Part shown: in pieces, positions 1 to 42,568 of the stretch
How positions within the stretch are numbered: the stretch's first letter is position 1
How the letters are laid out: each line of letters begins with the position of its first letter
Origin: Methylomonas sp.
Lineage (GTDB): Bacteria; Pseudomonadota; Gammaproteobacteria; Methylococcales; Methylomonadaceae
NCBI GenBank assembly: GCA_002928965.1
Contig: PERU01000031.1
Coordinates: 1-42,568 of the forward strand
DNA: 42,568 nt
Reading direction: 5' to 3'
The notes under the pieces: model-generated
The model's input: only the letters and a program-made list of their open reading frames with translations
Database searches by the model: none
What the model was told of the DNA's origin: nothing
Program-made: the position numbers and the translations under genes

Positions 1-31
1 CCAACGCCATTTGAATTAATGGTCTTGCCAT
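1..31 (-). CDS. hxlA: Hexulose-6-phosphate synthase, first ten codons only (partial)
   Basis: Reading leftwards from an ATG at 31 gives MARPLIQMAL before the window ends. This is the N-terminus typical of methanotroph 3-hexulose-6-phosphate synthase, which condenses formaldehyde with ribulose 5-phosphate in the ribulose monophosphate pathway. A GGAG ribosome-binding motif lies about nine bases upstream (41-44), supporting a real start. Only ten residues are visible, so the identification rests on the match to the family's start and on the methylotrophic context (PQQ genes in the same window). No catalytic residue is inside the window. Confidence 0.65.
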   Translation of the reverse strand, partial: MARPLIQMAL

Positions 32-225
32 GTGATGTGCTCCGATTGTTACAGTTGTAGTTATAAGGACCGCTCATCAACAACAGATACTGTACATACA
101 ATGCAAGTAGCAATCCTGTTAATGGGCAATAAAAAAGCTGGCAGCAACTCTAAATCAGAACGAGGTGCCCTGTCAATTGAAAGCCTGCCATTTCAACGCT
201 AAATTTCATTTTTAGACCTGGTTTT

Positions 226-810
226 TTAGTTTTCACCATTTAAACCCAGCCAAGGTGTGTAAAGACCCTCTACATTCACCCCAAACATATCCAATATTCG
301 CCCAACACCCTCATTCACCATTCCCATCAGTGAATCGGATTTATTATAAAACGCCGGCATCGGGGGGAAAATGATACCACCCATTTCGGTCACCGCTGCC
401 ATATTACGAATATGCGCCAAATTTAACGGCGTCTCCCGCGGCACCAACACTGTTTTACGCCGCTCTTTAAGTGCCACATCGGCAGAACGCGAAATCAGAT
501 TATCGCCAAACCCATGAGCTATCGCCGCCAAAGTTTTCATGGAACACGGCGCCACCACCACGCCTTCAGTCTTAAATGATCCGCTGGCAATACACGAAGC
601 AATATCATTAATGCCGTGCGTCACATCCGCCAACTGGTATAACGTGGCTCTATCCATATCCAGCTCGTATTTCAGATTGACCAAACCAGCCGACGAAATC
701 ACCAGATGCGCCTCCCAATCCGGCAAATCCTTCAATATCTGCAGCATGCGCACACCGTAAATCGCCCCGGTGGCACCAGTCATGGCAATGACCAGTCGCT
801 TTTTATTCAT
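226..810 (-). CDS. ubiX: Flavin prenyltransferase UbiX
   Basis: UbiX attaches a dimethylallyl group to FMN, making the prenylated flavin used by the decarboxylase UbiD in ubiquinone synthesis. The 194-residue product has the usual family length. It opens with the nucleotide-binding strand and loop TGATGAIYGVRML (residues 11-23), followed by the conserved SSAG stretch (about 39-42), a CSMKTLAAIAHG segment near residue 89 and the VLVPRETPL motif near 121, all hallmarks of the UbiX/Pad1 flavoprotein fold. It starts 15 bases past the stop of the proline iminopeptidase gene, so the two may be cotranscribed. The partner ubiD is not in the window. About 195 non-coding bases separate it from the downstream hexulose-phosphate synthase start. 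Confidence 0.93.
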   Translation of the reverse strand: MNKKRLVIAMTGATGAIYGVRMLQILKDLPDWEAHLVISSAGLVNLKYELDMDRATLYQLADVTHGINDIASCIASGSFKTEGVVVAPCSMKTLAAIAHGFGDNLISRSADVALKERRKTVLVPRETPLNLAHIRNMAAVTEMGGIIFPPMPAFYNKSDSLMGMVNEGVGRILDMFGVNVEGLYTPWLGLNGEN

Positions 811-825
811 GCTTAATTCCTTGGT

Positions 826-1770
826 TTAAGCCAGTAATTTGGCCATTCTATCCGCCGCATCCACCAAGGCATCGACCATTTCCTCGCCTTTGGCGACATG
901 GCCGGAATTTGGCAATACACTGTACTCCGCCTGCGGCAACGCTTGATGCAATCGCCAACCCGCCTCCAACGGACAGGTCAGATCATTTTGGCCGTGGATA
1001 ATCATAGTGGGAATATGTTGCAGCATGGCACAATTTTGCAAAATCTGATTTTCCGCTATGAAATAACCATTGCGAGCATAGTGCAGCTCCATTTGCACCT
1101 GCTTGACAGCCGACTCATCAATTAGCGGCTCACCCAACACAAAATCTGCGCCCAAGGCCACCTGCCCACCCCACACCTGCCACTGCCATGCCGCTTGTTC
1201 GGCAACGTGTTGATCACTCCCAAACACCGCATCACACAAACTAGATAAAACCTGATCATTCGCTTGAGCCTGCACCACATCCAGCAACGCCTGCCAGCGT
1301 TCAGGATAAATCCGACTGACACCCTCCTGCAAAAACCAGTGCATGTCTGCCTGTCGCGCCAGAAACACCCCGCGCAAGATCATCGCCGACACCCGCTGCG
1401 GAAACTGCTGGGCATACAACAGCGCCAGCGTCCCACCCCAGGAACCACCAAATAACAACCATTGCTCAATGCGCAATTGCTGCCTGATACGCTCCATATC
1501 AGCCAGCAAATCCTGCGTCGTGTTGCCGGTTAATTCGCCAAAGGGTTTTGACTGGCCGCAACCACGCTGATCCAGCAAGATGATGTGATACCGCTCAGGA
1601 TCGAAAAAGCGCCGGTGATCCGGCTTGGTACCGGAGCAGGGCCCGCCGTGCAAAAAAATCACCGGAATCCCGGCAGGGTTGCCCGATTGCTCAACATAGA
1701 CCTGATGCACACCGCCGGCTTCCAGAAAAAACGTGTGAAATGGAGAAATTTCCGGGTAAAGTGCTTTCAA
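826..1770 (-). CDS. pip: Proline iminopeptidase (alpha/beta hydrolase)
   Basis: Releases N-terminal proline from peptides in the cytoplasm (peptidase family S33). The 314-residue product matches the family length and starts with the typical LYPEISPF segment. HGGPCSG (41-47) forms the oxyanion region, GGSWGG (108-113) carries the nucleophile Ser110, HGQNDLTCP holds the likely acid Asp, and NSGHVAKGEE near the C-terminus carries the catalytic His. The start is a TTG at 1770; no ATG fits the family start better. TTG overlaps the stop of the upstream toxin gene (TTGA), so translation is probably coupled to the toxin-antitoxin pair, an odd arrangement for a housekeeping peptidase. Confidence 0.92.
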   Translation of the reverse strand: MKALYPEISPFHTFFLEAGGVHQVYVEQSGNPAGIPVIFLHGGPCSGTKPDHRRFFDPERYHIILLDQRGCGQSKPFGELTGNTTQDLLADMERIRQQLRIEQWLLFGGSWGGTLALLYAQQFPQRVSAMILRGVFLARQADMHWFLQEGVSRIYPERWQALLDVVQAQANDQVLSSLCDAVFGSDQHVAEQAAWQWQVWGGQVALGADFVLGEPLIDESAVKQVQMELHYARNGYFIAENQILQNCAMLQHIPTMIIHGQNDLTCPLEAGWRLHQALPQAEYSVLPNSGHVAKGEEMVDALVDAADRMAKLLA

Positions 1771-2102
1771 ATTCCACCACCTAACATGCGCTCTAATAGC
1801 AAATCTTCAAGGTTCCGACGTGCATCAAGCACAGCTAACACGCGCACATCATTTTCATTAATTTTGTATATGATTCGCCAATGGGAAATCAGTAACTCCC
1901 TATACTGGAACACACCTTGCGCCTGTAATTCCAGCACCATTCGCCCTCTTTCCGCCAACAGATCAAGCTTAAACACCTTTACTTTTATTTCATCCAGCAG
2001 CGAAGCGGCGGCATTAGGACTGCGAATTTTTAGGTATAGCACCACCTGTCGAAGATCGTTGCGAGCGGTGTTAGTCCATTGAACTCGACGCAATTGGGTC
2101 AT
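1767..2102 (-). CDS. RelE/ParE-family toxin
   Basis: A 111-residue protein with the RelE/ParE toxin pattern: N-terminal VQWTNTARNDLRQVVLYL helix, a central helix with SPNAAASLLDEI, then strands including YRELLISHWRIIYKI and VRVLAVLDARR. Such toxins are mRNA interferases (RelE) or gyrase poisons (ParE); which activity this one has cannot be told from the sequence. The ATG overlaps the antitoxin stop by one base (TAATG), the usual antitoxin-first order of a type II pair. Its own stop overlaps the TTG start of pip. The family is clear from length, context and strand pattern; the target is not. Confidence 0.85.
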   Translation of the reverse strand: MTQLRRVQWTNTARNDLRQVVLYLKIRSPNAAASLLDEIKVKVFKLDLLAERGRMVLELQAQGVFQYRELLISHWRIIYKINENDVRVLAVLDARRNLEDLLLERMLGGGI

Positions 2103-2374
2103 TATTCAGCTAGCAAGTCATCCATTTCGCGAAACACATCCTGCTGATCCAATAGATCAGCATTACGAATATCGTCTTCACTTTGAGCCAGCAACTTCAA
2201 CAAACTCAGCGCATTACGCATATTTTCATAGCTTTGAGCATCTTGCAAAACCCCGCGCGGCTCGCCATTCTGGGTAATAACAATAGGCCTCTGAGTTTGA
2301 TTTATTTGCTGCAAAAGCTCTGCGGAGTGCGCCTTTAAATAACTCACTGGTTTAATATCAGTTACCAGATTCAT
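2102..2374 (-). CDS. Phd/YefM-family antitoxin
   Basis: A 90-residue antitoxin partnered with the adjacent RelE/ParE-type toxin. The segment DIKPVSYLKAHSAELLQQI followed by PIVITQNGEPRGVL is the Phd/YefM DNA-binding fold, and the acidic C-terminal helix (QQDVFREMDDLLAE) is the usual toxin-binding tail. The frame stays open to a TTG at 2395, but the ATG at 2374 is preferred: a GAGGG ribosome-binding motif sits seven bases before it, and family members start with a short segment before DIKPVSYLK. The antitoxin probably represses its own promoter through the palindrome just upstream. Confidence 0.87.
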   Translation of the reverse strand: MNLVTDIKPVSYLKAHSAELLQQINQTQRPIVITQNGEPRGVLQDAQSYENMRNALSLLKLLAQSEDDIRNADLLDQQDVFREMDDLLAE

Positions 2375-2390
2375 TGAAAACCCTCGTGCC

Positions 2391-2415
2391 ACCAAATTTG
2401 GTACTTAGTATAGCA
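2391..2415 (-). promoter_or_regulatory. Toxin-antitoxin promoter with palindromic operator
   Basis: Just upstream of the antitoxin start there is an extended -10 promoter on the minus strand, TGC followed by TATACT (2415-2407); no good -35 was seen. Directly downstream is the perfect 12-base palindrome ACCAAATTTGGT (2391-2402), between the -10 and the ribosome-binding site. That is where a Phd/YefM antitoxin would be expected to bind for autorepression. The palindrome is seen; operator function is inferred. Confidence 0.5.
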
Positions 2416-2434
2416 CTAACAAAAACGTAGACAT

Positions 2435-2467
2435 AAAAAAAGGGAGGGCTTTCGCCCTCCCTTTTTT
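2435..2467 (-). terminator. Strong bidirectional terminator
   Basis: A perfect 8-base-pair stem GGGAGGGC/GCCCTCCC (2442-2449 and 2454-2461) with a TTTC loop is flanked by A-runs on one side and T-runs on the other, so it can work on both strands. It sits 20 bases after the stop of the outer-membrane protein gene (minus strand) and insulates it from the toxin-antitoxin promoter. Confidence 0.92.
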
Positions 2468-2487
2468 GTCACTAAGCAGCTAACAAA

Positions 2488-3396
2488 TTAGAATTTGAAA
2501 CCTAAATAACCACCAGCACTGAACCCATTATTTGGCGTACCGTCGATTTTGCTGGTCATGTAGTGGTAGCGAGTGTCCGCACCCAATACGATACCACGGT
2601 ACAATTCATACTCCGCACCGGCACCGAAGTTCATACCAGCGTTCAAAACAGAAACCGCGTTGGATGGGACACCCAGAATATTCACATCCAAGCCCACAGG
2701 AATCAACCAAGGACGGAATTTGCTGCCATGCATAAATTTGATTTTAGGCGATGCGTTAATTCTCAGACGCGCATCGGTTGATGTACCATTTTCACCATTG
2801 AGAGCGATAGTCGCAGGATTCCCGGAAGTTCCAACTGCTGTCAAAGTACCATTAGTCAATGTATTAGCGCCGGTACCGAACTGAGAGTATTCAAAACCAA
2901 ACTCAATCGCAAACGAAGTCCCATCCATCAAGCCGAACAGGTCATTGTTAACATTGAAGTCAAACGCACCACCAAAGTAGTAACCTTGGTCGTTAGTGTT
3001 ATTCGACAGCAAACCACCATCAGTCAAAGGATTGCCATTAGAACGAGCATGATCAAGATCTATCCAACCACCACGAACTGCCACCAAATCATCTTTAGAC
3101 TCTGAAGCTGCAGGCGCTGCTTTCATAGACGCCATCCAGTTATCCAACTCTTGAACTTTAGCCGATTCGGTGGACGCTTGTGCTGTAGAACCTTTAACGC
3201 GGCTTAATTCGGCTTGCATGGCGGCCATTTGCGCAGCCATTTGTTCCATTTGAGATTCCAGCGCTTCAGTTTTTCTAGCCGCTGCATCCGCAACGCGCTC
3301 TGCTTTGCTGTCTGCTGCTTGCACAGGGGCAACCAAAGCCATTGATAAAGTCGCTGCGGCGATGCCTAGCGCTAATTGAGTTTTATTAAAAGTCAT
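2488..3396 (-). CDS. Outer-membrane beta-barrel protein with N-terminal coiled coil
   Basis: I do not recognise a named family. The 302-residue product begins with a clear Sec signal peptide (hydrophobic stretch about 8-22, cleavage after VQAA near residue 28). Residues about 30-68 form a Met/Ala-rich coiled coil (KTEALESQMEQMAAQMAAMQ), followed by a linker rich in Ala and Ser. From about residue 105 the sequence alternates like a beta-barrel (GGWIDLDHA, YYFGGAFDFNV, FAIEFGFEYSQF, GAGAEYELYRGIVLGAD) and ends in GGYLGFKF, with the terminal Phe recognised by the barrel-assembly machinery. It stands alone, with its own promoter and terminator. A porin-like or structural barrel anchored by the coiled coil is plausible; substrate unknown. 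Confidence 0.75.
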   Translation of the reverse strand: MTFNKTQLALGIAAATLSMALVAPVQAADSKAERVADAAARKTEALESQMEQMAAQMAAMQAELSRVKGSTAQASTESAKVQELDNWMASMKAAPAASESKDDLVAVRGGWIDLDHARSNGNPLTDGGLLSNNTNDQGYYFGGAFDFNVNNDLFGLMDGTSFAIEFGFEYSQFGTGANTLTNGTLTAVGTSGNPATIALNGENGTSTDARLRINASPKIKFMHGSKFRPWLIPVGLDVNILGVPSNAVSVLNAGMNFGAGAEYELYRGIVLGADTRYHYMTSKIDGTPNNGFSAGGYLGFKF

Positions 3397-3475
3397 TGTC
3401 GTTCCCCCAAGGGTTATTGTTGTTAGACAGCCTGAATTTTGCTTTATTGCAACACAGCATTTTTACACGTAGGCA

Positions 3476-3504
3476 ATAATAGCAGCAGTTTCCCATCCTT
3501 ACAA
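3476..3504 (-). promoter_or_regulatory. Sigma-70 promoter of the outer-membrane protein gene
   Basis: On the minus strand, TTGTAA (3504-3499), a 17-base spacer and TATTAT (3481-3476), with TGC immediately before the -10 (extended -10). Predicted transcription start is near 3469, leaving a leader of about 73 bases that ends in a GGGGGA ribosome-binding motif eight bases before the ATG at 3396. The match and spacing suggest strong expression. Confidence 0.6.
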
Positions 3505-3768
3505 GTTTTACCCTTATTTTTTTTTATTTAAAAAATTCATTATTTTCAATATGATACACACATATCATAAAGCCATTTCATCGCATGTTAAAAATAAACA
3601 ACATTTAGTTTGAAATTGGCACAAGCAAATATAAATAATCGCTAATGCACTAAAACAAGGCAAATTCCGGGTGTTAATTCGCCAAAATGGGGCAGGTATA
3701 AGGCTTGCAACGCGGCATGGATGCGCATTTCGTGTTAATTTGTCATCATCTCAAACAGCGCTTTTCAA
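3505..3768. other. AT-rich divergent intergenic region
   Basis: With the promoter at 3476-3504 this forms a 372-base gap between divergent genes. It is AT-rich around 3510-3660 with long T and A runs, and no open frame of coding character was seen. It must hold the thiO promoter, but no convincing -35/-10 pair was found; TATAAG at 3697-3702 is a possible -10 with a poor -35. Confidence 0.5.
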
Positions 3769-4863
3769 ATGACTTTAAACACAGACATTCTGATCATCGG
3801 CGGCGGCATCAGCGGCTTGTTAACCGCTCGTGAATTTCGCCTGGCCGGCCTGGACGTTACCCTCATCGACAAATCCCAGCTAGGCAGGGAAGCCTCGTGG
3901 GCCGGTGGCGGCATATTGCTACCGATTTATCCCTGGCGACAAGCAGAAGCCATTTCCGATTTGGTTATCGCCAGCTTGCAAAGCTACCCCTCACTCAGTC
4001 GCGAGTTACACCAATCCACTGGCATAGATCCGGAATGGCAACCCTGCGGCATGCTGATTTGTAAAAACCCCGATTATGAATCGGCTATAAACTGGTGCAA
4101 GACCCGTGTTATCGATTATCAAGACCCGCCTTCAGCACTATTGAAGGACCTGAATACCCTGTGCGAACAACCTTTGTGGCTGCCCAACATCGCCCAAGCC
4201 CGCAATCCGCGGTTATTAAAATCATTAAAAATGTATTTACTGCAGAATGGCGTGCGCTTTATTGAACATGCCGACATCACGGGTGTTGACATTGATAAGC
4301 AAACATTAACCGCCATACGAACCAACGCAGGTAGCTTTTCGGCCATGCAAACCATACTTTGCGCCGGCGCCTGGACCGCTGATTTTTTGAGGTGCTGGCT
4401 TCCAGAGTCATCGGTGCAATTACCCATCCAGCCGGTGCGCGGCCAAATGTTGCTGTTCGACGCCACGCCTGAAACACTTAACCTTATGATACTGGATGGT
4501 GACCATTACCTGATTCCGCGCCGCGACGGCAAAATTCTGGCGGGCAGCACCGTAGAACAAGCCGGTTTTGACAAAACCACCACGGCAGAAGCCCGCGACA
4601 AGCTGTATACATTCGCCACCCAATTGCTACCCGATTTACTGAATTATCCTGTCTGCGCGCACTGGGCCGGCTTACGACCCGGCACGCCGGATGGCGTACC
4701 TTTTATCGGCTTCCATCCCGATGTAAAAAACCTGAGCATCAACGCCGGCCATTTCCGCAATGGGCTGGTGATGGGGCCAGCATCGGCAAAATTGCTCGCT
4801 GATTTGATATTACAGAGAACACCCACCCTGAATCCAGCCACTTACGCTTTGCATCGCAGTTAA
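3769..4863 (+). CDS. thiO: Glycine oxidase ThiO (FAD-dependent)
   Basis: ThiO oxidises glycine to iminoacetate (dehydroglycine) for the thiazole ring of thiamine. The 364-residue protein starts with the Rossmann dinucleotide-binding motif GGGISG (11-16) and a second-strand Asp (LIDK, about 33). The GREASWAGGGILLP stretch near residue 40 is characteristic of glycine/D-amino-acid oxidases of this group. VRGQMLLF near 220, YLIPRRDGKILAGST near 245 and the C-terminal GLRPGTPDGVPFIG with GHFRNGLVMGPAS complete the DAO fold. It stands alone; other thi genes are not in the window. An alternative substrate among DAO-family amines cannot be excluded. Confidence 0.88.
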   Translation: MTLNTDILIIGGGISGLLTAREFRLAGLDVTLIDKSQLGREASWAGGGILLPIYPWRQAEAISDLVIASLQSYPSLSRELHQSTGIDPEWQPCGMLICKNPDYESAINWCKTRVIDYQDPPSALLKDLNTLCEQPLWLPNIAQARNPRLLKSLKMYLLQNGVRFIEHADITGVDIDKQTLTAIRTNAGSFSAMQTILCAGAWTADFLRCWLPESSVQLPIQPVRGQMLLFDATPETLNLMILDGDHYLIPRRDGKILAGSTVEQAGFDKTTTAEARDKLYTFATQLLPDLLNYPVCAHWAGLRPGTPDGVPFIGFHPDVKNLSINAGHFRNGLVMGPASAKLLADLILQRTPTLNPATYALHRS

Positions 4864-4933
4864 TAACCCGATGTCCATTTAGGATTTGGTTGCAATTAAC
4901 GCCCGGAAATTCTGGTCTTACCAACGCACGCTT

Positions 4934-4990
4934 TACTCTCCCCACTTCGACAAAGAGGGGCTGGGGGGGATTCTTCAAATCCCCCCCTTT
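4934..4990. repeat. GC-rich dispersed palindromic repeat, copy 1
   Basis: An imperfect hairpin around 4940-4960 is followed by a 10-base-pair perfect stem GGGGGGGATT/AATCCCCCCC (4963-4972 and 4978-4987). The arrangement, a run ending in CAAAGAGGGG then TGGGGG and ATCCCCC, is shared in opposite orientation with 18547-18624, so both belong to one repeat family. The nearest stops are the thiO stop at 4863 and the start of the adjoining inverted-repeat element at 4992. Confidence 0.75.
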
Positions 4991-4991
4991 A

Positions 4992-5132
4992 GAGGGTGTC
5001 GTAAAAGCCCCTCTCCTCGCGGGAGAGGGCTGGGGTGAGGGGAATATACAATACAAACAGCTGATTTATATGCCCTCATCCTAACCTTCTCCCGATGGGA
5101 GAAGGAACTGTTTCGACTTTTACGACAGCCTC
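4992..5132. mobile_element. Small non-coding element with terminal inverted repeats (MITE-like)
   Basis: The ends are inverted repeats of 16 bases matching at 15: GAGGGTGTCGTAAAAG (4992-5007) against CTTTTACGACAGCCTC (5117-5132). Inside there are two further hairpins with CTCTCC/GGAGAG-like and CTTCTCCC/GGGAGAAG arms. TTTA occurs immediately before the left end (4988-4991) and one base after the right end (5134-5137), a possible 4-base target duplication. No protein of its own is visible. This is the structure of a miniature inverted-repeat element; the mobilising transposase is not in the window. Confidence 0.65.
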
Positions 5133-5356
5133 CTTTATGACCTGGAGGTAGTTATTCAAAGGAGGACATTGTTTTTGGCGAAATCCTTACTCGGTCCGGA
5201 CTGGGTTTACCGATGCGAGATACCCTTCAACAGGCCAATAGCAACAGGCATCACGGCGAACGGCCTGTAAAAGACGGGGTTGTAATTTTGGCTTGCGCCT
5301 AAACCAGCCTATCGGGTTACACTTCGTTAACCCAACCAAAATCTTACCAAAACGTC
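5133..5356. other. Intergenic region upstream of pyrD
   Basis: No open frame of coding character. Contains GGAGG-like motifs at 5142-5146 and 5161-5165 that precede no usable start, and a small inverted repeat GGGTTA/TAACCC near 5313-5332 just before pyrD. A promoter for pyrD must lie here or in the element to the left, but I could not identify it. Confidence 0.4.
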
Positions 5357-6370
5357 ATGAATATTTACCCCGTATTACGTCCTCTGTTATTTAGTCTGGA
5401 TCCGGAAACCGCGCATAACGTCACCTTAATTGCTCTGAAACTGGCCGAACAAACCGGGCTAGCCGGCCTGAATCGAGCGCAATCAAGCGATAAACCGGTT
5501 ACGGTGATGGGCCTGAATTTTAAAAACCCGCTGGGCTTGGCTGCCGGACTGGATAAAAACGGCGATTATATTGATGCGCTGGCAGCACTGGGCTTTGGTT
5601 TTATCGAAATCGGCACCGTCACCCCTCGCCCACAACTCGGCAATCCTAAGCCTCGGCTGTTTCGCTTGCCGGAACACGAAGCCATCATCAATAGAATGGG
5701 CTTTAACAACCAGGGCATTGATCATTTGCTGCAACAAGTTACCCGCTGTAAATACCAAGGCATTTTGGGTATCAATATCGGCAAAAACGCTGATACACCA
5801 CTGGAAAACGCGACAGCAGATTATCTGATTGGTTTACGAAAAAGTTATCTGCCAGCCAGCTATATCACCATCAACATTTCCTCGCCCAATACCAAAAACC
5901 TGCGGCAGTTACAGCAGGGCGATGAAATAAAATATTTACTGGAAGCCCTGAAACAGGAACAACTGAAATTACAAGCCGAACACGGCAAATACACCCCACT
6001 GGCCGTAAAAATTGCGCCCGATTTAACGCCCGAAGAAGTTCTTCATATTGCTGATTTGCTTGTTGGTTTCGGCATTGATGGTGTAATTGCCACCAATACC
6101 ACCATCGCCCGCGACCAAGTGCAAGGCCATCCTTTTGGTAATGAAGCCGGTGGCCTGAGCGGCGCACCGGTTAAAGACAGCTCAACCGCCGTCGTCAAAG
6201 CGTTGTCGACAGCATTAAACGGCAAATTACCGATTATCGCCGCTGGCGGCATTTTGAGTGGCGAGGACGCGCTGCAGAAAATCCAGGCAGGAGCCAGTTT
6301 GGTACAAATTTACAGTGGACTGATTTATAAAGGACCGCAATTGCTGGAAGATATTTTGGAAAAGTTTTAA
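5357..6370 (+). CDS. pyrD: Dihydroorotate dehydrogenase (quinone), class 2
   Basis: Oxidises dihydroorotate to orotate in pyrimidine synthesis and passes electrons to membrane quinones. The 337-residue length and N-terminal extension ([18 protein letters not shown], an amphipathic membrane-association helix) mark class 2. Conserved stretches are [13 protein letters not shown] (about 57-69), [15 protein letters not shown] with [10 protein letters not shown] (about 80-104), NRMGFNN, the catalytic-loop [11 protein letters not shown] (about 173-183, with the class 2 Ser), VKIAPDL and the C-terminal IIAAGGI with [11 protein letters not shown] for FMN phosphate binding. It stands alone between the repeat region and a convergent HD-GYP gene. 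Confidence 0.96.
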
Positions 6371-6408
6371 CCTAAATTCAGCCTCATGTAGGCTTGACTG
6401 AGCAACGC

Positions 6409-6438
6409 GAAGCCCAACAACATCAAATTTTGGGCTTC
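6409..6438. terminator. Possible bidirectional terminator hairpin
   Basis: A perfect 9-base-pair inverted repeat GAAGCCCAA/TTGGGCTTC (6409-6417 and 6430-6438) with a 12-base loop, lying between the convergent ends of pyrD and the HD-GYP gene. There is no clear T-run, so intrinsic termination is uncertain. Confidence 0.4.
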
Positions 6439-6463
6439 AGCCATTCGTCTTCAACCACCAGCA

Positions 6464-7744
6464 TTAAGCCTCAGGCTGCTTCCAGCTTTTTTGCAGTAGT
6501 CCGCTTTGATAATAGGCCAGCAGATCGATGCCGCAATCATCTGCGCGCATAGTCTTCTTAATGCCGAATTGCTGACCATCGACATTCAAACCCAGCAATG
6601 CCAAATCGGCGATGTAGTGATTGCAGGGTTGCTTGTTTTTATCCAGCAACATCAGAATTTTGGGCTTAAGTTTCGCTTTAGGATTGACCTCTATCACCAT
6701 TCCCACTTCACCACTGTTTAATTCCACCAGACTGCCCGCCGGGTAAATCCCCAGACACTCAATAAATTTCATGGTCAAGGCGGAATCCAGATGCCCCGAG
6801 GCAGAAGCCTCTGTCAAGATTCTAATGGCCTCCAGATGCGTTTGGCCTTTTTTATAGATGCGGTCGCTGCTGATGGCGTCGTAGGCGTCGGCAATCGCCA
6901 CAATGCGAGCATACGGGGGGATTTGTTCTGCTTTTAATTGCCTGGGATAGCCGTTGCCGTCCAGCCGCTCGTGATGGATGAATGCCACGTCAACAGCACC
7001 GGCATACATACCGTGCGTATCCATTAATATCTTCCAACCCTTGGTGGCGTGACTTTGCATTACCTTCAGCTCTTCCGGTGTCAAGCGGCCCGGTTTGTTC
7101 AAAATCTCCAGCGGCACCTGCATTTTGCCCATGTCATGCATCATGCCGCACAAACCCAGATTATTCAGCTCTTCTAGTGGCAGATTGATTTGCCGACCCA
7201 GTGCAATCGAAAAAATACACACATTCATGCTGTGCTGGGCGGTGTATTCGTCACGATTTTTCAATTGCGTCATCAACATTAACGCATCCGGCGCATTCAG
7301 CACGCTGTCCACACAATAAGCCACGGCTTTTTTGGCGGCCAGTGCGTTGATGGGCCGACCAAATTTCACATCCTCCATGAAGCTTTTGACCAGACTGCTG
7401 GTTTTGCCGTAGATGACCTCGGCTTTATGAATTTCCTGATTGAACGAGCCGCGTTTGGGTGGCGGTTGCACATGTGCCAGAAAATCCGGCGAATAAGCCG
7501 TGCTATGCGCCACATACTGCGGCACGCTGGTTTGCTTGGAGACATCGATAAATACAAATTCGCACTGCTTTTGCACCGCGTCGATGTCTGCCTGCGATTT
7601 GATTTCAAAGCCCTGAAACCAGAAATTGGTTTCCAGCCAGGGCCGATCCAGCTTGGAGACAAACATGCCGATTTTCAGATCGTTGACATCTATCTGAACC
7701 AATTCGACCGAATCAATCAGTAAATCGTTAATTCTGTTTTGCAT
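6464..7744 (-). CDS. HD-GYP domain protein, probable cyclic-di-GMP phosphodiesterase
   Basis: Residues about 15-125 match the DUF3391 module often found before HD-GYP domains (VNDLKIGMFVSKLDRPW at 20-36). The HD-GYP domain spans about 150-340: H171, the metal-binding HD pair at 203-204 in GMMHDMGK, and HHERLDGNGYP at 257-267 with the GYP signature intact. The residues needed for cyclic-di-GMP hydrolysis therefore look present. The frame stays open to a GTG at 7783, but the ATG at 7744 is preferred because GGGAGA lies about six bases before it. No receiver or sensor domain is visible, so the input signal is unknown. Single gene, convergent with pyrD. Confidence 0.9.
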   Translation of the reverse strand: MQNRINDLLIDSVELVQIDVNDLKIGMFVSKLDRPWLETNFWFQGFEIKSQADIDAVQKQCEFVFIDVSKQTSVPQYVAHSTAYSPDFLAHVQPPPKRGSFNQEIHKAEVIYGKTSSLVKSFMEDVKFGRPINALAAKKAVAYCVDSVLNAPDALMLMTQLKNRDEYTAQHSMNVCIFSIALGRQINLPLEELNNLGLCGMMHDMGKMQVPLEILNKPGRLTPEELKVMQSHATKGWKILMDTHGMYAGAVDVAFIHHERLDGNGYPRQLKAEQIPPYARIVAIADAYDAISSDRIYKKGQTHLEAIRILTEASASGHLDSALTMKFIECLGIYPAGSLVELNSGEVGMVIEVNPKAKLKPKILMLLDKNKQPCNHYIADLALLGLNVDGQQFGIKKTMRADDCGIDLLAYYQSGLLQKSWKQPEA

Positions 7745-7805
7745 AACCGTCTCCCGATTTCCCGCTGACAGCCTCCCTGGCACGCGGACGCCATAATAAC
7801 AGTCG

Positions 7806-9137
7806 TTATTCGCCTGCTATGGCCATTTGTTCCAGCAAAATGGAGCCAACCCGGATATTGCCGCGCAAATCCACGTCAGTGCCAATGGCTACCAGATTAC
7901 GCAGCATGGTTTTCAGGTTGCCAGCAATGGTGATTTCCTCTACCGGATATTGAATGACACCATTTTCTACCCAGAAACCCGAAGCGCCGCGCGAATAGTC
8001 ACCCGTAACCCGATTCACGCCCTGTCCCATCAACTCCGTGACCAGCAAACCTGTGCCCAGCAATTTCAACATGCCGGCAAAATCCTGCTCGCCCGACTCA
8101 ACAGTCAGGTTATGCACGCCACCGGCATTACCCGTGGTTTGCATGCCCAGTTTACGCGCTGAATAGGTGCTGAGAATGTATGAACGCAAAATGCCGTCAC
8201 TGACAATGTCGCGGGCTTTGGTTGCCACGCCTTCGGCATCGTAACTAGCGCTACCCATACCGCCAACCAACAAGGGTTGCTCATGGATGCGCACGAAATC
8301 CGGCAAAATCTGGGTATCCAGACTATCCAGCAAAAACGAGGATTTACGATACAAACTACTGCCGCTGATCGCACCCAATAACGAACCGATCAAACCGGAG
8401 GCCATTTCAGGAGCGAATAATACGGGGCATTGCCGAGTACTGAGGCTGCGGGCATCCATGCGGGCGAGAGTGCGCTTAGCCGCTTTTTCGCCGACATACT
8501 GCGCCGCTTCCAGCAATGCCGAATTACGCGCCACGCTGTACCAATAATCGCGTTGCATGTTGTCGCCGGTTCCAGCCAATACCGAGCAACTGATGGAATG
8601 CCGACTGGATTGATAGCCCTGCAAAAAACCCAGGGAATTACCAAACACGCGCGTGCCTTGATGGCTATTTACAGACGCGCCTTCCGAGTTGCTGATGGCT
8701 TTGTCATAAAAGCGCGCGGCATTTTCACATTCAATGGCAATGGCAATGGCCTGCTCGGCATCGATTGCCCAAGGATGATTCAAATCCAGATCGGGAAATT
8801 CGGTCGCCAATAACTCAGGATCAGGTAAACCGGCATAGTCATCAGGGCTGGCGTAGCGGGCGATGCTGCAAGCGGCCTTGACCGTTTCCTTTAAAGAATC
8901 AGCTGACACATCGTTGGTACTGGCCGAGCCTTTTTGCTGACCAAAATACACCGTAACACCAATGCCCTGATCGCAATGGAATTCGATGGTTTCCACGTCA
9001 CCCATACGGGCCGACACCGACAACCCGTTATCGACACTGAACGCCGCTTCTGCGGCACTCGCGCCTTGTTGTTTGGCTTCGTCCAGCAATTGCTGAACCA
9101 CGTCTTTCAAGCGTTTGATTTCGTCCTGATTTTGCAC
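7806..9137 (-). CDS. tldE: TldE/PmbA, metalloprotease complex subunit
   Basis: TldE (PmbA) forms a heterodimer with TldD that degrades unfolded peptides and removes leader peptides from some ribosomally made peptides. The 443-residue length is right for the family. It has the N-terminal pattern RMGDVETIEFHCDQGIGVTVYFGQQKG split over residues about 45-70, the central QYVGEKAAKRTLARMDARSL, and the C-terminal GASGFWVENGVIQYPVEEITIAGNL. It lacks the HExxxH zinc motif, as expected, since TldD supplies it. Translation starts at a GTG (9137) with AAGAGA upstream. It follows tldD by 23 bases on the same strand, so the pair is cotranscribed. Confidence 0.94.
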   Translation of the reverse strand: MQNQDEIKRLKDVVQQLLDEAKQQGASAAEAAFSVDNGLSVSARMGDVETIEFHCDQGIGVTVYFGQQKGSASTNDVSADSLKETVKAACSIARYASPDDYAGLPDPELLATEFPDLDLNHPWAIDAEQAIAIAIECENAARFYDKAISNSEGASVNSHQGTRVFGNSLGFLQGYQSSRHSISCSVLAGTGDNMQRDYWYSVARNSALLEAAQYVGEKAAKRTLARMDARSLSTRQCPVLFAPEMASGLIGSLLGAISGSSLYRKSSFLLDSLDTQILPDFVRIHEQPLLVGGMGSASYDAEGVATKARDIVSDGILRSYILSTYSARKLGMQTTGNAGGVHNLTVESGEQDFAGMLKLLGTGLLVTELMGQGVNRVTGDYSRGASGFWVENGVIQYPVEEITIAGNLKTMLRNLVAIGTDVDLRGNIRVGSILLEQMAIAGE

Positions 9138-9160
9138 AGTTTTTCTCTTAATGTCTGGGG

Positions 9161-10600
9161 TTACAGGCTAGTGCCGCCGACGGTCATCCCGTCGATTTTC
9201 AACGTCGGCTGACCGACACCCACAGGCACACTTTGACCCTCTTTGCCACAGGTACCGACGCCGCTATCCAGTTGCATGTCATTACCGACCATGGACACTT
9301 TGGTTAACACATCCGGCCCATTGCCAATCAGGGTTGCGCCTTTGACGGGGCGAGTGATTTTGCCGTCTTCGATCAGATACGCTTCGCTGGCGGAAAATAC
9401 GAATTTACCGGAGGTAATGTCTACCTGTCCGCCGCCGAAATTGCGCGCATATAGGCCTTTTTTGACTGAGCGGATGATCTCTTCCGGATCGCTTTGGCCG
9501 GGCAGCATATAGGTATTGGTCATGCGCGGCATCGGCATATGCGCGTAGGATTCTCGGCGACCATTGCCGGTTGGCTTGACGCCCATCAGACGGGCATTGA
9601 GTTTGTCCTGCATATAGCCTTTCAGAATACCGTTTTCGATCAGCACAGTATTTTGCGTTGGCGTGCCTTCGTCATCGATACTCAATGAGCCTCGGCGTCC
9701 CGGTATGGTGCCGTCATCGACCACGGTACACAAATCGGAAGCCACCCGCTCCCCAACCCGACCGCTGAACGCCGAGGTGCCTTTACGGTTAAAGTCGCCT
9801 TCCAAACCGTGTCCGATAGCTTCATGCAGCAAAATACCCGGCCAGCCCGGCCCGAGCACGACAGTCATGTTACCGGCCGGCGCGTCAACCGCCTGCAAAT
9901 TGACTTGTGCCTGCCGAACCGCTTCTCGGGCATAATCCATGGCCCGATCATTTTCCAGGAAATAACTGTAATCGCTGCGACTGCCGCCGCCCATGCTACC
10001 CTGCTCGCGACGGCCGTTTTCCACCATGATGACGCTGACATTCATCCGCACCAGTGGCCGCACATCAGCCAGCAATGCTCCGTCCTGATTGGCGACCAAC
10101 ACGTTGTCGTAAGCTGCCACCAAGCTGACCATCACTTCTTCGATACGGCTATCCAGTTTGCGGGTTTCGCTGTCGACCCGCTTCAATAAGTCGATTTTGT
10201 CCTGATCCGCCAACGAATTAAGCGGGTTAAGCGGCTGATATAACTGTGGCCAAGTACTAGCGGATTGAATTTTATGTTGCGCCTGCTGGCCTTGCCTGAC
10301 GATGGCTTTGACGTTGTTGGCCGCTTCCAGTAAGATCGGCAATTCGATGCGGTCACTGTACGCAAACCCGGTTTTGTCACCGCTGACGACCCGCACCCCG
10401 GCACCGTGTTCGATGGAATGGCTGCCTTCTTTGACTATGCCGCCTTCCAGCGACCAAGACTCAAAATGGCTGGATTGGAAATAAATATCGGCGGCATCCA
10501 CCGGGGCGCTCAACAATGTCGCCATGACCCGATCAATATCCTGGGGTAAAAGGCCGTTGGCGGCGAGTATGGTCTGTTTGACTTGTTCGGATAAAGACAT
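9161..10600 (-). CDS. tldD: TldD, catalytic subunit of the TldD/TldE metalloprotease
   Basis: The 479-residue product carries the zinc-binding [11 protein letters not shown] motif (H259, E260, H264). Flanking conserved blocks include [11 protein letters not shown] near 204, [14 protein letters not shown] near 247, [12 protein letters not shown] near 304 and [25 protein letters not shown] near 393. It is the active partner of TldE. The family is known to process microcin and other modified-peptide leaders. Because no pqqF-type peptidase gene was seen beside the pqq operon 4 kb away, TldD/TldE is a candidate for trimming PqqA-derived peptide, but this is inference only. ATG start at 10600, with AGAGA upstream. 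Confidence 0.95.
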
Positions 10601-10633
10601 GATTTCTCTATAGTTTAATAAAGCAGAAACGGT

Positions 10634-11065
10634 TTACATCACAAAAAACGAAGCCAGATAAGCTACGCCCAATGCGGTTGCAACCAGTTTGACCTTACTG
10701 GTTGGGGTCAATGACATCCAGTAAAGTTCCAATTCGGTTTTCCGACTGGTCCATGATTGCAGCATGAATTCTTTGGATGTTTCATAAAACTTCGGCAGTA
10801 CCCGCCACATCCAATACATCAAACCACCAAAAATCAGCATCAGAATATAAAACGTGACAATCTGACTGCCGTGCCGGGTGGTATGAAACAAATGTTCTAC
10901 AGTATGCTCAATGCCCAGTTCGAACCATTCATAGGCAATGTGCAGTAGTTCGAACAAAAAATGCAGGAATCCAAAGAAAAAGTCGATGGTCACGTCATAC
11001 ATGACCACACACAGCGCCACAAAACCCACAATGATTAAATCGAGATTTTTTTTAATCATGCTCAT
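10634..11065 (-). CDS. Small His-rich integral membrane protein, function unknown
   Basis: Not recognised as a named family. The 143-residue protein has three hydrophobic segments (about 9-25, 68-88 and 125-142). The first loop, about residues 33-66, is amphipathic and packed with His, Glu and Phe (HFLFELLHIAYEWFELGIEH, then TVEHLFHTTRHG), spaced three to four residues apart on one helical face, as in helices that bind metal or haem. It lies between rlmJ (17 bases upstream) and tldD on the same strand, so it could be cotranscribed with either. Start is ATG 11065, or the internal ATG at 11059, which has GGA about seven bases before it. Metal or haem binding is speculation. Confidence 0.7.
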   Translation of the reverse strand: MSMIKKNLDLIIVGFVALCVVMYDVTIDFFFGFLHFLFELLHIAYEWFELGIEHTVEHLFHTTRHGSQIVTFYILMLIFGGLMYWMWRVLPKFYETSKEFMLQSWTSRKTELELYWMSLTPTSKVKLVATALGVAYLASFFVM

Positions 11066-11082
11066 TCCAAGAAAATTCCGAC

Positions 11083-11928
11083 TCAGGCTTGTTCAGGCAC
11101 CAGCCAATCCACTTTCCATGTCCCTTGTCCCTCCGTCAATACCTGATTCAACCAAGGCAACAGGGCTTCCGCCTGGCTTTCTAGCTGCCACGGTGGATTG
11201 ATAAACAGCATACCAGAACCGGTCATGCCAAGTAGCCCGCTATCTTCGGATACGCAATGTTCGATACGCAGTTGCTTGGGAATAGCCGTAGCCTTAAAGC
11301 GCTGTAACATTTTATCAGTCACAGCCCTATCGATAATCGGATACCACAAGCCATAAACACCGGTAGCAAATTGCCGATGCGCAGAATGCAAGGCCTCAAC
11401 GACTTTACTAAAATCCGATTTCACTTCATAGCTAGGGTCAATCAACACAAATCCTCGCCGCTGGATGGGGGGCAATTTTTTGATCAGTCGCTCCAGGCCA
11501 TCTTCTTTAAAACAATTCACATGTTTATCGCCCGCGAATAATTGATGCAGACTTTCAAAATCGCTGCCATGTAACTCTGATAGCAGCAACCGATCCTGCT
11601 CCCGAATCAAACGACGTACCAGTTGCGGCGAACCGGGATAACGCACCAATTGCTTGCCGGTATTTTCCGCTCGCACGGCTGATAAATAATCTTTGACGTG
11701 CTCAATCGGATCAGCGACCGTCCAAAGTCGGCCAATGCCTTGCTTATATTCACCGGTTTTCTGGGAAAATTCGGATTTAAATGAATACTTGCCGGCTCCG
11801 GCATGGGTATCGATATACACGAAGGGCTTGTCCTTTTGCTTTAAAGCATTGATGACCAGCGTGATCAAACTGTGCTTTAACACATCGGCAAAATTGCCGG
11901 CATGAAACCCGTGGCGATAACTCAGCAT
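11083..11928 (-). CDS. rlmJ: 23S rRNA (adenine2030-N6)-methyltransferase RlmJ
   Basis: RlmJ methylates A2030 in 23S rRNA. The 281-residue protein begins with the family signature MLSYRHGFHAGNFADVLKH and continues with VYIDTHAGAGKY (about 37-48, the SAM-binding motif). LIDPSYE near residue 162 is the DPPY-like catalytic motif, and YGLWYPIID follows near 192. Length and order match E. coli RlmJ (formerly YhiR/ComJ-like). It is followed by the small membrane protein gene after 17 bases. Confidence 0.93.
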   Translation of the reverse strand: MLSYRHGFHAGNFADVLKHSLITLVINALKQKDKPFVYIDTHAGAGKYSFKSEFSQKTGEYKQGIGRLWTVADPIEHVKDYLSAVRAENTGKQLVRYPGSPQLVRRLIREQDRLLLSELHGSDFESLHQLFAGDKHVNCFKEDGLERLIKKLPPIQRRGFVLIDPSYEVKSDFSKVVEALHSAHRQFATGVYGLWYPIIDRAVTDKMLQRFKATAIPKQLRIEHCVSEDSGLLGMTGSGMLFINPPWQLESQAEALLPWLNQVLTEGQGTWKVDWLVPEQA

Positions 11929-11952
11929 AATGACATTCCGTCTGTTGTGTAC

Positions 11953-12303
11953 TCAGGCCAGTTTGGACCTGAACATGAAATAAATCGCCGCCAACAGGCA
12001 CAAACCGGCCCAGAGATAATCGCGGGTCAATGGCTCTTTCAGGTAATACACCGAAAAGGGCACGAACACGCTCAGCGCGATGGCTTCCTGCATGATTTTT
12101 AGCTGCCCGACATTCATCGCCGTATGGCCAATACGATTGGCGGGTACTTGCAACAGGTATTCAAAAAACGCCAAGCCCCAACTCAACAGCGCTGCCAACA
12201 TCCAGTGCTTATGATTCAGCTCTTTCAGGTGCGCATACCAGGCAAAGGTCATGAACACATTACTGCAAATCAGCAAACTGATGGAAATGAGCACTGGATT
12301 CAT
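11953..12303 (-). CDS. DMT-family small membrane protein (DUF486)
   Basis: The 116-residue protein has four hydrophobic segments (about 4-21, 34-50, 70-88, 95-112) and the DUF486 pattern: FMTFAWYAHLK, WGLAFFEYLLQVPANRIG, QLKIMQEAIALSVFVPFSVYYLKEP. The family is assigned to the drug/metabolite transporter superfamily, but no substrate is established. The ATG overlaps the cca stop (ATGA), so translation is coupled to cca. This may simply reflect gene packing and not shared function. Confidence 0.85.
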   Translation of the reverse strand: MNPVLISISLLICSNVFMTFAWYAHLKELNHKHWMLAALLSWGLAFFEYLLQVPANRIGHTAMNVGQLKIMQEAIALSVFVPFSVYYLKEPLTRDYLWAGLCLLAAIYFMFRSKLA

Positions 12304-13553
12304 GACGAATGACTGACTGATGACATGCTTTGAAACTGTTGCTTGAAGGTATTCACCGCTTGACTGCGCAAAGTCTGGATGGCCGCACCAATTTGCGGCC
12401 CTTTTAGATCGGCTTGCAACGCCTGCCGAGTGTCCACAGCCAGTGCTGTTTGTGCGGCAGCTCTGATGAAGTCGGCCTGCGGATAATCCCTTGCCTCAAA
12501 GCCTGTTCGGCCGCGGGCATCGGCTTCACAGGCCAATAAAAAATCGTCGAGATGATTTTCAGCTTTAAACGCACCGATGGTTTGCAGCATATCTATCAGC
12601 GTGTCGGCGCGTAACTCAAAAGCCCGATGGCTGTGGGTATGGTATTCCATGACCTGCGCACAAAGCGTTTTGACGGCTTTGGGGACTCGTAACCGGCGAC
12701 AAAACGTCTCCAGCACTGGCAAACCTTTGCGTTCATGCCCGTGATGACTGGGCCAGTGCTCAGGTTTGGTCAGTGCCTTGCCCAGGTCATGCAATAAGGC
12801 GGCCAACCGCACTTCCGGCTTTTCAGAGAGTTTGACAGCCTGTGTCAGCGCCATCAGGCTATGAACACCCGTGTCGATTTCAGGATGATATTGGGGCGGC
12901 TGCGGCACACCGAATAAAGCCTGAATTTCCGGAAAAATCACCGCCAACGCGCCGCACGATTTTAAGGTTTCAAAAAAAGCCGCCGGCGTTGTTTCGCTTA
13001 GCGCTTTATACAATTCCGCCCAGACTCGGTCCGCCACCAAATGATCGGCTTCGCCACTGCTGACCATATCCTGCATCAACAAGCGGGTTTCTTCCGCCAC
13101 CGTAAAACCCAAATGGGCATACCTCGCTGCAAAGCGCGCCACCCGCAAAATTCGTACCGGATCCTCATTAAAGGCTGGCGACACATGCCGCAATAGCCGC
13201 TGCTGCAGATCCTGTTGACCACCAAAAGGATCAATTAAAACGCCATGCTCATCTATCGCGATGGCATTGATGGTCAAATCGCGGCGCATTAAATCTTCTT
13301 TTATCGAAACAGCCGGATTAGCATCAACCGAAAACCCTTTATAACCGGGCGCGGTTTTACGTTCGGTCCGGGCCAAGGCATATTCTTCATGAGTTTGTGG
13401 ATGCAAAAACACCGGAAAATCCTTGCCGACAGGTCGATAGCCCTGCGCCAGCATCATCTCCGAGGTTGCGCCAACGACCAGCCAATCGCGTTCCAGCACC
13501 GGAAAATCCAGTAAACGATCACGTACTGCACCGCCAACTAGATAAATGTTCAT
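12300..13553 (-). CDS. cca: Multifunctional CCA tRNA nucleotidyltransferase
   Basis: Adds and repairs the 3'-terminal CCA of tRNAs. From the ATG at 13553 the protein has 417 residues, close to the 412 of the E. coli enzyme. MNIYLVGGAVRDRLL is the start expected for the family; the frame continues open to 13715 but that extension lacks family character. Motifs in order: LVGGAVRD, ERDWLVVG with a catalytic Asp, RRDLTINAIA (about 110), DPVRILRVARFAARY (about 138) and a C-terminal HD domain with LAALLHDLGKALT and HHGHERKG (metal-dependent phosphatase activity in this class). Its stop overlaps the DUF486 start. Divergent from the TauE-family gene. Confidence 0.95.
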   Translation of the reverse strand: MNIYLVGGAVRDRLLDFPVLERDWLVVGATSEMMLAQGYRPVGKDFPVFLHPQTHEEYALARTERKTAPGYKGFSVDANPAVSIKEDLMRRDLTINAIAIDEHGVLIDPFGGQQDLQQRLLRHVSPAFNEDPVRILRVARFAARYAHLGFTVAEETRLLMQDMVSSGEADHLVADRVWAELYKALSETTPAAFFETLKSCGALAVIFPEIQALFGVPQPPQYHPEIDTGVHSLMALTQAVKLSEKPEVRLAALLHDLGKALTKPEHWPSHHGHERKGLPVLETFCRRLRVPKAVKTLCAQVMEYHTHSHRAFELRADTLIDMLQTIGAFKAENHLDDFLLACEADARGRTGFEARDYPQADFIRAAAQTALAVDTRQALQADLKGPQIGAAIQTLRSQAVNTFKQQFQSMSSVSHSS

Positions 13554-13570
13554 GAAACCCGACTCGCTGT

Positions 13571-13598
13571 TTGTGTAATTTAAAATGCACAGTATAAA
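13571..13598 (+). promoter_or_regulatory. Putative sigma-70 promoter of the TauE/SafE gene
   Basis: TTGTGT (13571-13576), a 16-base spacer and TATAAA (13593-13598) lie in the divergent gap between cca and the TauE-family gene. Predicted transcription start is near 13605, about 40 bases before the ATG at 13645. TATACT on the opposite strand (13596-13591) overlaps it and could serve cca, though with a poor -35. Confidence 0.4.
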
Positions 13599-13644
13599 TG
13601 ACTCGCTATCATAGTGCTTTGTTATTCCCCTGCCATTATTGATC

Positions 13645-14433
13645 ATGACGGACATTTTTCTAGCCAGCTTACTACTGGGCCTTGTTGCAGGTATTGCAGC
13701 TGGTTTATTCGGCATTGGTGGTGGCGCTTTAATTGTGCCGGCGCTGGTCTGGCTGTTTCAGGCCCAGCACTTCGATCCCGCAAAACTGATGTTGATCGCC
13801 GTGGCAACATCGTTGGCGACAGCCATTTTTACGTCCATAGCCGCTGTTCGCACCCATCACACGCTGGGCAATATCGATTGGCGACGCACCCAACATTTGG
13901 CCCCGAGCATGCTTTTAGGCGCCAGCTGCGGTGCCGTATTGGCTGAATATATCAGCGCCAACCTGCTACGCTGGTTTTTCATCTGCTACTTGCTTTACAC
14001 CAGCCTTCAAATGCTGATGGCAAAACCCATGCCCCCTTCGACAGGTCCGATACGCAATTTTCTGGATTTACCCGTGGGACTATTCATTGGCGTACTGTCT
14101 GCCCTATTGGGTATTGGCGGCGGCACAATGACGGTGCCTTATTTGACAGGCACTGGCTTGGCAATAAAAAATGCCGTAGCCACCTCCAGCAGTTGTGCCT
14201 TGCCCATTGCCTTGTCCGCTGCAGTTAGCTATGCACTACTGGGTTTAAACGACAGCAACTTACCGTCAGGCAGCCTGGGTTACCTCTATCTGCCGGCCTT
14301 TGCCGGTATAGTGCTAACCAGTGTGTTGACCGCCCCCATCGGTGCAAAGCTGGCGCACCGCTTACCCGCTTTACAGCTAAAGCGGTATTTTGCCGCAGTG
14401 CTGTTCTTGATTGCCATAAAAATGACCGGATAA
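13645..14433 (+). CDS. TauE/SafE-family anion permease
   Basis: A 262-residue integral membrane protein with the duplicated TauE/SafE architecture. The repeated glycine-rich motif appears as GLFGIGGGALIVPAL near residue 24 and GVLSALLGIGGGTMTVPYL near 148, each at the start of a four-helix half. Members export or take up sulfite, sulfoacetate or other organosulfur anions; the substrate here cannot be told. ATG 13645 is used; a TTG two codons upstream (13639) is possible. No strong ribosome-binding site was seen. It lies directly before the pqq operon on the same strand, but pqqA has its own promoter. Confidence 0.87.
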   Translation: MTDIFLASLLLGLVAGIAAGLFGIGGGALIVPALVWLFQAQHFDPAKLMLIAVATSLATAIFTSIAAVRTHHTLGNIDWRRTQHLAPSMLLGASCGAVLAEYISANLLRWFFICYLLYTSLQMLMAKPMPPSTGPIRNFLDLPVGLFIGVLSALLGIGGGTMTVPYLTGTGLAIKNAVATSSSCALPIALSAAVSYALLGLNDSNLPSGSLGYLYLPAFAGIVLTSVLTAPIGAKLAHRLPALQLKRYFAAVLFLIAIKMTG

Positions 14434-14496
14434 GCCCGGAACTTAAGCATTGCGGCAATACTCGAAACGCTTGTCAATCAAGGATTGATTGCCGTG

Positions 14497-14525
14497 TTGC
14501 GCAAAGAAAAACTTCATCGTATACT
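14497..14525 (+). promoter_or_regulatory. Sigma-70 promoter of the pqq operon
   Basis: TTGCGC (14497-14502), a 17-base spacer and TATACT (14520-14525). Transcription would start near 14532 and give a leader of about 54 bases ending in GGAGG (14573-14577), eight bases before the pqqA ATG. The good -10, ideal spacing and strong ribosome-binding site fit the high expression expected for the PQQ precursor peptide. Confidence 0.6.
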
Positions 14526-14585
14526 TCGGCGCAGCTTTCTTGATCAAGCTAGCTCACAACAACAAAACCTCTGGAGGGTATACAA

Positions 14586-14660
14586 ATGAAATGGGAAACA
14601 CCAGCTTACAACGACATGCGTTTCGGTTTTGAAGTGACCATGTACATCTACAACCGTTAA
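14586..14660 (+). CDS. pqqA: PQQ precursor peptide PqqA
   Basis: A 24-residue peptide, MKWETPAYNDMRFGFEVTMY followed by IYNR. It contains the conserved Glu16 and Tyr20 spaced as ExxxY, the two side chains that are joined and become the PQQ skeleton. The N-terminal MKWETP and the C-terminal E-V-T-M-Y match the family closely. A strong GGAGG lies eight bases before the ATG. It is the first gene of the operon and is separated from pqqB by a terminator-like hairpin, as expected for a substrate peptide needed in excess over its enzymes. Confidence 0.96.
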   Translation: MKWETPAYNDMRFGFEVTMYIYNR

Positions 14661-14683
14661 TTTTTTTCGGTTGACCACAAAAA

Positions 14684-14709
14684 GGGGCATTTTCATGCCC
14701 CTTTTTTTT
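14684..14709 (+). terminator. Terminator or attenuator between pqqA and pqqB
   Basis: A perfect 7-base-pair stem GGGGCAT/ATGCCCC (14684-14690 and 14695-14701) with a TTTC loop, followed by eight T and preceded by an A-run. It lies 24 bases after the pqqA stop. It should end most transcripts after pqqA and let a fraction read into pqqB, giving more precursor than enzyme. The hairpin is seen; partial read-through is inferred, since no separate promoter for pqqB was found in the remaining 57 bases. Confidence 0.85.
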
Positions 14710-14766
14710 GCCTGCGGTTTTTGAATCCCGTATCATTCGGCCCTTATTGAATAATCCTGAACAAAT

Positions 14767-15678
14767 ATGAAAATTAGAGTTCTCGGCGCCGGTGCCGGCG
14801 GTGGTTTCCCACAATGGAATTGCAATTGCGACAATTGTCGTCGCTTGCGTAATAACCAATTCAACGGCAAAGCCCGCACCCAATCCTCGATTGCCATCAG
14901 TACTGATAACCGCAACTGGCTGCTATTCAACACCTCACCGGACATTCGTGCCCAATTGGAGGCCTTTCCGGCCATTCAGCCTAAAGAAGGTATCCGCGAT
15001 ACCGGTATCAAAGCCATTTTGCTGATCGACAGCCAAATCGACCACACCACCGGCATGCTGATGCTACGCGAAGGCAAACCCTTAAATGTCTATTGCACCG
15101 AAATGGTCAAGCAGGATCTGACCAGCGGCTTTCCGCTATTCAATATGTTGAAGGACTATTGCACCGTTAATCACCATCCGATTGCCTGCGACGAAACCCC
15201 CTTCGAGATTCCCGGCATCGATGACATCCGCATCTACGCTCATGCCCTGAAAAGCAAGGCGCCGCCCTACTCCCCGCACCGCCACGACCCGCACGACGGC
15301 GATAACATTGGCGTGATTGTCGAACAGATTTCCACCGGCAAAAAACTGTATTACTCGCCCGGCCTAGGCGAAATCGAGCCCCATGTGTTGCAGGCCATGC
15401 TGAATGTCGACTGCCTGATGGTGGATGGTACGTTTTGGACCGACGACGAAATGGTTACGCGCGGCATCAGCCATAAACACGCTCGCGACATCGGCCACTT
15501 GCCGCAATCCGGTCCAGGCGGCATGATTGAGGTGTTAAACGGCGTAACTAAGGCCCGGAAAATTTTGATTCATATCAACAACACCAACCCGATTCTCGAC
15601 GAAGATTCGCCGGAGCGTAAAACCCTGGATGCCAACGGTATCGAAGTGGCTTACGACGGACTGGAAATTGACTTATAA
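14767..15678 (+). CDS. pqqB: PqqB, PQQ biosynthesis oxygenase of metallo-beta-lactamase fold
   Basis: PqqB is a non-haem iron hydroxylase that oxidises the tyrosine-derived ring during PQQ assembly. The 303-residue product matches family length. It opens with the signature [19 protein letters not shown] followed by a CNCDNC cysteine cluster. [16 protein letters not shown] near residue 89 replaces the usual HxHxDH of the fold, as in other PqqB proteins. The later motifs [10 protein letters not shown] near 196, [10 protein letters not shown] near 219 and [13 protein letters not shown] near 270 are all in place. It starts 57 bases after the pqqA terminator hairpin and is followed by pqqC after 12 bases. 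Confidence 0.97.
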
Positions 15679-15690
15679 CAAAGGTGTTAC

Positions 15691-16419
15691 ATGACTGCTG
15701 ATATTCAACCCTGGAGCCGCGAAGAATTCGAAGCCAAACTGCGCGGCATGGAAAAGTTCTACCACATTCATCATCCGATGCACACGCTGATGAACGAAGG
15801 CAAACTGACCCAACAGCAATTGCAGGGCTGGGTCGCCAATCGCTTTTATTATCAGGTGATGATCCCGATCAAGGACGCCAACATCATGGCCAACTGTCCG
15901 GACCGGGAAACGCGCGCCAAGTGGGTACAACGCATCCTCGACCACGACGGCCATCCCGGCGACCCTGGCGGCATCGAAGCCTGGATCCGTTTAGGTATCG
16001 CAGTGGGATTGACCCGTGAAGAAATCACCTCGCTGGAACATGTGTTGCCCGGTGTGCGTTTCGCAGTAGATGCTTACGTCAATTTCGCGCGCCGCGCCGA
16101 ATGGCACGAGGCCGCCAGTTCTTCGCTGACGGAACTATTCGCCCCGAAAATCCATCAACAACGCCTGGATAACTGGCCCGATGTTTACCCGTGGGTAGAT
16201 CAAGAAGGGTACACTTACTTCCGTAAACGTCTGACGGAAGCCCGCCGCGATGTAGAACATGGCCTGGAACTGACGCTGGACTGGTACAAAACCCGCGAAC
16301 AGCAAGAACGCATGGTGCAAATTCTGAAATTTAAACTGGATGTGTTGTGGAGCATGGCTGATGCGATGTATCTGGCTTATGTCGCCAACATGCCGCCGTA
16401 TTTCAACATCGAGCAATAG
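15691..16419 (+). CDS. pqqC: Pyrroloquinoline-quinone synthase PqqC
   Basis: PqqC catalyses the last step of PQQ synthesis, a cofactorless ring closure and eight-electron oxidation using oxygen. The 242-residue protein has the all-helical haem-oxygenase-like fold signature: [20 protein letters not shown] (about 9-28), [20 protein letters not shown] (about 47-66), [18 protein letters not shown] (about 86-103) and [20 protein letters not shown]. His and Tyr residues of the active site in these blocks are present. It is followed after two bases by the inserted Uma2 gene and not directly by pqqD. Confidence 0.97.
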
Positions 16420-16421
16420 CG

Positions 16422-16985
16422 ATGCAAACTGCCGAACAGATCCGTTTCAGCGCTGAAGATTATCTGTCTTGGGAAGACACTCAAACCGAGAAGCATGAGT
16501 TTATCGCAGGCGAAGTGTTTGCGATGACCGGTGTAAGGCAGGATCATGTCGTAGTATCTGGCAACATCTTCGCTGCTTTAAAACAACGCTTACGCAGCAC
16601 ACCTTGTCGGCCTTATATCTCTGACTTGAAACTGCGCGTCGACGCTGCGGATGCGTTTTTCTACCCCGATGCCATGGTGTCCTGCCACGCCGAAGACCTG
16701 AAGAACCAACAATTCATCCAACATCCGTCGTTGATCGTCGAAGTCTTATCCGACTCGACTGCCGCTTTCGACCGTGGCGGCAAATTTGCTGCCTACCGTA
16801 AACTCGATTCGCTGAAAGAATATCTGATCGTCGACATTGATGACCGCCGGGTGGAATGCTTCCGTCGCATGACTGACAACAACTGGCTGCTACATGATTA
16901 CATCGATGATGAGGATTGCGAGTTGACCAGTTTAAACATTTCACTGCCAATGACGGACATCTTCGAAGACATCGAAGCATCTTGA
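16422..16985 (+). CDS. Uma2/DUF820-family putative endonuclease inside the pqq operon
   Basis: The 187-residue product matches the Uma2 (DUF820) family, a PD-(D/E)XK nuclease-fold family of uncertain role. Visible signature: FSAEDYLSWEDTQTEKHEFI (9-28), GEVFAMTGV, YPDAMVSC with Asp83, PSLIVEVLSDSTAAFDRGGK with Glu107 and Lys121, then YRKLDSLKEYLIVDIDDRRV. Asp83, Glu107 and Lys121 or Lys127 are the likely metal-binding and catalytic residues. The ATG is two bases after the pqqC stop and 26 bases separate its stop from pqqD, so it is cotranscribed with the pqq genes. It has no known part in PQQ synthesis and looks like an insertion tolerated or recruited within the operon. Confidence 0.9.
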   Translation: MQTAEQIRFSAEDYLSWEDTQTEKHEFIAGEVFAMTGVRQDHVVVSGNIFAALKQRLRSTPCRPYISDLKLRVDAADAFFYPDAMVSCHAEDLKNQQFIQHPSLIVEVLSDSTAAFDRGGKFAAYRKLDSLKEYLIVDIDDRRVECFRRMTDNNWLLHDYIDDEDCELTSLNISLPMTDIFEDIEAS

Positions 16986-17011
16986 CCGCTCAATTAAATA
17001 ATTTAAATCCA

Positions 17012-17284
17012 ATGATCATCCATCCCGACCAAATCATCCAATTTTCCCCCATGCATCGCCTGCAATGGGAAGAAGCGCAGCAAAAATATGTGATTCTCTA
17101 CCCGGAGGGGATGGTAGAACTGAATCAAAGTTCAGCAGAAATCCTCAAGCTATGCGACGGCAGTCGCAACCTGCCGCAAATCGTCAGCGACTTGGAAGCG
17201 ACCTTCGCGACCAGCGGCTTGACCAATGACATTACTAACTTTTTAAACGTGGCTTTGCAGAATGGCTGGATCAGACAAGCTTAA
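17012..17284 (+). CDS. pqqD: PQQ peptide chaperone PqqD
   Basis: PqqD binds the PqqA peptide and presents it to PqqE. From the ATG at 17012 the protein has 90 residues, the family norm; the frame is open further upstream within the Uma2 gene but that part lacks family character. The RiPP-recognition fold shows as [20 protein letters not shown] (about 18-37), [14 protein letters not shown] and the C-terminal helix [11 protein letters not shown]. The last 23 bases overlap the start of pqqE, so the chaperone and its enzyme are translationally coupled. Confidence 0.96.
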
Positions 17285-18389
17285 TATCACTCCTCCGCGT
17301 TGGCTGTTAGCCGAGCTGAGCTACAAATGTCCGCTGCAATGTCCTTATTGCTCCAATCCGCTGGATTATGCGAAATACCCGAATGAATTGAGCACAGACG
17401 ACTGGAAACGCGTGCTTAGCCAAGCCCGCAAAATGGGTGCTGTGCAACTGGGCTTTTCCGGCGGCGAACCGTTGACGCGGCAGGATTTGTCGGAATTGGT
17501 ACGTCATGCCCGCGAGCTGGGTTATTACTCCAATTTAATCACTTCCGGTTACGGACTGACAGAAGAGCGCATCATAGAACTAAAGCAGGCTGGCCTTGAT
17601 CACATTCAGGTCAGCATTCAGGCCAGCACCCAGGAGCTCAACGACCACATCGCCGGCACCGCGACTTATCAACATAAGCAGGAAGTGGCCAAACTGGTCA
17701 AAAAACATGGCTACCCGATGGTGTTGTGTGTGGTAATTCACCGCGAAAACATTCATCAAATGCCGCAGATTCTGGAAATGGCCGAAAATCTCGGCGCTGA
17801 TTATCTGGAATTGGCCAACACTCAGTATTACGGCTGGGCGCATTTGAATCGAGACGCCTTATTGCCAACCCGCGAACAATTTGAAGACGCGGAAAAAATC
17901 GCCCAGGCCTACAAGGAAAAAGTGGCCGGCAAGATGAAGATTTACTACGTGGTACCGGATTATTACGAAGACCGCCCCAAAGCCTGCATGAATGGCTGGG
18001 GTAGCACATTTTTGACCATCGCCCCTGACGGCACCGCTTTACCTTGCCATTCCGCACGCGACTTGCCTGGACTGGATTGCCCGAATGTCAACGATTTCAG
18101 TATCTCGGAAATCTGGAATGACTCCAAGACCTTCAACTTTTTTCGGGGCACGGAATGGATGCAGGAACCTTGCCGCAGTTGCGATGAAAAACATAAAGAC
18201 TTTGGCGGCTGCCGCTGTCAGGCGTTTTTGTTTAACGGCGACATGTACAGTACCGATCCGGTATGCAGTAAATCCCCGCAACGGCATCGTATCGATGCAG
18301 CAATTGCCAGTGCCGCGTCAGCAGCCCAGAACAACGCTGAAAAACCCTTGGTATTCAGGAACAGCCGGAATTCTAAATTACAATTTTGA
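17262..18389 (+). CDS. pqqE: PqqA peptide cyclase PqqE (radical SAM)
   Basis: PqqE joins Glu16 and Tyr20 of PqqA by a carbon-carbon bond, the first committed step. The 375-residue protein has the radical SAM cluster motif CPLQCPYC (Cys23, Cys27, Cys30) and [10 protein letters not shown] near residue 66 for SAM binding. The C-terminal SPASM domain for auxiliary iron-sulfur clusters shows [12 protein letters not shown] (about 265) and [19 protein letters not shown] (about 305-323). The ATG at 17262 lies inside pqqD. It is the last pqq gene here; no pqqF or pqqG follows. Confidence 0.97.
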
Positions 18390-18540
18390 TACTCACCTCA
18401 AGGGATCAATCAAAACTTGGCGACTTGATTGTGATCCGTTTGAAGCGCGAAAGACCATAAGCGATTTATCAAACAAGCCATTTGAGGAAATCAGCGGATT
18501 AATGGAATCAGACCTCGTTCCTGCTTAGGATTTCGCTACA
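18390..18540 (+). other. Region after pqqE with a possible coding remnant
   Basis: A frame that ends at 18528 and runs into pqqE in another frame gives, after the pqqE stop, about 46 residues of protein-like composition (GSIKTWRLDCDPFEARKTIS, then DLSNKPFEEISGLMESDLVPA in part). It has no start of its own with a ribosome-binding site and no family I recognise. It may be the tail of a decayed gene, or chance. No terminator except the repeat just downstream. Confidence 0.3.
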
Positions 18541-18546
18541 AGTAAC

Positions 18547-18624
18547 TTCCCCCTTTGAAAAAGGGGGATCGAGGGGGATTTATTAAAAAATCTCCCCCAA
18601 CCCCTCTTTATCAAAGAGGGGAGC
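18547..18624. repeat. GC-rich dispersed palindromic repeat, copy 2
   Basis: Three hairpins in a row: CCCCCTTT/AAAGGGGG (18549-18556 and 18560-18567), a longer imperfect GGGGGATT/AATCTCCCCC, and CCCCTCTTT/AAAGAGGGG (18601-18609 and 18613-18621) with a 3-base loop. The order is the reverse complement of the copy at 4934-4990. It lies between the convergent ends of pqqE and the TssBC-like gene and may act there as a terminator for both. From 18625 to 18721 nothing further was recognised. Confidence 0.75.
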
Positions 18625-18721
18625 AAGAATCGTGTGATTCGGAATAAGCAGAATTCCGGGAAATTATTTATGACCATATCCTTAGCTGCCTGCGCATACA
18701 GGCTTAATCAGGGACGCCTAT

Positions 18722-20071
18722 TCAATCAAAAAAATTTGTGATCCCTAACAATCTGATACCCCGCTGCTGATGGTAGCCGATCAACGGCATGATGCCTTTT
18801 TGGAGTATGTTATTGGCTTGCGCTTCAGTCAAGATGACTTCCGTGCCCGGCTGTAATGTTGACTCGCCTGCCTTCTCAAAACTAAACGCTGGCGTATCGC
18901 CAAAAAACTGCGCATCGCCCGATACGTCGTCTTCGGTCATTCTCAACAAAGTTCTGGCGGCCAAAAATGCGGCATTCCCCCATAACAGTTCCAGCATTTC
19001 AGGGGGTACGGCACATTCTTCAAACGCGAATGTATCTATTGGATCACGCTTGTTGCCATAGGGTAGCCGCAATAAATACCGAGGATATACCAGCATCAGC
19101 GAGTTAGTTTCGTTAATAGGGCCAACCTCCAGGTCAGGCAATAACTGCAAGAAGGCCTGATCAACGGTCGCCAGGAATTGCCCGTTACAGGCATCGGCCA
19201 GATTAGCGCAATACGCCATTAACGCATTATCTTCCGCTCCACCGGAAAAGCTGTAATCACCCACCAGCAACACATTCTGTTCAGCATCGGATTTTTGAAT
19301 GTGCTGTAACAGGATTTGAGAAAACGCCTGAGGGTCTATTTTAATCTCGGTTGATAATTCTATTTGACCCATGTCCAGTAGATAAAAGCTGTGCCGCTCA
19401 GCAGCCTCTTCATTCAATAACCCATCGGTGCCGCGCCAAAGCGCTTCAAGAGCTTGAAACAGTGGATTATGCAAAATGTTCCGGGCAATCTGACTAACGG
19501 TTGTATCGATGATTGCAATCAACTGTTGACTCTGCGGTTGCATGGTCTGAAGGACATGCGGCGCCACCATGGTCTTTATGAAACCCTCGAGGCTAGCTGT
19601 TGTACTGAGCTGTGTTTCAGGTACTTTTCCTAATAAACGTTGCAGCATGTCGCTCTGACTTTCCACAACATTTGTCGAGTCAACAAGGTCAATTGCAGCT
19701 TCGGTTGATAAAAATGCCTGAATTTTGGCTGTAGCCTGCGCGGCGGTAAGCGGGTTTTGTAATTGGGCTTTCAGGAGCAATAAATCATTAATCATCGTGA
19801 CTTTATGCAGCCAAGCATCCGGGTGAAAATCCTCCAATGCTGCAAAAGTCAGGGATATGCCCGTATCAATTTCGACCCTGGGTGCCATTTCGGCCATCAC
19901 CTGTTCAAACGTATCCCGATCAATTTTGTGAATTTTGCAGGGTGTTCCTGGGTTATCGCTAGCCCCTGAGAAACACCCCAAAATGTAAATCCGGTACGGC
20001 CTGTCAGGATTGGCTTTCAACTGTGCAGTTCGGGTCGTAAAGTCCAACGAAAAATCAACTCTGCCAGACAT
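18722..20071 (-). CDS. Orphan fused TssB-TssC-like contractile sheath protein
   Basis: The 449-residue product looks like the two type VI secretion sheath proteins joined in one chain. Residues about 1-105 resemble TssB: VDFSLDF, PYRIYILGCFSG, IDRDTFEQVMAEMAPRV, LTFAALEDFHPD. Residues about 185-449 resemble TssC: NPLFQALEALWRG, LLVGDYSFS, YPRYLLRLPYG followed by DPIDTFAFEE, then LLWGNAAFLAARTLL. In a full system TssB is about 165 and TssC about 495 residues, so this fusion is shortened, mainly in the linker and C-terminal parts. No other type VI gene is nearby. GGAG lies six bases before the ATG. Family resemblance is by eye; an actual sheath role is unproven. Confidence 0.75.
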   Translation of the reverse strand: MSGRVDFSLDFTTRTAQLKANPDRPYRIYILGCFSGASDNPGTPCKIHKIDRDTFEQVMAEMAPRVEIDTGISLTFAALEDFHPDAWLHKVTMINDLLLLKAQLQNPLTAAQATAKIQAFLSTEAAIDLVDSTNVVESQSDMLQRLLGKVPETQLSTTASLEGFIKTMVAPHVLQTMQPQSQQLIAIIDTTVSQIARNILHNPLFQALEALWRGTDGLLNEEAAERHSFYLLDMGQIELSTEIKIDPQAFSQILLQHIQKSDAEQNVLLVGDYSFSGGAEDNALMAYCANLADACNGQFLATVDQAFLQLLPDLEVGPINETNSLMLVYPRYLLRLPYGNKRDPIDTFAFEECAVPPEMLELLWGNAAFLAARTLLRMTEDDVSGDAQFFGDTPAFSFEKAGESTLQPGTEVILTEAQANNILQKGIMPLIGYHQQRGIRLLGITNFFD

Positions 20072-20208
20072 GATCTACTCCTTTTACAAACATGGATTAT
20101 GCGTCAGACAGTATCAGAGCCCGGCAGATTGAACAAGCTTGCATGAAACGCGTAACAACTGGGTTTGGTGCTAAAATCCTATTCTTTTATCAACGGTCTT
20201 CACGCACC

Positions 20209-21105
20209 ATGAATGCTCCTGTCGCACTTTACGAAACCTCTCTTCCGCATTTAAAACTGTTAGGTCGCGGCAAAGTCCGTGATATGTATGAGATTGATCA
20301 GCAGCATTTGCTGATTGTCACTACCGATCGCATGTCGGCGTTTGACGTGATTATGTCCGAGCCGATTCCGGGTAAAGGTCAGGTGTTGACCCAGGTTTCA
20401 AATTTCTGGTTTGAGAAAATGCGCGACATCATCCCCAATCATTTGGCGGACGATTTAAGTCTTGAGCAAGTGATTCCAGATCCCGCGCTCAGAAAACAGC
20501 TGGATGGCCGTGCTATTGTCGTAAAGCGTTTAAAGCCATTGCCAATCGAAGCCATCGTGCGTGGCTATTTGATTGGCTCAGGCTGGAAAGATTATCTGGC
20601 TTGCGGCGCAGTCTGCGGCATCGAATTGCCCGTGGGCTTGCAACAAGCCCAGCAGTTGCCGGAACCGATTTATACCCCGTCCAGCAAAGCCGAGATAGGC
20701 ACCCACGACGAGAACATCAGCTTTGCCGATACCGTTGCCTTGGTTGGTCAGGAGCTTGCCGAACAAGTCCGTGATGTCAGTATCGCGCTTTATACAACAG
20801 CGGCTGACTATGCCCGCCAACGCGGCATTATCATTGCCGATACCAAGTTTGAGTTTGGTTTGGATGATGCCGGCAAACTGTATCTGATTGACGAAGCCTT
20901 GACACCGGATTCATCGCGCTTTTGGCCGGTTGAGCAGTATCAGCTTGGCATCAGCCCACCCAGTTTTGATAAACAATACCTGCGTGACTATCTTGAAACA
21001 CTGGACTGGAATAAAACGGCGCCAGGGCCAAGATTACCAGCGCTGGTCGTGCAAAAATGCGCGGAAAAATATCAGGAAGCCAAACAAAAACTGACTGGCA
21101 AATAA
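20209..21105 (+). CDS. purC: Phosphoribosylaminoimidazole-succinocarboxamide synthase
   Basis: PurC couples CAIR to aspartate with ATP in purine synthesis. From the ATG at 20209 the protein has 298 residues, the longer yeast-like form (about 300) as opposed to the 237-residue E. coli form. The start is chosen because [12 protein letters not shown], the ATP-binding hairpin, normally lies 15-25 residues from the N-terminus; the open frame upstream to 20092 lacks family character. Other blocks: [60 protein letters not shown] and [13 protein letters not shown]. Single gene, divergent from the TssBC-like gene. Confidence 0.96.
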
Positions 21106-21621
21106 GTTACTCTTTATCAGAAAACTCATTTCACCACGATGCAAAGCAAGACTTTACTTGATTAGCAAACTGCTTCAGCTAACTCAAAGTTAAGTCCCGC
21201 AAATCGTCATTTCGGCATACCCTCTGGGGCACAAGTGGATTGCCGAAATCCAGATTGCATGGATAGCTCGAAGACACCATCCATGGCTCTGGATGCCCGC
21301 ATCCCTGCGAGCGTGACTGAGTTTTTGGTTTTGCTGAAGCATCTTGCTAATCAGGAGACTTTAAACCTCTATTCTCAGCTACAAATGCGTGTGCCGGTGT
21401 TTAGGGAAGCGTTGGACAAATCGATTCCGCTCATACCCTCTGGTGCACCAAGCGGTTCGACAAGCTCTCGGTAACTGCTCCTGCGTTGCACTAACGCCTG
21501 CATCCAAGTCGACCACGAACGGAATCAAACACTTACTGTTTAGCCTGTCGAAAGATTTAATCAGTGCTTCCTTAGCGAACAACTGGGTGACCTCTGTGGT
21601 TTCACATGTAGGTTTGGACAT
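21106..21621. other. Gene-free stretch with degenerate repeats
   Basis: About 515 bases after purC with no convincing gene. A 9-base inverted repeat ATTTCGGCA/TGCCGAAAT (21209-21217 and 21241-21249) encloses the sequence ATACCCTCTGGGGCAC, which recurs with small changes at 21433-21452 (ATACCCTCTGGTGCACCAAG). Short open frames here translate to low-complexity peptides and are not supported. The stretch looks like decayed dispersed repeats. Confidence 0.45.
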
Positions 21622-21661
21622 AAAAAAGGCCGTATCGCATAATACCCGATACGGCCTTTTT
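21622..21661. terminator. Bidirectional terminator
   Basis: A perfect 10-base-pair stem GGCCGTATCG/CGATACGGCC (21628-21637 and 21647-21656) with a 9-base loop, flanked by six A on the left and five T on the right. It is placed to end transcription of the GH17-GT2 gene (stop at 21683, minus strand) and can also stop transcripts coming from purC. Confidence 0.9.
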
Positions 21662-21682
21662 CCCTGTTATTGGATTAACAAT

Positions 21683-24463
21683 CTACTCGTCAACATCCAG
21701 CTCTTCAGCAGCCAGTTTTTTACCCGGCAAATAATTGGGTGCCACACTGATTAAAATAGTCAGGAAAGTGGCTAGATAGGGTACTGCTTGCACAGCCAAT
21801 ACTGCAACCCACAATCGCCCGCTAGTGTTGTCGAATTGCGGCTCCATTCGCATCGCCACGATACCTGCGATTAACAAGGTCAGTAAGAGAATTTCCTGCC
21901 AGATAACCAATAACCCGGCAATCAATGGGCCCTGGGCTTCATATTTCGGAGTGCGCATGAAGGGTTTACCCGAGGTGAACAAACCTTGCAGAGTGCCGCG
22001 CGCCACCGTGTGCGTCAGCGACAAGCCGGCCAATGCAGCCCCCATCGCTTGCAGGATTGAGCAAGCCACCCGCGCTTTATACAACCACAACCCTCGCCCC
22101 ACCTTGAACACAAACAAACCGATAGTCGGCAACAGGAAGGCATTGATCGGTAATTCGCTATGCAATGGATTGAGTACTAATAGCGTGGTCAATACTAAAC
22201 TGGCGCCGGTAAATAACAAGGCTAAAGCATCGGAAAACCAAGGCAACCAACCCGCCACAAAGTAATATCGCTGCGCAGGTGTCAGCAATGATTTTTTGTT
22301 GGGTAGAAAATGTCGCCAATGCTTTTTGATAATTTGCATGGCGCCATACACCCAACGGAAACGTTGCGTCATATAGCCGGAGAAGGTATCCGGCATCAAG
22401 CCACGTCCAAACGATTCTTTGCAGTAAACCGAATCATAACCGGCCTCATAAAGACGCAGACCCAATTCGCTGTCTTCGCAGATACACCACTCCCCCCAAG
22501 CGCCAACTTTTTCAAACGCTGACTTGCGGACCATGGTCATGGTGCCATGCTGAATGATGGCGTTATATTCGTTGCGTTGCACCATGCCGATGTTAAAGAA
22601 TCCGGCATATTCCCAATAACACATGTCTTTAAAAGTGCCTTGGTGGGCGTCGCGATAATCTTGTGGGGATTGCACGAAACCGACATTTTCCTGATCGAAA
22701 TATGGCACCATCGCTTTCAACCAATCCGGGTTCAAAATGTAATCGCTATCGATTACCGCGATGATCTCCGCGTCTTCAGCGGTATTTTCCAGTGCGTAGT
22801 TAATGGCCCCAGCCTTAAAACCGGGCCAGTTATCCAGATGGAAAAAGCGAAATTTTGGACCCAAGCGATCACAATCTTCCGACACAGGCCGCCAAACCTC
22901 TGGATCTTTGGTGTTGTTATCCATTACCAGCACTTCGAAGTTTGGGTAATCCACTTTGGCCAACGCATTCAAGGTTTTACGCACCATTTCAGGTGGTTCG
23001 TTATGAATCGGCAAATGAATGGACACTTTTGGGTATTTAAAATCGGCACTGGGCGTTAACGGTGTAAACGTGCGACGCCCCTTGCGATGCCACAACACCT
23101 CAGCCAATTCAAGACTTTCCGTTAACAATACCAAAATCGCCATGGCCTGCATCATTAACAGAATGCTCCAAAACACCACGGAAAAACTGGTTTGATACTG
23201 GGCCGCAGCAATGGAAGCTGACCAGAACAATACCGAGGCCGCCAAATTGGCTACGATGCCGAACAACAACTTACCCGGTAATTTCAGACTTTTACGGGTA
23301 AACAAAAACGCCGACATCAAGATAACGCTAAGTAAAGCGGCACCCGTCGCAAAATTGCGCCACATCGGATTGGCAACCACTTCACCTTCCATCGGGAATT
23401 TAGGTTGGCGATCCGCATTAAATAAACCCCAATAGGCACCGGCAGTACCTTCAAGTTCGATTTTCCAGGGCTGGTCGAACGCCTCGATAACATAGTAAAT
23501 AACGTTTTCAGCCGTGGCCCGATTCAGGAAAGCCCGTAAAAACTTGGCTTCGTTAACCAGCGATGCAGAAGCACTTTTCTGTGGAGGCCCATCAGACGGC
23601 CAACCGGTCTCGGTAATTACAATCGGCTTGTTAGGGTATTTTTGCTGCAATTCATAAAACCGCTTAAATACATAATCAACCGCAGCATACCCTTCTGCGC
23701 CGGGTGCTTTATCGACTGGCACGTTCTCCCAGTAAGGCAGGATATGTACACCGATGTAGTCCACCTCTTCAACCAATGCGGGATTCGCTTCCCAAATATC
23801 CCAGGTTTCTGATGTACTGACAGGCTTCCAGGTACGTTTTTTGACTTCGCGGATGTAGTCGATCAGCTGCGAGGCTTTTTCAGCTACTTTGACTTTAACC
23901 TCGGTTTCAATTTTGTCTTTGATGTCCTGCTCGCTCAATTGGCCCTTGAACTGTTCGGTAATTTGATCGGCAATCGGACCAGCAAGTTTGGAACGGGCTC
24001 TCAATAAGGATTCGTTGCCTACCAGAGTTCTGACGATGGTTTTAGGGTATTGATTACTTAAACTGATCAGACTTTCAATATCACGGCGATTTTTCTCTTC
24101 AATTTTCAGCCTGTCCTGTTCGGTGGTTGTGTCATCGAACAGATCAATCCAAGCCCCCATGGCCAGATGCATGTTGTTTTGAGCCGCAATCTCAGGCACC
24201 ACTTCCATACCTTCCAATGAGGTATAGGTTCTGATTGAGTGCACTTTGTCTGATAACAAGGCCAGATCTTCTTGAACCTGTTCGCGAGTGGGATAATTTT
24301 TCAGTTCGGGATTGAAGTCACGGCGGGTGCCATTATAGGTAACCCCCATCATGGTGCTATTCCAGGACGGCAACTGTAAAGGATTGTTCACGTAAGACCA
24401 GATGCCAACGTTGAGAACAACCAAAACGATTAAAGTAAATAAAGTGGCTAATTTAGCTTTCAT
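21683..24463 (-). CDS. GH17-GT2 fusion membrane protein, NdvB-like beta-glucan synthase
   Basis: A 926-residue protein in three parts. A membrane segment (about 5-25) leads into a periplasmic GH17-like domain (about 35-360) with VGNE (acid/base Glu151) and VITETGWPS (nucleophile Glu285). Two helices (about 375-440) lead to a cytoplasmic family 2 glycosyltransferase with VMDNNTKDPEVW, DSDYILNPDW (DxD), CEDSELGLRLYEAGY and QRFRW (the Q-x-x-R-W motif of processive synthases). Further helices follow to the C-terminus. This matches NdvB-type proteins of Pseudomonas and Azotobacter that make and remodel beta-1,3-glucans. A charged insert sits at about 165-212 in GH17. Start is ATG 24463, or TTG 24472, which has GGAG four bases upstream. 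Confidence 0.88.
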   Translation of the reverse strand: MKAKLATLFTLIVLVVLNVGIWSYVNNPLQLPSWNSTMMGVTYNGTRRDFNPELKNYPTREQVQEDLALLSDKVHSIRTYTSLEGMEVVPEIAAQNNMHLAMGAWIDLFDDTTTEQDRLKIEEKNRRDIESLISLSNQYPKTIVRTLVGNESLLRARSKLAGPIADQITEQFKGQLSEQDIKDKIETEVKVKVAEKASQLIDYIREVKKRTWKPVSTSETWDIWEANPALVEEVDYIGVHILPYWENVPVDKAPGAEGYAAVDYVFKRFYELQQKYPNKPIVITETGWPSDGPPQKSASASLVNEAKFLRAFLNRATAENVIYYVIEAFDQPWKIELEGTAGAYWGLFNADRQPKFPMEGEVVANPMWRNFATGAALLSVILMSAFLFTRKSLKLPGKLLFGIVANLAASVLFWSASIAAAQYQTSFSVVFWSILLMMQAMAILVLLTESLELAEVLWHRKGRRTFTPLTPSADFKYPKVSIHLPIHNEPPEMVRKTLNALAKVDYPNFEVLVMDNNTKDPEVWRPVSEDCDRLGPKFRFFHLDNWPGFKAGAINYALENTAEDAEIIAVIDSDYILNPDWLKAMVPYFDQENVGFVQSPQDYRDAHQGTFKDMCYWEYAGFFNIGMVQRNEYNAIIQHGTMTMVRKSAFEKVGAWGEWCICEDSELGLRLYEAGYDSVYCKESFGRGLMPDTFSGYMTQRFRWVYGAMQIIKKHWRHFLPNKKSLLTPAQRYYFVAGWLPWFSDALALLFTGASLVLTTLLVLNPLHSELPINAFLLPTIGLFVFKVGRGLWLYKARVACSILQAMGAALAGLSLTHTVARGTLQGLFTSGKPFMRTPKYEAQGPLIAGLLVIWQEILLLTLLIAGIVAMRMEPQFDNTSGRLWVAVLAVQAVPYLATFLTILISVAPNYLPGKKLAAEELDVDE

Positions 24464-24724
24464 TTCGAGCAAGAAACTCCAAACTATGAAGAAGTGTGAA
24501 TCAAAAAGTTGTGCTTTAAAATTCGATGGTAATTGACTACTGACAATCCCTTTCAGTAATTGCAGTTTAGTCTAATTTTGTTTGGCAAGCTTTAACCATA
24601 CAAAACTCGCGCATAAAAAACCCTGCCAAACCCAGCCCCGGCAAAACAACAATCCAAGAGGCATTAGCCTGAAGTTTGACTGTGTTTGCTTAGGTCTGGC
24701 TTAGAGCAGGGTAGGTTGGAAATA

Positions 24725-24922
24725 TTATTTCAATGACAAGGTTTCGGCACGACCCACTGTATCGATATGCAGTTTATCTTCTTTGAGAAGCCAGCCTATA
24801 CCTCGCTGCACTTCGTTTTTGCCCAAACCAGTCTCAGCGGTAACTTTTGAGACGCTTGCGTCACCATTTTCATTCAGATAGTGCCAAATTTTGCCGGCCG
24901 CATCACCAATTGTATCTCTCAT
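24725..24922 (-). CDS. Small winged-helix protein (DUF2582-like)
   Basis: A 65-residue protein with one winged helix-turn-helix: IGDAAGKIWHYLNENGDASV, then SKVTAETGLGKNEVQRGIGW as the recognition part and LLKEDKLHIDT as the wing. It resembles the short stand-alone winged-helix proteins annotated as DUF2582. No cofactor site is visible; it may bind DNA or act as an accessory factor. It stands alone between the glucan synthase gene and minE, with 84 bases to minE. The 260 bases to the next gene hold a weak stem before a T-run on the minus strand near 24613-24645, a possible terminator. Confidence 0.8.
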   Translation of the reverse strand: MRDTIGDAAGKIWHYLNENGDASVSKVTAETGLGKNEVQRGIGWLLKEDKLHIDTVGRAETLSLK

Positions 24923-25006
24923 TTCAATACCTCACATTTCGACAAAAAAATCTTTCTTGGCCTTATCGGCTCATATAGGCGACTGTTTTATTGTACCGAA
25001 AAAATC

Positions 25007-25261
25007 CTATCGGTCATCCGGTAATACAATATTCAATTCCAAGGTTTCCTGATTGCCATCCTGCTCGAAGTTGACCGTTATAGCATCCTGACCAACATTG
25101 ACATATTTACGAATAACTGCCAGCAACTCCTGCTGCATCTCAGGCAAATACGATGGTTGACTACGAGACGAACGCTCATGCGCCACCAGGATTTGCAATC
25201 GCTCTTTGGCCAAAGATGCACTGCTGGGTTTCGATGATCTGAAATAATCCAAAAGGCTCAT
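25007..25261 (-). CDS. minE: Cell division topological specificity factor MinE
   Basis: MinE stimulates the MinD ATPase and drives the oscillation that keeps division at mid-cell. From ATG 25261 the protein has 84 residues. MSLLDYFRSSK is the membrane-targeting N-terminus, AKERLQILVAHERS is the MinD-activating helix (about 19-32), and the C-terminal half (YVNVGQDAITVNFEQDG) is the dimerisation domain. A GTG one codon earlier (25264) would give a 4-base overlap with minD; the ATG overlaps the minD stop by one base (TGATG). Last gene of minCDE. Confidence 0.95.
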   Translation of the reverse strand: MSLLDYFRSSKPSSASLAKERLQILVAHERSSRSQPSYLPEMQQELLAVIRKYVNVGQDAITVNFEQDGNQETLELNIVLPDDR

Positions 25262-26073
25262 CACTTTCTCCCTAACAGCTTGCTAAACAAGCCTTTTTTC
25301 TCTTCCTCAATGAAACGATGGGGTTTGTCTTCCCCTAAATAGCGGGCAACAATGTCCGCATAGGCTTGACCGGCATCGCTTAGCTCATCAAGGATAACGG
25401 GCGTACCCGAGTTCGAAGCATTCAATACTGATTTTGATTCTGGAATGACGCCCAGCAGATGTAAGGACAGGATTTCCTGAACATCATCAACACTCAACAT
25501 TTCTCCCAGTTTGACTCTGTCAGGCGAGTAACGCGACAGCAGTAGGTACTCTTTAATGGGTTCTTCACCCTTTTCAGCACGCCTGGATTTGCTGGACAAG
25601 ATTCCCAACATCCGATCCGAATCACGTACTGATGACACTTCCGGATTGGTTACCACAAAAGCATCGTCGGCAAAATACATGGCCAAGGTAGCCCCCCGTT
25701 CGATACCGGCTGGCGAATCACACACAATGTATTTAAAATCCTTTGCCAATTCTTCAAGAATCTTACCCACGCCTTCTGTCGTCAACGCATCTTTATCGCG
25801 GGTTTGAGACGCTGGCAGAATGAACAACTGATCGCAACGTTTATCTCTAATCAGCGCTTGTTTTAGGGTCGCTTCATTATTGATTACATTAACCAAATCA
25901 TAAACCACCCGGCGCTCACAACCCATAATCAAATCCAGGTTACGCAAGCCTACATCGAAATCGATAACGGCGGTTTTATGGCCTCTTTTTGCCAGGCCCA
26001 TTGCGATAGCCGCACTGGTGGTAGTTTTACCAACCCCACCTTTTCCTGACGTTACGACGATAATTCTGGCCAA
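25261..26073 (-). CDS. minD: Septum site-determining ATPase MinD
   Basis: MinD is the membrane-cycling ATPase that recruits MinC. The 270-residue protein starts with ARIIVVTSGKGGVGKTTTSA, whose deviant Walker A motif is at 10-17. Later come IDFDVGLRNLDLIMG (about 38-52), CDSPAGIERGA (about 118-128) and a C-terminal amphipathic membrane-targeting helix GLFSKLLGRK. Translation starts at a TTG (26073); this is credible because GGAGG lies eight bases before it and the start matches E. coli MinD residue for residue. The unusual start codon may moderate MinD dosage against MinC. Confidence 0.97.
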   Translation of the reverse strand: MARIIVVTSGKGGVGKTTTSAAIAMGLAKRGHKTAVIDFDVGLRNLDLIMGCERRVVYDLVNVINNEATLKQALIRDKRCDQLFILPASQTRDKDALTTEGVGKILEELAKDFKYIVCDSPAGIERGATLAMYFADDAFVVTNPEVSSVRDSDRMLGILSSKSRRAEKGEEPIKEYLLLSRYSPDRVKLGEMLSVDDVQEILSLHLLGVIPESKSVLNASNSGTPVILDELSDAGQAYADIVARYLGEDKPHRFIEEEKKGLFSKLLGRK

Positions 26074-26094
26074 TGTTATTCCTCCGAGAAAAGC

Positions 26095-26835
26095 TTAAAT
26101 ATCTTTAATGATTAGCGTCTGGTTATCCAGGCTAATTTGAACGGGTTTGTGCGCAAGCGCAGGACTTAAGTCGTCGCTAAGCTGATAAATGCCGGCAATT
26201 GAAATCAATTCGGCCTGCAAATCTGAGCAGAAAATCCGACTATTGATATTACCCAACACCCCTGCCAGCGCCCTTCCACGCAAGGTGCCATACACATGAA
26301 TATTGCCTTCTGCCATGATTTCAGCGCCTGCGCTGACGGTTGCTGTCACAATCAAATCGCCTTTGGCATACACTCGTTGTCCGGACCGGACAGGCTGGGT
26401 AATTAATTTATTCTCTTGATTTTGTTCGGGTTGTTTAGCCTCTTCAACCTCAACAACGGCAATTGTTTTAGGCTCCGGCTTGTTAGTAATCGGAGCGTTA
26501 GTGCCATGCATGGAATGCACCGGCAGCTTTATCTCCAAAGCAATATGGTTTTGTTGTTCTGAGCCACCACGAATGCCAATTGGCATAAAACCAAGATCAC
26601 GCACCAGTTTAACCAAGTCCGGTAATTCGCAATCTAAATTCTGGCTATTTAATTTTTGCAAATCGATTAAAAGCGGCGAGTTCTTAAAAAACTCGGGGGC
26701 TTGGGTAATTTTTTCTTTAAGCTGCAGTTCAATATGTGACAGATTGTTACTCGCCAAAAGCAAGACAGGTACAGTCAAGGAAGTGCTTTTAAACTCTAAA
26801 GCTGCTTTTTGCAAAGTAGGTGAACTGGTAGACAT
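26095..26835 (-). CDS. minC: Septum site-determining protein MinC
   Basis: MinC inhibits FtsZ polymerisation away from mid-cell. The 246-residue protein has an N-terminal FtsZ-interacting domain (about 8-110, FKSTSLTVPVLLLASNNLSH), a Pro/Glu/Gln-rich linker (about 115-145) and the C-terminal beta-helix that binds MinD, with RSGQRVYAKGDLIVTATVSA, GAEIMAEGNIHVYGTLRGRA and an RIFCSDLQAELISIAG segment. No good ribosome-binding site precedes the ATG. First gene of minCDE, 21 bases before minD. Confidence 0.95.
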   Translation of the reverse strand: MSTSSPTLQKAALEFKSTSLTVPVLLLASNNLSHIELQLKEKITQAPEFFKNSPLLIDLQKLNSQNLDCELPDLVKLVRDLGFMPIGIRGGSEQQNHIALEIKLPVHSMHGTNAPITNKPEPKTIAVVEVEEAKQPEQNQENKLITQPVRSGQRVYAKGDLIVTATVSAGAEIMAEGNIHVYGTLRGRALAGVLGNINSRIFCSDLQAELISIAGIYQLSDDLSPALAHKPVQISLDNQTLIIKDI

Positions 26836-26911
26836 AGAGTTTTCAAAAACAATCAGCTATTTGTATTAAGGGAAATACTACCATCATCCATCACCAAAAG
26901 CATAGCGCGCC

Positions 26912-28291
26912 TTAGAGTAAGAACAGGGTTGCTAAACCTAAAAAGGCCATAAAACCAACCACATCGGTGATGGTAGTCAGCAATACGCCGCCCGCCAAAG
27001 CCGGATCGATACCCATCTTATCCAGCAAAACCGGAATGCTCACACCGGATAAAGCCGCACAGACCAGATTGATCATCATGGCAGAACCTAACAACACCCC
27101 CAGATGGGCATCATGAAACCAAAAACCTGCCACGCCAGCGACTACAACTGACCAGACCAAACCATTGACCAAGGCAACGGATACTTCTTTAAACAAAAGA
27201 CTCATGGTGTTTTCTGAGGATATCTGCTGCAGAGCCAGTCCGCGAATCACCAGGGTTAAGGTCTGACTTCCGGCAATGCCCCCCATGCTGGCCACAATCG
27301 GCATCAACACGGCTAAAGCAACAATTTGCTGAATGGTATCTTCAAATAAATCGATCACCCATGCAGCTAAAAATGCTGTCAATAAATTAATCCCTAACCA
27401 AACGGCGCGACGTTTGGCACTGGTCATGACCGGCGAAAACATATCCTGCTCATCTGTTAAACCGGCCATGCCCAACAAGGAGTGATTGGCTTCCTCACGA
27501 ATCACGTCGACCACGTCATCTAAAGCCACTCGCCCGATTACCTTGCCAGCATCAGAAACCACCGGCACCGATAACAAATTGCGTTGATCTATTAATTTAA
27601 TGACATCTCGACTAGGTGTACTGTATAGAACCGCTATCTTGCGGTTATCCATAACATCTACCACTCTTTTATGCGGATCGCTCGCCAGAAACTGACTTAA
27701 GGGCAAAACGCCCTGAAACTGCTCAGTCCTATCCACCACAAACAAACTGTCTATACCGGCAGGGATATGTCCTCGCAACCTCAAATAACGCGCGACCACA
27801 TCCAATGTCACATCCGAGCGCACGGTCAAGACGTCTTGAGACATCATACTGCCTGCCGTATTGTCCGCATATTGCAGTGATTTTTCGAAACGATTGCGGT
27901 TTTGAGTACCGATTGTTTCGATAACTTGCGATAACAAAGGCTCTGGCAATACATGCAACAGGTCGACCATATTGTCGGACCCCATATTCTCGCAAGCTGC
28001 AATCAGATCCTTACGATCGGTAATGCTCAGCAAGTAACTACCAACATCAACGTTCACTTCAACCAGAATTTCCCCCATAACCGATGGCGGGATTACAGAC
28101 CAGATTTTGATCCGTTTCTCAGGCGCCAACGACTCCAGAATATGCGCTGTTTCTGCAGGATATAAAGAATGCACCAGATTTCTGATTTCAAGCGGTGAAT
28201 CTTTGTCCAGAATCTGGTTTGCTCTTTCCAGCAGTTGCTTACTGTTTTCTATCGCTAATGATGACATAGGAAAAATAGTGTTTAACGGCAT
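26912..28291 (-). CDS. mgtE: Magnesium transporter MgtE
   Basis: A 459-residue Mg2+ channel of the inner membrane. The N-terminal magnesium-sensing domain is helical (about 20-140, VHSLYPAETAHILESLAPEK). Two CBS domains follow (about 145-270, including AGSMMSQDVLTVRSDVTLD and IDQRNLLSVPVVSDAGKVIG). Five membrane helices occupy about 295-459, with the pore motif GGIAGSQTLTLVIRGLA and the C-terminal DPALAGGVLLTTITDVVGF. It is 11 bases after the rapZ stop and likely belongs to the end of the rpoN operon. An internal ATG at 28267 is possible but has no better ribosome-binding site. Confidence 0.95.
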   Translation of the reverse strand: MPLNTIFPMSSLAIENSKQLLERANQILDKDSPLEIRNLVHSLYPAETAHILESLAPEKRIKIWSVIPPSVMGEILVEVNVDVGSYLLSITDRKDLIAACENMGSDNMVDLLHVLPEPLLSQVIETIGTQNRNRFEKSLQYADNTAGSMMSQDVLTVRSDVTLDVVARYLRLRGHIPAGIDSLFVVDRTEQFQGVLPLSQFLASDPHKRVVDVMDNRKIAVLYSTPSRDVIKLIDQRNLLSVPVVSDAGKVIGRVALDDVVDVIREEANHSLLGMAGLTDEQDMFSPVMTSAKRRAVWLGINLLTAFLAAWVIDLFEDTIQQIVALAVLMPIVASMGGIAGSQTLTLVIRGLALQQISSENTMSLLFKEVSVALVNGLVWSVVVAGVAGFWFHDAHLGVLLGSAMMINLVCAALSGVSIPVLLDKMGIDPALAGGVLLTTITDVVGFMAFLGLATLFLL

Positions 28292-28302
28292 AAATACCGT
28301 AA

Positions 28303-29160
28303 TTAACGCAATTCACGGTGCCGGGTTATGACGTTCGGAATTTTGCTTTTGAAATGTTTGCTGAGCGCTTCCACCAGAAAAACCGAACGGTGTTGTCCGC
28401 CGGTACAACCGATGGCAATTGTCAGATAACTTCTGTTATCTGATTCAAAGCGAGGCGCCCAACGCTCTATAAATTGACCAATATCGTGTAAAAACTCTTG
28501 AACAATAGCCTCTCCCTGTAAAAAACTGACGACAGGTTGATCCTTGCCGTTAAAACCTCGCAACTCGGACACCCAATATGGATTTGGCAAACTCCGTGCA
28601 TCGAATACAAAATCCGCATCCAGTGGAATGCCATATTTAAAACCAAAGGATTGAAACAAAATGGATAAACTACTGCTACCCTTTTCCCCCATCCTATTTT
28701 TCAATAAATCCCTGAGCTGATGATAATGGGTAAAGCTGGTATCAATCGTGATGTCTGCATTTACTGCAAAAGGTCTGAGTAACTGCTGCTCGATTTCCAG
28801 CGCCTCTCGCAACGGCAGAGTCTCTGTGGTCAGCGGGTGTCTGCGCCGGGTTTCGCTATAACGTTTGAGGATGATGTTTTCATCCGCATACATATAGATC
28901 ACATCGCATTCGATACCTTTTTCCCGGATAAACTTCAATTTACTGGGAAAATCCGCCAAATTGTCCGGTTGATTTCGGGCATCAATACCAATAGCGGTTT
29001 TATTGTAGGTTTGCCGGTCTTCCAGCATGACATGATCAATAAAACTCGTCAGCAAGGCAATCGGCAGATTGTCTATGCAGTAATATCCAGAATCTTCGAG
29101 TGTATCCAGCGCGATACTTTTGCCTGAGCCCGATAATCCGCTAATAATGACCAGTTTCAT
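28303..29160 (-). CDS. rapZ: RNase adapter protein RapZ (P-loop)
   Basis: RapZ (YvcJ family) directs RNase E to the GlmZ small RNA in enterobacteria and thus controls glucosamine-6-phosphate synthesis; elsewhere its targets are less clear. The 285-residue protein has Walker A GLSGSGKS (8-15), LEDSGYYCIDNLP (about 21-33), RRHPLTTETLPLREALEIE split over about 110-128, FVFDARSLPNPYW (about 185-197) and the C-terminal IAIGCTGGQHRSVFL (about 245-259). It usually follows ptsN; here hpf precedes it by 55 bases and ptsN is absent. Confidence 0.95.
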   Translation of the reverse strand: MKLVIISGLSGSGKSIALDTLEDSGYYCIDNLPIALLTSFIDHVMLEDRQTYNKTAIGIDARNQPDNLADFPSKLKFIREKGIECDVIYMYADENIILKRYSETRRRHPLTTETLPLREALEIEQQLLRPFAVNADITIDTSFTHYHQLRDLLKNRMGEKGSSSLSILFQSFGFKYGIPLDADFVFDARSLPNPYWVSELRGFNGKDQPVVSFLQGEAIVQEFLHDIGQFIERWAPRFESDNRSYLTIAIGCTGGQHRSVFLVEALSKHFKSKIPNVITRHRELR

Positions 29161-29215
29161 AATTCACTCAAATCAGGGCGAAGCCAAACCTCGCCCTGCC
29201 CTTATTCTTGCCCGG

Positions 29216-29506
29216 TTAACGATGGTTTTGTAATTTTTCTTTATGCTTGACGATTTGTCTGTCCAATTTGTCAACCATATTGTCGATGGCAACATACATA
29301 TCGGCTTGAGTATCGTCGGCATATAATTTAGCGCCGCTGATTTGGACGGTTGCTTCGGCTTTTTGTTCTAATTTTTCGACGGTCAAAATAACGTGTACGT
29401 CCACTACGTTATCAAAGTGACGTTTGATTTTGCTGATTTTGTCTTCAACGTGGGCTCTTAATGCCTCGGTGACTTCTACGTGATGACCTGTGATACTGAC
29501 TTGCAT
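29216..29506 (-). CDS. hpf: Ribosome hibernation promoting factor (short form)
   Basis: A 96-residue protein of the HPF/YfiA family that binds the ribosomal decoding region and promotes 100S dimers in stationary phase. The beta-alpha-beta pattern is clear: MQVSITGHHVEVTEALRAHV, KISKIKRHFDNVVDVHVIL, AEATVQISGAKLYADDTQAD, MYVAIDNMVDKLDRQIVKHK. It lacks the C-terminal dimerisation domain of the long form. GGAG lies about eight bases before the ATG. It sits directly downstream of rpoN, its usual place. Confidence 0.95.
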   Translation of the reverse strand: MQVSITGHHVEVTEALRAHVEDKISKIKRHFDNVVDVHVILTVEKLEQKAEATVQISGAKLYADDTQADMYVAIDNMVDKLDRQIVKHKEKLQNHR

Positions 29507-29546
29507 GGAAATACTCCTGTTTATAAAAAATGTGCTTCCTGTTTGA

Positions 29547-30980
29547 TTAAATTAGCCTTTTCCGCTGGCTGGTTGAAGGGATGGACATCGCTTCGCGATA
29601 TTTGGCAATGGTGCGACGCGCCACGTTAATGCCCTTCTCGTTCAATAAGTCGGATATTTTACTATCGCTTAATGGTTTGGCTGGATTTTCATTGCCAACC
29701 AACTCTTTTATCAGTGCCCTGATCGCTGTCGCAGAACACTCGCCTCCACTGTCTGTACTGACATGGCTGGAGAAGAAATACTTAAATTCGATCACGCCCT
29801 GTGGGGTGTGCATGTATTTTTGGGTGGTAACCCGAGAAATAGTGGACTCGTGCAATTCCAGTTCTTCGGCAATATCCCTGAGAACCATGGCTTTCATGGC
29901 AATCGGCCCGTGTTCGAAAAATTCTCCCTGCTTTTCCACAATACTTCTGGCAACCCGCAACAAGGTATCGTTTCGACTATGCAGGCTTTTGATAAACCAG
30001 CGCGCTTCCTGCAAATGGTTCTTCATGCTGACATTATCCTGGCTATTGTCCGCCCGTTTGATCATGCCGGAATAAAACGGATTGACACGCAGTTTGGGGG
30101 CAATCTCCGGATTCAAACTCACCGTCCACTGATCTTTGACCTTGGACACAAACACATCCGGCACCACATATTCGACATCCATTTCCTGTAAACGAGCTCC
30201 CGGTTTGGGGTCCAGGGTTCTGATCAATGCCAGCACCCCCTTCATCTGCTCTTCACTAAAGCCTACCCGTTTCATTAATCTGGCCTGATCACAACTGGCC
30301 AGCAATTCCAAGTGCCGACAGATAAAATCCAGCGCATCCGCTTTAAACGGCGTATCGTTCGGCAATTGCACCATCTGCAAGCGCAGGCAATCAGCCAAAT
30401 CCAGAGCGGCCACGCCAACCGGATCAAAATTCTGGATCATGTGCAATACAGCCTGCACCTCATCCATCTCCAAATCATCCAGCTGCTCCAAAAGCCCCTG
30501 ATAAATATCATTCAAGTCCGTGGCAACATAGCCATCATCATTTATGGCATCGATAATCCCGACAGCGATAGCGTAATCACGCTCAGAGACATGCGTCAAT
30601 TCCAGTTGCCAGATTAAATGATCCTGCAAGGTTTGGGTTTTACCCCGAAAGGTTTCAAACTCAGCGACTTCAGAATCATCGCCGGCAGGTAAAGAACTTT
30701 CGTAAACATCATCCCAACTGACATCAACCGGTAACTCATCCGGCATATCGGTTTGCGAACCTTCGCTGGTGACTTGATCGTTATTCTCGGTTGTCTTTTC
30801 CCGGTATTCCAGGGTCGGCAAATCATCTTCTTCGACTTCCAACATCATATTGGATTCCAATGCCTGCTGAATTTCTTGCTGAAGATCCAAAGTCGACATT
30901 TGCAACAGCTTAATCGCCTGCTGCAACTGCGGCGTCATGGTCAGGCTTTGGCCAATTCTAAGCTGTAAAGACTGCTTCAT
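29547..30980 (-). CDS. rpoN: RNA polymerase sigma-54 factor
   Basis: Directs transcription from -24/-12 promoters under enhancer-binding activators. From the ATG at 30980 the protein has 477 residues, the usual length. The frame is open to 31085 within lptB, but the family begins MKQSLQLRIGQSLTMTPQL, so 30980 is chosen. Region I is Gln/Leu-rich (LQQAIKLLQMSTLDLQQEI). An acidic region II (about 50-110) follows, then the core-binding domain, a helix-turn-helix (ELELHESTISRVTTQKYM) and the RpoN box ARRTIAKYREAM near the C-terminus. It lies 13 bases after lptB and 40 before hpf. Confidence 0.97.
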   Translation of the reverse strand: MKQSLQLRIGQSLTMTPQLQQAIKLLQMSTLDLQQEIQQALESNMMLEVEEDDLPTLEYREKTTENNDQVTSEGSQTDMPDELPVDVSWDDVYESSLPAGDDSEVAEFETFRGKTQTLQDHLIWQLELTHVSERDYAIAVGIIDAINDDGYVATDLNDIYQGLLEQLDDLEMDEVQAVLHMIQNFDPVGVAALDLADCLRLQMVQLPNDTPFKADALDFICRHLELLASCDQARLMKRVGFSEEQMKGVLALIRTLDPKPGARLQEMDVEYVVPDVFVSKVKDQWTVSLNPEIAPKLRVNPFYSGMIKRADNSQDNVSMKNHLQEARWFIKSLHSRNDTLLRVARSIVEKQGEFFEHGPIAMKAMVLRDIAEELELHESTISRVTTQKYMHTPQGVIEFKYFFSSHVSTDSGGECSATAIRALIKELVGNENPAKPLSDSKISDLLNEKGINVARRTIAKYREAMSIPSTSQRKRLI

Positions 30981-30993
30981 AACCGATTGATAC

Positions 30994-31719
30994 CTATAAG
31001 CTAAATGAGTCGCCCAAATACACTCGCCGTACTTCCTCGTTTTCAACCAGCTCGCGCGACTGACCTTCGGCAATGACTTGGCCACCGTTAAGAATATAGG
31101 CCCGATCGCATATTTCCAAGGTTTCCCTAACTTTATGTTCTGTAATCAAAATCCCGATACCACGCTGTTTCAAATGAGCAATGATCTTCTGTAACTCAAG
31201 CACCGAAATGGGGTCCACACCCGCAAACGGCTCATCCAGCAAGATAAATTGCGGTTCCGAAGCCAGTGCGCGAGCAATCTCGACACGCCTACGTTCGCCC
31301 CCCGAAAGACCAAGTGCGAGTTGATTTCGTAAGTGCCCGATACCGAATTCATCCAATAATTCATCAATGATTAATTCAATCTGCCCATCTGTCAGATCGG
31401 CGCGAATCTGAAGAACCGCACGTAAGTTGTCAGCCACACTCAGCTTACGGAATACCGATGCCTCCTGCGCCAAGTAACCGATCCCCAACCTTGCTCGTCT
31501 ATGCATGGGATGATGCGTAATTCGCTGATCATCCAGATAAATTTCACCGCCATCGGCCTTGATCAGTCCCACCAACATGTAAAAACTGGTGGTTTTACCG
31601 GCACCATTGGGTCCAAGCAAGCCAACCACCTCACCTGTATTGACCTGCAAGCTGACACCATTAACAACATTGCGCTTGTTATAACTTTTAAAAAGTTGTT
31701 CTGCAGTTAATCGAGCCAT
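30994..31719 (-). CDS. lptB: LPS export ATPase LptB
   Basis: The cytoplasmic ATPase that powers extraction of LPS from the inner membrane by LptFG. The 241-residue protein has Walker A GPNGAGKT (36-43), the Q-loop YLAQEASVFRKL (about 83-94), the signature LSGGERRRVEIARAL (about 138-152), Walker B FILLDEPFAGVDP and the switch His in ITEHKVRETL. It follows lptA by one base. LptF and LptG, its membrane partners, are not in the window. Confidence 0.96.
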   Translation of the reverse strand: MARLTAEQLFKSYNKRNVVNGVSLQVNTGEVVGLLGPNGAGKTTSFYMLVGLIKADGGEIYLDDQRITHHPMHRRARLGIGYLAQEASVFRKLSVADNLRAVLQIRADLTDGQIELIIDELLDEFGIGHLRNQLALGLSGGERRRVEIARALASEPQFILLDEPFAGVDPISVLELQKIIAHLKQRGIGILITEHKVRETLEICDRAYILNGGQVIAEGQSRELVENEEVRRVYLGDSFSL

Positions 31720-31720
31720 A

Positions 31721-32227
31721 TCACTGCGCGGGTTTGGCTACTGTTTTAGGCTTGATCACGGAATGCACGCGTTTACCGTCCGAACTGCTTTCCCCGGCCT
31801 TTAAAAGGGAGTTTTTTGTATCATACTCGATACGCTCGCTGGATTGCTTGGCATCACCTTGCCAGACTGAAGCATTCTGCATGAAAACCAACAGATTTTT
31901 TTCCGGATAAAATTCGTTAACCAAGCCTTCACCGTACATCTTTTCCTTGCCAACCGCTGGCAACTGCTCGAATTTGGAAGGTTTTCCGGTCGCCACTAGT
32001 TTGATAATAGCGCCATCCCTCAGAAACACCACCAACTTATCCGCATCGATTTTGATACTACCCTGTTTTGCCACCACATTGCCGGTATACGTACTGGTCT
32101 GGCCCTTTTCGTCGTACACGGCATTATCCGAGTCAATATAAATGGGCTGCTCAGCATCGTTTTCCAAGCCAAAAGCCAGGCGCACGGATAGCAAAAGCCC
32201 CAAGCCAATAATATTACTTAATTTCAT
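31721..32227 (-). CDS. lptA: LPS transport periplasmic protein LptA
   Basis: LptA forms the periplasmic bridge that carries LPS between inner and outer membrane. The 168-residue protein has a signal peptide (about 1-19, NIIGLGLLLSVRLAFG). The OstA-like beta-jellyroll follows: QPIYIDSDNAVYDEKGQTST, YTGNVVAKQGSIKIDADKLV and EGLVNEFYPEKNLLVFMQNA, then QSSERIEYDTKNSLLKAGES. It ends in a Lys/Pro-rich tail. Its start overlaps the lptC stop by 14 bases. Confidence 0.92.
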   Translation of the reverse strand: MKLSNIIGLGLLLSVRLAFGLENDAEQPIYIDSDNAVYDEKGQTSTYTGNVVAKQGSIKIDADKLVVFLRDGAIIKLVATGKPSKFEQLPAVGKEKMYGEGLVNEFYPEKNLLVFMQNASVWQGDAKQSSERIEYDTKNSLLKAGESSSDGKRVHSVIKPKTVAKPAQ

Positions 32228-32780
32228 AGCGCCCTTTTACCTTGGACAATAATTTCAAGTGAATAGGACTGGCAAAGGTTACTTCCATCCCCGTGCCCGA
32301 TGTTTGATTAGGCGGACTGATCAGTTCCGCCCAATCCGCCGTTTCAGCATAATTGGTTGACAATTTAACCCGTAAATTCGAGGTATTGACTTTCAATGCA
32401 GCCGATCGCTTGTATGCATCTCGATTGATCAACGCTTTTCCATTCAACTGCAGGTTATCTCCATCCGCAGCCATTATGCCGCTCTCTGAACGAATTACCC
32501 AGGGAGCCGCATTGGGGTTGTACAAATTCATGATCGGCTGTTGCAGATGCGTGGAGCCATCCTGTTTAAAATGCTGCATCTTATCAGCTGTCAATTCACT
32601 TTTTAGCAGGCCATCAATACCCATCTCTTTTTTGTAATACCCTGAACTGAAAAAATCCGGGCTATTTTCGGTGACCTTGACCTCGATATCGCGTTGTTCA
32701 TAGATTTGCTGCAGCCACCAAGTCAACAAGGCTACTGCAAAGATATAAACAAATGACTGATATTTATCCCAAAAACTCAT
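32214..32780 (-). CDS. lptC: LPS export protein LptC
   Basis: A bitopic inner-membrane protein that hands LPS from LptBFG to LptA. The 188-residue product has one N-terminal membrane helix (about 8-24, FVYIFAVALLTWWLQQI) and then a periplasmic LptC domain: SPDFFSSGYYKKEMGIDGLL, then LQQPIMNLYNPNAAPWVIRS, ESGIMAADGDNLQLNGKALI and the C-terminal GTGMEVTFASPIHLKLLSKV. Its ATG overlaps the kdsC stop (ATGA), so the two are translationally coupled. Assignment rests on domain pattern and conserved gene order. Confidence 0.92.
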   Translation of the reverse strand: MSFWDKYQSFVYIFAVALLTWWLQQIYEQRDIEVKVTENSPDFFSSGYYKKEMGIDGLLKSELTADKMQHFKQDGSTHLQQPIMNLYNPNAAPWVIRSESGIMAADGDNLQLNGKALINRDAYKRSAALKVNTSNLRVKLSTNYAETADWAELISPPNQTSGTGMEVTFASPIHLKLLSKVKGRYEIK

Positions 32781-33310
32781 AAGTACGTCTGTAATATCTC
32801 GTCAAAAGTACCCTGCACCTGCATGATCAAATCACATACTTCCCGCACTGCACCCAATCCACCGGCTGATTGCGTACACCAATCGGCCCGTTGCTTGACC
32901 GCAAAATTCGCATCAGCCACCGCTACTGCAAACCCGGCCTGAGTCATAACCGGCAAATCCAGCACATCATCCCCTACATGAGCGACCTGTTCGGGTTGCA
33001 AATTCAAGATTTGCAAGATTTCCGCAAAAGCCGCCCGCTTGTTTTCATGCCCTTGGTAAACCAAATCGACCCCCAAGCTTTGCATACGCAACGCCACAGA
33101 ATTCGATTTTCGGCCGGAAATCACTGCCACATTCACACCGGATTGGCGCAACAATTTAATGCCATGACCATCTCGGGCATGAAAACATTTGTACTCTTTG
33201 CCGAGATCATCAAAAAATAAACGTCCATCCGTCAGTACGCCATCCACATCCAGAATCAGCAGTTTCAAGCGTTTAATTTTGTCCTGCTGTTCTTGGGATA
33301 CATTCAACAT
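32777..33310 (-). CDS. kdsC: 3-deoxy-D-manno-octulosonate 8-phosphate phosphatase KdsC
   Basis: Removes phosphate from Kdo-8-phosphate to give Kdo for the LPS inner core. The 177-residue HAD-family protein shows motif I LLILDVDGVLTDGRLFF (about 16-32, nucleophile Asp in DVDG), HARDGHGIKLL (about 44), motif II VAVISGRKS, and motif III with VAHVGDDVLDLPVM (about 110-123). It lacks a cap domain, as expected for the C0 tetrameric type. It is ten bases after kdsD and overlaps lptC. Confidence 0.95.
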   Translation of the reverse strand: MLNVSQEQQDKIKRLKLLILDVDGVLTDGRLFFDDLGKEYKCFHARDGHGIKLLRQSGVNVAVISGRKSNSVALRMQSLGVDLVYQGHENKRAAFAEILQILNLQPEQVAHVGDDVLDLPVMTQAGFAVAVADANFAVKQRADWCTQSAGGLGAVREVCDLIMQVQGTFDEILQTYL

Positions 33311-33320
33311 TTAGCCATCC

Positions 33321-34304
33321 TCAAACGATACCGGCACGTAACAAATCATGCATATTCAATGCGCCCAATAGGTTCTGATGTTCGTCAACTACCAACAAGG
33401 CATTGATCTTTTTGGTTTCCATGATCTGCATGGCTTCGGCTGCTAAAATGTCAGCATGAATCACTGTGCAGGGATGTGTCATGACGTGCGCAAGCAAAGT
33501 GTTATGCACATCCAGATTTTTTTCCAACATCCGCCGCAAATCACCATCGGTAAAAATACCCACTACACGTCGATTGATATCGACTACAGCAGTCATACCC
33601 AATTTTTTGCCCGTCATCTCCAGTAACGCGGCACTGACCAAAGCACTATCGGCCACGCTCGGCACCTCGGCATCGCGATGCATAATGTCGCTGACCTGCA
33701 ATAACAAGCGTTTACCCAAACTGCCACCCGGATGCGACAAGGCAAAATCGTCACGGGTAAACCCTTTGCTTTGCAACAGCGAAACCGCTAATGCATCCCC
33801 CATCACCAAGGCTGCAGTAGTGCTGGCGGTTGGCGCCAAGCCTAGTGGACAAGCTTCCTGCTCAACACTGACATTGATATGCACAGAAGATAAACGGGCC
33901 AATGCAGAGTCAGGATTACCGGTCATGGCAATCAGAGGCACACCCAGCCGTTTAATAATAGGCAAAATCGTCAATATTTCTTCTGTGTTACCGGAATTTG
34001 ACAACGCCAAGACCACATCCTGGCGGGTGATCATGCCTAAATCGCCATGACTGGCTTCGCCAGGATGCACAAAAAAAGCCGGCGTACCGGTGCTTGCAAG
34101 GGTTGCAGCGATTTTTCCGGCTATATGCCCGGATTTGCCCATGCCGGTAACAACCACCCGACCTTTACATGCCAATAACAGATGGCAAGCCCGAACAAAC
34201 TGGTCATCAATGCGCTCGGCTAATTTGGCAATCGCTTGCATTTCGGTCTGAATCACCGCTGCCGCCAAAGCCTGAATATCCTGATCGCACACCAAAACCA
34301 TCAC
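33321..34304 (-). CDS. kdsD: Arabinose-5-phosphate isomerase KdsD
   Basis: Converts ribulose 5-phosphate to arabinose 5-phosphate, the first step to Kdo. The 327-residue protein has a SIS domain (about 30-180, GRVVVTGMGKSGHIAGKIAA, then FVHPGEASHGDLGMI and LALSNSGNTEEI) and two CBS domains (about 205-325, VSDIMHRDAEVPSV, VDINRRVVGIFTDGDLRR). Start is GTG 34304 or the next codon, ATG 34301. In a RuMP organism ribulose 5-phosphate is a main cycle intermediate. First gene of the long minus-strand block. Confidence 0.95.
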   Translation of the reverse strand: MMVLVCDQDIQALAAAVIQTEMQAIAKLAERIDDQFVRACHLLLACKGRVVVTGMGKSGHIAGKIAATLASTGTPAFFVHPGEASHGDLGMITRQDVVLALSNSGNTEEILTILPIIKRLGVPLIAMTGNPDSALARLSSVHINVSVEQEACPLGLAPTASTTAALVMGDALAVSLLQSKGFTRDDFALSHPGGSLGKRLLLQVSDIMHRDAEVPSVADSALVSAALLEMTGKKLGMTAVVDINRRVVGIFTDGDLRRMLEKNLDVHNTLLAHVMTHPCTVIHADILAAEAMQIMETKKINALLVVDEHQNLLGALNMHDLLRAGIV

Positions 34305-34368
34305 CCATCAACATCCACAAAAAGGATCCATTATTGCATGTTATTACTGCCCTTTTCATCCTAAGTCA

Positions 34369-34396
34369 TTGACTTATTCTTAACGCCTCATACAAA
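34369..34396 (+). promoter_or_regulatory. Putative promoter of the mla-murA-his block
   Basis: TTGACT (34369-34374), a 16-base spacer and TACAAA (34391-34396), about 40 bases before the mlaF start. TAGACT just downstream is an alternative -10. The 132-base divergent gap must also hold the kdsD promoter, which I could not place. Confidence 0.4.
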
Positions 34397-34436
34397 ATAG
34401 ACTCTTAAATTCAAAAAATTCCTGTATTCTCGGTAC

Positions 34437-35255
34437 ATGCCAAATAGCGCAAGCGCACATAATCATATCGTTACCGTCAAAAATCTGAGTTTCTCCCGCG
34501 GAACGCGAAAAATTTTTGATGACATAAGCCTGGATATTGAGCGTGGAAAAATCACTGCGATCATGGGACCCAGCGGTACCGGCAAAACCACGCTGCTCAA
34601 ACTGATTGGCGGTCAACTTTATCCGGAAGCCGGGCAAATCCGTGTAGACGGTCAAAACGTACACCGCCTGAAAACCAAAGAACTTTACAATCTGCGTAAA
34701 CGCATAGGCATGCTGTTTCAAAGCGGTGCCTTGCTGACGGATATGAACGTTTACGATAATGTGGCATTTCCTTTGCGTGAGCACACCCACTTGCCGGAAA
34801 CCATGATCCGCACCCTGGTACTGATGAAATTACACGCTGTGGGGTTGCGCGGTGCACGCCATTTGATGCCGAATGAATTATCCGGCGGCATGGCCAGACG
34901 GGTAGCTCTGGCTCGAGCCATTGCCCTGGATCCGATGATGATCATGTATGACGAGCCTTTCACTGGCCAGGATCCTATATCAATGGGTGCGTTGGTTCAC
35001 CTGATCAAGTCGTTGAACAACACACTGGGCCTGACCAGCATCATCGTCTCGCATGATGTTCAGGAAACCGCAGCCATCGCCGATTACATTTATGTGCTGT
35101 CAGAAGGCAAAATCGTTGGTCAAGGCACACCGCAGCAACTGGCTCAATCCGACTCAGCCTGGGTACAACAGTTTATGAACGGCGACGCCGATGGCCCGGT
35201 GCATTTTCATTACCCAGCCATCGATTACCTTGACGATTTGCTGTCTACAAAATAA
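34437..35255 (+). CDS. mlaF: Phospholipid transport ATPase MlaF
   Basis: The ATPase of the MlaFEDB inner-membrane complex that moves phospholipids between the inner and outer membranes. The 272-residue product has Walker A GPSGTGKT (44-51), the Q-loop [20 protein letters not shown], the signature [15 protein letters not shown], Walker [14 protein letters not shown] and the switch His in [12 protein letters not shown]-terminal extension after residue 240 fits the MlaF family, where it contacts MlaB. No good ribosome-binding site precedes the ATG. It is 11 bases before mlaE. Confidence 0.94.
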
Positions 35256-35266
35256 ATCGGAGCAAC

Positions 35267-36049
35267 ATGTTTGAGTTTTTAGAGTCGTTGGGGCACTCCT
35301 CTCGTAGCAGCTTCGCCAAACTGGGCAGAGCTACGTTTTTCTTGATCCATACCTTAGCCGGCATTGTCGAAGTGTTGCCTCGACCCAATCTGCTGATGAA
35401 GCAATTGTATTCCGTTGGCGTATTGTCTTTTTTGATTATCGCCATCTCCGGGCTGTTCGTCGGCATGGTTCTGGGCTTACAGGGCTTTTACATTCTGTCC
35501 GATTTCGGTGCCGAAGAATCGTTGGGGTTGATGGTGGCGGCGTCGCTGGTCCGCGAACTGGGCCCCGTCGTGTCGGCATTGTTGTTTGCCGGACGCGCCG
35601 GTTCGGCCTTAACTGCTGAAATCGGCTTGATGAAAGCCACCGAACAATTATCCGGCATGGAAATGATGGCGGTTAACCCGATCAATAGAATCATTACACC
35701 GCGCTTTATGGCAGGTTTGATTTCCACCCCGCTACTCGCCACTATTTTCAGCTCTATCGGTGTGATAGGCGGGCAAATGGTGGGAGTAGGCATGCTCGGC
35801 GTCGATGACGGCGCATTCTGGTCACAAATGCAGGCGGGCATAGACTTTAACGAAGACATTATCAACGGCATCATCAAAAGCGTGGTCTTTGGCTTTGTGG
35901 TGTCCTGGATTGCGTTATTTGAAGGCTACGACGCCATTCCCACCTCGGAGGGTGTCAGCCGCGCGACCACCCGCACCGTGGTCAACTCCGCCTTTTCGAT
36001 TCTGGGACTCGATTTCATTTTAACCGCTCTCATGTTTGGAGACATTTAA
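35267..36049 (+). CDS. mlaE: Phospholipid transport permease MlaE
   Basis: The permease of the Mla lipid transporter (260 residues). An amphipathic N-terminal helix precedes membrane helices; conserved blocks include [20 protein letters not shown] (about 49-68), [20 protein letters not shown] (about 93-112), [20 protein letters not shown] (the coupling region for MlaF), [13 protein letters not shown] and the C-terminal [27 protein letters not shown] motif precedes the ATG by about six bases. Followed by mlaD after one base. Confidence 0.95.
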
Positions 36050-36050
36050 C

Positions 36051-36514
36051 ATGCAGCACTCAAAAACGCAGGACACCATGGTGGGTTTGTTTGTCGCCAT
36101 CGGCATAGCTGCGCTGTTTTACATGGCTTTACAAATCAGCAATCTCGGCAGTTATAGCAGCAGCGATAGCTACACCATCAGCGCCCGTTTTCAAAACTCC
36201 GGCGGCTTGAAAGTCAAATCCGCGGTGTCGGTTGCCGGGGTTAAAATCGGCAGGGTTTCATCCATAAAGCTGGATAACGAATCACACGAAGCCGTGGTGG
36301 AAATGCATATCGATGCCCAATACAACAACCTGCCCGATGATTCCAGCGCCAGCATTTATACCGCCGGCTTGTTAGGCGAACAATACATCAGCATCGACCC
36401 CGGCTCTTCGGAAGAATTCCTGAAAGACAAAAGCACGCTCGACATCACCAGTTCCGCCATCGTTTTGGAAGAAATGATCGGCAAATTCATGCTGAACAAA
36501 GCTGAAGGCAAGTA

Positions 36515-36515
<1 letters not shown>
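36051..36515 (+). CDS. mlaD: Phospholipid transport substrate-binding protein MlaD (MCE domain)
   Basis: MlaD forms the hexameric periplasmic lipid-binding ring on MlaE. From ATG 36051 the protein has 154 residues: one membrane helix (about 10-29, VGLFVAIGIAALFYMALQIS) and an MCE domain (about 38-118, ISARFQNSGGLKVKSAVSVA then GVKIGRVSSIKL). It ends in a hydrophobic stretch typical of the MlaD central pore helices. The frame opens at TTG 36036 inside mlaE, but the ATG has GGAG nine bases upstream. Its stop overlaps the next ATG (TAATG). MlaC does not follow. Confidence 0.93.
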
Positions 36516-38120
<1,605 letters not shown>

Positions 38121-38134
38121 CACCCGACACGCTC

Positions 38135-38761
38135 ATGTTGACTATTGCCGTATCCAAGGGCCGCATTTACGAAGAAGCCCTGCCGTTTTTGCAACAGGCA
38201 GGTATCACACCGATTGATGACCCGGACAAAAGCCGTAAATTGATTTTGCAAACCACTCGTGCGGATGTGCAACTGGTTATCATCCGCGCCACCGACGTAC
38301 CGACTTTTGTCGAGTACGGCGCAGCCGACATGGGTATAGCCGGTAAAGATGTTCTGCTGGAACACGGTGCAGAAAGCTTATACGAACCGCTGGACTTGGG
38401 CATTGCCGGTTGCCGCCTGATGACTGCCGGCCCGGTCAATGCACCTGAGGTGAAAGGTCGTTTACGCGTCGCCACCAAATATGTCAAAACGGCGCAGCGC
38501 TATTTCGCCGATTTAGGCATTCAGGCCGAAATCATCAAACTATACGGTTCTATGGAACTGGCACCATTGGTTGGCTTGGCTGACTGCATCGTCGATTTGG
38601 TCGATACCGGCAACACCCTAAAAGCCAACGGCCTGGAGGCTCGCGAACTGATTGCCAACATCACCTCGCGTCTGGTAGTTAATAAGGCCGCCATGAAAAT
38701 GAAACACCAAGCCATCCAAGCCTTGATAGATCAGTTTGAAATCACCTTAGCCCAAAGGTAA
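38135..38761 (+). CDS. hisG: ATP phosphoribosyltransferase HisG, short form
   Basis: Catalyses the first step of histidine synthesis, joining ATP and PRPP. At 208 residues it is the short form, which lacks the C-terminal regulatory domain and normally needs HisZ for activity and histidine feedback. Signature blocks: [18 protein letters not shown] (2-19), [20 protein letters not shown] (about 54-73) and the PRPP-binding [19 protein letters not shown] (about 149-167). hisZ is not in the window. It is five bases before hisD. Confidence 0.96.
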
Positions 38762-38766
38762 ATCCC

Positions 38767-40068
38767 ATGACTTCGATCAACATGCTGCGTCTCGACAGCG
38801 CCAGCCCCGACTTTGCCCAAGCACTCAAACAAAGACTGGATTGGGACGCCAGCGACGATCTGGAAATCCACCAACGGGTTTTAGAGATCATCGCCAACGT
38901 GCGGAAAAAGGGTGATGAGGCCTTGATCGACTACACCAATCGTTTTGATCGCACCCAATTTCAGACTGCCGGCGAACTGGAACTGAGCCAAGCGGCTTTG
39001 AAGCAAGCATGGGACAGCTTACCGGACGCGCAAGCCAAAGCCCTGCAAACTGCGGCCGAGCGTATCCGCAGCTATGCCGAACATCAAAAGCTGCAGTCCT
39101 GGCAATACACCGAAGCCAACGGCAATCTGTTAGGCCAAAAGGTCACGCCGCTGGATAGAGCCGGTTTGTATGTTCCAGGCGGCAAAGCCGCTTACCCCTC
39201 ATCGGTTTTAATGAACGCGATTCCAGCCAAAGTGGCAGGTGTTGGTGAACTCATCATGGTAGTACCCACGCCAGGCGGCGAAACTAATGCCATGGTCTTG
39301 GCCGCTGCCTATATCGCTGGCGTAGATAGAGTCTTTACCATCGGCGGCGCGCAAGCCGTGGCAGCTCTGGCGTATGGCACAGAAACCATTCCTGCCGTAG
39401 ATAAAATTGTCGGCCCCGGCAATTTTTACGTCGCCACCGCTAAAAAGCTGGTGTTCGGTCAGGTCGGTATCGACATGATTGCAGGCCCGTCGGAAATTTT
39501 GATTATCTGCGACGGCGAAACCGATCCGGACTGGATTGCGATGGATTTATTTTCGCAAGCCGAACACGACGAAAACGCCCAATCGATTTTGATCAGCGAC
39601 CAAGCCGAATTTCTGGATCAAGTCGAAGCCAGCATCAACAAACTGCTGCCGGAGATGGAACGAGCCGAGATTATTCGGGCTTCTTTGACTGAGCGCGGTG
39701 CCTTTATCAAAGTCGCCGATTTAACCGAAGCCGCCGAAGTGGCCAACCGCATTGCGCCGGAACACCTGGAGTTATCTGTCGCTGATCCCGAAGCATTAGC
39801 CGATAACATCCGCAATGCCGGGGCTATTTTTATGGGTCGTTACACCGCTGAAGCTCTGGGTGATTATTGTGCCGGGCCGAACCATGTCTTACCGACGTCC
39901 AGCACTGCGCGCTATTCATCGCCGCTTGGGGTTTATGATTTTCAAAAGCGCAGTAGTTTGATTAATTGCTCTGCTGCTGGGGCTTCAGAGCTTGGTCGGG
40001 TGGCTTCGGTGTTGGCGCGGGGAGAGAGTTTGACGGCGCATGCTAGGTCGGCGGAATTTAGGATTTAA
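38767..40068 (+). CDS. hisD: Histidinol dehydrogenase HisD
   Basis: Oxidises histidinol to histidine with two NAD+, using zinc. The 433-residue protein shows [20 protein letters not shown] (about 129-148), [14 protein letters not shown] (about 191), [20 protein letters not shown] (about 212), [21 protein letters not shown] with a zinc-binding His (about 263), IAPEHLEL with another His (about 328) and [20 protein letters not shown] near 374. hisC, the usual next gene, does not follow; a toxin-antitoxin pair does. Confidence 0.97.
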
Positions 40069-40116
40069 CAAGCACTAGACTTAATATGTACCAATTGCCT
40101 GGATAGGCTGACCAGC

Positions 40117-40398
40117 ATGCGTTTTGAATGGGATGAAAACAAAAACCAACTCATCAAGCGAGACAGGCAGGTTTGTTTTGAAGATGTGTTGGTGGCACTC
40201 AATGAGGATCGGCTGCTGGACATTTTGCCCCACCATAATGTGGACAAATATCCAAACCAAAAACTGTTTATTGTGCAGATCAGGGATTACGTTTATTACG
40301 TCCCATTTATTGAGAACGACGACAATATTTTCCTGAAAAACATCATTCCGAGTCGGAAATACCTTAAGCAATACAAAGAGGTTAAGCATGGCGACTAA
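40117..40398 (+). CDS. BrnT-like toxin of a type II toxin-antitoxin pair
   Basis: A 93-residue protein whose start, FEWDENKNQLIKRDRQVCFE, follows the BrnT (DUF497) pattern, a RelE-fold RNase. Strands KLFIVQIRDYVYYVPFI and a C-terminal RKYLKQYKE helix fit. It replaces the usual GR-type and SARKA motifs of classic BrnT with IIPSRKYLKQY, so it may belong to a sister family. Toxin-first order and the 11-base overlap with the following gene fit BrnT/BrnA. Located 48 bases after hisD. Toxicity and target are not shown. Confidence 0.75.
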   Translation: MRFEWDENKNQLIKRDRQVCFEDVLVALNEDRLLDILPHHNVDKYPNQKLFIVQIRDYVYYVPFIENDDNIFLKNIIPSRKYLKQYKEVKHGD

Positions 40399-40663
40399 AC
40401 TTTCGTTAGAGGAAAAAGCCATTATCGATTATGTCGAAAGCGGATCTGCAGCCAGCATTGATAAACTGGAAAGCGAGAAACAACGCTACAGCCAGATAGC
40501 CCGCGATCAAATGACCAAAACCCAAACTGTCAATATTCAATTATTGGAAAGTGATTTGGAAAGCCTAAAAGCGCAATCGATTAGTAAAGGCTTAAGTTAT
40601 CAGGCGTTGATTAGTTCGTTGGTGCATCAGTATGCTAGTGGGAAGATTAAGCTGGATATATAG
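40388..40663 (+). CDS. Antitoxin with ribbon-helix-helix C-terminus
   Basis: A 91-residue protein overlapping the BrnT-like gene by 11 bases. The N-terminal half is charged and helical (LSLEEKAIIDYVESGSAASI, DKLESEKQRYSQIARDQMTK). The C-terminal half reads TVNIQLLESDLESLKAQSIS and KGLSYQALISSLVHQYASG, a ribbon-helix-helix DNA-binding domain of CopG/MetJ type. This is the layout of antitoxins that bind toxin with one half and repress the operon with the other. Confidence 0.8.
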   Translation: MATKLSLEEKAIIDYVESGSAASIDKLESEKQRYSQIARDQMTKTQTVNIQLLESDLESLKAQSISKGLSYQALISSLVHQYASGKIKLDI

Positions 40664-40689
40664 GTTGTTTCGCTATCGCGACAGCTTGA

Positions 40690-40930
40690 TTTAATGTCGG
40701 TTCGCGGACCGACAACCGCGATACTTTTCTTTGCTTGTCCAAAGAAAAGTATCCAAAAGAAACGACACCCGAACTCCGCCTTAATCCTGCGCTTCTCGCT
40801 TTTGGCGAGGATTTTCGGAAGGGCTATCCTTAGCCCTCCGAAAACGAGCGGCATCCCTGCCGCTCCCCTATCGGGCAATTCTCGCCAAAAGCCGCGATGC
40901 TCCGGGCGGAATAACGGGAATAAAACCGTC
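40690..40930. repeat. Highly structured palindromic repeat element
   Basis: At least five nested or adjacent hairpins in 240 bases: GTCGGT/ACCGAC (40696-40701, 40708-40713); 13 perfect pairs ATACTTTTCTTTG/CAAAGAAAAGTAT (40721-40733, 40740-40752); CTTTTGGCGAG/CTCGCCAAAAG (40799-40809, 40881-40891) enclosing TTTTCGGAAGGGCTA/TAGCCCTCCGAAAA (40812-40826, 40831-40844) and GAGCGGCA/TGCCGCTC (40846-40853, 40858-40865). Arm pairs are seen directly. It looks like a dispersed non-coding repeat or a structured RNA. A long open frame on the minus strand (40627-41190) runs through it but has no coding character. Confidence 0.7.
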
Positions 40931-41035
40931 CCATAGTTCAGCAGAAAACCAAACTGATTAATACAGTTACAAAATGAAGATACTAACGTTAGGAATCGCA
41001 TCCTAGCTCGTAGCCAATCAGTGTTCATTCTCCGG

Positions 41036-41100
41036 CCAAAAGAAAAGCCGCCCCATACCGCTTTGATCCTGCGCGGCAAAAAGGGGATAAAACCACTCCC
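41036..41100. repeat. Shortened second copy of the structured repeat
   Basis: The order CCAAAAGAAA, CCGC, TTTGATCCTGCGC, GGGGATAAAACCACTCCC matches CCAAAAGAAA, CCGC, TTAATCCTGCGC, GGGAATAAAACCGTCCC of the element at 40754-40932, with the central hairpins deleted. This suggests a tandem or decayed copy. Bases 40933-41035 and 41101-41149 show nothing recognised. Confidence 0.55.
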
Positions 41101-41149
41101 AAATTTAAAACTTATAGTTCCAACGCTCTGGGGTTCGATGCGAAGCGTG

Positions 41150-41785
41150 TCAGCCGTAAAAATTGAATGGCCCTCGCCATAAGTCAACATAATTTAAGAT
41201 TTGCCTGACTGGCTCACTAAGGCGTTTCGGAGCCAGTTTCTTACGGATCCAACTGCTATCTATCTTCTGATCTCGGAACCAATATAAAGGATCGCCGATA
41301 CTATGAATATGTCCTAATTCGTATTTGTAGCCCACCAAACAATCCAATTCCGAATTGCAAAGCTTCGCTAAAACCAAATGGAAGTAAAAAAGATTTCCAG
41401 ATTTTGTGACAGGCTTGTCGACTGTAAGTTGAATATACGCATCTGGATTATGGTCATACCAACTTTCCCCAGCTAGATTTCCAGCATTTTCAATTTGAAT
41501 CTTTAACTGCGAGTTTTTGTTTTGAATTGGTGAAATTACTACCTGTTTATCTGTTAACTCAAGAACCTTACGCAACTCTATTAACCAGACTTTCAGTTTT
41601 TCATGTTCTTTAGAAAAAATAACATATTGATGTCGAAGCTCTGGAACTAAATCTCTTGGTATATCTAAGAAAAAACTGGATAAAAATCTATGTATATATA
41701 TGTAATTTCGCCGAAGCCCATCTGCACTGTTTTTAGTTGTTTCTGTTAAAGCCATTCTGGCCCATTCTTTATTAATTAATATCAC
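41150..41785 (-). CDS. Uncharacterised protein, second gene of a two-gene cassette
   Basis: Not recognised. The 211-residue product has no signal peptide or membrane helix. It looks like a soluble alpha/beta protein: helical N-terminal part (GLRRNYIYIHRFLSSFFLDI), a strand pair around KQVVISPIQNKNSQLKIQI, then VTKSGNLFYFHLVLAKLCNS, a YKYELGHIHSIGDPLYWF segment with two His, and a basic C-terminus (SSWIRKKLAPKRLSEPVRQI). Start is GTG 41785, overlapping the upstream gene by 14 bases, or ATG 41755 just past it; neither has a good ribosome-binding site. Overlap suggests it works with the CoiA-like protein. The region is visibly richer in A and T than the core genes. Confidence 0.7.
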   Translation of the reverse strand: MILINKEWARMALTETTKNSADGLRRNYIYIHRFLSSFFLDIPRDLVPELRHQYVIFSKEHEKLKVWLIELRKVLELTDKQVVISPIQNKNSQLKIQIENAGNLAGESWYDHNPDAYIQLTVDKPVTKSGNLFYFHLVLAKLCNSELDCLVGYKYELGHIHSIGDPLYWFRDQKIDSSWIRKKLAPKRLSEPVRQILNYVDLWRGPFNFYG

Positions 41786-42413
41786 TTTCGTTTAAATGTT
41801 CAATGTCAACACTTATTAACGGGAATCCGATACTTTTACATATCAAAGCTTTTGAAAAGTCGAAGTGGTGTGTGAATTCAACTTCGATGCCACCTGTAAT
41901 AATTGGTAATTTACCAATAGTCTTTCCAATGACTGCTATATCAAGCCGGTAATCAGTTCCAAATGGGGTTCCAATAGGAAATTCTTTTCGTATTTCAAGT
42001 GCGTCGGCAAGGAGATCACCAGATAACATAAAATCAGATATTTCTTGATCTTTAAATATCCAAGGTAAATGACGTTTTTCGGATACCCATTCGCACAACA
42101 AATCGTAAATAGCATCTTTGGCTTTCCTATGCTTCGAGCTTTCATTTGATTTAGTGTAACGAAGTTGGATTTCGTCGATAATTGCTAGGCCTAAATTTCG
42201 TTGACTACTTCGTGGGTAGTGGCGGAAATGAGCCACTTTGTGTTTGCCATTCTTCTTTAACGCTCCCCAATTAACCCAATAAAGCAAATTCTTATTAGCG
42301 TCAACTAATGGGGCGAGCTTTCTGGCATGAGCATGGCTTTTGATTTCCGTCGCACGTATAGTTTCAGTTAAATATCCTTTATCCGGTGAATAAACTTTAA
42401 TTGCTTCATCCAT
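41772..42413 (-). CDS. Putative CoiA-like nuclease-fold protein, first gene of a two-gene cassette
   Basis: A 213-residue protein resembling CoiA of natural competence by layout: an HFRH motif (62-65) after a short N-terminal region, a helix with SSKHRKAKDAIYDLLCEWV (92-110), then RLDIAVIG with Asp158 and GGIEVEFTHHFDFSKALICK with Glu177 and Glu179, resembling a PD-(D/E)XK active site with EVE in place of ExK and a candidate Lys at 188 or 193. The CoiA cysteine cluster is not evident. An AAGG motif lies about ten bases before the ATG at 42413. Genes around it are mobile or toxin-antitoxin, which fits a defence or competence role, but no function is known. Confidence 0.6.
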   Translation of the reverse strand: MDEAIKVYSPDKGYLTETIRATEIKSHAHARKLAPLVDANKNLLYWVNWGALKKNGKHKVAHFRHYPRSSQRNLGLAIIDEIQLRYTKSNESSKHRKAKDAIYDLLCEWVSEKRHLPWIFKDQEISDFMLSGDLLADALEIRKEFPIGTPFGTDYRLDIAVIGKTIGKLPIITGGIEVEFTHHFDFSKALICKSIGFPLISVDIEHLNESDIN

Positions 42414-42568
42414 ACTTGAATAGCCTTACTTGATATGGGAACGATTTAGCTGAGAGAACCACTGATTAATTCGTTATATCAAATTTTATCACCAATTAAA
42501 TCAAATCCTTGCACATCTGTTTTGCTTGAAAAACTGCATTAATCAAGGCCGTAAGTTGTAATCATAGG

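Follow-up and report, generated by a model that had tools for sequence, protein, structure and literature searches.

This Methylomonas locus raises the question of what a protein that joins both type VI sheath subunits in one chain could do when its gene stands by itself. The window, by which we mean the whole analysed stretch of 42,568 nucleotides, holds an open reading frame at 18722..20071 that an earlier note had singled out as a fused TssB-TssC protein. The coordinates were right, but the strand had been missed: the frame runs on the minus strand from an ATG at 20071 and encodes 449 amino acids plus a stop, and a plus-strand frame for 18722-20071 was rejected because of stops throughout.

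A TssB-like part followed by a TssC-like part in a single chain of 449 residues had been claimed, and both domains indeed lie in one open frame, with all four TssC blocks cited at the time present in the translated product (Table 1). Pfam T6SS_VipA (PF05591) matched residues 4-120 (E 1.6e-11, 44.6 bits, cut-off 24), and the VipB N-terminal domain matched from residue 183 (E 6.2e-29, 101.4 bits, cut-off 27). A profile search lacking a TssB or TssC match had been named as the result that would speak against the idea; instead, both parts scored above the curated Pfam cut-offs, and the protein also matches solved TssC and TssB chains by sequence. The NCBIfam equivalog cut-offs were not reached, with 95.3 bits against 271.5 for TIGR03355 (TssC) and 42.5 bits against 97.25 for TIGR03358 (TssB), and identity to the TssC of the same genome is 26% over 288 residues.

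Further members of the family were collected, and 43 of them, the window protein included, were chosen as a working set (A3), which is a selection and not every member found. VipA precedes the VipB N-terminal domain within a single open frame in 43/43; in one additional member, from locus L213, the VipA match stays below the cut-off (20.9 versus 24 bits). An artefactual joining of neighbouring tssB and tssC genes was considered and rejected, as the single frame recurs in dozens of relatives, whereas neighbouring gene pairs prove to be interrupted by a stop when searched with profiles in the same way. The N-terminal arm is disordered in the monomer model, and its alternation of hydrophobic residues is shared: the alternation score is 3 or higher in 39/43 A3 members, with a mean of 3.60 versus 2.02 (sd 0.10) for shuffled sequences.

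Table 1. Features of the fused gene and its product, with positions in the window.
Feature	Position	Strand	Basis and remarks
TssB'-TssC' pseudo-protomer gene	18722..20071	-	449 aa plus stop; ORF, Pfam and NCBIfam searches
N-terminal arm, residues 1-19	20015..20071	-	TssB-type alternating-hydrophobic strand MSGRVDFSLDF; pLDDT <50
VipA/TssB-like domain, residues 20-120	19712..20014	-	PF05591; 43/43 A3 members
Inter-domain linker, residues 121-178	19538..19711	-	mostly low pLDDT; short helices 139-146 and 162-169
Linker motif MLQRLLGK, residues 142-149	19625..19648	-	at the aligned position of the TssC N-terminal ClpV-docking helix
VipB/TssC N-terminal (middle-layer) domain, residues 179-449	18725..19537	-	stops where the gpW/gp25 domain would begin

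The TssC part had been described as shortened, which is correct, although it had escaped notice that the missing piece is the C-terminal domain of TssC. The TssC part of the fusion terminates at TssC residue about 391-393, and the gpW/gp25 domain PF18945 was not found in the window protein in a Pfam search with E values up to 10. It was likewise absent from all 47 family members scanned at E 0.01 (the 43 of A3 plus L139, L140, L213 and L215), whereas the canonical TssC of the same genome carries it as VipB_2. Sheath subunits are joined by a "handshake" in this inner domain, made of acceptor strands of the inner domain and a C-terminal donor strand, plus an N-terminal donor strand (PMC5807055). 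Of these elements, the fusion has lost the inner domain and retains the N-terminal donor-type arm alone. Because the domain with the subunit-joining strands is missing, the fusion should not form a tube alone, and very probably it is unable to build a sheath.

Self-assembly of the fusion as a minimal sheath, into a tubular or contractile structure as the earlier note had suggested, is thus most improbable. Neither the acceptor-strand inner domain nor the TssC donor strand was found in any of the 47 members scanned, and alignments with R2 pyocin extend only to residue 283 of about 385, some others, such as 6rc8 and 9ezm, reaching nearer the end. The genome also encodes a canonical sheath, with tssB and tssC as separate genes. 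The other suggestion made at the time, a repurposed scaffold, comes close to the reading that we favour.

The canonical system, which lies on other contigs, had been overlooked. Within the window itself, the statement that 42 kb contain no other type VI gene was borne out: when the 211 ORFs of at least 50 aa were searched against 49 proteins of type VI loci as references, the fusion alone had a match at E <0.001. The search for type VI genes in the rest of the genome, proposed with the original observation, identified tssA, tssB, tssC, hcp, tagJ/impE, tssE, tssF, tssG and tssH/clpV on one contig (C22) and matches to tagH, tssK, tssL, tssM and PppA on another (C25). The TssC encoded on C22 has both VipB and VipB_2 domains, and given canonical tssB and tssC there, the lone fusion is an extra gene and not the sheath.

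The fusion gene is flanked by genes for a radical SAM/SPASM protein, which we take to be pqqE, and for SAICAR synthetase, presumably purC. Nearby, a gene of the Uma2 family (putative restriction endonuclease, PF05685; 16422-16985, plus strand) lies between genes that look to us like pqqC and pqqD. Elsewhere in the window, the frame at 21683-24472 (minus strand) encodes a 929-aa protein that combines a glycosyl hydrolase 17 match with a family 2 glycosyltransferase, and three ORFs near the contig end (40627-42413, minus strand) had no Pfam match at E 0.001 and fall in the 2-kb bin of lowest GC content in the window (0.413).

The presence of the fusion follows that of type VI genes. Among the 37 genomes of a genus sample, 24 carry the fusion at full length; a separate TssC match accompanies it in 24/24 and was present in 6 of the other 13 genomes. 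The number of candidates scored per genome was at most 8 in the family sample, 4 in the class sample and 3 in the phylum sample, so that absence counts in these three are soft. In the family sample of 201 genomes, the fusion was found in 42 among the matches listed, including one split over two frames and kept as is (G058) and one with a partial frame (G124). TagJ/ImpE was present in 42/42 of these genomes versus 29/159 others, and 0/17 genomes with a sheath match and no TagJ had the fusion, again among the matches listed. This association gives Fisher values of 1.8e-24 over all genomes and 2.7e-6 among the sheath-positive ones, statistics that ignore kinship.

At greater distance the link with TagJ is not absolute. 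In the class sample (369 genomes), 17 have the fusion among the matches listed. Fragments in G067 (101 aa) and G422 (at a contig end) are left out of this count, and the G424 fusion consists of two contig-end pieces. TagJ is found in 12/17 fusion genomes versus 23/369 overall among the matches listed (Fisher 6.5e-13, ignoring kinship), and a separate TssC match in 16/17. In the phylum sample (398 genomes), a single-frame fusion is present in at least three genomes (G000, G907, G692) among the matches listed; the remaining full-length matches listed are interrupted by a stop and resemble neighbouring tssB and tssC genes. A collection of phages gave two partial matches and nothing more. The family thus seems to be uncommon in general and frequent in genomes related to this one. 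Among named relatives, Methylomonas strains are the closest, which makes Methylomonas the most likely genus.

Two members of these samples deserve separate mention. The class-sample exception without a separate TssC match is a metagenome-assembled genome, G430 (fusion at L148 1394-2923), in which no VipB_2 match was found; either the assembly is incomplete or this is a fusion without a canonical sheath. The split fusion of G058 (L128 1870-3355) occupies two overlapping frames and is a broken copy; the same stretch holds vgrG and tssH.

The fusion had been called an orphan, which is true of the place of the gene in this genome and not necessarily of its role. In Methylomonas and related methanotrophs, none of 19 loci (L095-L113, with flanks of varied length) showed a recognisable type VI gene in its flanks; homologues from Methylomonas sp. 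LW13 (L102) and Methylotuvimicrobium buryatense 5G (L103) are among them. Alphaproteobacterial, betaproteobacterial and some gammaproteobacterial relatives are found within type VI operons or close to them, accompanied by intact tssB and tssC. In two betaproteobacterial metagenome-assembled genomes (L116, L118), the fusion is directly, or with one small ORF between, upstream of tssK-tssL-tssM; in Eleftheria (L140) it comes after tssK, in G692 (L213) it adjoins tagH, in Qingshengfaniella, Leisingera and Ruegeria it is placed between tssH and vgrG, and some further loci have it near tssA or vgrG. We examined 20 stretches from 19 genomes, 11 of which had been picked for a TssC match on the same contig. 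The fusion and a core tss gene occur together in 10/20 stretches, all from these 11 genomes, and the stretches from the 8 genomes not picked in this way, one of which (L130) has vgrG, showed no recognisable core tss gene.

Annotation as "contractile sheath large subunit" hides the fusion family in databases. The operon-linked relatives are extra genes beside tssB and tssC, so the contrary finding envisaged in the earlier note, a fused gene serving as the normal sheath of a type VI locus, was not encountered. The frequent proximity to vgrG, PAAR or tssK might point to a role at the baseplate or spike or in cargo loading, with the sheath fold serving as a platform for docking. We regard this as rather improbable, as gene order is variable, the gene is a distant orphan in loci of the Methylomonas type, and the ClpV pattern described below would be left without a reason.

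Other genes were seen in the same operons and their surroundings. In roseobacters, the type VI operon contains a gene annotated as an ion transporter, located between tssH and the fusion (L139 12135-13016, L141 10899-11753, L142 8763-9620). On the Eleftheria plasmid, six genes annotated as RebB-family R-body proteins are found about 13 kb after the fusion gene (L140 33202-35301).

A comparison of fused with split proteins had also been proposed. In a FastTree phylogeny of the TssC N-terminal domain (60 sequences kept of 96 after thinning), 43 fusions and 17 TssC proteins fall on opposite sides of one branch with support 1.0 and length 0.88. With a midpoint root, the TssC proteins form one clade and the fusions do not, so the tree shows the split and not its direction. 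A recent fusion of each genome's own tssB and tssC was rejected, since 43/43 fusions part from 17/17 TssC proteins on this one deep branch. On this sequence evidence, the fusions are one old paralogous family.

Purifying selection was shown for the relatives' genes. Among ten pairs of fusion genes, dN/dS was 0.12-0.24 in eight and 0.45 in one (with dS of 0.02), and one pair was saturated, this being the only pair that includes the gene of the window. A relic, or a duty outside type VI secretion, would fit the orphan location and the finding of no other type VI gene in the 42-kb window. We consider it very unlikely in view of the low ratios in 8/9 unsaturated pairs of relatives, the co-occurrence with type VI genes and the placement of the family in or near the operon elsewhere. 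That the fusion is an accessory protein of type VI secretion is a conclusion in which we have high confidence.

The linker between the two domains suggests a partner. The family profile aligns its motif MLQRLLGK with LLDEIM of VipB, a helix that docks into the N-domain of ClpV. One class of ClpV, with an aliphatic groove (Leu6/Ala86), is matched by LLDEII in TssC; another, with Arg6/Asp87, is matched by EFASLL in HsiC1 and by TagJ (PMC4239648). In the latter class the groove is reported to be blocked, and the N-terminal helix of P. aeruginosa TssC is unnecessary for ClpV1 binding (PMC4239648).

We compared linker and ClpV type in 47 fusions (A3 plus L139, L141, L213 and L215), of which 34 come with a ClpV that could be classed and 13 were left out. 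ClpV was classed by position 6, and a strict LLDxx pattern was used for the linker. Genomes with Leu6 have an LLDxx-type linker in 7/7 cases (G353, G561, G455, G268, G584, G692, G907) and genomes with Arg6 in 0/27, the pairing of LLDEII-type motifs with an aliphatic groove and of other motifs with a charged groove that would be expected of a ClpV-docking protein. G584 was chosen as a test, and G692 and G907 were added after the pattern had been seen; all three fit at position 6, and G584 fits at this position only, having Asp and not Ala at 87. The ClpV of G518 is Arg6/Asn87, and the linker of G103 reads ERLLDR.

The co-variation is an association, and binding is at most predicted from it. In a tree built from the two folded domains, with the linker left out, ClpV class and linker type each change twice; all seven Leu6 cases fall in one 10-member clade (support 0.97), and one decisive inner node has a support of 0.19. 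The pattern may therefore reflect a single evolutionary event or two. The ClpV of the Methylomonas genome itself is Arg6/Asp87, which weakens the case for a simple recruiter of the LLDEII type in this genome. Overall, we see the chances that the fusion works through ClpV as evenly balanced.

The main rival to the reading that we favour follows from the same data. The fusion might be a ClpV adaptor or decoy only, its linker binding the ClpV N-domain and either keeping ClpV off the sheath or priming it, without contact to the sheath. The tracking of ClpV groove class by linker motif type and the alignment of the motif with the ClpV helix of VipB would agree with this. It leaves unexplained why the TssB-type arm was kept and why roseobacter proteins have an additional TssB domain at the front, and the ClpV pattern may be one event. 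We judge it unlikely, if less so than the other alternatives discussed here.

As judged from alignments and the structural model, the protomer's middle layer and an N-terminal strand of the TssB type have been retained in the fusion, the acceptor domain is missing, and a linker motif occupies the position of the ClpV-docking helix. Taken together, the kept parts (donor arm, middle layer, ClpV-type motif) and the lost acceptor domain lead us to favour a part in the termination, marking or recycling of sheaths. We propose that the protein is a non-polymerising one-chain imitation of the TssB-TssC protomer, acting in trans with the canonical system, docking on sheath and ClpV and tuning sheath turnover; we would put this just short of an even chance. 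Its N-terminal strand would enter the acceptor that a genuine TssC presents at an open position of the sheath. Since the fusion offers neither an acceptor nor a TssC-type donor strand, no further subunit could follow there, and the linker motif would be presented to ClpV. In sum, sheath ends or fragments would be marked or capped, and the timing of sheath disassembly by ClpV would be adjusted. Docking on the sheath by the N-terminal arm, taken by itself, is a step that we advance tentatively. Sheath docking and regulation are what we infer; domain content, gene neighbourhood, selection on the relatives' genes and the association with ClpV were computed.

A stronger version would make the fusion a dedicated sheath terminator: with its donor strand in the last subunit and no acceptor to offer, growth would stop, and the ClpV tag would mark that end for disassembly. 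We think this improbable. If true, it would be a counterpart of the phage tail terminator made from a sheath protein and, in roseobacters, tethered to a genuine TssB. How sheath growth is ended and at which point ClpV sets in are only partly understood. A natural protomer that has kept its docking parts and lost the polymerising part would be a ready probe for both questions, and the linker/ClpV pattern makes a direct binding test possible.

The statement that such a protein has no characterised role agrees with the open-licence literature searched, in which none was found. The short form, the occurrence outside Alphaproteobacteria, the depth of the family, the family-wide loss of the inner domain and the ClpV association were likewise not found in that literature, nor in the available portions of PMC2660368, PMC3702570, PMC4239648, PMC5807055 and PMC9515649.

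Several known systems resemble the fusion in part. It shares the middle-layer fold and conserved TssC core blocks with canonical TssB/TssC (VipA/VipB), and differs in being one chain without a gpW/gp25 domain. The sheaths of phages, pyocins, AFP and PVC are also single chains, but full-length ones with inner domain and arms, whereas the fusion has no inner domain. Contractile phages and R-type pyocins do not recycle their sheaths (PMC5807055). TagJ/HsiE1 is, like the fusion, an accessory protein of the same system class, and links the sheath, through the TssB N-terminus, with ClpV (PMC4239648); its fold is TPR plus ImpE, whereas the fusion imitates the sheath itself. Agrobacterium TssC40 (Atu4340) is a diverged, non-redundant second sheath homologue beside a normal TssC (PMC3702570), and thus, like the fusion, an extra diverged homologue in a system with normal TssC. 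TssC40 is a separate chain of TssC type, however, and the fusion is a fused chain without VipB_2. In our samples, G353, G455 and G561 have two VipB_2 matches each, with tandem TssC genes in G353 and G455.

The closest relative is TssCL of roseobacters, a fused long protein reported by Suria et al. in 2022 with no function assigned; among the genomes of that study it occurred only in Alphaproteobacteria, and a recent origin was suggested (PMC9515649). TssCL genomes have an H1-like system, and TssCL has low identity to the cognate sheath proteins (PMC9515649). Like the window protein, TssCL joins VipA' to the VipB N-terminal domain within a single chain and is accompanied by intact tssB and tssC, which in the window genome are the separate genes on C22. 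TssCL has about 1,684 aa, a second VipA domain close to its own TssB and a gene in the cluster, whereas the window protein has 449 aa, one VipA domain and an orphan gene, and so lacks the two VipA domains and long linker by which TssCL is recognised. We saw the long form only in Rhodobacterales (L139, L141, L142), where a TssB complete with its N-terminal stretch is followed by a long acidic repeat linker and then the fusion; this stretch of TssB binds TagJ in P. aeruginosa (PMC4239648). The proteins encoded at L139 12985-16650 and L141 11746-16710 have a linker rich in acidic repeats of the DDVLAGL/LDDLLG kind and an acidic tail. The long form is thus already published, and the short form extends the TssCL family: the fused core is not confined to Alphaproteobacteria, being found also in Gammaproteobacteria and Betaproteobacteria, and need not be recent.
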